A stretch of DNA of 46,774 nucleotides from positions 1 through 46,774 of the forward strand of contig CASFIQ010000047.1 in assembly GCA_949294785.1 (NCBI GenBank), read 5' to 3'. This document shows, in pieces, positions 1 to 46,774 of this stretch. A program made the translations under genes and the position numbers. Within the stretch, counting starts at the first letter, position 1, and the number at the start of each line of letters is the position of its first letter. Under the pieces are notes generated by a model. It was not told the origin of the DNA. It saw only the letters and a list, made by a program, of their open reading frames with translations, and made no database searches. This stretch comes from an uncultured Collinsella sp. (lineage in GTDB: Bacteria; Actinomycetota; Coriobacteriia; Coriobacteriales; Coriobacteriaceae).

Positions 1-2
1 CC

Positions 3-1358
3 TTCGGCGGCCGTATCATGGGGGATGGGCAGCCCAAGTACCTCAACACCGCCGAGACGGGTGTGTTCCACAAAAAACGAAACCTTTACGGCTTCAATTG
101 GGCCAAGGAGCATATCGTCGCGCAGAGCACGGCGGTCGTGGTGGAAGGCTACACCGATGCCATCGCCTGTTGGGAGGCGGGTATCGGCAACGTGGTGGCC
201 ACGCTCGGGACGGCGTTGACCGAGCACCACGTCAAGACCCTCACGCGCTTCGCCAAGCGCATCATCTACCTGTTCGATGGCGATGCTGCCGGACAGAAGG
301 CCGCTGAGCGCGCGATCCAGTTCGTCGAGACGGGATCGGTCGACCTGCGCTGCGTGATCCTGCCCGACGATCTCGATCCGAACGATTTTATCCGCGAGCG
401 CGGCGGAGACGCCCTGCGCGAGTTGCTCGATCAGGCGCAGCCGCTGCTCGATTTCGTCTTCGGCAAGCTTGAGGAGCGAAGCGACGTGTCAACGCCCAGC
501 GGGCGAGCTCGTGCCCTCGAGGACGCGTGCAAGCTCATTTTCCCGTTGCGCTCAAGCTACATGGTCGACACCTATTACATGCAGATCGCCGATAGGCTCG
601 GCGTCGATGTCGAAATGGTGCGCGAGGCCGAGCAGCGCGTGTTCCGCGACGTGTCTCGTCAGCAGGAGAAGGCTCGCGCCCGCGAGCGCGCCCGTGAGCG
701 TGCGTCGCGTCCGGTAGACGAGGTGCCCTATGTCGACGAGGCTCCACCCGAGCCGTTTTACGACCAGGAGGCGCCCGTCGAGATCGCGCCCGACCCGGCG
801 CCCGTGCCCCTGACCGACCTCGAGCGTCGAGCGCTTGCCGGTGAGCGCGAGCTGCTGTGTCTGTTGACCACCTATCCGGATAGCTTCCGTCCGTTCGCCG
901 AGCGCATCTGCTCGATCGATTGGATCGATCCTCGTCACGAGGCGATCGCCTGGGCGGTTTTGGCCACGCCCGAGTCCTCGCCGGTGGGGGAGGTCATGGA
1001 TGCGGTTCGTGCCGTTTGCCCTGAGGCGCCTCAGCTCGTGGGGGCGGGGACGATCGGCGCGACGAGCGCGCATCCCACCGAGACGAATATCGAGTTTTTG
1101 CTCGATACGCTCGAGCTCTACACCGTGCGCCGCCATCTTCGGGCGGCCCAGGCGCGGCTTCGGCAGGACCGGTCGCTCACCGCTGACGAGCGGCGCGACC
1201 TGACGATCCAGGCGACACGGGATGCGGCGCGGATGCGCTCCCTCGAACGCGAGCTCGAGGGGGTCGCGGACCCGTTCGCCCTCGAGCAGCCCGTCGTTCC
1301 CGGTGCGGGTTCCGCCTCCCGCGGTGCCGATTCCGAAAGCCCGAAATCGGGCTTATGA
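3..1358 (+). CDS. dnaG: DNA primase, C-terminal part (5' truncated by window edge)
   Basis: Synthesises RNA primers for lagging-strand and fork-start DNA synthesis together with the replicative helicase. The reading frame is open from the first bases of the window, so the zinc-binding domain and the start of the catalytic core lie upstream. What is visible: the FGGR and PKYLN motifs of the RNA-polymerase-like core, then the TOPRIM domain with GYTDAIA and the metal-binding YLFDGDAAG motif within the first 90 visible codons, then a Pro/Glu-rich linker and a C-terminal helical region that would bind DnaB. A 7-bp inverted repeat (AAGCCCG/CGGGCTT, 1337-1354) overlaps the end of the gene. rpoD follows 90 bp later, which recalls the dnaG-rpoD pair of the macromolecular synthesis operon. 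Confidence 0.96.
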   Translation, partial: FGGRIMGDGQPKYLNTAETGVFHKKRNLYGFNWAKEHIVAQSTAVVVEGYTDAIACWEAGIGNVVATLGTALTEHHVKTLTRFAKRIIYLFDGDAAGQKAAERAIQFVETGSVDLRCVILPDDLDPNDFIRERGGDALRELLDQAQPLLDFVFGKLEERSDVSTPSGRARALEDACKLIFPLRSSYMVDTYYMQIADRLGVDVEMVREAEQRVFRDVSRQQEKARARERARERASRPVDEVPYVDEAPPEPFYDQEAPVEIAPDPAPVPLTDLERRALAGERELLCLLTTYPDSFRPFAERICSIDWIDPRHEAIAWAVLATPESSPVGEVMDAVRAVCPEAPQLVGAGTIGATSAHPTETNIEFLLDTLELYTVRRHLRAAQARLRQDRSLTADERRDLTIQATRDAARMRSLERELEGVADPFALEQPVVPGAGSASRGADSESPKSGL

Positions 1359-1407
1359 CGCGAAATCGACGAAGACCGAATCATTTTCCGCTTCTACGGG
1401 GTATATG

Positions 1408-1416
1408 TGATAAAGT
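1408..1416 (+). promoter_or_regulatory. Possible extended -10 promoter of rpoD
   Basis: TGATAAAGT fits an extended -10 element (TG-N-TAAAGT), 32 bp before the GTG start of rpoD. No good -35 hexamer lies at the right distance. It would give rpoD transcription independent of dnaG. Sequence pattern only. Confidence 0.35.
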
Positions 1417-1448
1417 AATGAGTCCTGTGAGCAACGGAAGGAGACTCT

Positions 1449-2792
1449 GTGCCAAAGAAGAGCGAAACCATGGCAACCGAGCTTGATTCCTACCTGAATA
1501 AATTGGTGGACCAGGGCTCCCAGACGGGGTCCGTTTCCGAAGATGATATCCAGATCGCGCTGAAGGACGTCGATGTCACCGACGCCGATCTTTCCGGTCT
1601 TTACGACGCGCTGCGCGAGCGCGGCATCGATATCGTCTCCCAGGCGGGGGAGGATGCCGTCGAGCTCGACGTCGATCAGGACGACGTGGACGACCTTGAC
1701 GACAACCTCGACGACGATCTCGATGACGAGAGCCTCGAGGACCATGACATCAAGGTGGCTAAGAACGCCGACGCCGAGATGGCCTCGGTCAAGCCCAAGA
1801 AGAAGTCGCGTGTGCGCACCACGCGCTCCCGCTCGCGCGTGCGCGGCATCGACGCCTCGACCGTCATGCTCACCGGGGACCCGGTCCGCATGTATTTGAA
1901 GGAGATCGGCAAGGTCGACCTTCTGACCGCCGCCGACGAGGTCGACCTCGCCATGAAGATCGAGGCCGGTCTCGAGGCCACCGAGAAGCTCGAGGCGGCT
2001 GATCGCGGCGAGATCGAGCTCTCCCGCGCCGAGATGCGCCGCCTCACCCGCGTCGAGAACGTCGGTCTCGAGGCCAAGCAGGCACTCATCTCGGCGAACC
2101 TCCGCCTGGTCGTCTCCATCGCGAAGCGCTACGTGGGTCGCGGCATGCTCTTCCTGGACCTTATCCAGGAGGGCAACCTGGGCCTCATCCGCGCGGTCGA
2201 GAAGTTCGATTACGAGAAGGGCTTCAAGTTCTCCACGTATGCGACGTGGTGGATCCGTCAGGCGATCACCCGCGCCATCGCCGACCAGGCCCGTACCATT
2301 CGCATCCCCGTGCACATGGTCGAGACGATCAACAAGCTCGTTCGCGTGCAGCGCCAGCTGCTCCAGGACCTGGGTCGCGACCCGACTCCCGAGGAGATCG
2401 GCAAGGAGATGGATATGTCCGCCGATCGCGTGCGCGAGATCCAGAAGATCAGCCAGGAGCCCGTCTCGCTCGAGACGCCCATCGGTGAAGAGGAAGATTC
2501 CCAGCTCGGTGACTTCATCGAGGACTCGCAGGCCGTGGTTCCGCCCGATGCGGCGAGCTTCTCCATGCTGAAGGAGCAGCTCAACCAGGTGCTCGACTCC
2601 CTCGCCGAGCGCGAGCGCAAGGTCATCGAGCTGCGCTTCGGTCTTTTGGACGGCCACCCCCGTACGCTCGAGGAGGTCGGGCGAGAGTTCGGTGTGACGC
2701 GCGAGCGCATTCGCCAGATCGAGTCTAAGACGCTGGCGAAACTCCGTCATCCCAGCCGTTCCAGCAAGCTCAAGGATTACGTCGAGAGCTGA
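1449..2792 (+). CDS. rpoD: Primary sigma factor of RNA polymerase
   Basis: Housekeeping sigma-70 that directs RNA polymerase to most promoters. The GTG start follows GGAAGGAG; an ATG seven codons later is the alternative. Order: region 1.1-like N-terminus; an Asp-rich tract (about residues 74-100) followed by a Lys/Arg-rich stretch (116-133); region 1.2 ([11 protein letters not shown], 144-154); region 2 with the [18 protein letters not shown] and [12 protein letters not shown] motifs (about 217-270); region 3; and region 4 with the helix-turn-helix [10 protein letters not shown] near 415-424. Its 447 residues are typical of an actinobacterial primary sigma factor. The acid-then-base charge switch in the linker is strong but not unusual for the group. 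Confidence 0.98.
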
Positions 2793-2822
2793 TTTTGCAT
2801 CAGAACGCATAGCCGGTCATGC

Positions 2823-2856
2823 GGGCCGTCGGTGGAAGCGCCGGCGGCCCGTTTTC
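2823..2856 (+). terminator. Rho-independent terminator of rpoD
   Basis: A 10-bp stem GGGCCGTCGG/CCGGCGGCCC with one T-G pair and an 8-nt loop, followed by GTTTTC. It begins 31 bp after the rpoD stop. Confidence 0.8.
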
Positions 2857-2932
2857 TCGCCAACGCCAGCGCTTCGATACGATGCTCGGCTCGCGCGCCA
2901 ATCGGTTTCGAAAAAAGAATCGATTTTGGTTC

Positions 2933-2960
2933 TTGCCAAGCCAGCTGTTCTGAGTATACT
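2933..2960 (+). promoter_or_regulatory. Promoter of tRNA-Asn
   Basis: TTGCCA (2933-2938) and TATACT (2955-2960) are separated by 16 bp and end 30 bp before the mature tRNA. Both hexamers match sigma-70 consensus well. Confidence 0.7.
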
Positions 2961-2990
2961 AGTCACTGTTGCTTGCGAGCAGCGCCGAAT

Positions 2991-3065
2991 TCCTCGGTAG
3001 CTCAATGGTAGAGCCCGCGGCTGTTAACCGCGTTGTTGTAGGTTCGAGTCCTACCCGGGGAGCCA
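2991..3065 (+). tRNA. tRNA-Asn (GTT anticodon)
   Basis: A full cloverleaf can be folded by eye: acceptor stem TCCTCGG/CCGGGGA with one T-G pair, D-arm with AGCTCAATGGTAGAG, anticodon stem CGCGG/CCGCG with loop CTGTTAA (anticodon GTT), and T-arm GTAGG-TTCGAGT-CCTAC. Discriminator G is followed by an encoded CCA. It is a single-gene unit with its own promoter and terminator. Confidence 0.97.
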
Positions 3066-3074
3066 GATTTCTCA

Positions 3075-3096
3075 AACCCGCTTCGGCGGGTTTTTT
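3075..3096 (+). terminator. Rho-independent terminator of tRNA-Asn
   Basis: AACCCGC-TTCG-GCGGGTT hairpin with a UUCG-type tetraloop followed by a run of six T. It begins 10 bp after the tRNA CCA end. Confidence 0.92.
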
Positions 3097-3166
3097 CATA
3101 TCGGTCGAATTCTTGTGTGGCATGCTCCGCTTCGCTCCCGCCCGCGTGCGACCGTGCTCGTTCGTG

Positions 3167-3172
3167 TACAAT
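3167..3172 (+). promoter_or_regulatory. Possible -10 element of the pyr operon
   Basis: TACAAT lies 172 bp before the pyrR start. The same -10 form occurs before lepA and dnaJ here. No convincing -35 is visible. If used, the transcript has a leader of about 165 nt before pyrR. Confidence 0.4.
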
Positions 3173-3220
3173 CCAAGGCGAACCTTTAAGCGCGTACGAG
3201 ATACCGCAAGGGAAACATAA

Positions 3221-3925
<705 letters not shown>

Positions 3926-3928
3926 CGC

Positions 3929-4873
3929 ATGGCGTTCGACCATAAGCACCTCATCGATATCAGGGAGTACTCCGATAGCGATATCTGGAAGATCCTCGAG
4001 ACCGCCAAGGCGTTCTCGGCGGTAAACGAGCGCGCGATCAAGAAGGTCCCGACCCTCAAGGGCAAGACCATCGTCAACATGTTCAACGAGCCCTCGACGC
4101 GTACGAGGAGCTCGTTCGAGTTGGCCGAGAAGCGCCTTTCGGCCGACAGCCTGAACTTCGGCGGATCATCCACCTCTACGGTCAAGGGCGAGAGCCTCAT
4201 CGACACCGTCATGACGCTCAACTCCTACAAGATCGATATGGTCGTCGTCCGCGACAAGCATGCCGGAGCGCCCTACATCGTCTCGCAGCACACGCCCGCC
4301 GGTGTGATCGACGCCGGTGACGGCAAACACGGCCATCCCACGCAGGCGCTGCTCGACCTCTATACCATCTGGCAGCACAAGGGCGGCTTCGAGGGCATGA
4401 AGGTCGGCATCGTGGGCGACATCTCGCACTCGCGCGTGGTCGGCTCCCTCGCCCCCGCGCTCAAGATCATGGGCGCCGAGGTCTTCGCGATTGCGCCGGG
4501 GACGCTTATCCCGCCCGCGCCCGAGGTACTCGGGGTCGACCACGTCTCCAATTCGCTCGATGACGTCCTGCCTGAGCTCGATGTCGTGTACATGCTGCGC
4601 ATCCAGCGCGAGCGCCTGGAGGGGGCCCCGTTCCCCAGCCTCCGGGAGTACCACAACCTCTTCGGCCTCACGAGGGCGCGGGAGCGCCTCATGAAACCCG
4701 ATGCGATCGTGTGTCATCCGGGCCCCATCAACCGTGGCGTCGAGTTCGATTCCTACATGGCCGATCACCCGCAGCGCTCCGTCATCCTCGACCAGGTTTA
4801 CGCCGGTATCTGCGTGCGCATGGCCGCTCTCTATCTGCTGCTTGGAGGTTCCGATAATGGCTTATCTGCTTAA
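3929..4873 (+). CDS. pyrB: Aspartate carbamoyltransferase catalytic subunit
   Basis: Joins carbamoyl phosphate and L-aspartate to N-carbamoyl-L-aspartate, the committed step of de novo pyrimidine synthesis. The 314-residue length is normal for a catalytic chain. The carbamoyl-phosphate loop STRTR is at residues 56-60, and HPTQALLDL near residue 135 is the second family signature (GKHGHPTQ). No pyrI regulatory chain is present, so control is likely through PyrR. The 3' end overlaps the pyrC start by 17 bp, suggesting translational coupling. Confidence 0.97.
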   Translation: MAFDHKHLIDIREYSDSDIWKILETAKAFSAVNERAIKKVPTLKGKTIVNMFNEPSTRTRSSFELAEKRLSADSLNFGGSSTSTVKGESLIDTVMTLNSYKIDMVVVRDKHAGAPYIVSQHTPAGVIDAGDGKHGHPTQALLDLYTIWQHKGGFEGMKVGIVGDISHSRVVGSLAPALKIMGAEVFAIAPGTLIPPAPEVLGVDHVSNSLDDVLPELDVVYMLRIQRERLEGAPFPSLREYHNLFGLTRARERLMKPDAIVCHPGPINRGVEFDSYMADHPQRSVILDQVYAGICVRMAALYLLLGGSDNGLSA

Positions 4874-6146
4874 AGGCGCCCGCGTGGTCGACCCTCAGGT
4901 CGCGCTCGATGGCATCATGGACGTGTTTATCGACGGCGACCGTATCGCCAAGGTTGCCCCCTCGATCGATGCTCCGGACGCCGAGGTTATCGACCTCTCC
5001 GGAAAGTGCCTCGTTCCCGGCCTCGTCGACATGCACGTTCACCTGCGTGAACCCGGTTACGAGCACAAGTCGACCATCGAGAGCGAGACGCGCGCCGCGG
5101 TCCGCGGCGGTATGACGGGCGTCTGCTCGATGCCCAACACCGATCCGGTGACCGATAACGGCACGGTCGTCTCGTACGTCCTCTCCCAGGCGGCGGCCGC
5201 CGGGTACTGCCGCGTGTTCCCCTCCGGCGCGATGACGAAGGGCCTCAAGGGCGAGGTCATCTCCGAGATGGGCGACATGGTCGCGCACGGGGCGGTCGCC
5301 TTCACCGATGACGGTCGCGGCGTCCAGGGTGCGGGTATGCTCCGCCGCTGCATGGACTACGGCAAGATGTTCGGGCGTGTGTTCATGAGCCATTGCCAGG
5401 ACGAGGACCTGGTGGGCGAGGGCCAGATCAACGAGGGCGTCGTCTCCACCAAGCGGGGTCTTCTGGGATGGCCCGCCGAGGGCGAGGAGCTCCAGATCTC
5501 CCGCGACATCCAGATCGCCCGGCTCACCGGCGCCAAGCTTCATATCCAGCACATCTCGACCGCCCGCGGTCTCGAGATGGTCCGTGAGGCGAAGCGCGAG
5601 GGACTGCCCGTAACCTGCGAGGCCGCGCCGCACCACCTGTTCCTCACCGAGGATGCCATCGACGAGACGTTCGACACGCGGTTCAAGGTGAACCCGCCGC
5701 TGCGCACCGCCGAGGATGCGGCGGCGCTGCGTGCTGGGCTCGCGGACGGTACGGTCGATGCCATCGTCACCGACCACGCGCCGCATGCCGCTTGGGAGAA
5801 GTCCCGCGAGTTCGAGCTCGCCCCCTTCGGCATGACGGGTATCGAGTGCTCGCTCGCCCTCGTGCTCACGAACCTGGTCCGCACCGGTGAGATCCCCCTT
5901 GCGCGCATGGTCGAGCTGATGAGCGTGAACCCGCGCCGGATTCTCGGCGTCGAGGCGGTCAGCGTTGCGGAGGGGTCGCTTGCCGACCTCACGGTCTTCG
6001 ACCCCGAGCTCGCCTGGACCGTGGGCGAGGGCGGTTACGAGTCGATGGCCGACAACTGCGGCTTCGACGGAACCCCGGTCATAGGCCGTGCGACCGATGT
6101 GTTCGTGGGCGGGCGCCGTGTCATGGCCGACGGGTGCATCCGCTAG
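4857..6146 (+). CDS. pyrC: Dihydroorotase
   Basis: Cyclises N-carbamoyl-aspartate to dihydroorotate. The start ATG 4857 follows GGAGG at 4845-4849 inside the end of pyrB and gives 429 residues, typical for the amidohydrolase-type class I enzyme of Gram-positives. The metal ligands are in DMHVHLREPG (residues 59-68), with the HVHLR-type His pair at 60 and 62; the later ITDHAPH-type motif (VTDHAPH) carries the catalytic Asp. Sits in operon order before pyrK after a 69-bp gap, the largest inside the cluster. Confidence 0.97.
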   Translation: MAYLLKGARVVDPQVALDGIMDVFIDGDRIAKVAPSIDAPDAEVIDLSGKCLVPGLVDMHVHLREPGYEHKSTIESETRAAVRGGMTGVCSMPNTDPVTDNGTVVSYVLSQAAAAGYCRVFPSGAMTKGLKGEVISEMGDMVAHGAVAFTDDGRGVQGAGMLRRCMDYGKMFGRVFMSHCQDEDLVGEGQINEGVVSTKRGLLGWPAEGEELQISRDIQIARLTGAKLHIQHISTARGLEMVREAKREGLPVTCEAAPHHLFLTEDAIDETFDTRFKVNPPLRTAEDAAALRAGLADGTVDAIVTDHAPHAAWEKSREFELAPFGMTGIECSLALVLTNLVRTGEIPLARMVELMSVNPRRILGVEAVSVAEGSLADLTVFDPELAWTVGEGGYESMADNCGFDGTPVIGRATDVFVGGRRVMADGCIR

Positions 6147-6215
6147 CAGCAGCCGTCACCGGGGATTCGTGTTTCGCCCGTTCGTCAGGGGAATAGCTGA
6201 GAGAAGGTAACTGTT

Positions 6216-7004
6216 ATGCCCACTCCATCACCAGCCCGCATGCACGACTTCACCGTCGTCGAGAACGAACCCATGGCACAAGGTGCCATGCGGCTCGTCA
6301 TACATGCGCCGGCACTCGCTCGGGCGCTCAAGCCCGGTCAGTTCGTCAACGTCGCGGTTCCCGGCAACGCCATGAGCCTGTTGCGCGTGCCGCTCTCGTT
6401 CTCGTTCGCCGATGCCGAAACCGGAGACGTCGAGATCTGGTATGCCGTCGTAGGCGACGGTACGCGCCGCTTGGCGATGATGCGCCCCGGGGAGGCCTCG
6501 ACGGTCCTCGGTCCCGGCGGCAACGGTTGGACCGTGCCCGAGGATGCGCGCGACATCGTGCTCGTCGCTGGCGGCATCGGCACGCCCCCGATCGTCTCGC
6601 TCGCCGCAGCGGTCCGGGCCGCATCCCCCGATACCCGCATCCGCACCATCGTGGGTGCGCGCAGCGCGTCGGCGCTGACCGGTCTCACCGAGCTCCGTGC
6701 CGTCTCGGACGAGGTGCTCGTCGCGACCGATGACGGCTCGGCCGGTCATCACGGTTTCGCGACCGATCTTCTGCCCGATCTTCTTGCCGGGGCGGACTTC
6801 TGCGCCACGTGCGGTCCTGAGCCCATGATGGCGGCAGTTGCGCGCGCATGCGACGAGGCGGACGTGTTTTGCGAGGCCTCGGTTGAGCGGATGATGAGCT
6901 GCGGTTTCGGCGCCTGCGCCACGTGCGCGGTCGAGACGGTGAACGGTATGAAGGGCGCCTGCATGTGCGGCCCCATCTTCGATGCGAAGGAGGTCATCTG
7001 GTGA
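6216..7004 (+). CDS. pyrK: Dihydroorotate dehydrogenase electron-transfer subunit
   Basis: FAD and [2Fe-2S] subunit that passes electrons from PyrD to NAD+ in class 1B dihydroorotate dehydrogenase. It has an N-terminal ferredoxin-reductase-like FAD domain, a Rossmann NAD-binding part with VLVAGGIGTPPIVSLA near residues 110-125, and a C-terminal cysteine cluster (CGFGACATC then CMCG) for the iron-sulfur centre. RBS GAGAGAAGG precedes ATG 6216. The stop overlaps the GTG start of pyrD (GTGA), consistent with equal production of the two subunits. Confidence 0.95.
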   Translation: MPTPSPARMHDFTVVENEPMAQGAMRLVIHAPALARALKPGQFVNVAVPGNAMSLLRVPLSFSFADAETGDVEIWYAVVGDGTRRLAMMRPGEASTVLGPGGNGWTVPEDARDIVLVAGGIGTPPIVSLAAAVRAASPDTRIRTIVGARSASALTGLTELRAVSDEVLVATDDGSAGHHGFATDLLPDLLAGADFCATCGPEPMMAAVARACDEADVFCEASVERMMSCGFGACATCAVETVNGMKGACMCGPIFDAKEVIW

Positions 7005-7924
7005 GCCGCGTGGATATGGCCGTCGACTTCGCCGGCATGCATCTTAAGAACCCCATCAACACCGCGAGCGGAACCTTCGGTTTCGGCTGGCAATTCCAGG
7101 ATTTCTTCGACGTGTCCCGTCTGGGCGCCATCACCACCAAGGGGTGCGCCGCCGAGCCCTGGGCGGGCAATCCCAAACCGCGCATGACCGAGGTCAAGGG
7201 CGGCATGATGAACTCAGTCGGGTTGCAGAACCCCGGCGTCCGCGGCATGGTGGCCGAGTCGGGGGAGTATCTCGCCGACCTTGCGAGCAGGGGGACGCAT
7301 GTCATCTGCCAGGTCGCCGGCCATTCCGTTGCCGAGTACGTCGCCGCCCTCGAGCTCTTCGAGGAGCTTGTGCCCTGGGCATCGGCTTTCGAGCTCAACG
7401 TGAGCTGCCCCAACATCGATCAAGGCGGCGCCGCTGCCGGCTCGACCCCGGAGGGAGCCGCCGAGGTCATGCGCGCCTGCCGCCCGGTGACCAAGCGCCC
7501 GCTCCTCGTCAAGATGGCGCCCGTCCGCCTTCCCGAGATCGCTCGCGCCCTCGAGGCGGAGGGTGCCGATGGCCTCACGGTCATCAACTCGATTCCCGGT
7601 ATGGCAATCGACGTCCACACGCGCCGCTCGAAGATCTCCAAGCCCACCGGCGGTCTTTCCGGCCCGCTGCTTCACCCCATCGCGGTGCGGATGGTCTGGG
7701 AGGTCGCCAACGCGGTCGATATCCCCGTCTGCGGCGTGGGAGGCGTTACCTCCGGAGAGGAGGCTGCCGAGTTCATCCTCGCCGGTGCATCGGCGGTCTC
7801 GGTCGGTATGGCTTCGTTCGCCGAACCCGATGCCGCCGTCCGCATCCTGGGCGAGCTCGAGATCTGGGCCGAAAGCCAGGGCGTCAAGAGCATCTCCGAG
7901 CTGATTGGAGCCTTCGAATGCTAG
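7001..7924 (+). CDS. pyrD: Dihydroorotate dehydrogenase 1B catalytic subunit
   Basis: Oxidises dihydroorotate to orotate with FMN. GTG 7001 overlaps the pyrK stop and is preceded by GAAGGAGG; an upstream in-frame start would lie inside pyrK's cysteine cluster, so GTG is preferred. The product is 307 residues. Motifs: NPINTASGTFGFG near the N-terminus (FMN binding), NSVGLQNPG, and ELNVSCPNI with the active-site Cys that defines class 1. Pairing with pyrK shows the NAD+-linked 1B type. Confidence 0.96.
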   Translation: MSRVDMAVDFAGMHLKNPINTASGTFGFGWQFQDFFDVSRLGAITTKGCAAEPWAGNPKPRMTEVKGGMMNSVGLQNPGVRGMVAESGEYLADLASRGTHVICQVAGHSVAEYVAALELFEELVPWASAFELNVSCPNIDQGGAAAGSTPEGAAEVMRACRPVTKRPLLVKMAPVRLPEIARALEAEGADGLTVINSIPGMAIDVHTRRSKISKPTGGLSGPLLHPIAVRMVWEVANAVDIPVCGVGGVTSGEEAAEFILAGASAVSVGMASFAEPDAAVRILGELEIWAESQGVKSISELIGAFEC

Positions 7925-8646
7925 AGTCGGATGCCCGCGAGCGCATCATGATCGCGCTCGACGTCGATCGCGACCGCGCGCTCGAGCTCGGCGGCGCGCT
8001 CGCCGGCCGCGCGCGCTGGGTCAAGATCGGTATGACCCTGTTCTATGCGGAAGGCCCCGCTATCGTCCGCGCGTTCAAGGATCTCGGGTTCAAGGTCTTC
8101 CTCGACCTCAAGTTCCACGATATCCCCCATCAGGTGCGCGGTGCCGCCCGTTCCGCCGCGCTCACCGGAGCGGATCTGCTGACGGCGCACGGTCTGGGTT
8201 CCTCAGCCATGCTCCGGGCGGCGCTTGAAGGCGTCACCGAGGCTGCTGAGGTCTTGGGCGGCGAGCGTGCGCGCGTCATCGCCATCACGGTGCTGACGAG
8301 CATGGACCAGACGGCTCTTACCGAGATCGGCATCGATCGCCCGGTTGCCGACGAGGCGTCTGCGCTCGCGGGCCTTGCCCGGAAGTCGGGAATCGACGGT
8401 GTGGTCTGCTCTCCGATGGAGGCGGCTGCCATGCGTGCCGCCTTGGGTCCGTCCGCGTTCGTCGTCACGCCCGGCGTGCGGCCCGCTGGAGCCGACCTCG
8501 GCGACCAGAGCCGCGTTTCCACGCCGGCTTCCGCTATCGGGGCGGGTGCGAGCCATCTGGTGATCGGTAGGCCGATTACCGGCGCAAACGATCCGCTCGC
8601 GGCGTATGAGGCGATCGTTAACGAGTTGGTTGAAGCTCGGCCGTAA
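7918..8646 (+). CDS. pyrF: Orotidine 5'-phosphate decarboxylase
   Basis: Makes UMP from OMP, the last step of the pathway. ATG 7918 overlaps the last codons of pyrD by 7 bp; product 242 residues. Motifs: MIALDVDRDRAL at the N-terminus, VFLDLKFHDIPHQV with the catalytic Lys/Asp set, and near the C-terminus VTPGVRP and HLVIGRPIT for phosphate binding. Last gene of the cluster. pyrE (orotate phosphoribosyltransferase) and carAB are not in the window. Confidence 0.96.
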   Translation: MLESDARERIMIALDVDRDRALELGGALAGRARWVKIGMTLFYAEGPAIVRAFKDLGFKVFLDLKFHDIPHQVRGAARSAALTGADLLTAHGLGSSAMLRAALEGVTEAAEVLGGERARVIAITVLTSMDQTALTEIGIDRPVADEASALAGLARKSGIDGVVCSPMEAAAMRAALGPSAFVVTPGVRPAGADLGDQSRVSTPASAIGAGASHLVIGRPITGANDPLAAYEAIVNELVEARP

Positions 8647-8697
8647 CCGATACGCACCTGCTTTTACCTGCGGTGATTTCGTATGTTCTATGGATAC

Positions 8698-8725
8698 GGG
8701 GGCAATTACCTCTGTTTTTGCCCCC
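8698..8725 (+). terminator. Hairpin after the pyr operon, possible terminator
   Basis: An 8-bp perfect stem GGGGGCAA/TTGCCCCC with a 12-nt loop, 51 bp after pyrF. It is followed by AAATCT and not by a T-run, so it may stabilise the 3' end more than terminate. Confidence 0.45.
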
Positions 8726-8732
8726 AAATCTA

Positions 8733-8761
8733 TTGAACTTTGTTCGGGGTTCGACTAATGT
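8733..8761 (+). promoter_or_regulatory. Promoter of mihF
   Basis: TTGAAC (8733-8738) and TAATGT (8756-8761) with a 17-bp spacer, 86 bp before the mihF start and just after the pyr hairpin. Confidence 0.6.
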
Positions 8762-8847
8762 ATGTACGCGGTCAAGCGAGCAAACCGCTTATTTGCCGAG
8801 TTCAGACGCTTGATTTGTAAGAAGAAACCTAGTATTTGGAGGTTCAC

Positions 8848-9156
8848 ATGGCGCTTCCTCAGCTCACCGATGAGCAGCGCAAGGCCGCTCTCGAGAAGGC
8901 CGCAGCCGCCCGCCACGCTCGTGCCGAGCTTCGCGAGAAGATCAAGAAGGGCGAGGTTTCCCTCGAGTCCGTTCTCAACTCCGAGGACCCCATCGCTTCA
9001 CGTATGAAGGTCTCCACGCTCATCGAGTCCCTTCCCGGCTACGGCAAGGCCAAGGCCGCCAAGATCATGGACGAGCTGGGCATCTCCGCTACTCGCCGCG
9101 TTCAGGGCCTCGGTGTCCGTCAGCGCGAGCAGCTGCTCGAGGCGCTTACCAAGTAG
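8848..9156 (+). CDS. mihF: Actinobacterial integration host factor (mIHF)
   Basis: Small nucleoid-associated DNA-binding protein of the actinobacterial type, unrelated in sequence to proteobacterial IHF. Product 102 residues. ATG 8848 follows GGAGG (8838-8842) at ideal distance; an upstream TTG would overlap that RBS. The conserved block KVSTLIESLPGYGKAKAAKI near residues 54-73 is the helix-two-turn-helix that contacts DNA, followed by RRVQGLG. The order mihF-gmk-rpoZ is a hallmark of Actinobacteria and supports the taxonomic call. Confidence 0.93.
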   Translation: MALPQLTDEQRKAALEKAAAARHARAELREKIKKGEVSLESVLNSEDPIASRMKVSTLIESLPGYGKAKAAKIMDELGISATRRVQGLGVRQREQLLEALTK

Positions 9157-9725
9157 TGGGCGCTTCGGCATCCAAGCTTTTCGTCGTTTCGGGACCGTCA
9201 GGAGCGGGGAAGGGCACGCTGGTCGCGCGTGTGCGCGAGCAGTTGCCCGATCTCGGCCTGACGGTCTCCGCTACCACGCGCCAACCGCGCGCCGGTGAGG
9301 TCGACGGCGTGAGCTACTATTTCATCTCGCCCGAGGAGTTCGACCGTCGCGTGGCCGCCGGCGAGTTCATCGAATGGGCGAACGTGCACGGCAATCGTTA
9401 TGGTACGCTCGTGAGCGAGGTGGAAAGAAACCTCGACGCCGGCTCCTCGCTCTTGCTCGAGATCGACGTTCAGGGTGCGCTGCAAGTTAAGGAGCGCTTT
9501 CCCGATGCCGTTCTCATCTTCATCAAGCCCCCCTCGATGGAGGTGCTGCGTGAGCGTTTGGTCGGGCGCGGAACGGAGTCGTCCGATTCGGTCGAGCTCC
9601 GGCTGGCGAACGCCGAGCACGAGCTCGAGCTCGCTCATCGCTACGACGTCGTTCTTGTGAACGACGACCTCGGCGAGGCGGTCGAAGAGCTCCTCACCAT
9701 CATCGAGACCTATGAAAGGAACTGA
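9156..9725 (+). CDS. gmk: Guanylate kinase
   Basis: Phosphorylates GMP to GDP with ATP. GTG 9156 shares one base with the mihF stop. The product is 189 residues. The P-loop VVSGPSGAGKGTL lies at residues 8-20, and the GMP-binding region SATTRQPRAGEVDGVSYYF follows at about 38-56. Downstream LLEIDVQGALQVK and FIKPPS are family motifs. Co-transcribed with rpoZ, as in most bacteria. Confidence 0.97.
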   Translation: MGASASKLFVVSGPSGAGKGTLVARVREQLPDLGLTVSATTRQPRAGEVDGVSYYFISPEEFDRRVAAGEFIEWANVHGNRYGTLVSEVERNLDAGSSLLLEIDVQGALQVKERFPDAVLIFIKPPSMEVLRERLVGRGTESSDSVELRLANAEHELELAHRYDVVLVNDDLGEAVEELLTIIETYERN

Positions 9726-9731
9726 GGTCCC

Positions 9732-10013
9732 TTGTCAGTCGTTAACCCGCATATCGACGATCTTCTGGAGAAGACCGATAACAACCGGTTCCTGCTCGCC
9801 TCCCTCGCTTCGAAGCGCGCCTCGGATATCAACAGCATGCTGCGCGGCCAGCACAACCGCGTGCTCGCCGTGACCGATGTCGACGACATCACCGTGGCTC
9901 TCTCCGGCAAGGACACCATCTCCATGGCCATGGAGGAGATCTACGACGGCGATATCTCCTACAACCATGAGCGCTATGAGAAGGCCCTCGGGCATCGTCC
10001 CCGGGAGCTGTAG
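9732..10013 (+). CDS. rpoZ: RNA polymerase omega subunit
   Basis: Omega helps fold and hold the beta' subunit. The product is 93 residues, starting at TTG 9732, 6 bp after gmk. The NRFLLASLASKRASDINSM region corresponds to the conserved NRFxL..VAxRARQL core of omega, and the C-terminal ISMAMEEIYDGDI matches the family end. No better start is available: the next Met is inside the conserved core. Confidence 0.9.
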   Translation: MSVVNPHIDDLLEKTDNNRFLLASLASKRASDINSMLRGQHNRVLAVTDVDDITVALSGKDTISMAMEEIYDGDISYNHERYEKALGHRPREL

Positions 10014-11261
10014 GTGGCAAGTCGCGTCTGCCTGGTCCATTACCATGAGATCGGGCTGAAGGGCAAGAACCGAGCTCACTTCGAGCGCATCCTCATGGAT
10101 TCCATCAAGGCGGCCCTGGCCGCCTTTTCCGTGTCGTGCTGTACGCGCATATCCGGTCATATCCTGGTCACCTTCTCGGTTGCCGGGGAGGCGGAGCGCG
10201 CGCTCGAGGTGATTCGGCGCGTACCCGGCGTGGCGCGCGTCTCGCTTGCCTATCATACGAACCGCGAGCCGCACGAGTATTGCCAGGCGGCCGTCCGCGC
10301 GCTTGGTTCCTCGGGCGAGTTCTCGACGTTCAAGGTCCATGCTAAGCGCTCGAACACCGATTACGAACTTCATTCGCTCGATATCAACAGACTCGTCGGC
10401 GCGGCCCTGTGCGAGTCGTTCCCAGATAAGCTCGTGCGAATGCGCGATCCCGACCGCACCGTGAACGTGCTCGTGGTGCAGGGGAGCGTGTACGTCTACG
10501 CGAAGAGCATCCGCGGTGTCGGGGGCCTTCCTGTAGGAAGCGCCGGCAAGGTTTGCTGCCTGCTGTCGTCGGGTATCGACTCGCCGGTCGCCACCTGGCT
10601 GCTCGCGCGCCGCGGGGCCGTGTGCGTCCCGGTCCACTTCTCGGGACGGCCGCAGACTGCGGATACGAGCGAATACCTGGTGCAGGATATCATTCGCCAA
10701 CTTGCCCCGGCGATTCAGATCGGGCGCCTCTACGTGGTTCCCTTCGGCGACGCCCAGCGCGAGATTTCGCTCGCGTGCCCCAACAACCTCCGCGTGATCA
10801 TGTATCGTCGCATCATGTACGCGGTCACCGAGCGCATCGCGCGCATCGAGGGTGCGAAGGCTATCGTGACCGGTGAGTCCCTGGGCCAGGTCGCTTCGCA
10901 GACCCTCGAGAACATCATGGCGGTGAACGAGGTCGTAACGCTTCCCGTGTTCCGACCGCTGATCGGCTCGGACAAGCAGGAGATCATCGCGCGCGCGGAG
11001 GAGATCGGCACCTACGACATCAGCTGCGAGACCGCTCCGGACTGCTGCACGCTGTTCATGCCGCGCCGTCCCGAGACGCATGCCAAGCTCGATGACGTCC
11101 ATGCCGCGTGGGAGGCCTTCGATCACGATGCGATGATCGATGCGCTCGTGGAGAACGTCGAGTACATCGATTTCGAGAGCTCGAGCTATCATCGTCCTCG
11201 AAGCCTGCGCGAGGTGCACGACACGCTGTTGCCTCGAATGAAAAGACTGTCCGACCGCTGA
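10014..11261 (+). CDS. thiI: tRNA 4-thiouridine synthase ThiI
   Basis: Transfers sulfur to U8 of tRNA (a near-UV sensor) and in many bacteria also to the thiazole pathway through ThiS. Product 415 residues, GTG start touching the rpoZ stop. Order: N-terminal ferredoxin-like and THUMP domain (to about residue 165), then a PP-loop ATPase with SSGIDSPVA at 185-193. Cys338 and a CC pair at 344-345 near the end of the ATPase domain are candidate sulfur relay residues. There is no rhodanese domain, as in Bacillus-type ThiI, so a partner cysteine desulfurase elsewhere is expected. Confidence 0.95.
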   Translation: MASRVCLVHYHEIGLKGKNRAHFERILMDSIKAALAAFSVSCCTRISGHILVTFSVAGEAERALEVIRRVPGVARVSLAYHTNREPHEYCQAAVRALGSSGEFSTFKVHAKRSNTDYELHSLDINRLVGAALCESFPDKLVRMRDPDRTVNVLVVQGSVYVYAKSIRGVGGLPVGSAGKVCCLLSSGIDSPVATWLLARRGAVCVPVHFSGRPQTADTSEYLVQDIIRQLAPAIQIGRLYVVPFGDAQREISLACPNNLRVIMYRRIMYAVTERIARIEGAKAIVTGESLGQVASQTLENIMAVNEVVTLPVFRPLIGSDKQEIIARAEEIGTYDISCETAPDCCTLFMPRRPETHAKLDDVHAAWEAFDHDAMIDALVENVEYIDFESSSYHRPRSLREVHDTLLPRMKRLSDR

Positions 11262-11291
11262 CCTGCGGGTTTCAGGCATATTTTGTTTCTG

Positions 11292-11319
11292 GTCAGATCT
11301 CTGTCAGAGATTTGTCAGA
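11292..11319 (+). repeat. Three GTCAGA direct repeats at exact 11-bp spacing before comEA
   Basis: GTCAGA begins at 11292, 11303 and 11314, so all three copies fall on the same DNA face. The last copy ends 75 bp before the comEA start. The same element, two copies 11 bp apart, occurs before recA (40229 and 40240). A six-base inverted repeat ATCTCT-GTC-AGAGAT (11297-11311) overlaps the array. Direct repeats with an 11-bp period are typical of OmpR/PhoB-family operators and close to those of LytTR regulators. Operator function is inference. Confidence 0.6.
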
Positions 11320-11354
11320 CGTGCCATCGGTATTTCGATTTCCTTGAGAACAAG

Positions 11355-11389
11355 CCGCCCCTCGATGCCACGATGGCTTTGAGGGGTGG
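11355..11389 (+). promoter_or_regulatory. Hairpin that covers the comEA ribosome-binding site
   Basis: CCGCCCCTC (11355-11363) pairs with GAGGGGTGG (11381-11389) with one G-T pair, and an inner GCCA/TGGC stem extends it. The 3' arm contains GAGGGG, the only good RBS of comEA. No T-run follows, so translation control is more likely than termination. Confidence 0.5.
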
Positions 11390-11394
11390 TTGCT

Positions 11395-12150
11395 ATGGCT
11401 CAATGTGAAGGACCGTCGGTACTGCGACGCTTGCTGCTACGGGTCTCCCAAATCGGTCGTATGAGGACGATCTTGCTCGCGTCGGGTACGGTAGTCATCC
11501 TCGCGAGCCTCGCGATCTCCTGGTCCGCAGGAAGCTCTGTCGGTCGGGCGATTCTTATCAGGCATGGGGAGGGCGCTGCCCTCGAGGATGCAGATGATTC
11601 GGGTGCCACATGGGATGACGGCGATGGGGAGCCTGCGCGCGCGGCCGATTCGCCGAAGGCAGATTCCGATGATCTGGCCGCAGATGTCGTTTCTGACGAC
11701 GGCACCGTCATCATCGATGTAGACGGCGCCGTCATCACACCGGAGGTATACGAGCTTCCCGATGGCAGCCGCGTTCAGGATGCCATCGATGCCGCGGGAG
11801 GTCTCGCGACCGATGCGGATGTGGCGCGCGTCAACCGGGCTGAGCGTCTTATCGACGGGGCGAAGCTCCTGATTCCGCGCGTTGGGGAGCAGGCCGCAGA
11901 CCTTACGGCAGAAGGCCAGATCGGAGTTTCCGATTCCTCGACCGGTGCAATGGGGACGGGGTTGGTGAACATCAACCAGGCGGGTGCGGACGAGCTCGAC
12001 GCGCTGCCCGGGATAGGGCCTGCGACGGCCGAGAAGATCGTCTCCGATCGCGAGCAGAACGGACCGTTTCTCGCGATCGAGGATCTTATGAGGGTGAGCG
12101 GGATCGGCGAGAAGAAGTTCGCGGAGCTCCAAGGTCTCATATGCGTATGA
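11395..12150 (+). CDS. comEA: ComEA: competence DNA receptor with helix-hairpin-helix
   Basis: Membrane-bound double-stranded DNA receptor for natural transformation. Product 251 residues from ATG 11395, 8 bases after GAGGGG; a GTG nine bases earlier would overlap that RBS. Order: short basic cytoplasmic tail, one membrane helix (about residues 25-45), an acidic spacer, an SLBB-like domain (TPEVYELPDGSRVQDAI region, about 115-165), and a C-terminal double helix-hairpin-helix (VNINQAGADELDALPGIG, then DLMRVSGIGEKKFAEL). Overlaps comEC by 10 bp. The upstream GTCAGA array and RBS hairpin suggest tight control. Confidence 0.93.
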   Translation: MAQCEGPSVLRRLLLRVSQIGRMRTILLASGTVVILASLAISWSAGSSVGRAILIRHGEGAALEDADDSGATWDDGDGEPARAADSPKADSDDLAADVVSDDGTVIIDVDGAVITPEVYELPDGSRVQDAIDAAGGLATDADVARVNRAERLIDGAKLLIPRVGEQAADLTAEGQIGVSDSSTGAMGTGLVNINQAGADELDALPGIGPATAEKIVSDREQNGPFLAIEDLMRVSGIGEKKFAELQGLICV

Positions 12151-14528
12151 GAAGCGTCGCACTCCGATTGGGAGCGGAGCTCCCGCCTCGCCCCTATATC
12201 CCGCCGCTCGCAGCGGGGGCTTTGGGCGCGATCATCGCTTCAGCCGCGATGATGGAGTCGGGATGGCACCGCTATCTCGATGAAGGGCCGCAAGCGGCGA
12301 CGTTCGCCCCGATTCCCCTGGCGATCGCGCTCGCGCTCATGTCGGGTAGCGTGCTTCTATGCGTGCGGTTGCTTTCGGCTCGGTCTTCGATGGACGCGCG
12401 TGCCGTGCCGGGAGGACGTGTGCGGGCGCTGCGGACGCTGTCGTGGCTCGCCTTCGGGATCTTGCTGGCGGGCGCCTCGGCGTCGATTGAGCTCGATGCC
12501 CGCTCGCGCTCGCTATCCGATGCCTCATCGTCGTCTTTGTACGGATACTCCTTCCGGGTTGTGGGCGATCCGTCCGATACGAGGTTCGGATTCCGTTCAA
12601 CGGCCTCGATGCGCTCCGATCGCGGTATCGAGGTCGCGTTCGTCGAGGTCTCGAGCGACGTCAGGCTCGAGGCGGGTGAATCGGTTCGGCTTGTGGGCCG
12701 GTTCGAGCGGTTCGAGGCGAGCGATTGGGCCCGGGGATCGTTCATGGGCGGCGCGGTCGGCACCGTGTCGGCGGTGTCGATTACCGAGAGGGCGAGCCCG
12801 GAATATCCGATTACGCGCGCTCGAGACGCGGTCTTGCAGCGTATCGATCCCGGTCGCGACGAGGTGCGGGCCCTTCTGGCGGGGATCGTCTGCGGACGCA
12901 CCACCGAGCTATCGGGAACCGATGCCGAAACTGCGTTCTCCGAAACGGGGACCACGCACCTCATCGCGGTATCCGGAAGCCATCTCGCGCTCGTCTCCGC
13001 GCTGGTGGGGATCGCGCTCGGGCGGGTTCCGGTGAGCGGGATGGCGCGCGCCGTGACCCTTTCGTGCGCCATGGGGGCATATGTCCTTTTCACGGGCGGT
13101 GCCCCGTCGGCGGTCAGGTCGCTGGTGATGGTGACGTGCACGCTCGCTTCCCGCCTAGGGGGCAGAAGACCGCATGGCCTGACCGGACTCTCGATTGCGG
13201 TGATGGCCCTCGTGACCCTAGAACCGGGCGTCGTGTTCGATCTCGGGTTTCAGCTCTCGGCGCTGAGCGTCGCCTCGATTCTTGTGTTCGGCCGCTACCT
13301 CGAGTTCGCCGCGCTCTCATTCGGCGCGCCGCGTGCGCTCGCTGCGGCGCTCTCTTGCACGCTCGCGGCATTGTGGGCGACCATTCCGGTCACACTTCCG
13401 ATTTTCGGCGAGCTCTCGCTTATCTCGCCTGTTGCCAATCTCGTTCTGGGGCCCGTTATGAGCGCGCTGTTGGTGGCGGGCATCTTGGCCGTTCCCATGG
13501 CGACGATCTTCCCGAGCCTGGAGTTCCTGCTTTCCCCGCTCGATGCCCTCGCGCGCATCTCGATCTTCCTTGCGGACGCCTTCGCGGCAGTCCCTTTCGC
13601 CTCCATTGCCGTGGATGCTTCCGATGGAGCGCCCCTGATCTATCTGTTGGCCGCTCTATCGGCCGTCATCGTGTATCGGATTTGGAAGATGCCCGCGCGA
13701 CGATCGGTCGTCGCGCTAACGGGTGCGGTCGCCCTTATCGTCGTGTCGAACCATATCTACTGGCATCGGTTCGCCCCGCCGGAGCTGATCGTACTCGATG
13801 TGGGACAGGGCGACTCGATCCTGATTCGCGATGGCGCTGAGCGGCTGCTGGTCGACTGCGGGGTCGATGGGTCGTGCGCGCGGGCCCTGGCGCGCAACCA
13901 CGTAGGCGCGTTGGACGCGATCGTGATCACGCACTGGGACGCAGACCATTGGGGCGGGCTGCCCGAGGTGCTCGATCAGGTGCCCGTTGAGCGCATCGTC
14001 GTTCCGCGCGGTGCCGCGGACAAGGTGCCGCGGGAAGCGCGCTCTCTCGATCTTCCGGACATCATCGAAGTCGATTGCGGGGATATGTTGCAGACAGGAT
14101 CGTTCGCCTGCGAGGTCGTCTGGCCGCGGGAAGCGGTCGTCGAGTCGGGAAACAGCGAGTCTCTGGTGCTCGATGTCGCCTATGCCGGGGGCGCGAGCGG
14201 GCTCTCGGTGCTGCTCACCGGTGACACCGAGGCAGATCAAGCGGAGCGATACCTTGATGCGGTGGGCGATACCGATGTGCTGAAGCTCGGTCATCATGGT
14301 TCCGCGGCGTCGTTGGACGAGAAGATGATGTCGGCGCTCGATCCCGCGGTATGCATCGCGAGCGCGGGGGAGGGGAACCGATACGGGCATCCCGCGCCCA
14401 GTATCATCGAGATCGTCGAGGATTTCGGTGCCCGCTTCCTCTGCACGATCGATGCCGGGGACGTCTCCATCGCCCCGGCACAAGGCGGACTCAAGATCGC
14501 GACGCAGCATCATCTGGAGGTAGAATAG
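12141..14528 (+). CDS. comEC: ComEC: DNA-uptake channel with metallo-beta-lactamase domain
   Basis: Forms the inner-membrane channel that imports one DNA strand during transformation; the beta-lactamase-like domain is thought to degrade the other. Product 795 residues, full length for the family. Order: two to three N-terminal membrane helices, an OB-like periplasmic section, the Competence domain with many helices (about residues 235-540, including HLIAVSGSHLALVSAL), and a C-terminal metallo-hydrolase with VITHWDADHWGG and LKLGHHGSAAS metal motifs. Trp replaces the usual Pro/Thr in the THxDADH block; the metal ligands are kept. Starts inside comEA's end. Confidence 0.95.
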   Translation: MRMRSVALRLGAELPPRPYIPPLAAGALGAIIASAAMMESGWHRYLDEGPQAATFAPIPLAIALALMSGSVLLCVRLLSARSSMDARAVPGGRVRALRTLSWLAFGILLAGASASIELDARSRSLSDASSSSLYGYSFRVVGDPSDTRFGFRSTASMRSDRGIEVAFVEVSSDVRLEAGESVRLVGRFERFEASDWARGSFMGGAVGTVSAVSITERASPEYPITRARDAVLQRIDPGRDEVRALLAGIVCGRTTELSGTDAETAFSETGTTHLIAVSGSHLALVSALVGIALGRVPVSGMARAVTLSCAMGAYVLFTGGAPSAVRSLVMVTCTLASRLGGRRPHGLTGLSIAVMALVTLEPGVVFDLGFQLSALSVASILVFGRYLEFAALSFGAPRALAAALSCTLAALWATIPVTLPIFGELSLISPVANLVLGPVMSALLVAGILAVPMATIFPSLEFLLSPLDALARISIFLADAFAAVPFASIAVDASDGAPLIYLLAALSAVIVYRIWKMPARRSVVALTGAVALIVVSNHIYWHRFAPPELIVLDVGQGDSILIRDGAERLLVDCGVDGSCARALARNHVGALDAIVITHWDADHWGGLPEVLDQVPVERIVVPRGAADKVPREARSLDLPDIIEVDCGDMLQTGSFACEVVWPREAVVESGNSESLVLDVAYAGGASGLSVLLTGDTEADQAERYLDAVGDTDVLKLGHHGSAASLDEKMMSALDPAVCIASAGEGNRYGHPAPSIIEIVEDFGARFLCTIDAGDVSIAPAQGGLKIATQHHLEVE

Positions 14529-14593
14529 CCAGGCGTACGTTGTGCCCTCAGGCGGTCTCGGCGAGGGTGCGGATGAGGTTGAAAGGTGACCAT

Positions 14594-15559
14594 ATGGCTG
14601 AGTCCGAGCTGCTCAGGGCATATCTCGCGGTCGGCCCCGACGAGGTTAAGCGCGATACGTCCGTCTCGCGCCTCAAGCGGCGTCTCGAGGATTCCGGCAT
14701 GGCCGACTTCAACCTCGATGAGCGCGATCTTGGCGAAGACCAAGATGTCGAGGGGCTCGTCTCCTCGCTCAACATGTACCCCATGGGGGCGGAGTTCCGC
14801 CTCGTGATCCTTCATGCGGCCGACAAGGCGCCCGAGCCCGTTCGAAGCGCATTGATCGACTACCTTGGGAACCCTTCTCCCACGACGGTGCTCCTGCTCA
14901 CCGCGAAGTCGCTTGCGCGCAACACGAAGCTATACAAGGCGGTCGACGGTCAGGGCGCGCGCGCCATTATCGACTGCGGTGCGAAGAAGGGGAGGGACCT
15001 TCCCCTCTTGGTTCAGGGGATGGCTCGGCGTCACGGCAAGGAGCTGTCGCTCTCCGCTGCCGAAGAGCTTGTCTCTCGCGCCGGGGAGCAGACGCGCATG
15101 CTGGATAACGAGCTCAAGAAGCTTGCGAGCATGGTGGAGGGCCCCGCGATCGCCCGTGAGGACGTCGAGGCCCATGTCGCACGCACCGCCGAGGTCAAGC
15201 CCTGGGATTTCCTCAACGCGGTCTCCGCGCGCGACCTGCCGCGCGCGCTTGAGCTCTATCGCCTGCAGCCCCCTCGAAGCGAGATGCGCCTCTTCTCGCT
15301 GCTGCTCTCGCGCATCCGCGAGCTCATCTGCGCGAAGGCGCTCGATGCCCGGGGACGGGGCCGCGATCTCGCCGAGGTGCTTGGCATGCAGGGCTGGCAG
15401 GTGCGCAACCACATGCGGTGGTCGCGTGCCTTCACGGGCGACGAGCTCGTCTCGTTCCTCAGCGAGGCCGTTGAGGTCGAGCAGGCGCTCAAGGGCTCGC
15501 GCGATGGTGCCGGCGCGTTCGTCATGTGGGTGTCCCACATCGCCGGAAAGCGCCCTTGA
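14594..15559 (+). CDS. holA: DNA polymerase III delta subunit
   Basis: The wrench of the clamp loader that opens the beta ring. Product 321 residues from ATG 14594, after GAAAGGTG; a far longer in-frame extension would overlap comEC and is rejected. The N-terminal domain has the weak AAA+ fold without a working P-loop, with YLAVGPDEV and the long helical C-terminal collar (ARTAEVKPWDFLNAVSARDLPRAL-like region) typical of HolA. It follows comEC closely, an order seen in many Gram-positives. rpsT comes next in this and many genomes. Confidence 0.93.
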   Translation: MAESELLRAYLAVGPDEVKRDTSVSRLKRRLEDSGMADFNLDERDLGEDQDVEGLVSSLNMYPMGAEFRLVILHAADKAPEPVRSALIDYLGNPSPTTVLLLTAKSLARNTKLYKAVDGQGARAIIDCGAKKGRDLPLLVQGMARRHGKELSLSAAEELVSRAGEQTRMLDNELKKLASMVEGPAIAREDVEAHVARTAEVKPWDFLNAVSARDLPRALELYRLQPPRSEMRLFSLLLSRIRELICAKALDARGRGRDLAEVLGMQGWQVRNHMRWSRAFTGDELVSFLSEAVEVEQALKGSRDGAGAFVMWVSHIAGKRP

Positions 15560-15695
15560 ACGCTTAAATGTGCAGGATTTGCGCGACGTTCTTGAACCTG
15601 GGCAGCCTGTATGATATTGTTCTCGCTTGTGACCTCAACCGTGTCTCAGAGGCCGGATACAAGCTTAACGGGTTGATCGAAAGGAACTCAGTACA

Positions 15696-15959
15696 GTGGC
15701 AAACATCAAGTCTCAGAAGAAGCGCATCCGCACCAACGAGGCGGCCCGTCTGCGCAACCGCGCGGCGAAGTCCGAGCTGAAGACGCTCGTCAAGCATGTC
15801 CGCGTTGCGGTTGAGGAGGGCGACGCCGAGGCCGCCAAGGCTGCCGCCGGCCGCGCCATCAAGCGTCTGGATCAGGCTGCCGCCAAGGGCATCATCCACA
15901 AGAACCAGGCCGCCAACCGCAAGTCCGGCGTCCAGAAGCTTGTGAACTCCATCGCCTAG
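15696..15959 (+). CDS. rpsT: 30S ribosomal protein S20
   Basis: Binds 16S rRNA early in 30S assembly. Product 87 residues, GTG start, with GAAAGGAACTC upstream. It is Lys/Arg/Ala-rich; [15 protein letters not shown] at the N-terminus and the helical [11 protein letters not shown] and [13 protein letters not shown] motifs are diagnostic. Monocistronic by layout: the gap to holA is 136 bp and a strong hairpin follows. Confidence 0.97.
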
Positions 15960-15982
15960 CGCGGGAGCATATCGCATTGCCA

Positions 15983-16009
15983 GGGGCCGTCCGCGAGGGC
16001 GGCCCCTTT
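15983..16009 (+). terminator. Rho-independent terminator of rpsT
   Basis: A 10-bp stem GGGGCCGTCC/GGGCGGCCCC with one T-G pair and a GCGA loop, then TTTC. It begins 24 bp after the rpsT stop. Confidence 0.8.
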
Positions 16010-16081
16010 CGTACCTCAGGCCCGTGACCGTCCATCCCGCGCGGACCCTCTTATACCGCGCCCGGTCCGATGCGTTTCGGA

Positions 16082-16087
16082 TACAAT
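16082..16087 (+). promoter_or_regulatory. -10 element giving a probable leaderless lepA mRNA
   Basis: TACAAT lies six bases before the lepA ATG, so transcription would start at or next to the A of the start codon. No Shine-Dalgarno sequence lies before the ATG. No clear -35 is seen. Confidence 0.45.
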
Positions 16088-16093
16088 ACCGCT

Positions 16094-17902
<1,809 letters not shown>

Positions 17903-17913
17903 GGGCGCTGCCT

Positions 17914-18957
17914 ATGGACCAGACCCTTGCGGCGCGCGTCCTTCGGGCGCGCTACGAGCGCATGCCGTTCCTCCTCGCGCCCATGGCGGGCGTTACGGAC
18001 GCGGCCTATCGCATCATGTGCCGCCGACGCGGCGCCGAGAGCGCTTTTTCCGAGATGGTGAGCGTCGCCGGTCTCGCATATGCCAGCAACAAGACCTGGA
18101 GGCTCGTGCTTCCCGCCGATGAGGAGCTCGAGATTTGCGTACAGCTCTTCGGCTCGAAACCCGAGCAGTTCGCACATGCCGTCTCCGCGGTGCAGGAGCG
18201 CGTGGGCGAGCGTCTTACGTGCATCGACATCAACATGGCGTGCCCCGCGCGCAAGGTGGTGACCAAGGGGGAGGGCTCCGCGCTCATGGAGAACCCCGAC
18301 CTCGCGGCGTCGATCGTTCGGGCGGCGGTCGCGGAGGCGGCCGTTCCCGTGACGGTGAAGATCCGGCGCGGGTTCGCGGCAGGCTCCCGTACCGCCCCCG
18401 GGTTCGCTCGCATTCTCGAGGATGCGGGGGCCGCTGCGATTGCGGTCCACGGGCGTACGGCGAAGCAGCTCTATCAAGGGCAGGCGGATTGGTCCGTCAT
18501 CGATGAGGTCGCCCGCTCCGTCTCGGTGCCGGTGATTGGATCCGGTGACGTGTTCTCGGCCGGGGATGCCGCCCGCATGCTCGGTGCAACTGCCGCGTCC
18601 GCGGTGTTCGTAGCGCGCGGCACCTATGGGAACCCCTGGGTTCTCGGCGATGCGCGCGCGTTGGCGCTCGAGGGCATACCGGTGCCCGTGCACGGGTGGC
18701 AGGAGCGGCTCGCGGCGCTTCGCGAGCACCTCGGGCTCGTCCATGAGCTCCTGCCGTTCATGGCACGGGCCCGCACCTTCACCACCTGGTACCTGAAAGG
18801 CATGTCCCATGCCGCCTACTGGCGCGGCCGTGCCGTTCGCGCAACGGCATATGAGGACTTCCTAGCGCTCGTCGATGCGATCGAGGACGATATGCGTTCC
18901 TGCGATGCGGCGCTCGCCGCCGGCGCATCGCTTCCCGAGCCGCCCGGGAGGGCGTGA
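17914..18957 (+). CDS. dusB: tRNA-dihydrouridine synthase
   Basis: FMN enzyme that reduces uridines in the tRNA D-loop. Product 347 residues from ATG 17914, 11 bp after lepA. Motifs: FLLAPMAGVTDAAYR near residues 24-38 (FMN and substrate), ELEICVQLFGSKPE, IDINMACPARKVVTKGEG with the catalytic Cys, VKIRRGF, AIAVHGRTAKQLYQG, and VIGSGDVFSA. This fits the DusB-type subgroup found in most Gram-positives; the exact target uridine cannot be read from the sequence. Confidence 0.93.
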   Translation: MDQTLAARVLRARYERMPFLLAPMAGVTDAAYRIMCRRRGAESAFSEMVSVAGLAYASNKTWRLVLPADEELEICVQLFGSKPEQFAHAVSAVQERVGERLTCIDINMACPARKVVTKGEGSALMENPDLAASIVRAAVAEAAVPVTVKIRRGFAAGSRTAPGFARILEDAGAAAIAVHGRTAKQLYQGQADWSVIDEVARSVSVPVIGSGDVFSAGDAARMLGATAASAVFVARGTYGNPWVLGDARALALEGIPVPVHGWQERLAALREHLGLVHELLPFMARARTFTTWYLKGMSHAAYWRGRAVRATAYEDFLALVDAIEDDMRSCDAALAAGASLPEPPGRA

Positions 18958-18960
18958 TCC

Positions 18961-20163
18961 ATGTCCGGTCCCGCCGCCCTGTACGTCCACGTCCCCTTCT
19001 GCCATGCGCGGTGCCGGTACTGCGACTTCCATTCGCATGCCCGCTCTGCAGCCGCGCTGCGGACCCTTGGTCCCGCGTTCGTGGAGTCCCTGATCGCACG
19101 GATCGAGGCGCTCGGTCGCGCTCGCGCGCTCACGGACCTGAGGACCGCCTACATCGGCGGGGGTACGCCTTCCGTTCTGGGGGTCCGTCTAGCGGATATC
19201 GTGCGGACGATCCGATCCTACGCCGATATCGAGGAGCTCACCTGCGAGGCGAATCCCGAATCCTTCACCGATGACCTCGCGGCGGCCATCGCGAAGGCCG
19301 GTGCGACCCGTGTCTCGCTCGGCGTCCAGTCCTTCGACGACGGGGAGCTTCGGGCGATCGGAAGGCTTCATGATGCGGATGCGGCCCGGGCGGCGATTCG
19401 CATTGCGCGGCGCCACGGTTTGCGCACCTCGATCGATCTCATGTGCGGGCTTCCCGGGCAGACCGACCGTTCCTGGGACCGGACGCTTGCCGAGGCGGTA
19501 CGGTCGGCTGCGGGGCATGTATCGGTCTACCCGCTGGTGATCGAGGATGGCACGCCGCTCGCCGGCATGGTGGATGCAGGGCTTCTCGATGTGCCCGACG
19601 AGGATTTTCAGCCGGATGCCATGGCGCGCGCGCGATACGTCCTCGGGAGCGCCGGGCTCGAGCCGTACGAGGTCGCAAGTTATGCCGCGACCGACGAGCA
19701 GTGTCTTCACAACATCGCGTATTGGACCGGCGTTCCCTACCTCGGGATCGGCCCTTCGGCGGCGAGCATGCTCGATCGCGCCTCCGCCGATGCCGTGCGC
19801 GCGGCCGTCGACATCCCGTCGCTTGAGGAGGGGTCGTATCGGATCCGCTTTGTCGAGGACGAGTGCGGCGACGTCTCCCCATGGCGCGACATCGAGTATC
19901 TGTCCGGGCGCGAGGCGGCGGCGGAGGACCTCATGCTCGGAATGCGCCTCACCCATGGCTTGGATTCACGGCGTCTCCGGTCGCTTGGCGCCATGGTGGG
20001 GGAGGCGCGCCTCGCTCGCGCCCAGGCCCGCGCCGAGAGAGCGGGCCTCGCGCGATGGGTGACGGGGTCCGCGGGTGAGCGTCGGTTCGCCCCGACGGAG
20101 CGCGGATGGCTGCTCGGAAACGAGCTCTTCGGCATCTTCTGGGAGCTTGCCTCGGACGATTAG
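18961..20163 (+). CDS. hemW: HemW-like radical SAM protein (heme chaperone family)
   Basis: Radical SAM protein of the HemN/HemW family, related to coproporphyrinogen dehydrogenase but linked to heme delivery. Product 400 residues, 3 bp after dusB. YVHVPFCHARCRYCDF carries the [4Fe-4S] cysteines at 14, 18 and 21, followed by the HemW-type Phe in place of HemN's extra Cys spacing. AYIGGGTPSVL near residue 62 and RVSLGVQSFDDGELRAIGR near 118 are SAM-barrel motifs; the C-terminal HemN domain is present. hemW commonly precedes hrcA-dnaJ; here hrcA is missing and dnaJ follows. Confidence 0.9.
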   Translation: MSGPAALYVHVPFCHARCRYCDFHSHARSAAALRTLGPAFVESLIARIEALGRARALTDLRTAYIGGGTPSVLGVRLADIVRTIRSYADIEELTCEANPESFTDDLAAAIAKAGATRVSLGVQSFDDGELRAIGRLHDADAARAAIRIARRHGLRTSIDLMCGLPGQTDRSWDRTLAEAVRSAAGHVSVYPLVIEDGTPLAGMVDAGLLDVPDEDFQPDAMARARYVLGSAGLEPYEVASYAATDEQCLHNIAYWTGVPYLGIGPSAASMLDRASADAVRAAVDIPSLEEGSYRIRFVEDECGDVSPWRDIEYLSGREAAAEDLMLGMRLTHGLDSRRLRSLGAMVGEARLARAQARAERAGLARWVTGSAGERRFAPTERGWLLGNELFGIFWELASDD

Positions 20164-20305
20164 CGGGCTGTTCGCGATCGCGACCGTTGAGTCGGGCTCT
20201 CACCGGGTCGTTATGCGGGGGGTTTCGGCGTCGATGCACCGCCGGGGGCGTATGCGCTTCTTGCATGGTCGACCCGCGGGAGGTTTGGGAGGCGGCTTCA
20301 TCGGA

Positions 20306-20311
20306 TACAAT
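20306..20311 (+). promoter_or_regulatory. Possible -10 element for the dnaJ pair
   Basis: TACAAT within GGATACAATA, 43 bp before dnaJ, nearly the same as the sequence before lepA (GGATACAATA). The -35 is weak. No CIRCE inverted repeat is seen here. Confidence 0.35.
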
Positions 20312-20353
20312 AACAACCTGTGATTCGAACGTTCCCGGGAGGTTTCCCGCCAT

Positions 20354-21463
20354 ATGGCGACGATGAACGATAAAGACTACTACGCCATTCTCGGCGTCGA
20401 CAAGGGCGCCTCTCAAAAAGAGATCCAACGGGCCTTCCAGCAGAAGGCCCGCAAGCTCCATCCCGATGTCAACAAGGCCCCCGATGCCGAGGAGCGCTTC
20501 AAGGAGATCTCCGAGGCCTACGCCGTGCTCTCCGACGAGCAGAAGCGCGCGCGCTACGATGCGATGCGCTCGGGATCGCCCTTTGCGGGCGGCGCCTACA
20601 CCGGGCAGCCCTCGGCCGGATACGGTGGGTACACCTCCTCTCCGTTCGGCGGCGGGTTCCCCTTCGGCGGGTCCTGGCCCGGTTCCGCGGGCGGTGCGCG
20701 CCGCCAGGGCAGCGCCTATAATCCCGAGGCGGGCGCCGACGTGGTGGTCGATGTCGAGCTTTCGGCTGACGAGGTGCGCGCGGGCGCGCGCAAGGCCGTC
20801 AAGTACCGTCGCTATGTGACGTGCGACCATTGCCATGGTTCGGGCTCGGTCTCGTCCGAGCATTCGCATACCTGCCCCAGCTGCGGCGGCACGGGCACCA
20901 TCGGCGTCGACATGTCGTTTCTGTTCGGCGGCGGGGTGTTCCAGATGGTCTGCCCGGAATGCGGCGGTTCCGGCAAGGTCGTCGCCGACCCCTGCCCCGA
21001 GTGCGGCGGGTCCGGTAGGCGCCAGGTGATGTCGGAGGCCGTCATCGAGTTCCCCGCCGGCGTGCATGATGGCGATACCGTCCGATTGCACGGCCAGGGC
21101 AACGCCGGGACGAACGGCGCGGCGACCGGGGACCTCGTCGGGCGCGCGCAGGTGAAGGCGGAGCGCCTCGAGGGGGACTCCAAGCGCGGCTTCTCGGTGA
21201 TCGGCACGGTGCTTCCCTTCTTGCTGATCGGGTGCATCGCCGGGCTCTTCACGACCGTGGTGCCCATATGCCTCATCATCGTCGGCGTCGGCGGCTACCT
21301 CATCGTCAAGGGGGGCATCGGCGGCCGCACCTCCGTGTGGTGGAAGCGCGGCTTTTCCCAGGTCCTTCAGGGGTTCTCGAACGCGCTCTTCTACGCGCTC
21401 ATCGCCATCTGGTTCATGAGCTGCTCTATGGGACCGTTTTTCAGGCCCTGGTACTACTTCTGA
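20354..21463 (+). CDS. DnaJ-like co-chaperone with C-terminal membrane helices
   Basis: J-protein that should stimulate DnaK ATPase. Product 369 residues. J-domain at about 7-71 with HPD at 36-38; Gly/Phe/Tyr-rich linker (73-118); four CxxCxGxG zinc motifs between residues 157 and 222; first C-terminal substrate domain (about 222-275). Instead of the second C-terminal and dimerisation domains there are two or three hydrophobic helices (about 283-319 and 343-358), so the protein probably sits in the cell membrane with its J-domain in the cytoplasm. The J-domain closely resembles that of the following gene, pointing to duplication. Confidence 0.85.
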
Positions 21464-21551
21464 TTCTCATGACGGGCCCGCGTATCCCGAATCCGATCTT
21501 GGGATACGCGGTTCTCAGGTTCTCGCGGGTATGGGGGAGATGCAGGAAACA

Positions 21552-22694
21552 TTGGCTGACAAGAGGGATTACTACGAGGTTCTCGGTGTCGACCGCGACG
21601 CCGACCAGCGCACCATCAAGCGGGCGTTTCTCAAGAAGGCTCGCAAGGTGCATCCGGACGTCAACAAGGCTCCCGATGCGGAGGCGCGGTTCAAGGAGCT
21701 CAACGAGGCATATTCGGTGCTCTCGGATGAGCAGAAGCGCTCGAATTACGATCGCTACGGTACCGCCGAGGGCCCCATGGGCTCCGGCTTCGTCGACATC
21801 AACGATATCTTCGGCGGCATGGGCATGGACGATATCTTCTCGTCCTTCTTCGGCGGCGGCCGCGCCTCGCAGCGCGGCGCGACCCGGCGTCGCCAGGGGC
21901 GCGATATGGCCATCTCGCTTTCGATCACGCTCGAGGAGGCCGCACTCGGCTGCACGAAGACCATAAGCTACGATCGCCTCGCTCCGTGCGAGGACTGCCA
22001 CGGCAGCGGCATGGCCGAGGGCGCGCACGAGACCACCTGCCCGCGCTGCCATGGGACCGGCTTCGTGACCACGGTGCAGCGCTCCATCTTCGGGCAGGTG
22101 CAGAGCTCCTCGCCGTGTCCCGATTGCGATGGCGAGGGCACCGTCATCGACCATCCCTGCGATATGTGCGGCGGCCAGGGACGGACCCCCAACCACGAGA
22201 AGATCGACGTGCAGATCCCTGCCGGCATCGCCACGGGTCGGCAGCTGCGCGTCTCCGGTTTCGGCGAGGCCGGTTGGCGCGGGGCCCCGGCGGGCGACCT
22301 CATCGTCACCGTGGGCATCTCCGAGCACGATCGATTCCAGCGCATGGGCGACGACCTCGCGTGCGAGGTCACGGTGTCCATGGCGCAGGCGGCGCTCGGG
22401 TGCACGGTGGCGGTAGAGGGTATCATGCCCGGCGAGCGGATCGAGTTCGAGGTTCCTGCCGGTACGCAATTCGGCGACACGGTGGTCGTCGAAGGCCTCG
22501 GCATGCCGCGTATGAACTCCGGTTCGCGCGGCCGGGCGATCGCACAGGTTCGCGTCCAGGTCCCCGAGAGGCTCAACGGAACTCAGCGGGAGCTGCTCGA
22601 GCGCTTCGCCGACGCCATGGGCGACGATTACGTCCATGCCAAGAAGGGCGTGGGCGCCCGTATCCGCGATGCGATCGATGACATGTTGGATTGA
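21552..22694 (+). CDS. dnaJ: Chaperone protein DnaJ
   Basis: DnaK co-chaperone of standard layout, 380 residues from TTG 21552, preceded by CAGGAAA; ATG 21531, seven codons upstream, is an alternative with a poorer RBS. The start MADKRDYYEVLGV is typical of the family. HPD motif at residues 34-36; Gly/Phe region with DINDIFGGMGMDDIF; four zinc motifs (CEDCHGSG, CPRCHGTG, CPDCDGEG, CDMCGGQG) and both C-terminal domains are present. Not preceded by grpE or dnaK in this window, so the dnaK operon must be elsewhere. Confidence 0.94.
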   Translation: MADKRDYYEVLGVDRDADQRTIKRAFLKKARKVHPDVNKAPDAEARFKELNEAYSVLSDEQKRSNYDRYGTAEGPMGSGFVDINDIFGGMGMDDIFSSFFGGGRASQRGATRRRQGRDMAISLSITLEEAALGCTKTISYDRLAPCEDCHGSGMAEGAHETTCPRCHGTGFVTTVQRSIFGQVQSSSPCPDCDGEGTVIDHPCDMCGGQGRTPNHEKIDVQIPAGIATGRQLRVSGFGEAGWRGAPAGDLIVTVGISEHDRFQRMGDDLACEVTVSMAQAALGCTVAVEGIMPGERIEFEVPAGTQFGDTVVVEGLGMPRMNSGSRGRAIAQVRVQVPERLNGTQRELLERFADAMGDDYVHAKKGVGARIRDAIDDMLD

Positions 22695-22696
22695 TC

Positions 22697-24004
22697 GTGA
22701 GCAGGCCCTTCGTTTCCGTCATAAACCTCGGTTGCCGGGTGAACCGCGTCGAATCCGACCGCATCTCCGCCTCGCTCGTCGAGGCGGGGCTCGCGCTCGT
22801 CGATCCGGATGACGCCGATCTCATCGTCATCAACACCTGTGCGGTCACCGGCGAGGCCGAGGCCAAGACCCGCAAGGCGGTGCGCCACGCGCTCGGACGG
22901 GCTCGCGCTCCTTATGTGGTGTGCACCGGATGCGCCGCCAACCTGCATCCCGGCATGCTCGAGGAGCTCTCCGAACGGGTCGTGGTGGAACCGCGCAAGG
23001 TGGACGTCGCGGCGCGCGCCGCGGAGCTCCTCGGTTGCTCCGGCGCCATTTGCGAGCTCGACCCGCGCGGCAAAGCCGAGTTGCTGGGACGGTCGCGCTG
23101 GGGGGTGAAGATCCAGGACGGCTGCGACAACCGGTGCACCTACTGCATCGTCTGGAAGGCTCGCGGTCCTGAGCGCTCCGTTCCCGCGGACCTCGTCATC
23201 GACCGCGTTCGCGAGGCGGTTGCGGCGGGAATCCCCGAGGTGGTGCTCACCGGTGTCAATCTGGGCGCCTACGACGGCGAGAGCGCATGCGACTCCCATG
23301 TCGAGCTCGACGAGCTCATACGCCGTATCTTGAACGAGACCGAGGTGGGCCAGCTGCGCTTGTCCTCGATCGAACCCATGGATGTGGACGAGCGGCTTCT
23401 CGATGTCATGGCTGCCGAGCCGGAGCGAATCGCCCCGTTTCTCCACCTTCCCGTCCAGTCCGGCAGCACGTCGGTTCTGAAGCGCATGGGGAGGCCTTAC
23501 ACGGCAGGGGAATTCCTGTCGCTCGTCGGGCGCATTCGCTCCAACGTGCCCGCAGCCTCGATTTCGGCTGATATTATCGTGGGCTTCCCGGGGGAGACCG
23601 ATGACGAGTTCGCTGAGACGCTCGAGGTCGCGCGAGCGGCCGCTTTCTCGCGCATCCATGTCTTCCGGTACAGCGCCCGCCCCGGGACCGTCGCGGCGTC
23701 CATGCCCGACCAGGTCGATCCCGAGGTTTCCCACGAGCGCTCGCGTGCCTTGCGCGCCCTCGCCGACGAGCTTTCCCGGGCCGATGCCATCGGCCGTGTG
23801 GGGACCTTCGAGCAGGCAGTTATCGAGCAGGGCGCGATCGCGACGCTCGGCTCGTTTCACAAGGCGGTCATCGAGGACGCGCCTCCCTTCGTCGAGCCCC
23901 GGCTCGTCCGCGTTGGTATCATAGGTGTGGACGAGAAGGGTCTGTTGCACGGGCGCATCGGAACGTCGGGCGCCCCCGAGCGCGACGGGAGGCGTCATGG
24001 ATAG
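22697..24004 (+). CDS. mtaB: tRNA t6A37 methylthiotransferase MtaB
   Basis: Radical SAM enzyme that turns t6A37 of tRNAs reading ANN codons into ms2t6A. Product 435 residues from GTG 22697; TTG 22691, overlapping the dnaJ stop, is a near alternative. N-terminal methylthiotransferase domain cysteines at 13 (NLGCRVN), 48 (NTCAVT) and 79 (CTGCAAN); radical SAM triad at 143, 147 and 150 (DGCDNRCTYC). GFPGETDDEF and a C-terminal TRAM-like region follow. The NLGCRVN form and NTCAVT separate it from RimO and MiaB, both also in this window. Confidence 0.93.
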   Translation: MSRPFVSVINLGCRVNRVESDRISASLVEAGLALVDPDDADLIVINTCAVTGEAEAKTRKAVRHALGRARAPYVVCTGCAANLHPGMLEELSERVVVEPRKVDVAARAAELLGCSGAICELDPRGKAELLGRSRWGVKIQDGCDNRCTYCIVWKARGPERSVPADLVIDRVREAVAAGIPEVVLTGVNLGAYDGESACDSHVELDELIRRILNETEVGQLRLSSIEPMDVDERLLDVMAAEPERIAPFLHLPVQSGSTSVLKRMGRPYTAGEFLSLVGRIRSNVPAASISADIIVGFPGETDDEFAETLEVARAAAFSRIHVFRYSARPGTVAASMPDQVDPEVSHERSRALRALADELSRADAIGRVGTFEQAVIEQGAIATLGSFHKAVIEDAPPFVEPRLVRVGIIGVDEKGLLHGRIGTSGAPERDGRRHG

Positions 24005-24986
24005 CGCCAATGTGGTATTGAGCATTCCCGATGGTATCGATGTCGTCGCCATCGCCGGGTCGGGCGATGCGCTCCTCCGGGTTATCGAGCGCAACACCTC
24101 CGGCCGGGTGGTCATGCGCGGGGACTCGGTTGCGCTTTCCGGTACGCCCTCCGAGGTGGAGCTCCTCACACGCGTCTTCACCTATCTCATCAACGAGGCT
24201 TCCGCGGGTCGCGCGCCCGCATCCGATGAGGTCGAACGCCTCATGGGGACCCTGCGCGAGGCCGCGGTCTCAGGTTCGGGTTTTCGCGACGATATCCTGC
24301 TCACCTATCGCGGTCGGGCTATCCGACCCAAGACCCTCGGGCAAAAGCGCTATATCGATGCCATCCGGCGCAACACGGTGACCTTCTGCCTGGGTCCCGC
24401 CGGTACGGGAAAGACGTATCTGGCCATGGCGATGGCCGTCGCCGCGTTGAAGCGCCGCGAGGTCGGCAGGCTGGTGCTGACGCGCCCGGTCGTCGAGGCC
24501 GGTGAGAACCTGGGATTTCTGCCCGGCACCCTTCAGGAGAAGATCGACCCGTACGTGCGGCCCCTGTTCGATGCGTTGTTCGACCTTACCGATATGGAGC
24601 GGGTGGGGGAGTACATCGACCGCGGCATCATCGAGATCGCGCCGCTCGCCTACATGCGCGGACGCACCTTGAACGACGCCTTCGTGGTGCTCGACGAGGC
24701 GCAGAATACCACGCCCGAGCAGATGAAGATGTTCCTCACCCGTCTGGGATTCAACTCCAAATTCATCATCACCGGCGATGCCAGCCAGCGCGATCTGCCC
24801 GGTCGTCGCGGCGGCCTCACCGATATCGAGCGGATTCTCGAGGGTGTCGAAGACGTCGCCTTCATCCACCTCGACCGTGGCGACGTGGTGCGCCATGCGC
24901 TGGTGGGCCGTATCGTGGAGGCCTATGACGCGTTCGAGAACGATCGGGAAGGGGAGCGCCATGGACGTGCTCATCGCCAACGTTGA
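23997..24986 (+). CDS. phoH: PhoH-like ATPase
   Basis: P-loop ATPase of the PhoH/YbeZ family, linked to RNA metabolism and to YbeY. Product 329 residues from ATG 23997, which follows GGGAGGC and overlaps mtaB's end. An N-terminal KH-like portion (about 1-100) precedes the ATPase; Walker A GPAGTGKT at 133-140 and Walker B VVLDEAQNTTPEQ near 227, then FIITGDASQRDLPG. The next gene is ybeY, the conserved partner. Name by homology; cellular role is not well set. Confidence 0.94.
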   Translation: MDSANVVLSIPDGIDVVAIAGSGDALLRVIERNTSGRVVMRGDSVALSGTPSEVELLTRVFTYLINEASAGRAPASDEVERLMGTLREAAVSGSGFRDDILLTYRGRAIRPKTLGQKRYIDAIRRNTVTFCLGPAGTGKTYLAMAMAVAALKRREVGRLVLTRPVVEAGENLGFLPGTLQEKIDPYVRPLFDALFDLTDMERVGEYIDRGIIEIAPLAYMRGRTLNDAFVVLDEAQNTTPEQMKMFLTRLGFNSKFIITGDASQRDLPGRRGGLTDIERILEGVEDVAFIHLDRGDVVRHALVGRIVEAYDAFENDREGERHGRAHRQR

Positions 24987-25467
24987 CGAGATCGAGACCC
25001 CTATCAATGAGTCGGAGATCCGTCAGATCTGCGACGTGACCATGCGGCTCGAGGGCATCGATCGGGCGGGTGAGGTCTCGGTCTCGATCGTGGACGACGA
25101 GACCATGCGCGGGCTCAATCGGGAGTGGCGCGGGATCGACCGCGTCACCGATGTCCTCTCCTTCCAGTGCGACGACGCCCTTGATGCGGAAGATCCGGAT
25201 GAGCCGTTCGAGCTCGGCGACGTCATCCTGGCGCCGGCGCAGATCGCGCTCCAGGCTCCCGAGTTCGACAATGACCCTGCCGATGAGTTTCGACTCATGC
25301 TCGTTCACGGGCTGCTGCATCTTATCGGGTACGATCACATCGTCGATGACGAGGCCATCGTCATGGAGGGGCATGAGCTCGAGATTCTGCGCGAGGCCGC
25401 GCGTCTGCGCGGGGCGGACCCGGCTGCGGTGCGCCTGGGCCCCACGACGCGCCATGTCGACGACTGA
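24961..25467 (+). CDS. ybeY: YbeY endoribonuclease / 16S rRNA maturation factor
   Basis: Metal-dependent RNase needed for 16S rRNA 3'-end maturation and 70S quality control. Product 168 residues; ATG 24961 follows GGGGAGCG inside phoH (26-bp overlap). The metal site is HGLLHLIGYDH, with His116, His120 and His126; RVTDVLSF near residue 61 is the other conserved block. Neighbours phoH, dgkA and era form the usual Gram-positive run. Confidence 0.96.
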   Translation: MDVLIANVDEIETPINESEIRQICDVTMRLEGIDRAGEVSVSIVDDETMRGLNREWRGIDRVTDVLSFQCDDALDAEDPDEPFELGDVILAPAQIALQAPEFDNDPADEFRLMLVHGLLHLIGYDHIVDDEAIVMEGHELEILREAARLRGADPAAVRLGPTTRHVDD

Positions 25468-25473
25468 GGGCGG

Positions 25474-25860
25474 GTGGCTCGCATGATTCCTGGTTCCAAC
25501 AGCGACCATCCCACGTTCGTCCGTTCGTTCGGGTATGCGATAGAGGGCTTCGTCGATGCGCTCAAAACCGAACGCAACATCAAGGTCCAACTCGCCATCG
25601 GTATCGCCGCTGTCCTCGTCGGTGCCCTTCTGGGCGTGGACCCGCTCGGATGGGCGCTTATCGCGCTCAGCTGCGGCCTGGTTATCTCGGCAGAGCTTGT
25701 CAACACGTCGATCGAGGCGGTCGTGGACCTCGCATCGCCCGAGCTTCATCCGCTCGCGAAGCGCGCGAAGGACGTCGCCGCGGCGAGTGTCTACGTGCTC
25801 GCCATCACCGCGGCGATCGTCGGTATCATCGTGTACGGCCACGCCCTCGGGCTGTGGTAG
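25474..25860 (+). CDS. dgkA: Diacylglycerol/undecaprenol kinase family protein
   Basis: Small integral membrane lipid kinase; Gram-positive members mainly phosphorylate undecaprenol for cell-wall carrier recycling. Product 128 residues from GTG 25474 (ATG 25483 possible). Three membrane helices (about 42-60, 63-82, 103-124). The signature ELVNTSIEAVVDLAS with the conserved Glu and Asn/Thr, and ERNIKVQLAIG before helix 1, identify the family. Sits between ybeY and era. Substrate (undecaprenol or diacylglycerol) is inferred from Gram-positive relatives. Confidence 0.92.
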   Translation: MARMIPGSNSDHPTFVRSFGYAIEGFVDALKTERNIKVQLAIGIAAVLVGALLGVDPLGWALIALSCGLVISAELVNTSIEAVVDLASPELHPLAKRAKDVAAASVYVLAITAAIVGIIVYGHALGLW

Positions 25861-25871
25861 GAGGGGGAGGC

Positions 25872-26981
25872 ATGAGCCAGTCTGATGCACGTTCCAATAC
25901 CGACCCGATGCCGGTATATGATGCCGACGGCGCGGACCTCGAGGCGCTCGGGTCGGATGAAATGCCCGATTTCGATCCCTTCGGCGACCTGAGCGACGAG
26001 GAGCTCGATCGCATGCTCGCCGATGGGGAGGTTCCGGACGGGCCCTGTGCCTCCGACCTGGGGCTTCTGACCGGTGAGGCGCCCGAGGGCTTCCATAGCG
26101 GGTTCGTGGCGCTCGTCGGCCGTCCCAATGCGGGCAAGTCAACCCTGCTCAACGCCTGCCTCGGCGAGAAGGTCGCCATCGCCTCTCCGGTCGCGCAAAC
26201 CACGCGCCGCCGCATGCGCGGCATCGTGGAGCGCGAGGGCGCCCAGATCGTCTTCGTCGACACGCCGGGCCTCCACAAGCCGCAAGATCCTCTGGGCGGC
26301 GAGCTCAACAAAAGCGCGCTGGCGGAGCTTGCCGATGTCGACGTCGTCTGCTTCCTCATCGACGCGATCAAGCCGATCGGCCGCGGTGACGCATGGGTCG
26401 CCGAGCGCGTCGCCAAAAGCCGCGCCGTCAAGGTCCTCGTGCTCACCAAGATCGACCGCGCCGACCCTGCGATGCTCTCCCGTCAACTCGAGGCCGCTCA
26501 CGGGCTCATGACGTTCGATGACGAGATCGTCGTATCTGCAACCGAGGGTTTCAACGTCGACGGCTTCATCGAGGTCGTCAGTCGCTATCTGCCCGAGGGC
26601 CCGCGCTGGTACCCGCGTGAGATGCACACCGACGCCGACCCCGAGATGCTCGTGGCGGAGTTCGTCCGCGAGAAGGTGCTCTTCCGCACGAAGGAGGAGG
26701 TCCCGCATGCCGTGGGCGTCGTCTGCGACCATCTCGAGCGCAAGAAGGGCGGGCGCGTGCTCATCGCTCACGCGACGATCTATGTGGAGCGCGACGGCCA
26801 GAAGGCGATTATCTTGGGCAGGAAGGGCGAGATGATCAAGCATATCGGCATCGACGCGCGCCGCGACCTCGAGCGCCTGTTCACGTGTCGCCTTCACCTG
26901 TCGCTCGATGTACGCGTGAAGCCCGGCTGGCGCGCCGACCTGCGCGAGATCACCCATATGGGTTATGCGTTCGAGGAATAG
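25872..26981 (+). CDS. era: GTPase Era with long acidic N-terminal extension
   Basis: Ribosome-assembly GTPase that binds the 3' end of 16S rRNA. Product 369 residues, about 70 more than usual. The ATG follows GAGGGGGAGG. The extra N-terminus (about 1-74) is acidic and low in order-promoting residues. GTPase motifs: GRPNAGKS (83-90), TTRR (switch), DTPGLHKP and LTKID. The C-terminal KH domain with ILGRKGEMIKHIG and the final YAFEE are intact, so the extension is an addition, not a frameshift. ybeY and recO nearby match the known Era neighbourhood. Confidence 0.95.
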   Translation: MSQSDARSNTDPMPVYDADGADLEALGSDEMPDFDPFGDLSDEELDRMLADGEVPDGPCASDLGLLTGEAPEGFHSGFVALVGRPNAGKSTLLNACLGEKVAIASPVAQTTRRRMRGIVEREGAQIVFVDTPGLHKPQDPLGGELNKSALAELADVDVVCFLIDAIKPIGRGDAWVAERVAKSRAVKVLVLTKIDRADPAMLSRQLEAAHGLMTFDDEIVVSATEGFNVDGFIEVVSRYLPEGPRWYPREMHTDADPEMLVAEFVREKVLFRTKEEVPHAVGVVCDHLERKKGGRVLIAHATIYVERDGQKAIILGRKGEMIKHIGIDARRDLERLFTCRLHLSLDVRVKPGWRADLREITHMGYAFEE

Positions 26982-27014
26982 GTTCACCCAAGTAGTTCAG
27001 AAAGGCATTCAGTA

Positions 27015-27548
27015 ATGAAGTTCATCGAGAAGCTTGTCGAGACCCTCGATCTGTTCAAGCGCTCTTGGGCCGAGCTCGACGACGTCTCGCGGCGACGGAT
27101 CATCCAGGCGGTTGCTTTTCCGCTCGCGTGGACGGCCGTCGCGCTCGTCTACGGCGTCTTGCTCGCGCTGGGAACCGATCTTCTCCAGCCCGTCAAGGAC
27201 GCCGGTTACGGCCTGTACTTCACCGTCGGCTTCATCGCCTTCTTCATGGTGGGGACCTACGGGCTCATCTACCGGGCGCATCATGCGATCCGCGACCGCT
27301 ATCTCAAGATCATGTATCCCAAATCCAAGAACCCCGTCAGGCGCCATTGGGATGGCGACCAGGGGTGGATTCTCGCCCTTGCCCTGATCGGTCTTCTGGG
27401 TCTACCGGCGAACATCTTGGGCCTCATCGTCACCGCGTTCATGGGCAGCTTCCAGATCTCGAGCATCCTCGCGCCGATCGGCTGGGCGGTCATGGGGTTC
27501 ATGTTCGCCCCGCGCTGCTGCCATCTCTTCATCCTGATGGACGAGTAG
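27015..27548 (+). CDS. Membrane protein of unknown function
   Basis: I do not recognise this 177-residue protein. A 30-residue amphipathic N-terminus is followed by four hydrophobic segments (about 32-52, 66-86, 118-138, 150-170). Between segments 2 and 3 is a basic stretch with RAHHAIRDRYLKIMYPKSK and a HWDGDQGW motif; the fourth segment ends RCCHLFILMDE, with two adjacent Cys and a His. Starts 33 bp after era and touches the GTG of recO, so it is likely co-transcribed with both. Its codon use matches its neighbours. Confidence 0.85.
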   Translation: MKFIEKLVETLDLFKRSWAELDDVSRRRIIQAVAFPLAWTAVALVYGVLLALGTDLLQPVKDAGYGLYFTVGFIAFFMVGTYGLIYRAHHAIRDRYLKIMYPKSKNPVRRHWDGDQGWILALALIGLLGLPANILGLIVTAFMGSFQISSILAPIGWAVMGFMFAPRCCHLFILMDE

Positions 27549-28307
27549 GTGGCCGGCTCCAAGACCTATAGATGCCGCGCCGTCGTGCTCGACAAGACGA
27601 AGCTCGGTGAGGCGGACCTCATCCTCACGCTTTTGGGGGAGGACGGCCGCCAGCTGCGTGCGGTCGCGAAGGGCGCCCGTAAGCCGGGTAGCCGCCTCGC
27701 CGCCCGATGCGACCTGTGCTGCCTGGTCGATCTGCTTATCGCCCGCGGCCGCAACCTCGATATCGTGAACCAGGCGGAGCTGCTCGAGGCACCGCTCGGG
27801 GGGTCTCCCACCTATGGGCTGCTCATGGCTGCGAGCGCCGTCTGCGAGGTCGCTCGATACGCGACCTTCGAGGATGCCGAGGACCCCTTCGTCTTCGCGG
27901 TGACCGTCCGTGCGCTCGAGGTTCTGGGCGGAGACGCGGGGGAGCTTAGCCAGGCGGAGAGCGACCTGGTGGTCGCCGCCTATGTCTTCAAGCTGCTTGC
28001 GCATCTGGGATACCGCGCGGATTTCAACGGGTGCGTCTATTGTGGCGATGCGCGGCCCGAGTTCTTCTCCGCTCAGGCGGGCGGCCTCGTCTGCCGGTCG
28101 TGCGCGCAGACCGTCCCCGGTGCGGAGGAGGTCGACGCCGCGACCGTTGCCTGGCTGCGTGCGCTCATGGCGCAGCGATTCGATGAACTCGCCCGCGAAC
28201 AGATCGATCCCGGAACGGCGACCCTGCTGCTGGCGTTCGCGCATGCATGGGCAGCGGTGCACCTCGATGCGCGGCTGCGCGCGCTCGAGTTCCTGCTCGG
28301 CTGCTGA
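27549..28307 (+). CDS. recO: DNA repair protein RecO
   Basis: RecFOR-pathway mediator that loads RecA on SSB-coated DNA and anneals strands. Product 252 residues; GTG directly follows the previous stop. The N-terminal OB-fold (LDKTKLGEADLILTLL, KGARKPGSRL) is followed by a helical domain with a zinc knuckle CVYC...CRSC (about residues 163-187). era-recO adjacency is common in Gram-positives. Confidence 0.94.
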   Translation: MAGSKTYRCRAVVLDKTKLGEADLILTLLGEDGRQLRAVAKGARKPGSRLAARCDLCCLVDLLIARGRNLDIVNQAELLEAPLGGSPTYGLLMAASAVCEVARYATFEDAEDPFVFAVTVRALEVLGGDAGELSQAESDLVVAAYVFKLLAHLGYRADFNGCVYCGDARPEFFSAQAGGLVCRSCAQTVPGAEEVDAATVAWLRALMAQRFDELAREQIDPGTATLLLAFAHAWAAVHLDARLRALEFLLGC

Positions 28308-28337
28308 GATGTGCGTTTCATGCAGCTTCGCGCCGTG

Positions 28338-28346
28338 TGGTAGTAT
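28338..28346 (+). promoter_or_regulatory. Extended -10 promoter of rpsO
   Basis: TGGTAGTAT is a good extended -10 (TG-N-TAGTAT), 111 bp before rpsO. It gives a leader of about 105 nt. Confidence 0.5.
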
Positions 28347-28364
28347 ATCGAGCTGTTGGTTTAC

Positions 28365-28431
28365 CCCATCTTGGTTGTGCGCTGCACCGGCGCCTTCCCA
28401 GTTGGGGCGGATGGGACCCCGGCACCCGGGG
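28365..28431 (+). promoter_or_regulatory. Structured rpsO leader, possible S15 autoregulatory site
   Basis: CCCATC (28365-28370) can pair with GATGGG (28410-28415), directly followed by a CCCCGG-CAC-CCGGGG hairpin (28417-28431). rpsO leaders in several phyla are bound by S15 through short junction structures. Exact S15 contacts were not identified; function is inferred from position and pairing. Confidence 0.35.
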
Positions 28432-28456
28432 ACTCGTGAACAGAAAGGTGTGAACC

Positions 28457-28735
28457 ATGACCGTTTCCAAGGAGCGCAAGGCTGAGCTCGTCCGTGAGTT
28501 CGGCGCCAACGAGCACGACACCGGCAACCCCCGCGTTCAGGTTGCCATCGCCACCGAGCGCATCCGCGAGCTCACCGAGCACATGAAGTCCCACCCGAAG
28601 GACTTCCACACCCGCCGCGGCCTGCTCATGATCGTCGGTCGCCGCCGTCGTCTTCTTTCCTACATCAAGAAGAACGACATCATGGAGTACCGCGAGCTGA
28701 TCGCGAAGCTCGGCATCCGCGACAACATCCAGTAA
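28457..28735 (+). CDS. rpsO: 30S ribosomal protein S15
   Basis: Primary 16S rRNA-binding protein of the 30S platform. Product 92 residues from ATG 28457 after GAAAGG. All-helical; VQVAIATERIRELTEHMKSH, the HTRRGLLMIVGRRRRLLSYI block and the final RELIAKLGIR are diagnostic. Followed by a hairpin terminator and then pnp, the classic rpsO-pnp arrangement. Confidence 0.97.
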   Translation: MTVSKERKAELVREFGANEHDTGNPRVQVAIATERIRELTEHMKSHPKDFHTRRGLLMIVGRRRRLLSYIKKNDIMEYRELIAKLGIRDNIQ

Positions 28736-28744
28736 GGTACATGC

Positions 28745-28767
28745 GGAGCCCCTGCGGGGGCTCCTTT
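28745..28767 (+). terminator. Rho-independent terminator between rpsO and pnp
   Basis: An 8-bp perfect stem GGAGCCCC/GGGGCTCC with a TGCG loop and then TTTC, 9 bp after rpsO. Its short T-run may allow read-through into pnp. Confidence 0.75.
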
Positions 28768-28773
28768 CATGTA

Positions 28774-28850
28774 AGGGCCGAGGGGTTCGGCCCTACGTCG
28801 CCGTGGGAGCGCCCACGGCCCGAGAGGTCCCTGCGGAAGGGCCGCAGGGA
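28774..28850 (+). promoter_or_regulatory. Three further hairpins in the pnp leader
   Basis: After the rpsO terminator come AGGGCCG/CGGCCCT (28774-28794), CCGTGGG/CCCACGG (28801-28818) and TCCCTGCGG/CCGCAGGGA (28828-28850). They lie end to end, and the last is 15 bases before the pnp ATG. In other bacteria pnp is autoregulated through a hairpin in this leader that is cut by RNase; the same is inferred here. Confidence 0.5.
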
Positions 28851-28865
28851 GGGATAAGAGGAAAG

Positions 28866-31133
28866 ATGACCAAGGTATCCAAGACATTCGAACTGTACGG
28901 CAAGACCTACACGCTGGAGGCCGGCGAGCTCGCCAAGCAGGCCACGGGCGCCGTCCTGGTGAAGCAGGGCGACACCACCATGCTCATGACCGTGGTGGTC
29001 TCCAAGGAGCGCAAGAACTACGACTTCTTCCCGCTCACCGTCGACTTCAACGAGAAGCTCTACGCTGCCGGCCGCATCCCGGGCGGCTATCTCAAGCGCG
29101 AGGGACGCCCCACCGAGAAGGCGACCCTCACCGCCCGCATGATCGACCGCCCCATCCGCCCGAGCTTCCCCGACGGGTTCCGCAACGAGGTCCAGATCGT
29201 GGCGACCTCGCTCGTCACCGATCAGGTGAACCCCTTCGACGTGATCTGCACCATGGGCGCGAGCCTCGCCCTCACGCTCGGCGGCGTTCCCTTCGAGGGC
29301 CCGCTCGCCTGCGTGCGCATCGGCCGCGACCGCGAGTCCGGCGAGTTCATCGTGAACCCCACCTATGAGGAGCGCGAGAACTCCGACCTCGACCTCGAGC
29401 TCGCGGGCACCCGCGACTTCATCTCCATGGTCGAGGCCGGCGCCGACGAGGTCACCGAGGACGACATGCTCTCCGCCATGGCGCTCGGCCAGGAGGCCAT
29501 CGGCGCCTTCTGCGACGCCCAGCTCTCCTTCGTCGAGGAATGGGAGCGCGTGAACGGCCCCATCCAGCAGAAGGAGTACATCCTCGACCAGCCGGTCCCC
29601 GAGGTCGAGGAGCGCATCTTCGCGCACTATGACGAGATGTACGCCGCGCTCTCCGATGCCGACAAGCTCTCCCGCATCGCGCATGTCGAGGAGCTGAAAG
29701 AGCGCATCCGCGCCGAGTTCACCGAAGAGGAGCAGCTCGCCTGGGAGCGTGAGATCCCGGTGAACCTCAAGAAGCTCGAGAAGAAGGCCATGCGCACCAT
29801 GGTGGTCGAGACCGGCGAGCGCGTGGACGGCCGTGCCGCCGACGAGATTCGCCCGCTCATGATCAAGGGTGACTACCTGCCGCTCGTCCACGGTTCCGGT
29901 CTCTTCCAGCGCGGTCAGACTCAGGTGCTGTCCGTCCTCACCCTCGGTATGCTCAACGAGGCCCAGCGCTTGGATACCATCGAGCCCGTCGAGGGCAAGC
30001 GCTACATGCATCAGTACAACTTCCCGCCGTTCTGCACCGGTGAGACCGGTCGTATCGGCGCGCCCAAGCGTCGCGAGATCGGCCACGGCAACCTCGCCGA
30101 GCGGGCCCTGCTGCCGATGCTTCCCGACGAGAAGGACTTCCCCTACGCGATCCGCGTGGTCTCCGAGGTCATGGAGTCCAACGGCTCCTCCTCTATGGCA
30201 TCCACCTGCGCGAGCTGCCTGGCGCTCATGGATGGCGGCGTGCCGCTCAAGCGCCCGGTCTCCGGTATCGCCATGGGCCTTATCCAGGAGGAGGGCAAGA
30301 CGGTCGTCCTCTCCGACATCCAGGGCATCGAGGACTTCCTCGGCGACATGGATTTCAAGGTCACCGGTACCGAGCGCGGCATCACGGCGCTGCAGATGGA
30401 CAACAAGGCCACCGGTCTCACCTTCGATATCCTGAAGACCGCGCTCGAGCAGGCCAAGCAGGGCCGCGCCTTCATCCTGGATGCGATGCTCGAGGCCGTG
30501 CCCGGCCCCGCCTCCGAGATGCGCCCGACTGCGCCCCGCATCACCTCGATCGAGATTCCGACCGAGAAGATCCGCGAGGTCATCGGCAAGGGCGGCGAGA
30601 CCATCCGCGGCATCCAGGACGAGACCGGCGCCTCGGTCGACATCCACGAGGACGGCACCGTCTACGTCGGCGGCGTGGGCTCCTCGGTCGACGATGCCAT
30701 CGCGCGCATCCGTCTCATCACGCACGAGCCCGAGGTGGGGGAGGAGTTCGAGGGCCGCGTGGTCTCCATCCAGCCTTTCGGCGCCTTCGTCTCGCTCACG
30801 CCCTCCAAGGACGGGCTGCTGCACATCTCCCGCGTCGCCAAGGGCCGCGTGGGCAAGGTCGAGGATGTCCTCAACATCGGCGACGAGGTCAAGGTGAAGG
30901 TCATCGAGGTCGATGAGCGCGGTAAGATCTCGCTCGATCGCCTCGACAAGCCTGAGGCCCCCGAGGGCTCCGCGGCGCCCGGCGACGATGACGGTCGCGG
31001 CTTCGGTGGGCGTCCGCGTCGCGAGTCCCGTGATCGCGGGGACCGCCACGGACGTGGTAACGGCCACTCCGACCGTCCCCGTCGTCCCGGTGATAACGGC
31101 GGGCGCGTACCGCGTCGCCATCACGAGGCCTAA
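28866..31133 (+). CDS. pnp: Polyribonucleotide nucleotidyltransferase (PNPase)
   Basis: Phosphate-dependent 3'-5' exoribonuclease, homotrimeric, central to mRNA decay. Product 755 residues; ATG 28866 follows AGAGGAAAG. Order: first RNase PH domain (KTFELYGKTYTLEAGELAKQ in two parts, about 5-140), helical linker, second RNase PH domain with the catalytic FCTGETGRIGAPKRREIGHG region, KH domain with EVIGKGGETIRGI (about 575), and S1 domain (GRVVSIQPFGAFVSL, about 640-690). The last 45 residues are Arg/Gly-rich and disordered. RNase J follows, so two decay enzymes are adjacent. Confidence 0.97.
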   Translation: MTKVSKTFELYGKTYTLEAGELAKQATGAVLVKQGDTTMLMTVVVSKERKNYDFFPLTVDFNEKLYAAGRIPGGYLKREGRPTEKATLTARMIDRPIRPSFPDGFRNEVQIVATSLVTDQVNPFDVICTMGASLALTLGGVPFEGPLACVRIGRDRESGEFIVNPTYEERENSDLDLELAGTRDFISMVEAGADEVTEDDMLSAMALGQEAIGAFCDAQLSFVEEWERVNGPIQQKEYILDQPVPEVEERIFAHYDEMYAALSDADKLSRIAHVEELKERIRAEFTEEEQLAWEREIPVNLKKLEKKAMRTMVVETGERVDGRAADEIRPLMIKGDYLPLVHGSGLFQRGQTQVLSVLTLGMLNEAQRLDTIEPVEGKRYMHQYNFPPFCTGETGRIGAPKRREIGHGNLAERALLPMLPDEKDFPYAIRVVSEVMESNGSSSMASTCASCLALMDGGVPLKRPVSGIAMGLIQEEGKTVVLSDIQGIEDFLGDMDFKVTGTERGITALQMDNKATGLTFDILKTALEQAKQGRAFILDAMLEAVPGPASEMRPTAPRITSIEIPTEKIREVIGKGGETIRGIQDETGASVDIHEDGTVYVGGVGSSVDDAIARIRLITHEPEVGEEFEGRVVSIQPFGAFVSLTPSKDGLLHISRVAKGRVGKVEDVLNIGDEVKVKVIEVDERGKISLDRLDKPEAPEGSAAPGDDDGRGFGGRPRRESRDRGDRHGRGNGHSDRPRRPGDNGGRVPRRHHEA

Positions 31134-31173
31134 TCGCGTTTGCGCGCCAGCTTCAACTCAGAGATGAATCGTT

Positions 31174-31205
31174 GAGAGGGCGGTCCCGGCGACCGCCCTC
31201 TCTTT
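31174..31205 (+). terminator. Rho-independent terminator of pnp
   Basis: A perfect 12-bp stem GAGAGGGCGGTC/GACCGCCCTCTC with a CCGGC loop followed by TTTC. It begins 41 bp after pnp. The remaining bases up to rnj (31206-31349) hold a TAAAAT -10-like hexamer at 31259-31264 and nothing else I can name. Confidence 0.85.
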
Positions 31206-31349
31206 CGGTGTTGTTGTGGGCTTCGGCTGCTTGGGATGCTCGGCCTGGACGTTGTGGATAAAATAGTTCTAACTCTGTATTTATCTCGATCCGTTTTCGC
31301 GGCTCGGCCGCGTTTTCCTATACATCTCGATGAAAGGAACAGCTAGGTA

Positions 31350-33017
31350 ATGGCAAAAAAGAATCCGCCGCTGCGCGTCATCCCACTGGGTGGTTTGGAT
31401 GGCATCGGCAAGAACATGACCGTCATCGAATGCGGTCCGGATATGGTGCTCATCGATGCGGGCCTCATGTTCCCGGATGATAACCAACCCGGCATCGACC
31501 TCGTGCTTCCCGATTACACCTATGTGCTCGAGAATGAGGAGAAGCTTCGCGGTATCGTGGTCACCCATGGTCACGAGGACCATACCGGTGCGCTCCCGTA
31601 TCTGCTTCAGGACCTCAACAACAAGGTGCCGATCTTCTCCAGCAAGCTCACCCTCGGCTTCATCGAGGGCAAGCTCTCCGAATTCCGCATCAAGAGCCCG
31701 AAGTTCCGTGAGGTCAAGAGCGGGTCGCATATCCAGCTCGGCTGCATCCAGATCAACTTCTTCTCGATGACGCACTCGATTCCGGGCGCGCTCGGCGTCT
31801 ATATCAAGACCCCGCAGGGAACCATCATGCATACGGGCGACTTCAAGCTCGATCAGACGCCGATCGACGGCGTAACGCCCGACTACGCCGCCATCAGCAA
31901 GTTCGCCAAGCAGGGTATCGATCTTCTTATGTCGGATTCGACCAACGCGAACCGTCCCGGTTTCACCCCGTCGGAGGCCGAGGTGGGAAGCTCGCTGTTC
32001 GAGGTCATCAAGAACGCGTCGGGCCGTGTCTTCGTCGCCTCGTTCTCCAGCCATATCCACCGTCTCCAGCAGATCTGCGATGCGGCGCGCTCCTGCGGGC
32101 GCAAGGTCGTCGTAACGGGCCGCTCCATGCTCACCAACACGCGCGTCGCGCGCGAGCTCGGTTATCTGAACATCGAGGAGAACGACCTCATCGACGCGTT
32201 CGAGCTCTCGGGTATCCCCGAGGAGCGCATCCTCGTCATGTGCACCGGGTCGCAGGGCGAGCCCCTCTCGGCGCTGTCGCGCATGGCGAACGGCGAGCAT
32301 AAGACGCTTTCCATCCACGAGGGCGATACCGTCATCATCTCCGCCACGCCTGTTCCGGGTAACGAGAAGGCCGTCCAACAGGTCATCAACAGCCTGGCGA
32401 AGCTCGGATGCGACGTCTACGACAAGAGCCGAAAACTCGTCCACGTCTCCGGGCACGGCAGCCAGGAGGAGCTCAAGCTCATGATCGCCATGGCGAAGCC
32501 CACGTACTTCATGCCGGTCCATGGCGAGGCGGTGCACCTGCGCGCGCATGCGGGGCTCGCCCGCAAAATGGGCATAGCGGAAGACCGTATCTTCGTTTTG
32601 GATAACGGCGACACGCTCGAGATGCGTGGCGGTATCGCCAAGGTGGGCCCTGCCGTCGAGAGCGGCGTGGTCTACGTCGACGGCCTGCGCATCGGCGACA
32701 CCGACCCGATCGTGCTGCGCGACCGCCAGAAGCTCGCCAACGACGGTATGGTCACGGTCGTCGCCACCATCTCGCAGAAGCGCAAGCAGATCGATGCGGT
32801 GGAGTTCTCCGGCCGCGGCGTCTCGTTCCCCATCGATGACGATTTCGCAGACGACTGCCGCGCCTCCATCATGAAGATGGTCGAGAAGGGCAAGTTCACC
32901 TTTACCTCCAGCGGAACGGACGCCCTGCGCAAAGCGGTGCGCGACTCGGTCTCGAACTTCATCTGGAACCGCACGCGTACCCGCCCGATGATCATCCCGG
33001 TCGTCATGGAGGTCTAG
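31350..33017 (+). CDS. rnj: Ribonuclease J
   Basis: Metallo-beta-lactamase/beta-CASP ribonuclease with 5'-3' exonuclease and endonuclease activity on RNA. Product 555 residues, standard length. Metal site HGHEDH at residues 73-78, further ligands in MTHSIPGA, HTGDFKLD and MPVHGE; beta-CASP motifs in VTGRSMLTNTRVA and CTGSQGEPLSALSRMA. C-terminal domain present. Starts with AAAGGAAC before the ATG. Together with rny and pnp this gives the cell a Gram-positive-type RNA decay set. Confidence 0.96.
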   Translation: MAKKNPPLRVIPLGGLDGIGKNMTVIECGPDMVLIDAGLMFPDDNQPGIDLVLPDYTYVLENEEKLRGIVVTHGHEDHTGALPYLLQDLNNKVPIFSSKLTLGFIEGKLSEFRIKSPKFREVKSGSHIQLGCIQINFFSMTHSIPGALGVYIKTPQGTIMHTGDFKLDQTPIDGVTPDYAAISKFAKQGIDLLMSDSTNANRPGFTPSEAEVGSSLFEVIKNASGRVFVASFSSHIHRLQQICDAARSCGRKVVVTGRSMLTNTRVARELGYLNIEENDLIDAFELSGIPEERILVMCTGSQGEPLSALSRMANGEHKTLSIHEGDTVIISATPVPGNEKAVQQVINSLAKLGCDVYDKSRKLVHVSGHGSQEELKLMIAMAKPTYFMPVHGEAVHLRAHAGLARKMGIAEDRIFVLDNGDTLEMRGGIAKVGPAVESGVVYVDGLRIGDTDPIVLRDRQKLANDGMVTVVATISQKRKQIDAVEFSGRGVSFPIDDDFADDCRASIMKMVEKGKFTFTSSGTDALRKAVRDSVSNFIWNRTRTRPMIIPVVMEV

Positions 33018-33018
33018 C

Positions 33019-35709
33019 GTGGCGACTCGTTCCTCGGTTTCACAGGGAAAACGGTCCGCCTCCTCGGCGAAGCAGGCGAAGGGCCTCCGCGCAAACGGCG
33101 CTCACGCGCGTGAACGTGCCGAAGTCGAGCCGCTTATGGACGGCTCGATCGCGCGCGACATGCTCGGCGTCGCGATCGCGGTTTTCGCGGTCGTCTCGCT
33201 CATCGCGGTCATCGCCCCGGCATCCGCGCCGGTGACCCGTGCCATCAGCGGTTTCTATCATCTGGGGTTCGGTCTCGGCGGTTACGTCCTGCCGTTCGCC
33301 ATCCTGGGCGTCGCGGCCCTCGTTTTCATTCGCGACGAGGTATCGCTGCGCGCGCGTACGGGTGTCGGGCTCGCGCTCGCCTTCGTCTCCATCATCTCGC
33401 TTCTCGCGCTCGTGCTCACCCCGGACTCCATGGTGCTCGGCGTTACCGTGGGGGAGGACGACCTCGTCCGCTCCGGCGGGTATCTTGGATTCTGGATCGC
33501 CTCGGCCCTGGCGGGCCTGTTCGGGAAGCCGATCGCGGGCGTGCTGCTCGTCGGCGTGCTGGTCGCTGCGGCGATCCTGGTCGGTTTTTCCGTGACCGGA
33601 TTCACCGAAGGGGTTCGCCGCCGCGTGGGTGCCGTTCGCGAGCGCCGTCAGGTCGCGGTGAACGAACGCCCCTGGGGGGACGATGCCCCGGCAGATGAAC
33701 CTGTGCGTAGCGATCGAAAGGGCTTCTCGCGCCGTTTCCAGCAGGAGGAACTCGATCTTGACGATTCCTTCGGCTCGAACGTCACAACGCTTATCGACGA
33801 CCAGCCCGATGTTGACGAGGATCCCTTCGTCGACCTCTCCGAGCAGCTTGCCGCCGAGCATGCCGAGACGACGCTCATCGCGCCGCCTCAGCCCGTCGCA
33901 CCCAAGCGGAGCGCTGGCTCGCGGAAGAAGCGCGCGTCCGCAGCGACCTCCTCGGCGCCTTTCACCGACGAGGACCTGCCTCCGTTCGATCTCGAATCGG
34001 ATACCGATGAGGGCGCCTCAGCGAAGACCCGCCTCATCGATCGCGGCGCATCCGCAGCTGAGCCCCCGATACCCGACTTTCTCCTCCGGTCAAAAGAAGC
34101 GAACGGGGCCGCCTCGCCGAAAGTAGATGCCGTCCCCTCCGATTCCCCGTCCGCGGCGACCCAAGCGGTGCCCCCACGTGCGGATTCGGATTCGAGTGCG
34201 CCGGAAGGCGAGGGTTCCGGCGAGCGCCAGCTCCCTCCACTTTCCATGCTTCGCCACAACCCGCAATCCGCGAACTCGGCCTCCTCGGAGAACGAGCTTG
34301 CCCAAACGGCTGAATCGCTGCAGTCAACACTGCAGGAGTTCAACCTTCATTCCCGTGTGGTCGGTTGGATCTCGGGTCCCACCGTCACCACCTTCAAGGT
34401 GCAGCCGGGCGAGGGCGAGCGGGTCAGCAGGATTTCCAGCTTGGAGGACGATATCGCCCTCGCGCTCGCCGCCCAGTCGGTTCGCATCTTCGCCCCGATC
34501 CCAGGGACGTCGCTGGTCGGTATCGAGATCCCGAACCGCAAGCGCCAGACCGTCAACCTGGGCGATGTGCTTCCGTACGTTCAGGGTGGGCCGCTCGAGC
34601 TCGCCATCGGTCGAGACGCGGAGGGCTCGCCGATCGTCGCCGACCTCGCCAAGATGCCCCATCTGCTGATAGCTGGCACCACCGGTTCGGGCAAGTCCGT
34701 CATGATCAACACGATCGTGACCACGCTGCTCATGCGCACCGTTCCCGAGGACGTCCGCCTAATCATGGTCGACCCCAAGCGCGTCGAGCTTGCCGGGTAC
34801 AACGGGCTGCCGCATCTGTATGTTCCCGTCGTAACCGAGCCCAAGCAGGCGGCGAGTGCGCTGCAATGGGCCGTCTCCGAGATGGAGCGCCGCCTCAAGG
34901 TCTTCGAGAAGGTCTCCGTCCGCAAGATCTCGACCTTCAACGAGAAGCAGGCAGCCGGCGCGTTCGAGCATTATGACAACCCGCCGCAGAAGATGCCGTA
35001 CCTCGTGATCATCATCGACGAGCTCTCCGACCTCATGATGGTCGCCGGCAAGGATGTCGAGGCCTCTATCGTGCGCATCGCCCAGCTGGGTCGTGCCGCG
35101 GGCATCCATCTCATCGTCGCGACGCAGCGTCCGAGCTCCAACGTGGTCACCGGCCTCATCAAGGCGAACATCACCAACCGCATCGCCTTCAACGTCGCGA
35201 CTGGCATCGATTCGCGCGTCATCATCGACCAGATGGGCGCTGAGAAACTCACCGGTTTGGGAGACATGCTCTTCTCCAAGGTCGATTGGGGAAAGCCCAA
35301 GCGCATCCAGGGCTGCTTCGTATCGGATGAGGAGATCGCCTCGATCGTCGATTTCGTCAAGAGCCAGGGCGAGGCGGACTATCACGAGGAGATTCTCTCG
35401 GCGGTCGCCCCTGCCATGATGTCCGGCTCCGGCGGCGGGCACGAGGCGAGCGACGATGACCCCTTGGTCTGGGAGGCGGCGCACGTTGTCGTCGAATCCC
35501 AGCTGGGCTCCACCTCGGGTCTTCAGCGGCGTCTGAAGGTGGGTTACGCACGCGCCGGCCGCATCATGGACATGCTTGAGGAGAAGGGCGTCGTGGGGCC
35601 GCCCGACGGCTCGAAGCCGCGCGAGGTCCTTCTCGACGAGGAGGGGCTGGCAGAGCTCGAGGCCCTCGAGGCCCGCATGTCCCAAGATGACGATCTGGGA
35701 GGTTTCTGA
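33019..35709 (+). CDS. ftsK: DNA translocase FtsK/SpoIIIE
   Basis: Septal DNA pump that clears chromosome DNA from the division site. Product 896 residues from GTG 33019, one base after rnj's stop. Order: four to five membrane helices (about 45-195), a long Ser/Pro/acid linker (about 200-430), an alpha/beta motor with Walker A GTTGSGKS at 553-560, Walker B VIIIDELSDLMM, the RIAQLGRAAGIHLIVATQRPS block in two parts, and a C-terminal winged-helix gamma domain that reads orientation sequences on DNA. Overlaps the next gene (TGATG). Confidence 0.95.
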   Translation: MATRSSVSQGKRSASSAKQAKGLRANGAHARERAEVEPLMDGSIARDMLGVAIAVFAVVSLIAVIAPASAPVTRAISGFYHLGFGLGGYVLPFAILGVAALVFIRDEVSLRARTGVGLALAFVSIISLLALVLTPDSMVLGVTVGEDDLVRSGGYLGFWIASALAGLFGKPIAGVLLVGVLVAAAILVGFSVTGFTEGVRRRVGAVRERRQVAVNERPWGDDAPADEPVRSDRKGFSRRFQQEELDLDDSFGSNVTTLIDDQPDVDEDPFVDLSEQLAAEHAETTLIAPPQPVAPKRSAGSRKKRASAATSSAPFTDEDLPPFDLESDTDEGASAKTRLIDRGASAAEPPIPDFLLRSKEANGAASPKVDAVPSDSPSAATQAVPPRADSDSSAPEGEGSGERQLPPLSMLRHNPQSANSASSENELAQTAESLQSTLQEFNLHSRVVGWISGPTVTTFKVQPGEGERVSRISSLEDDIALALAAQSVRIFAPIPGTSLVGIEIPNRKRQTVNLGDVLPYVQGGPLELAIGRDAEGSPIVADLAKMPHLLIAGTTGSGKSVMINTIVTTLLMRTVPEDVRLIMVDPKRVELAGYNGLPHLYVPVVTEPKQAASALQWAVSEMERRLKVFEKVSVRKISTFNEKQAAGAFEHYDNPPQKMPYLVIIIDELSDLMMVAGKDVEASIVRIAQLGRAAGIHLIVATQRPSSNVVTGLIKANITNRIAFNVATGIDSRVIIDQMGAEKLTGLGDMLFSKVDWGKPKRIQGCFVSDEEIASIVDFVKSQGEADYHEEILSAVAPAMMSGSGGGHEASDDDPLVWEAAHVVVESQLGSTSGLQRRLKVGYARAGRIMDMLEEKGVVGPPDGSKPREVLLDEEGLAELEALEARMSQDDDLGGF

Positions 35710-37031
35710 TGGCATCACGCTTCGGCTCCATGCTGCAGGACCGTCGTCGGCAGATGGGCCTCTCCATCCAGCAGGTCGCGAACATCGTGAAGATCCGCCC
35801 TCAGATCATCGAGTTCTTCGAGATGGGGGATTTCGCCTCGATGCCTCCGCGCGGCTATGCGCAGGGCATGATCTCGAGCTACGCGCGGTTTCTGGGATTG
35901 AATCCGCGCGAGGTGGTCAACTCGTACTTCGACGAGTTGCGTGCCTACGAGGAGGAGACCGCTCATTCCGGCGGTCGCTACCAGGACGCGGCGGGCTACG
36001 TGAGCCCGCGCTCCTCGAGTGCGACCGGACGCTTCATGATGGTCGGCCCCGCATCGGGTTCCCGGTATGCCCAGCGTCCGCCTCAGGCCGGATACGTCCC
36101 CGAGGTGCAATCGGGCCATGAACCGCAACCGCCCCGTACGCGTCGACCCGTCGGGCGCGGCGGCGCGGGCGAGACGGCTCAGCTTCGCCCCGTTACGACA
36201 GGCAGAATGCCCGCCGGCGGCCCCTCGTCATTCGATCGGGGGAGGGTCGCACCTCGTGCCGCGGGCACCTATCGCGGCGGCACCGCGACACAACGGGACG
36301 CATCGTACCCGCGAGGTGGCGCGTCGCGCCGCAACGGTGCTCCCGTGCGCTCGGGTCAACCCCCGCGCCGGCCTTCTCAGGGTCGACCGCGGGGCGCGCG
36401 GGGAAGTGCGAGCCCGGTGCAGACGCCCGTGCTGATCGGAATCGGTGTGCTTCTGCTCGCGATCCTCGTGCTGCTCGTCGTGCTGCTGTTCCGCGGTTGC
36501 ACGCCCTCGACATCGGTCGATGACAACGCCGTGATGACCATCGGTTCGGATGATTCGAGCTCCTCGCGGACGGACACCTTGAGCCCATCGGATTCTGATT
36601 CCGACTCCGATGAGGATGAAGATGGAGGCACCGCTGCAGACGACGAGTCCTCGACAGTTGATCAGAATGACCCTGGTGCAGCGGATTCCGAGGAGAAGCC
36701 GCAGGAGACCAAGGTGAAGATCTCCGTCGTCGATGGAGACTCCTCGTGGGTGGAGATCAGGCTCGACGGATCCGTCGTGTTCGGTAACGAGGTCTATGGT
36801 CCCTGGGAGCAGGAATACACCGTGACCGACTCCATCCGTATCACCGCGAACGAGCCGGGAAGCGTCTCGGTCACCATGAACGGTGAGGATGTCCGCTGGG
36901 ATACGAGCACCTCCGGGGTCGCCCGTATCAACATCACCGCGCCCGAGCCCGAACCCGCCTCGGATGATTCCGCGGAGGGTGCGGAGGGCTCCGACACCGG
37001 GGCTGATAACCAAGATCAGGCCGCCGCATAG
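35709..37031 (+). CDS. RodZ-like membrane protein with N-terminal helix-turn-helix
   Basis: RodZ-like protein, probably a membrane anchor for cell-shape or division machinery. Product 440 residues; start overlaps ftsK. Order: Cro/C1-type helix-turn-helix of the HTH_25 type (about 5-75, LSIQQVANIVKIRPQIIEFF), Gly/Arg/Pro-rich cytoplasmic linker (about 100-238), one membrane helix (241-261), a Ser/Asp/Glu low-complexity stretch (270-330), and a C-terminal DUF4115-like domain (about 335-410). Coriobacteria often lack MreB; whether this one pairs with MreB cannot be seen here. Confidence 0.85.
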   Translation: MASRFGSMLQDRRRQMGLSIQQVANIVKIRPQIIEFFEMGDFASMPPRGYAQGMISSYARFLGLNPREVVNSYFDELRAYEEETAHSGGRYQDAAGYVSPRSSSATGRFMMVGPASGSRYAQRPPQAGYVPEVQSGHEPQPPRTRRPVGRGGAGETAQLRPVTTGRMPAGGPSSFDRGRVAPRAAGTYRGGTATQRDASYPRGGASRRNGAPVRSGQPPRRPSQGRPRGARGSASPVQTPVLIGIGVLLLAILVLLVVLLFRGCTPSTSVDDNAVMTIGSDDSSSSRTDTLSPSDSDSDSDEDEDGGTAADDESSTVDQNDPGAADSEEKPQETKVKISVVDGDSSWVEIRLDGSVVFGNEVYGPWEQEYTVTDSIRITANEPGSVSVTMNGEDVRWDTSTSGVARINITAPEPEPASDDSAEGAEGSDTGADNQDQAAA

Positions 37032-37059
37032 CCGACGACATCGTATAAGGAGGTAAGGT

Positions 37060-37557
37060 ATGGCAAAGGATTCCAGCTTCGACGTCGTGTCCGAAGTCGA
37101 TCTTCAGGAAGTCGATAACGCTTATCAGCAGACCGTGCGCGAGATCTCTCAGCGCTACGACCTCAAGGGGTCGGGTGCCTCGATCGACTTCTCGAAACCG
37201 GAGCGCTCGTTGATCATTCAAGCGCCAGCGGATTTCGTCGCCCGTCAGGTGTTGGATATCTTGAACTCGAAGCTCATCAAGCGCGGCATCGACCTCAACG
37301 CGGTCTCCTGGGATGCGCCCCAGGCGGCAGCGGGCGGGACCGTCCGCGTTTCAGGCCGTATCGTCGAGGGGATCGACCAGGCGACGGCGAAGCGCATCAA
37401 CAAGGAGATCCGCGATCAGAAGCTTAAGGTCAAGGTCACGATCGAGGGAGACAAGCTCCGCGTCTCATCCGCCTCGAAGGATGCCCTTCAGCAAGTCATC
37501 ACCTATCTGCGCGGTCAAGACTACGGGCAGCCGCTGCAATTCACCAACTACCGTTGA
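37060..37557 (+). CDS. yajQ: YajQ family nucleotide-binding protein
   Basis: Conserved 165-residue protein of two ferredoxin-like repeats; relatives bind tRNA, GTP or cyclic-di-GMP. Start ATG 37060 after AAGGAGG. Recognised by the N-terminal SSFDVVSEVDLQEVDNAYQQ, YDLKGSGASIDFSK and the central INKEIRDQKLKVKVTIEGD. The gene is 28 bp after the rodZ-like gene and 23 bp before rimO. Molecular role in this organism is not known. Confidence 0.92.
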   Translation: MAKDSSFDVVSEVDLQEVDNAYQQTVREISQRYDLKGSGASIDFSKPERSLIIQAPADFVARQVLDILNSKLIKRGIDLNAVSWDAPQAAAGGTVRVSGRIVEGIDQATAKRINKEIRDQKLKVKVTIEGDKLRVSSASKDALQQVITYLRGQDYGQPLQFTNYR

Positions 37558-37580
37558 TTCAACAGGGAAGGGACCCATCG

Positions 37581-38918
37581 ATGGAGAACCTCTCCGCCCG
37601 ATTGCTGTTCATCACGCTCGGGTGCGCCAAGAACGAGGTCGATACCGACCGCATGCGCTCGCTTTTGCTCGCCGCGGGATACCGCGAGGCCGATGGCGTC
37701 GATGACGCCGATGCCGTTTTGATCAACACCTGCTCCTTCCTGGCGTCCGCGACATCCGAGAGTATCGAGTGCACGCTCGACCTCGCCGATCAGGTGCAGG
37801 AAGGAGTTCGCCGGGCGCCGATTATCATGTGCGGCTGCGTGCCGTCGCGTTATGGTGATGACCTGCCCTCCGAGCTCCCCGAGGTTTCCGCCTTCGTGAG
37901 GACCGACGAGGAGGACGGCATCGTCGGTATCGTCGATGGCGTGCTGGGATTCGATCGCGAGGCGTCCGCTTGCGAGCCTGCGGTGAAGCGTACGGTCGAG
38001 GGCGCGGTCGCCTACCTTAAGATCTCAGACGGCTGCAACCGCATGTGCAGCTTCTGCGCGATTCCCTACATCCGCGGTCGGTACCGTTCCCGACCGGCTG
38101 ATGAGATCATCGCCGAGGCGCGCGAGCTCGTCGCCGGCGGCGTTCGCGAGCTCGTGCTCATAGGTCAGGATACCGGCGTCTGGGGTGAGGACCTCGATGG
38201 CGCGGATGGTCCGGCCAACCTCGCCCAGCTTATGCGCGCCCTTGCGGATGCGATCCGACCCACACCGGTATGGATCCGGGCACTGTATCTGCAGCCTGAG
38301 GGTATGACCGATGAACTCATAGCGACCATTCGCGATACGCCCGAGATCCTTCCCTATATCGACATTCCCGTGCAGCATTGCAACGAGCGCGTGCTCAAGG
38401 CGATGCGCCGTGAGGGGTCCGCCGCCGCCTACGAGGAGCTCTTCGACCGTCTTCGCCGCGAGATTCCCGGTATGGTGATCCGCTCGACGGCGCTGGTGGG
38501 CTTTCCCACCGAAACCGACGAGGAGTTCGAGGAGCTTCTCGGTTTCATGGACCGGATCGGTTTCGATTACACGAGCGTCTTCGCGTACTCCCAGGAAGAC
38601 GGAACCGTTGCGGCGCGAATGGATGGCCAGATCGACGAGCAGACCAAGATCGAGCGCGCCCAGGCGGCGCAGGACCTTGCGGAATCGCTCGGTTTCGCCG
38701 CGACGGCCGCGCATGTTGGGGAGGTCGCCCCGGTCATCGTCGATGGGGTCGAGGAGACCGAGGATGGGCCCGAGCTCATCGGCCACGCATGGTTCCAGGC
38801 GCCCGATTCGGACGGCGCCGTCCATCTCGACATCGACGAGGCCAGCGTCGGCGATATCCTCGACGTGCGCTTTGTCGACAGCTTCTGCTACGAGCTCATC
38901 GGAGAGGTCGTGAGGTAA
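37581..38918 (+). CDS. rimO: Ribosomal protein S12 methylthiotransferase RimO
   Basis: Radical SAM enzyme that methylthiolates Asp88/89 of S12. Product 445 residues from ATG 37581, which has GGGAAGGGA upstream. Methylthiotransferase domain cysteines at 15 (TLGCAKNEVD), 51 (NTCSF) and 86 (MCGC); radical SAM triad at 152, 156 and 159 (DGCNRMCSFC). TLGCAKN and IPYIRGRYRSRP define RimO against MiaB and MtaB. C-terminal TRAM-like end present. Directly followed by pgsA with no gap. Confidence 0.95.
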   Translation: MENLSARLLFITLGCAKNEVDTDRMRSLLLAAGYREADGVDDADAVLINTCSFLASATSESIECTLDLADQVQEGVRRAPIIMCGCVPSRYGDDLPSELPEVSAFVRTDEEDGIVGIVDGVLGFDREASACEPAVKRTVEGAVAYLKISDGCNRMCSFCAIPYIRGRYRSRPADEIIAEARELVAGGVRELVLIGQDTGVWGEDLDGADGPANLAQLMRALADAIRPTPVWIRALYLQPEGMTDELIATIRDTPEILPYIDIPVQHCNERVLKAMRREGSAAAYEELFDRLRREIPGMVIRSTALVGFPTETDEEFEELLGFMDRIGFDYTSVFAYSQEDGTVAARMDGQIDEQTKIERAQAAQDLAESLGFAATAAHVGEVAPVIVDGVEETEDGPELIGHAWFQAPDSDGAVHLDIDEASVGDILDVRFVDSFCYELIGEVVR

Positions 38919-39539
38919 TTGTCTAAGCAGGCCGCTCCTCAACGGGAGCTCACGAGTATATGGACGCCGGCCAACATCGTCACCTGCGTCAGAATCGTCT
39001 TCATCCCCATCTTCATGCTGTTCGCTTTGGGGGAGGGGGAGCTGTTGGGACTCGGCCGCGCGGCCGAATCGCTCGTGGCGTTCGTGCTCTATGTCGCCCT
39101 GAGCCTCACCGACAAGGTCGACGGCAACCTTGCCCGGTCCCGTGGCGAGATCACCAATTTCGGTAAGTTTCTCGATCCGATCGCCGACAAGCTCCTGGTA
39201 TTCTCCGCGCTGCTCGTCTTTCTGGACCATGGGCTGATCTCCACGTGGGTCGTGTTCATCATCCTTATCCGCGAGTTCCTCGTAAGCGCCCTGCGCATGA
39301 TCGCCAGCGCGGTGGGAGTTGTGATCGCGGCGGACCAGCTCGGCAAGGCGAAGACCGCCGTCACCATGGTCGCGATCTGCGGCTACCTGCTCACCGAGTG
39401 CCTCCTCGCGTTCGGTGCGCCGGGTGCCGATATGCTCGGGACCATATCCTGGGCGCTCATGATCGCCGCGGTGGTGCTAACCGTTGTATCGGGCATCCAG
39501 TATTTCTGGAACTGTCGCGACGTCGTTTTCCGCATCTAG
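38919..39539 (+). CDS. pgsA: CDP-diacylglycerol-glycerol-3-phosphate 3-phosphatidyltransferase
   Basis: Membrane enzyme making phosphatidylglycerol-phosphate, the first step to phosphatidylglycerol. Product 206 residues from TTG 38919, next to the rimO stop. The CDP-alcohol phosphatidyltransferase motif is DKVDGNLARSRG followed by GKFLDPIADK, with the catalytic Asp residues intact. About four to five membrane helices. It follows rimO in many Gram-positives. Confidence 0.93.
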   Translation: MSKQAAPQRELTSIWTPANIVTCVRIVFIPIFMLFALGEGELLGLGRAAESLVAFVLYVALSLTDKVDGNLARSRGEITNFGKFLDPIADKLLVFSALLVFLDHGLISTWVVFIILIREFLVSALRMIASAVGVVIAADQLGKAKTAVTMVAICGYLLTECLLAFGAPGADMLGTISWALMIAAVVLTVVSGIQYFWNCRDVVFRI

Positions 39540-39562
39540 TTCCGTGATTTGAGGGGTGCCTC

Positions 39563-40060
39563 ATGGGAATGGCCCAGCGAAACGACGATCTGGCTCGAGA
39601 GCTCGTCAAAAGGGCATCCGCTGCCGGCCTGACCATCTCGATCGCCGAGTCGCTCACCGCAGGTCTGGTGAGTGCGACGATCGCCGACATCCCAGGCTCC
39701 TCCGCCGTTCTCAAGGGTGGCGCCGTCACCTATTGGGATGAGGTGAAGCATCGGGTCCTCGGGGTCTCCTTGGAGAGCCTCGATCGGTATTCCGCCGTCT
39801 CCGAGGCCGTTGCGCGTGAGATGGCAGCTGGTTCGCGCTCGCTGTTCGAGTCGGATATCGCGGTCAGCCTCACGGGCTATGCGGGTCCCGATGGCGGAAC
39901 CGAAGAAGATCCCGTCGGTACGGTTTATCTCGGCGTCAGCACCGCGCGGGGAACGCGGGTCGTTCGCTGCCGGTTCGATGGCGATCGCGCTGCCGTGCGC
40001 TTCGCTGCGTGCGCCAAGGCTCTCGAGTTGTTGCTCCTCACGGTTGCGCAGCTTCCGTGA
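39563..40060 (+). CDS. pncC: CinA-family nicotinamide-nucleotide amidohydrolase (PncC)
   Basis: Removes ammonia from nicotinamide mononucleotide. Product 165 residues: only the C-terminal CinA domain is present, with no N-terminal molybdopterin-like domain. Motifs: SIAESLTAGLVSATIADIPGSS (seen in two parts), GGAVTYWDEVKHRVLGV and TGYAGPDGGTEEDPVGTVY. Start ATG 39563 after GAGGGGTG. The gene precedes recA as cinA does in many Gram-positives, but 290 bp with separate promoters lie between. Confidence 0.93.
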   Translation: MGMAQRNDDLARELVKRASAAGLTISIAESLTAGLVSATIADIPGSSAVLKGGAVTYWDEVKHRVLGVSLESLDRYSAVSEAVAREMAAGSRSLFESDIAVSLTGYAGPDGGTEEDPVGTVYLGVSTARGTRVVRCRFDGDRAAVRFAACAKALELLLLTVAQLP

Positions 40061-40228
40061 TGACCGCGGTCGTTTCCCATGATTCGCGCACAGGGTGTTG
40101 AGTTGATGATATCTCCATACTTTCATTCCGCCCGCTGATTCTGCTGCGTGATATCAGCTCATAATTGCCTCTTCGGTAGAACCGTATATTGAAAATATCG
40201 GGTATTCAATGAGAAAAATCGTCTCTTA

Positions 40229-40267
40229 GTCAGATACGCGTCAGATTCTTTCGAATCCATCTCAGAT
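40229..40267 (+). repeat. GTCAGA direct repeats before recA
   Basis: GTCAGAT at 40229 and 40240 are exactly 11 bp apart, and CTCAGATT at 40261 follows two helix turns later. The element matches the triple array before comEA. It lies 27 bp before the recA -35, and close upstream of a second -10-like hexamer TAGGAT (40276-40281). The surrounding 40090-40290 is unusually AT-rich for this window. Operator function is inference. Confidence 0.55.
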
Positions 40268-40293
40268 TACGGCTTTAGGATAAATCCTAACAG

Positions 40294-40322
40294 TTGACCG
40301 CGAACAGCTGTTCGTGTAGTAT
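40294..40322 (+). promoter_or_regulatory. recA promoter
   Basis: TTGACC (40294-40299) and TAGTAT (40317-40322) with a 17-bp spacer; the ATG follows 29 bp after the -10. The LexA-type box lies inside the spacer. Confidence 0.8.
40301..40314 (+). promoter_or_regulatory. LexA (SOS) box of recA
   Basis: CGAACAGCTGTTCG is a perfect 14-bp palindrome and matches the Gram-positive and mycobacterial SOS core CGAAC-N4-GTTCG. It sits between -35 and -10, so LexA binding would block RNA polymerase. Confidence 0.9.
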
Positions 40323-40350
40323 CGTCGTTGTCAACGATAGGAGGAATTCC

Positions 40351-41448
40351 ATGGCGAAGAGCACGGGTCAGACCAAGACGGTTCACGAGCGCACCACCGG
40401 CGAGGAGCGCGACAAGATGGTAAAGGCCACCGAGGCCGAGATCATCAAGAAGTTCGGTGCCGGTTCGATCATGAAGTTCGGCGACGGTGGACCCGACTTG
40501 GAGATTGAGGCGATTCCCACTGGCGCGCTCTCACTCGATGCCGCGCTCGGTATCGGTGGCGTTCCGCGCGGCCGCATCATCGAGATCTACGGACCGGAGT
40601 CCTCGGGTAAGACGACCCTTTCCCTCGAGATCCTCGCCGAGGCGCAGGCGCTCGGCGGCGTCGTGGCGTTCATCGACGCGGAGCACGCGCTTGACCCGGG
40701 ATACGCCTCACGCATCGGCGTCGATATCGACGAAGTGCTTATCTCTCAGCCCGATACCGGCGAACAGGCCCTCGAGATCTGCGACATGCTCGTTCGATCG
40801 GGTGCCATCGATGCCATCGTGATCGATTCGGTGGCGGCTCTCGTGCCGCGCGCCGAGATCGAGGGCGAAATCGGCGACAGCTCGGTCGGCCTACAGGCGC
40901 GCCTTATGAGTCAGGCGCTCAGAAAACTCGCCGGTTCGCTCGCGAAGTCCAAGACCACGTGCATCTTCATCAACCAACTTCGCGAGAAGATCGGTGTCAT
41001 GTTCGGTAACCCCGAGACCACCACGGGTGGTCGCGCGCTCAAGTTCTTCTCGACGGTGCGCATCGATATTCGCCGCGTAGACAGCATCAAGGTCAAGGAC
41101 GAGATCGTCGGAAATCGTGTTCGCGCGAAGGTGGTCAAGAACAAAGTCGCCGCACCGTTCAAGGTTGCCGAGTTCGACATCATGTACGGGACGGGCATCT
41201 CCAAGGAGGGCTCGATTATAGACATGGGTGTCGATTACGGCATCATCAAGAAATCCGGCGCCTGGTATAACTACGGTGACGACAAGCTCGGTCAAGGGCG
41301 CGAGGCCGCCAAGGAGTTCCTGCGCAAGAACCCCGATCTCATGGATGAGATCGAACATCGTGTTCGCGTCGCATGCGGACTCGAGCTCTCAGATGACCCC
41401 ATCGAGCTTGCTGACGAGACTCCGATCGACCAGGGTGCGTCCGCGTAA
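40351..41448 (+). CDS. recA: Recombinase RecA
   Basis: Strand-exchange ATPase and SOS co-protease. Product 365 residues from ATG 40351 after AGGAGG (earlier in-frame codons would lie inside the promoter). Walker A GPESSGKT at 81-88, [25 protein letters not shown], the [17 protein letters not shown] block in parts, and the C-terminal domain are all present. No intein. LexA box plus GTCAGA repeats upstream suggest both SOS and a second control. recX follows 6 bp later. Confidence 0.98.
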
Positions 41449-41454
41449 CGGAAC

Positions 41455-42138
41455 ATGGACGTCCTAGTCGAAGCCGTCGATATAGAGCATCCTACGAAGG
41501 CCGAGCGGGCGCGTGTCACATCCCCGCTCGGCCGCAAGCCCGCATCCCGGATCATCGCTCATTGCGAGGACGGGGCAGACCGTACGATGATCGTTCCCAT
41601 GCGCGTGGCGCGTGCCGTCGAACGCGATCTTCCCGATCTCCCTATCGAGTACGAGTGTCTGCAAAGCGCGGTGTTCTCAAAAGAGGACGCTTGCTGTTAT
41701 GCGGTCGTTATCGAGATGTTGTCCCGGCGCGACCATGCCCGGGGCGAGCTCGATCGAAAATTAGTCGCTGCCGGATACGCGCGTCGTTCAATCGATGCCG
41801 CGATCGAGCGTGCCCAGGAGTCACGGTATCAGGACGATGCCCGATTCGCCGCGTACTTCATCGAGGAGCGCAAGCGGCGCGGATGGGGGAGGCGCAAGGT
41901 GGAGGCTGAACTGCGCGCACGCGGGGTCGATATCGAATCCGTCCCGGGCTACCCCGATCGATACTTCGATGACGCCGATGATCTCGATCGCGCACGATCG
42001 CTGCTCTCGCGTAAGCCGGTTCCATCCGTACGGCCATTCGATAAGCTGGTCAGACATCTCATGGCTAAGGGGTTCTCATACTCGGTCGCCTCGACCGCTG
42101 CCCGGGAGTGCATCGATGGAGCCGACATTGAGGATTAG
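41455..42138 (+). CDS. recX: Regulatory protein RecX
   Basis: Inhibitor or modulator of RecA filaments. Product 227 residues, long for the family. After about 75 residues without clear similarity come RecX three-helix repeats: EMLSRRDHARGELDRKLVAAGY, RYQDDARFAAYFIEERKRRGWGRRKVEAEL in parts, and a third repeat RPFDKLVRHLMAKGFSYSVA. It follows recA closely with a weak RBS, so coupling to recA is likely. Best called by position and repeats. Confidence 0.88.
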   Translation: MDVLVEAVDIEHPTKAERARVTSPLGRKPASRIIAHCEDGADRTMIVPMRVARAVERDLPDLPIEYECLQSAVFSKEDACCYAVVIEMLSRRDHARGELDRKLVAAGYARRSIDAAIERAQESRYQDDARFAAYFIEERKRRGWGRRKVEAELRARGVDIESVPGYPDRYFDDADDLDRARSLLSRKPVPSVRPFDKLVRHLMAKGFSYSVASTAARECIDGADIED

Positions 42139-42170
42139 GGTTGAACGCCCTCTTTACCGTGCCTTGACAA

Positions 42171-42199
42171 TTGACAGTCCTTGCAGCTCACTCTAGGAT
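42171..42199 (+). promoter_or_regulatory. Promoter of rny
   Basis: TTGACA (42171-42176) and TAGGAT (42194-42199) with a 17-bp spacer; close to consensus. The start codon is 153 bp downstream, so the leader is about 145 nt and includes a CTCATC-CTC-GATGAG inverted repeat at 42228-42242. Confidence 0.7.
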
Positions 42200-42351
42200 A
42201 AAAGGGTCATTTGCAACGTGATATACGCTCATCCTCGATGAGATTGCTGATAACGACAGATATTTCATATCGGGTGCTTATACACCTCGCAAATGTCCGG
42301 CGCATTGGGCGCTGACCATCACGCATATAGATTGAAGACTAAGGAGACGGC

Positions 42352-43902
42352 ATGGAGATCATCATCGGTATCGTCTGCCTGGCACTTGGTGCCGGCGGTG
42401 CCACGATCGCCATGCGCAGCGCCAAGCAGGGCAGCCTTCGCGAAGCCGATCAGAAGATCGAGTCGGCTCGCGCTGAGGCGGACCAGTTGATCGGCGATGC
42501 GCAACGCAAGGCTGAGACGATGAAGAAGGAGGCGCTCCTCGAGGCGAAAGAGGAGATCATCCAGAACAAGCAAGCTGCCGAGGCCGAGGAAAAGCAGCGC
42601 AAAAGCGAGCTCCGCTCGCTCGAGAACCGCATCATGCAGCGCGAGGAGTCGCTCGATCGCCGCAACGATGCGCTGGATAAGCGAGAGCATCAGATCTCCA
42701 GCCAGGCGGGTCAGATCGAGAAGCGTTCCCGCGAGCTCGATGAGCTTTTCGCCAAGCAGACCGCTGAGCTCGAGCGCATCTCCGACCTTACCCGCGAGGA
42801 TGCCCATCAGGAGCTTCTGGACAAGGTTCGCGGCGAGGTCACGCATGAGGCTGCTGCGATCATTCGCGACTCCGAGCAGCGCGTCAAGGCGGAGTGCCAC
42901 AAAACCGCGCAGGAGATCATCTCGCTCGCGATCCAGCGCTGCGCAGCCGACCACACCGCTGAGGTGACCGTCACATCGGTTCACATCCCCTCAGATGATC
43001 TCAAAGGTCGCATCATCGGACGCGAAGGTCGCAACATCCGCACCTTCGAGCAGGTTTCCGGTGTCAACCTGGTTATAGACGACACTCCGGAGACCGTCAT
43101 TCTCTCGAGTTTCGACCCGGTGCGTCGCGAGACGGCGCGTGTAGCGCTCGAGAACCTCATCGCCGACGGCCGCATTCATCCCGCGCGCATCGAGGAGATG
43201 TATCAGAAGGCATCCACCCTGGTGCAGCAGCGTGTGCGCGAGGCGGGCGAGCAGGCGGCGTTCGATATCGGCATCCATGATCTGCATCCCGAACTTGTGA
43301 AGACGCTCGGCGCCCTGCGCTATCGCACGTCGTTCGGGCAGAACGTCTTGAATCACTCCATCGAGGTCGCTGAGCTTTGCGGCATCATGGCTTCAGAGCT
43401 TGGTGCCGATGTGAACCTTGCACGTCGTGCCGGCCTCCTGCATGACCTCGGCAAGGCGATCGATCATGAGGTCGATGGCCCCCATGCCGTTATCGGCGCC
43501 GATCTTGCCCGGCGCTACGGTGAGAAGGCGCCTATCGTCCATGCGATCGAGGCGCATCACGGCGACGTTGACCCTGATTCGGTCATTGCGGTCCTGGTCA
43601 TGGCTGCCGACGCTATCTCCGCCTCCCGTCCCGGCGCACGACGCGAGTCCGCTGAGAACTATATCAAGCGGCTTGAGAAGCTCGAGGAGATCGCAAACGC
43701 GCATGACGGGGTCGAGCGCACGTACGCCATGCAGGCCGGTCGCGAGGTCCATGTCATGGTGCAGCCCGACAAGGTAAGCGACGCCGAGGCAACCGTGCTC
43801 GCCCACGATATCGCCCATCAGATCGAGGAAGAGATGGAATACCCCGGTCAGGTGCGTGTTGTCGTGATTCGCGAGAGTCGCGCGGTCGATATCGCCAAGT
43901 AA
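42352..43902 (+). CDS. rny: Ribonuclease Y
   Basis: Membrane-anchored endoribonuclease that starts decay of many mRNAs. Product 516 residues, start after AAGGAGA. Order: N-terminal membrane helix (about 2-18), long charged coiled coil (about 25-180), KH domain with [20 protein letters not shown] (about 222-241), and HD domain with [12 protein letters not shown] (about 362-373) as metal site. Heads the run rny - GHKL gene - spoVS - miaB. Confidence 0.97.
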
Positions 43903-43906
43903 GGCC

Positions 43907-44989
43907 ATGGACGCATCGAACGATCTCATCTCATTCATCGCTTCGATGTCGGGCGAGGGTTCGCTTCGCGTCGAGGAGAATCTCGGCGGAGGTTACGTCA
44001 AGCTCCGCGTCTCGGAGGCGGAGCGGCGTCAAGCGAAGCATGATATCCAGCATGTCGAAGACATCGTCGTCGAGATGCTGAGGAACGCTCGGGACGCCGG
44101 CGCTTCCACGGTCTTCGTCGCTACCGGCAAGACCGCGGAGCGCCGGTCGCTCCTCTTCATCGATGATGGATGCGGCGTCCCCGACGGCATGCGTGAGCGG
44201 ATTTTCGACGCACGCGTCACATCGAAGCTCGAGACCATGAAGATGGACCGTTGGGGTGTGCATGGCCGCGGCATGGCGCTGTTCTCCATTCGCGAGAACG
44301 CCGAGGAGGCGCGTGTCGTCGAATCCGGCGATGGTCTCGGTTCGGCGTTTTCCGTCATCGTCGATACCGCTTCGCTTCCCGAACGTGCAGACCAGTCAAC
44401 CTGGCCCTCGCTGGTGAAGGACGAGGACGGCAAGCTCTCGTGCGGCAAGGGCCCTCATAACATCCTTCGTGCGATCTCAGAGTTCGCCCTCGAGGAGCAC
44501 CATGGGTGCGATGTATACGTCGGCTCACCGACCGAGATCGCCGCAACGCTCTATGCGAACGGCTCGCGTCGTGTTGATGCGTCCCGCTTGCTGTTCATCG
44601 ATGATGAGGCCGAGCTTCCCGTGGTCGATCGGCTTGCGTTCGCTTCCGATGCGGCTGATTTCATTCGAATCGCCGCATCGATCGGTATCGATATCTCCGA
44701 ACGGACCGCGCATCGAATCCTATCGGGTGCGATCGAGCCGTTGCGAAACGTCGCCTCGCGGTTGCTGCGCGAGGGTGGCGGCGTCATGCGCAATCACGAT
44801 ATCGATCTTTCTCGAGACCGTCGTGGTCTTAAGATTTCCCGACAGGACATCGATGAGTTCGCGCGCCTGCTCGAACGGGATTTTCAGATGATATCCGATC
44901 GATACTATGTTTCGCTTTCCTCTGAGCCTCGCGTCCGCGTGATGCGGGACGCCGTTACCGTGACGTTCCCCATCACGAAAGATGAATAA
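43907..44989 (+). CDS. MutL-like GHKL ATPase of unknown function
   Basis: Not matched to a named family. Product 360 residues, 4 bp after rny. The N-terminal half carries a GHKL ATP site: N-box EDIVVEMLRNARDAGA (51-66) with Glu57 and Asn60; G1 box DDGCGVPDG (86-94); VTSKLE (104-109); and G2 box GVHGRGMALFSI (117-128). TSKL followed by a G-x-x-GRG-x-AL-x-SI motif is the pattern of MutL rather than of HSP90 or histidine kinases. The C-terminal 200 residues show no DNA-binding or endonuclease motif (no DQHAxxE) and no membrane helix. It lies between rny and spoVS. DNA or RNA work is an inference only. Confidence 0.8.
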   Translation: MDASNDLISFIASMSGEGSLRVEENLGGGYVKLRVSEAERRQAKHDIQHVEDIVVEMLRNARDAGASTVFVATGKTAERRSLLFIDDGCGVPDGMRERIFDARVTSKLETMKMDRWGVHGRGMALFSIRENAEEARVVESGDGLGSAFSVIVDTASLPERADQSTWPSLVKDEDGKLSCGKGPHNILRAISEFALEEHHGCDVYVGSPTEIAATLYANGSRRVDASRLLFIDDEAELPVVDRLAFASDAADFIRIAASIGIDISERTAHRILSGAIEPLRNVASRLLREGGGVMRNHDIDLSRDRRGLKISRQDIDEFARLLERDFQMISDRYYVSLSSEPRVRVMRDAVTVTFPITKDE

Positions 44990-45070
44990 GCTGCTTGCCG
45001 CAAGATTGCGCTTACGCTACATTCAAAGAGCTGCACTCAACACGTACCACATATGCAGGAGCAACATACG

Positions 45071-45388
45071 ATGGATTATTTGAAGGTATCTAGCAAGTCG
45101 TCACCCGCTTCCGTGGCGGGCGCGATCGCCGGTATGGTGAAGGACGGCGTCCCCGTCGATATGCAATGCGTCGGAGCCGGGGCGGTCAATCAGGCGATCA
45201 AGGCCGTCGCGATTGCCCGAGGCTTCCTCATCCCTACAGGCTTCGATATCTCCTGCGCACCGGTGTTCTCAGATATCCTCATCAATGGGGAGTCGCGTAC
45301 CGCGATCAAGCTTTCCATTTACGTTCATTCCCTTTCGATGCATCCGGGCGAGGTTGCGGATGCTCTCGATGTGCAGTCGGTGGCATGA
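45071..45388 (+). CDS. spoVS: Stage V sporulation protein S-like
   Basis: Small Alba-like protein; in Bacillus it is needed for sporulation, while in other bacteria it is kept without sporulation. Product 105 residues. ATG 45071 is preceded by CAGGAG; an earlier ATG would lie before that RBS. LKVSSKSSPASVAGAIAG and VGAGAVNQAIKAVAIARGF are nearly as in Bacillus SpoVS, and ERTAIKL-type SRTAIKL follows. About 18 extra C-terminal residues compared with Bacillus. The stop overlaps the miaB start (ATGA). Confidence 0.95.
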   Translation: MDYLKVSSKSSPASVAGAIAGMVKDGVPVDMQCVGAGAVNQAIKAVAIARGFLIPTGFDISCAPVFSDILINGESRTAIKLSIYVHSLSMHPGEVADALDVQSVA

Positions 45389-46764
45389 TGGAAACGATGG
45401 ACCTTAGTGCCCGCGGCGCACTTGCCGGAAAGACCTACCTCATCCGCACGTTCGGATGCCAGATGAACCTGCATGATTCCGAGCGCGTCTCGGGTCTGCT
45501 TGATTCCTACGGCGCCTTGGAGGTCGCCGCGCCGGAGGATGCCGATATCGTCGTGTTCATGACATGCTGCGTTCGCGAAGCGGCGGACCAACGGTTGTAC
45601 GGCCAGTGCAACTCCATGAAGAGCCTGCCGACAGCCCCATCCGGGCGACGCGTCATCGCCGTGGGAGGCTGCATCGCGCAGCGCGATGGTGACGGCCTGC
45701 TCGTGAACGTCGACAACGTCGACGTCATCTTCGGTACGCATGCGATCGCCCGCGTGGCAGACCTCATTTCCCAGGCATTCATCGATGGTGAACGCCATGT
45801 TCTCATCGATGAGGAGGGCATCGCGCCTGCAACGGATATGCCATGGCATCGCGCCACCTCCTATCATGCGTGGGTTCCGATCATGACCGGATGCAATAAC
45901 TTCTGCAGCTACTGCATCGTTCCCTATGTGCGAGGGCGTGAGAAGAGCCGTCCGATGGAGGAGGTCGTCGACGAAGTTACGGGCCTGGTGAGAACCGGCG
46001 TCCGCGAAGTCACCCTTCTGGGTCAGAACGTGAACTCCTACGGCAGAGACCTCTTCGGCTCGCCCCGCTTCGCCGAGCTGCTGAGACGCGTCGGTGACAC
46101 GGGTGTTGAGCGCATCCGCTTCACGTCTTCGCACCCCAAGGATCTTCTGCCCGAGACCATCGATGCGATGGCCGATGTCCCCGCTGTCATGCCACATCTT
46201 CATCTTGCGGTGCAATCGGGTTCATCGCGCATCCTCAAGCTCATGAACCGCCGGTATACGCGCGAGGATTATCTCGGGCTCGTCGGCCGTATCCGCGACC
46301 GCATTCCCGGGATAGCGCTCACGACCGACATCATCGTCGGTTTCCCCGGTGAGAACGAGGAGGATTTCCTGGAAACCCTCTCACTGGCCCGAGAGGTCGG
46401 CTTTGCGCAGGCCTTCACGTTCATCTATTCGCGTCGTGCCGGGACCCCTGCTGCGGAGATTCCCGATGACACGCCGCACGAGGTGATTCTCGACCGCTTC
46501 AACCGTCTCGTATCCGTTATCGAAGATACCGCGCATGCATTCAACCAGCACGAGCTCGGTCGTCGCGTTCCCGTGCTCGTGGAAGGGGTTTCCAAGAAGG
46601 ATGACTCCATCCTTCAGGGGAAGTCGCCTAAGAACCAGACCGTGCACGCGCCCCTTCCCAAAGGCGCTTCCATAACCGACCTCGTCGGTAAGATCGTCGA
46701 TGTGGATATCGATCGGGCGCGTACCTGGTATCTCTCCGGTGCGATTGCGGGCGTTGCTCGATGA
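45385..46764 (+). CDS. miaB: tRNA-2-methylthio-N6-dimethylallyladenosine synthase MiaB
   Basis: Radical SAM enzyme that methylthiolates i6A37 of tRNAs reading UNN codons. Product 459 residues from ATG 45385, overlapping the spoVS stop; ATG 45388 is equivalent. Methylthiotransferase cysteines at 25 (FGCQMN), 61 (MTCCVRE) and 96 (GGCIAQ); radical SAM triad 170, 174 and 177 (TGCNNFCSYC). TFGCQMNLHDSE and YIVPYVRGREKSR-type IVPYVRGREKSRP define MiaB. Met59 replaces the usual Asn of NTC. TRAM domain at the C-terminus. Confidence 0.97.
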   Translation: MMETMDLSARGALAGKTYLIRTFGCQMNLHDSERVSGLLDSYGALEVAAPEDADIVVFMTCCVREAADQRLYGQCNSMKSLPTAPSGRRVIAVGGCIAQRDGDGLLVNVDNVDVIFGTHAIARVADLISQAFIDGERHVLIDEEGIAPATDMPWHRATSYHAWVPIMTGCNNFCSYCIVPYVRGREKSRPMEEVVDEVTGLVRTGVREVTLLGQNVNSYGRDLFGSPRFAELLRRVGDTGVERIRFTSSHPKDLLPETIDAMADVPAVMPHLHLAVQSGSSRILKLMNRRYTREDYLGLVGRIRDRIPGIALTTDIIVGFPGENEEDFLETLSLAREVGFAQAFTFIYSRRAGTPAAEIPDDTPHEVILDRFNRLVSVIEDTAHAFNQHELGRRVPVLVEGVSKKDDSILQGKSPKNQTVHAPLPKGASITDLVGKIVDVDIDRARTWYLSGAIAGVAR

Positions 46765-46774
46765 CGCAGGTCAT
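46761..46774 (+). CDS. Start of a downstream gene, possibly miaA (3' truncated)
   Basis: ATGACGCAGGTC overlaps the miaB stop codon by ATGA and is open to the window edge. In Actinobacteria and many other bacteria miaA, which makes i6A37, the substrate of MiaB, follows here. Only four codons are visible, so the product name is inferred from position. Confidence 0.3.

Follow-up and report, generated by a model that had tools for sequence, protein, structure and literature searches.

The closest described systems are the SARP regulators of Streptomyces, including AfsR with its afs box, which carry an OmpR-like winged helix and a BTAD domain (PMC10936776, PMC4393881), and which bind direct repeats spaced by 11 or 22 bp, the 3' one standing 8 bp away from the -10 element (PMC4393881, PMC10936776). 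Large members of the family also contain a STAND/NOD ATPase and helical repeats; in AfsR the SARP domain is N-terminal, and the targets of the Streptomyces proteins are antibiotic clusters. MalT-type STAND activators similarly join a STAND ATPase and a repeat domain to a C-terminal DNA-binding domain, which in MalT is of the LuxR type. The competence regulons of Firmicutes, under ComK, ComX or ComE, include comEA-comEC, dprA, ssb, recA after cinA, and pilus genes. Among Actinomycetota, Micrococcus luteus displays Tad pilus-dependent competence involving comEA-comEC and Tad genes, and the papers describing it identify no regulator or operator and name no SARP (PMC8467076, PMC12849477, PMC4322843). 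A 2026 study of this organism states that the upstream signals and regulatory cascade of competence are still to be identified (PMC12849477), and, according to the M. luteus literature, little is known of competence control in Actinomycetota, making this an acknowledged gap. For Coriobacteriia, we found no report of competence control, of a competence operator or of transformation in the open-access literature, and in those parts of it that were available no SARP was tied to natural transformation; since coverage was of open-access papers, the novelty of the system described here is provisional.

In the window (the whole stretch of 46,774 nucleotides that was analysed), three forward-strand GTCAGA half-sites start at 11292, 11303 and 11314, a period of exactly 11 bp, and form an array (11292-11319) within the 133 bp that separate the thiI stop at 11261 from the comEA ATG at 11395, precisely as given in the first-pass annotation. 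The genes downstream on the same strand are comEA (11395-12150; TIGR01259, TIGR00426) and comEC (12141-14528; TIGR00361). Phased pairs with at most one mismatch were found 4 times in the window, compared to 0.17 expected from shuffles, while lone GTCAGA words were not enriched (15 observed, 24 expected), which locates the signal in the phased array and not in the hexamer.

The same pattern was then counted in the draft genome (G000; 1.97 Mb in 223 contigs, 86% complete). Rather than being scattered at random or falling inside genes, all 23 exact GTCAGA-N5-GTCAGA pairs were intergenic, although the stretches examined were 86% coding, and the reversed-pattern control gave 0 matches. Neighboring genes were called in the sequence around each site by a simple method based on codon usage, and were named by Pfam and NCBIfam. 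Exact pairs preceded comEA-comEC, recA-recX (directly 3' of cinA), rpsF-ssb-rpsR and the Tad-pilus genes cpaB-cpaE-tadA, and a one-mismatch pair preceded yraN-comM-dprA; com, pilus and recombination genes were those before which the first-pass annotation had proposed to look for matches. The arrays are common to comEA-comEC, dprA, ssb, recA and the Tad genes, as in natural competence; the gene set resembles those of the Firmicutes regulons, from which it is set apart, by description, by another regulator family and operator and by its Tad pilus target, and it shares comEA-comEC and Tad genes with M. luteus. The regulon also includes genes with no known competence role, namely prmC, a gene for a 1604-aa thioester/SpaA surface adhesin, and Phd-type antitoxin genes, one locus of which reads like an antitoxin with a PIN toxin. 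Exact pairs stood before the adhesin and toxin-antitoxin genes and before genes of a DUF559/MTES_1575-like family, and the gene of one large STAND protein was array-linked as well. Many arrays extend beyond two units, often to three to five half-sites; one common arrangement places a second pair 32 bp after the first (half-sites at 0, 11, 32 and 43), with a degenerate unit between them. One array (C109) sits between convergent genes, and some others (G000 Tad, C43, C129) are oriented away from the gene. Taken together, the arrays are almost certainly the operator of a genome-wide DNA-uptake/recombination regulon.

The comEA array was kept in relatives, with drift in the half-site sequence. Units upstream of comEA, all at 11-bp spacing, included GTCAGA/GTCAGA/GTTAGA, GTTAGA/GTTAGA/GTAAGA, GTTAGC/GTTAGA/GTTAGA and GCTAGA/GGAAGA/GTAAGG, and in most of the genomes where an array could be detected it started 99-105 bp from the comEA start codon. 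Strict GTCAGA conservation in all relatives was not seen, several congeners being without an exact pair, and the dialect shift from GTCAGA to GTTAGA became visible only after upstream regions were aligned. The weakest comEA arrays (e.g., G011 and G015) were individually not above shuffles, and some family members had a weak array or none at comEA or at the SARP gene described below. In the congener G005, which uses the GTTAGA dialect, there were 21 GTYAGA pairs (control, 0), and arrays preceded orthologues of comEA, recA, rpsF-ssb, yraN-comM, prmC, the STAND protein and others; a deoxyribonuclease IV gene was also a target. Lancefieldella rimae ATCC 49626, from another family of Coriobacteriales (Atopobiaceae), had 23 GTCARA pairs (control, 1), with arrays before comEA (103 bp from the start), recA, rpsF-ssb, yraN-comM, cpaB and its own SARP-type STAND protein, as well as a divergent prepilin peptidase gene, a SpaA surface protein gene and three DUF559-like genes. 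When the triple pattern was searched in a collection of named genomes, the matches listed were mostly in unrelated groups, and among them L. rimae alone was useful. In 150 genomes of the order, a relaxed triple pattern had few matches beyond the genus, one sister genus and the family of Lancefieldella, control matches were scattered, and the strict motif was rare in most other families.

The position of the arrays relative to promoters was evaluated in G000, G005 and L. rimae, over 43 arrays in which the last repeat was picked by a spacing rule that allowed degenerate units. In 12 of the 43, the distance from the last repeat to TAnnnT was exactly 9 bp, and none of the other offsets between 0 and 21 had more than 2 cases; the nominal probability of about 1e-14 is a guide only, since the spacing rule chose the last repeat and orthologous arrays are not fully independent. 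Judged by sequence, the array geometry is that of SARP promoters, with 11-bp direct repeats and a 3' repeat about 8 bp (here 9 bp) upstream of the -10, and differs from Streptomyces sites in having often three to five half-sites, in its GTCAGA/GTTAGA units, and in a distance to the -10 of 9 bp instead of 8. The main loose end is comEA itself, which has no clear -10 at the expected spacing: the sequence found there, GGTATT (11329-11334, forward strand, 9 bp beyond the last repeat), is a poor -10, and the start site of comEA transcription is therefore uncertain.

A candidate reader of the arrays is encoded in the same genome (G000, contig C68, 1992-5063). This protein of 1024 aa has an N-terminal STAND ATPase, helical repeats and, at about residues 765-1015, an OmpR-like winged helix followed by a BTAD domain, the order that identifies a SARP by Pfam, alignment and Foldseek matches to AfsR and EmbR. 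BTAD scored 34.2 bits against a Pfam cut-off of 22.1, and Trans_reg_C fell below its own cut-off. The AlphaFold model (pLDDT 82.6) matched the promoter-bound SARP domain of AfsR (8hvr; E 1.8e-6, target TM 0.79), then EmbR, then, weakly, MalT (8bob), with 8k60 also matched. Because its SARP domain is C-terminal, and not N-terminal as in AfsR, we regard it as a SARP-domain protein that is not an AfsR orthologue by architecture; its layout is that of MalT-type activators, with a SARP domain in place of the LuxR-type one. No other BTAD protein was found in this genome, although a second reader could be missing from the data since the genome is a draft. An orthologue was present in all 24 of the relatives of the family that were searched, and the C-terminal part was matched in most other families tested. 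An array preceded its gene in G000, G002, G003, G005, G008 and L. rimae, with variants in G006 and G007, and in every case the repeats read away from the gene; because of this orientation, the role of the array here, and of those at the G000 Tad genes, C43 and C129, may differ. The array at its own gene, its uniqueness, its conservation and the promoter geometry together make it likely that this AfsR/SARP-type STAND protein reads the arrays, and the geometry, the sole basis for this point, suggests that it activates rather than represses.

The first-pass annotation had proposed the operator of a competence regulator new to this group, read by an OmpR/PhoB-type or a LytTR (ComE-like) protein. 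The competence-type regulon and the lack of any description in the literature covered support the first part, and neither of the two refuting outcomes that it had named was seen, the sites being neither random nor inside genes and the comEA array being conserved in relatives; the choice of readers found no support. OmpR/PhoB-type regulators bind direct repeats with an 11-bp phase and can replace the -35 element, as may happen here, and the genome encodes nine OmpR-type DNA-binding domains, so one of these two-component response regulators might read the arrays, with the SARP gene as merely one target. We consider this unlikely, since no array, even with one mismatch, was present in the 39 kb around the nine domains, while an array precedes the SARP gene in several species and two families. 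The half-site also differs from that of the Pho box, and no response-regulator gene of this type was array-linked. A response regulator encoded locally was rejected as the reader, as the window's contig has no OmpR-type domain. Nevertheless, the earlier guess of OmpR-like DNA binding was close, because SARPs carry an OmpR-like winged helix.

Combining these results, our main reading is that the arrays are the operator of an uptake/recombination regulon, read by an AfsR/SARP-type activator with feedback on itself, and that comEA is additionally gated by an RNA hairpin; we give this a probability of roughly 0.78. All of the evidence is computational, consisting of the arrays, their placement and conservation, the -10 spacing, the protein family and the hairpin, and from it we infer protein binding, activation and a sensed signal, and, from the gene list, that cells become competent. 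Mechanistically, we propose that the STAND and repeat part would perceive a signal and thereby free the SARP domain, and SARP protomers would then bind side by side on the same face of the DNA, one per 11-bp repeat, replacing the -35 element and recruiting RNA polymerase to the -10 located 9 bp past the last repeat. The comEA-comEC, recA, ssb, yraN-comM-dprA and Tad-pilus genes would be switched on together, the array at the regulator's own gene would provide feedback on the regulator, and translation of comEA would be under further control by a hairpin in which the ribosome-binding site is hidden. On balance, we also favor the broader proposal that the STAND-SARP protein is a master competence activator in at least two Coriobacteriales families and the first transcriptional switch of transformation to be identified in Actinomycetota, with an operator dialect that drifts while its spacing is held, and with an RNA lock on comEA. 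If correct, the SARP family would extend beyond antibiotic clusters, and the system could explain gene exchange among Coriobacteriia. The question is directly testable, given that the targets and the operator code come together with one candidate regulator and one sequenced, named strain (L. rimae ATCC 49626).

The array before recA also bears on the function of the regulon. The first-pass annotation had placed the triple element there as well; an exact pair is present on the forward strand (40229-40245, starts at 40229 and 40240), about 106-122 bp upstream of the recA ATG at 40351, and it is followed not by a third perfect copy, but by degenerate units (40250-40266), TTCGAA at 40250-40255 and CTCAGA at 40261-40266. 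A predicted -10, TAGGAT (40276-40281), lies 9 bp beyond the last unit. The array is found at recA in G005 (L214) and L. rimae (L297) too, and the 9-bp-spaced -10 was present in all three genomes (TAGAAT in the latter two). We take recA (40351-41448, forward strand; TIGR02012) to start at ATG 40351, the longest open reading frame beginning at 40294. In the three genomes (window 40276-40322, L214 and L297) recA apparently has two promoters, one of them array-linked. The other, at 40294-40322 in the window, consists of TTGACC (40294), a LexA-box-like GAACAGCTGTTC (40302-40313) and TAGTAT (40317), with GAAC-N4-GTTC between the -35 and the -10, and its layout is identical in G005 and L. rimae.

Since the array targets include recA, ssb, toxin-antitoxin genes and, in G005, the deoxyribonuclease IV gene, the regulon might instead serve DNA damage or stress, with the com genes as passengers. 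This has little chance of being right, because comEA-comEC, comM-dprA, the Tad pilus and prepilin peptidase are DNA-uptake functions, and because in three genomes a separate promoter with a LexA box stands next to the array at recA, so that damage control is already provided.

The LytTR alternative, in which a ComE-like regulator reads the arrays, is very unlikely. In its favor, competence in streptococci is under LytTR control, the C41 array has a LytTR response regulator nearby, and the corresponding array of G005 sits beside a LytTR protein and a membrane partner. Against it, a LytTR site comprises two repeats separated by about two helical turns (21-22 bp), which arrays of three to five 11-bp units fit neither in period nor in number, an array precedes the AfsR/SARP-type STAND gene, the promoter geometry fits SARPs, and the DUF559-like gene behind the array in G005 and G003 accounts for the proximity to LytTR genes. 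Although several copies lie outside classic competence genes and the C109 array sits between convergent genes, a dispersed repeat family or chance without a regulatory role is a negligible prospect; chance is rejected on the window shuffles, the genome control of 0 and the intergenic location of all 23 pairs, and both readings are contradicted by orthologous placement in three species and two families, by drift with held spacing and by the fixed -10 spacing.

With respect to the second gate of the proposed SARP-activated system, the comEA leader contains a predicted RNA hairpin (11354-11390, forward strand; -30.1 kcal/mol, z -3.96) whose 3' arm includes the ribosome-binding sequence GAGGGGTG (11381-11388). 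The ribosome-binding core was paired in 18 leaders, fully in most and partly in three, while the pairing letters varied among genomes (CG, TA, AT and GC at one position, for example); these pairings were scored fold by fold, a weaker approach than testing covariation on an alignment, and the hairpin arms fell out of register in a MAFFT alignment of the comEA leaders. Six representative leaders from the family folded far better than shuffles, and the L. rimae leader did not clearly do so. No Rfam family matched the hairpin, which may be an independent RNA switch.

Several gene families recurred behind the arrays. The DUF559/MTES_1575-like paralogues, of about 350 aa and possible nucleases, were found behind arrays in this genome (L018, L020, L007, L032), in congeners (L206, L210, L222, L223, L229, L231) and in L. 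rimae (L277, L287, L290), and a structure search with this family gave nothing significant. Another family linked to arrays resembles AbiEi (PADLOC E 1e-7; L042:3061-4053, L212). The arrays point to these two little-known families as possible participants in transformation. Phd-type antitoxin and other toxin-antitoxin-like genes lay behind arrays in this genome and L. rimae (L048:2815-3198, L037, L281). Near rpsL, an array-bearing locus is adjoined by a LytTR response regulator (L039:136-852), and its G005 counterpart (L206:1356-2356) has a LytTR protein with a membrane partner beside the array. Finally, the triple arrays at L036:2650-2677 (C109, where the neighbors are convergent and no gene was called) and L041:2931-2958 (C43) have a common tail, GTCAGATGTGGAAAA, which resembles a DnaA box on the opposite strand.
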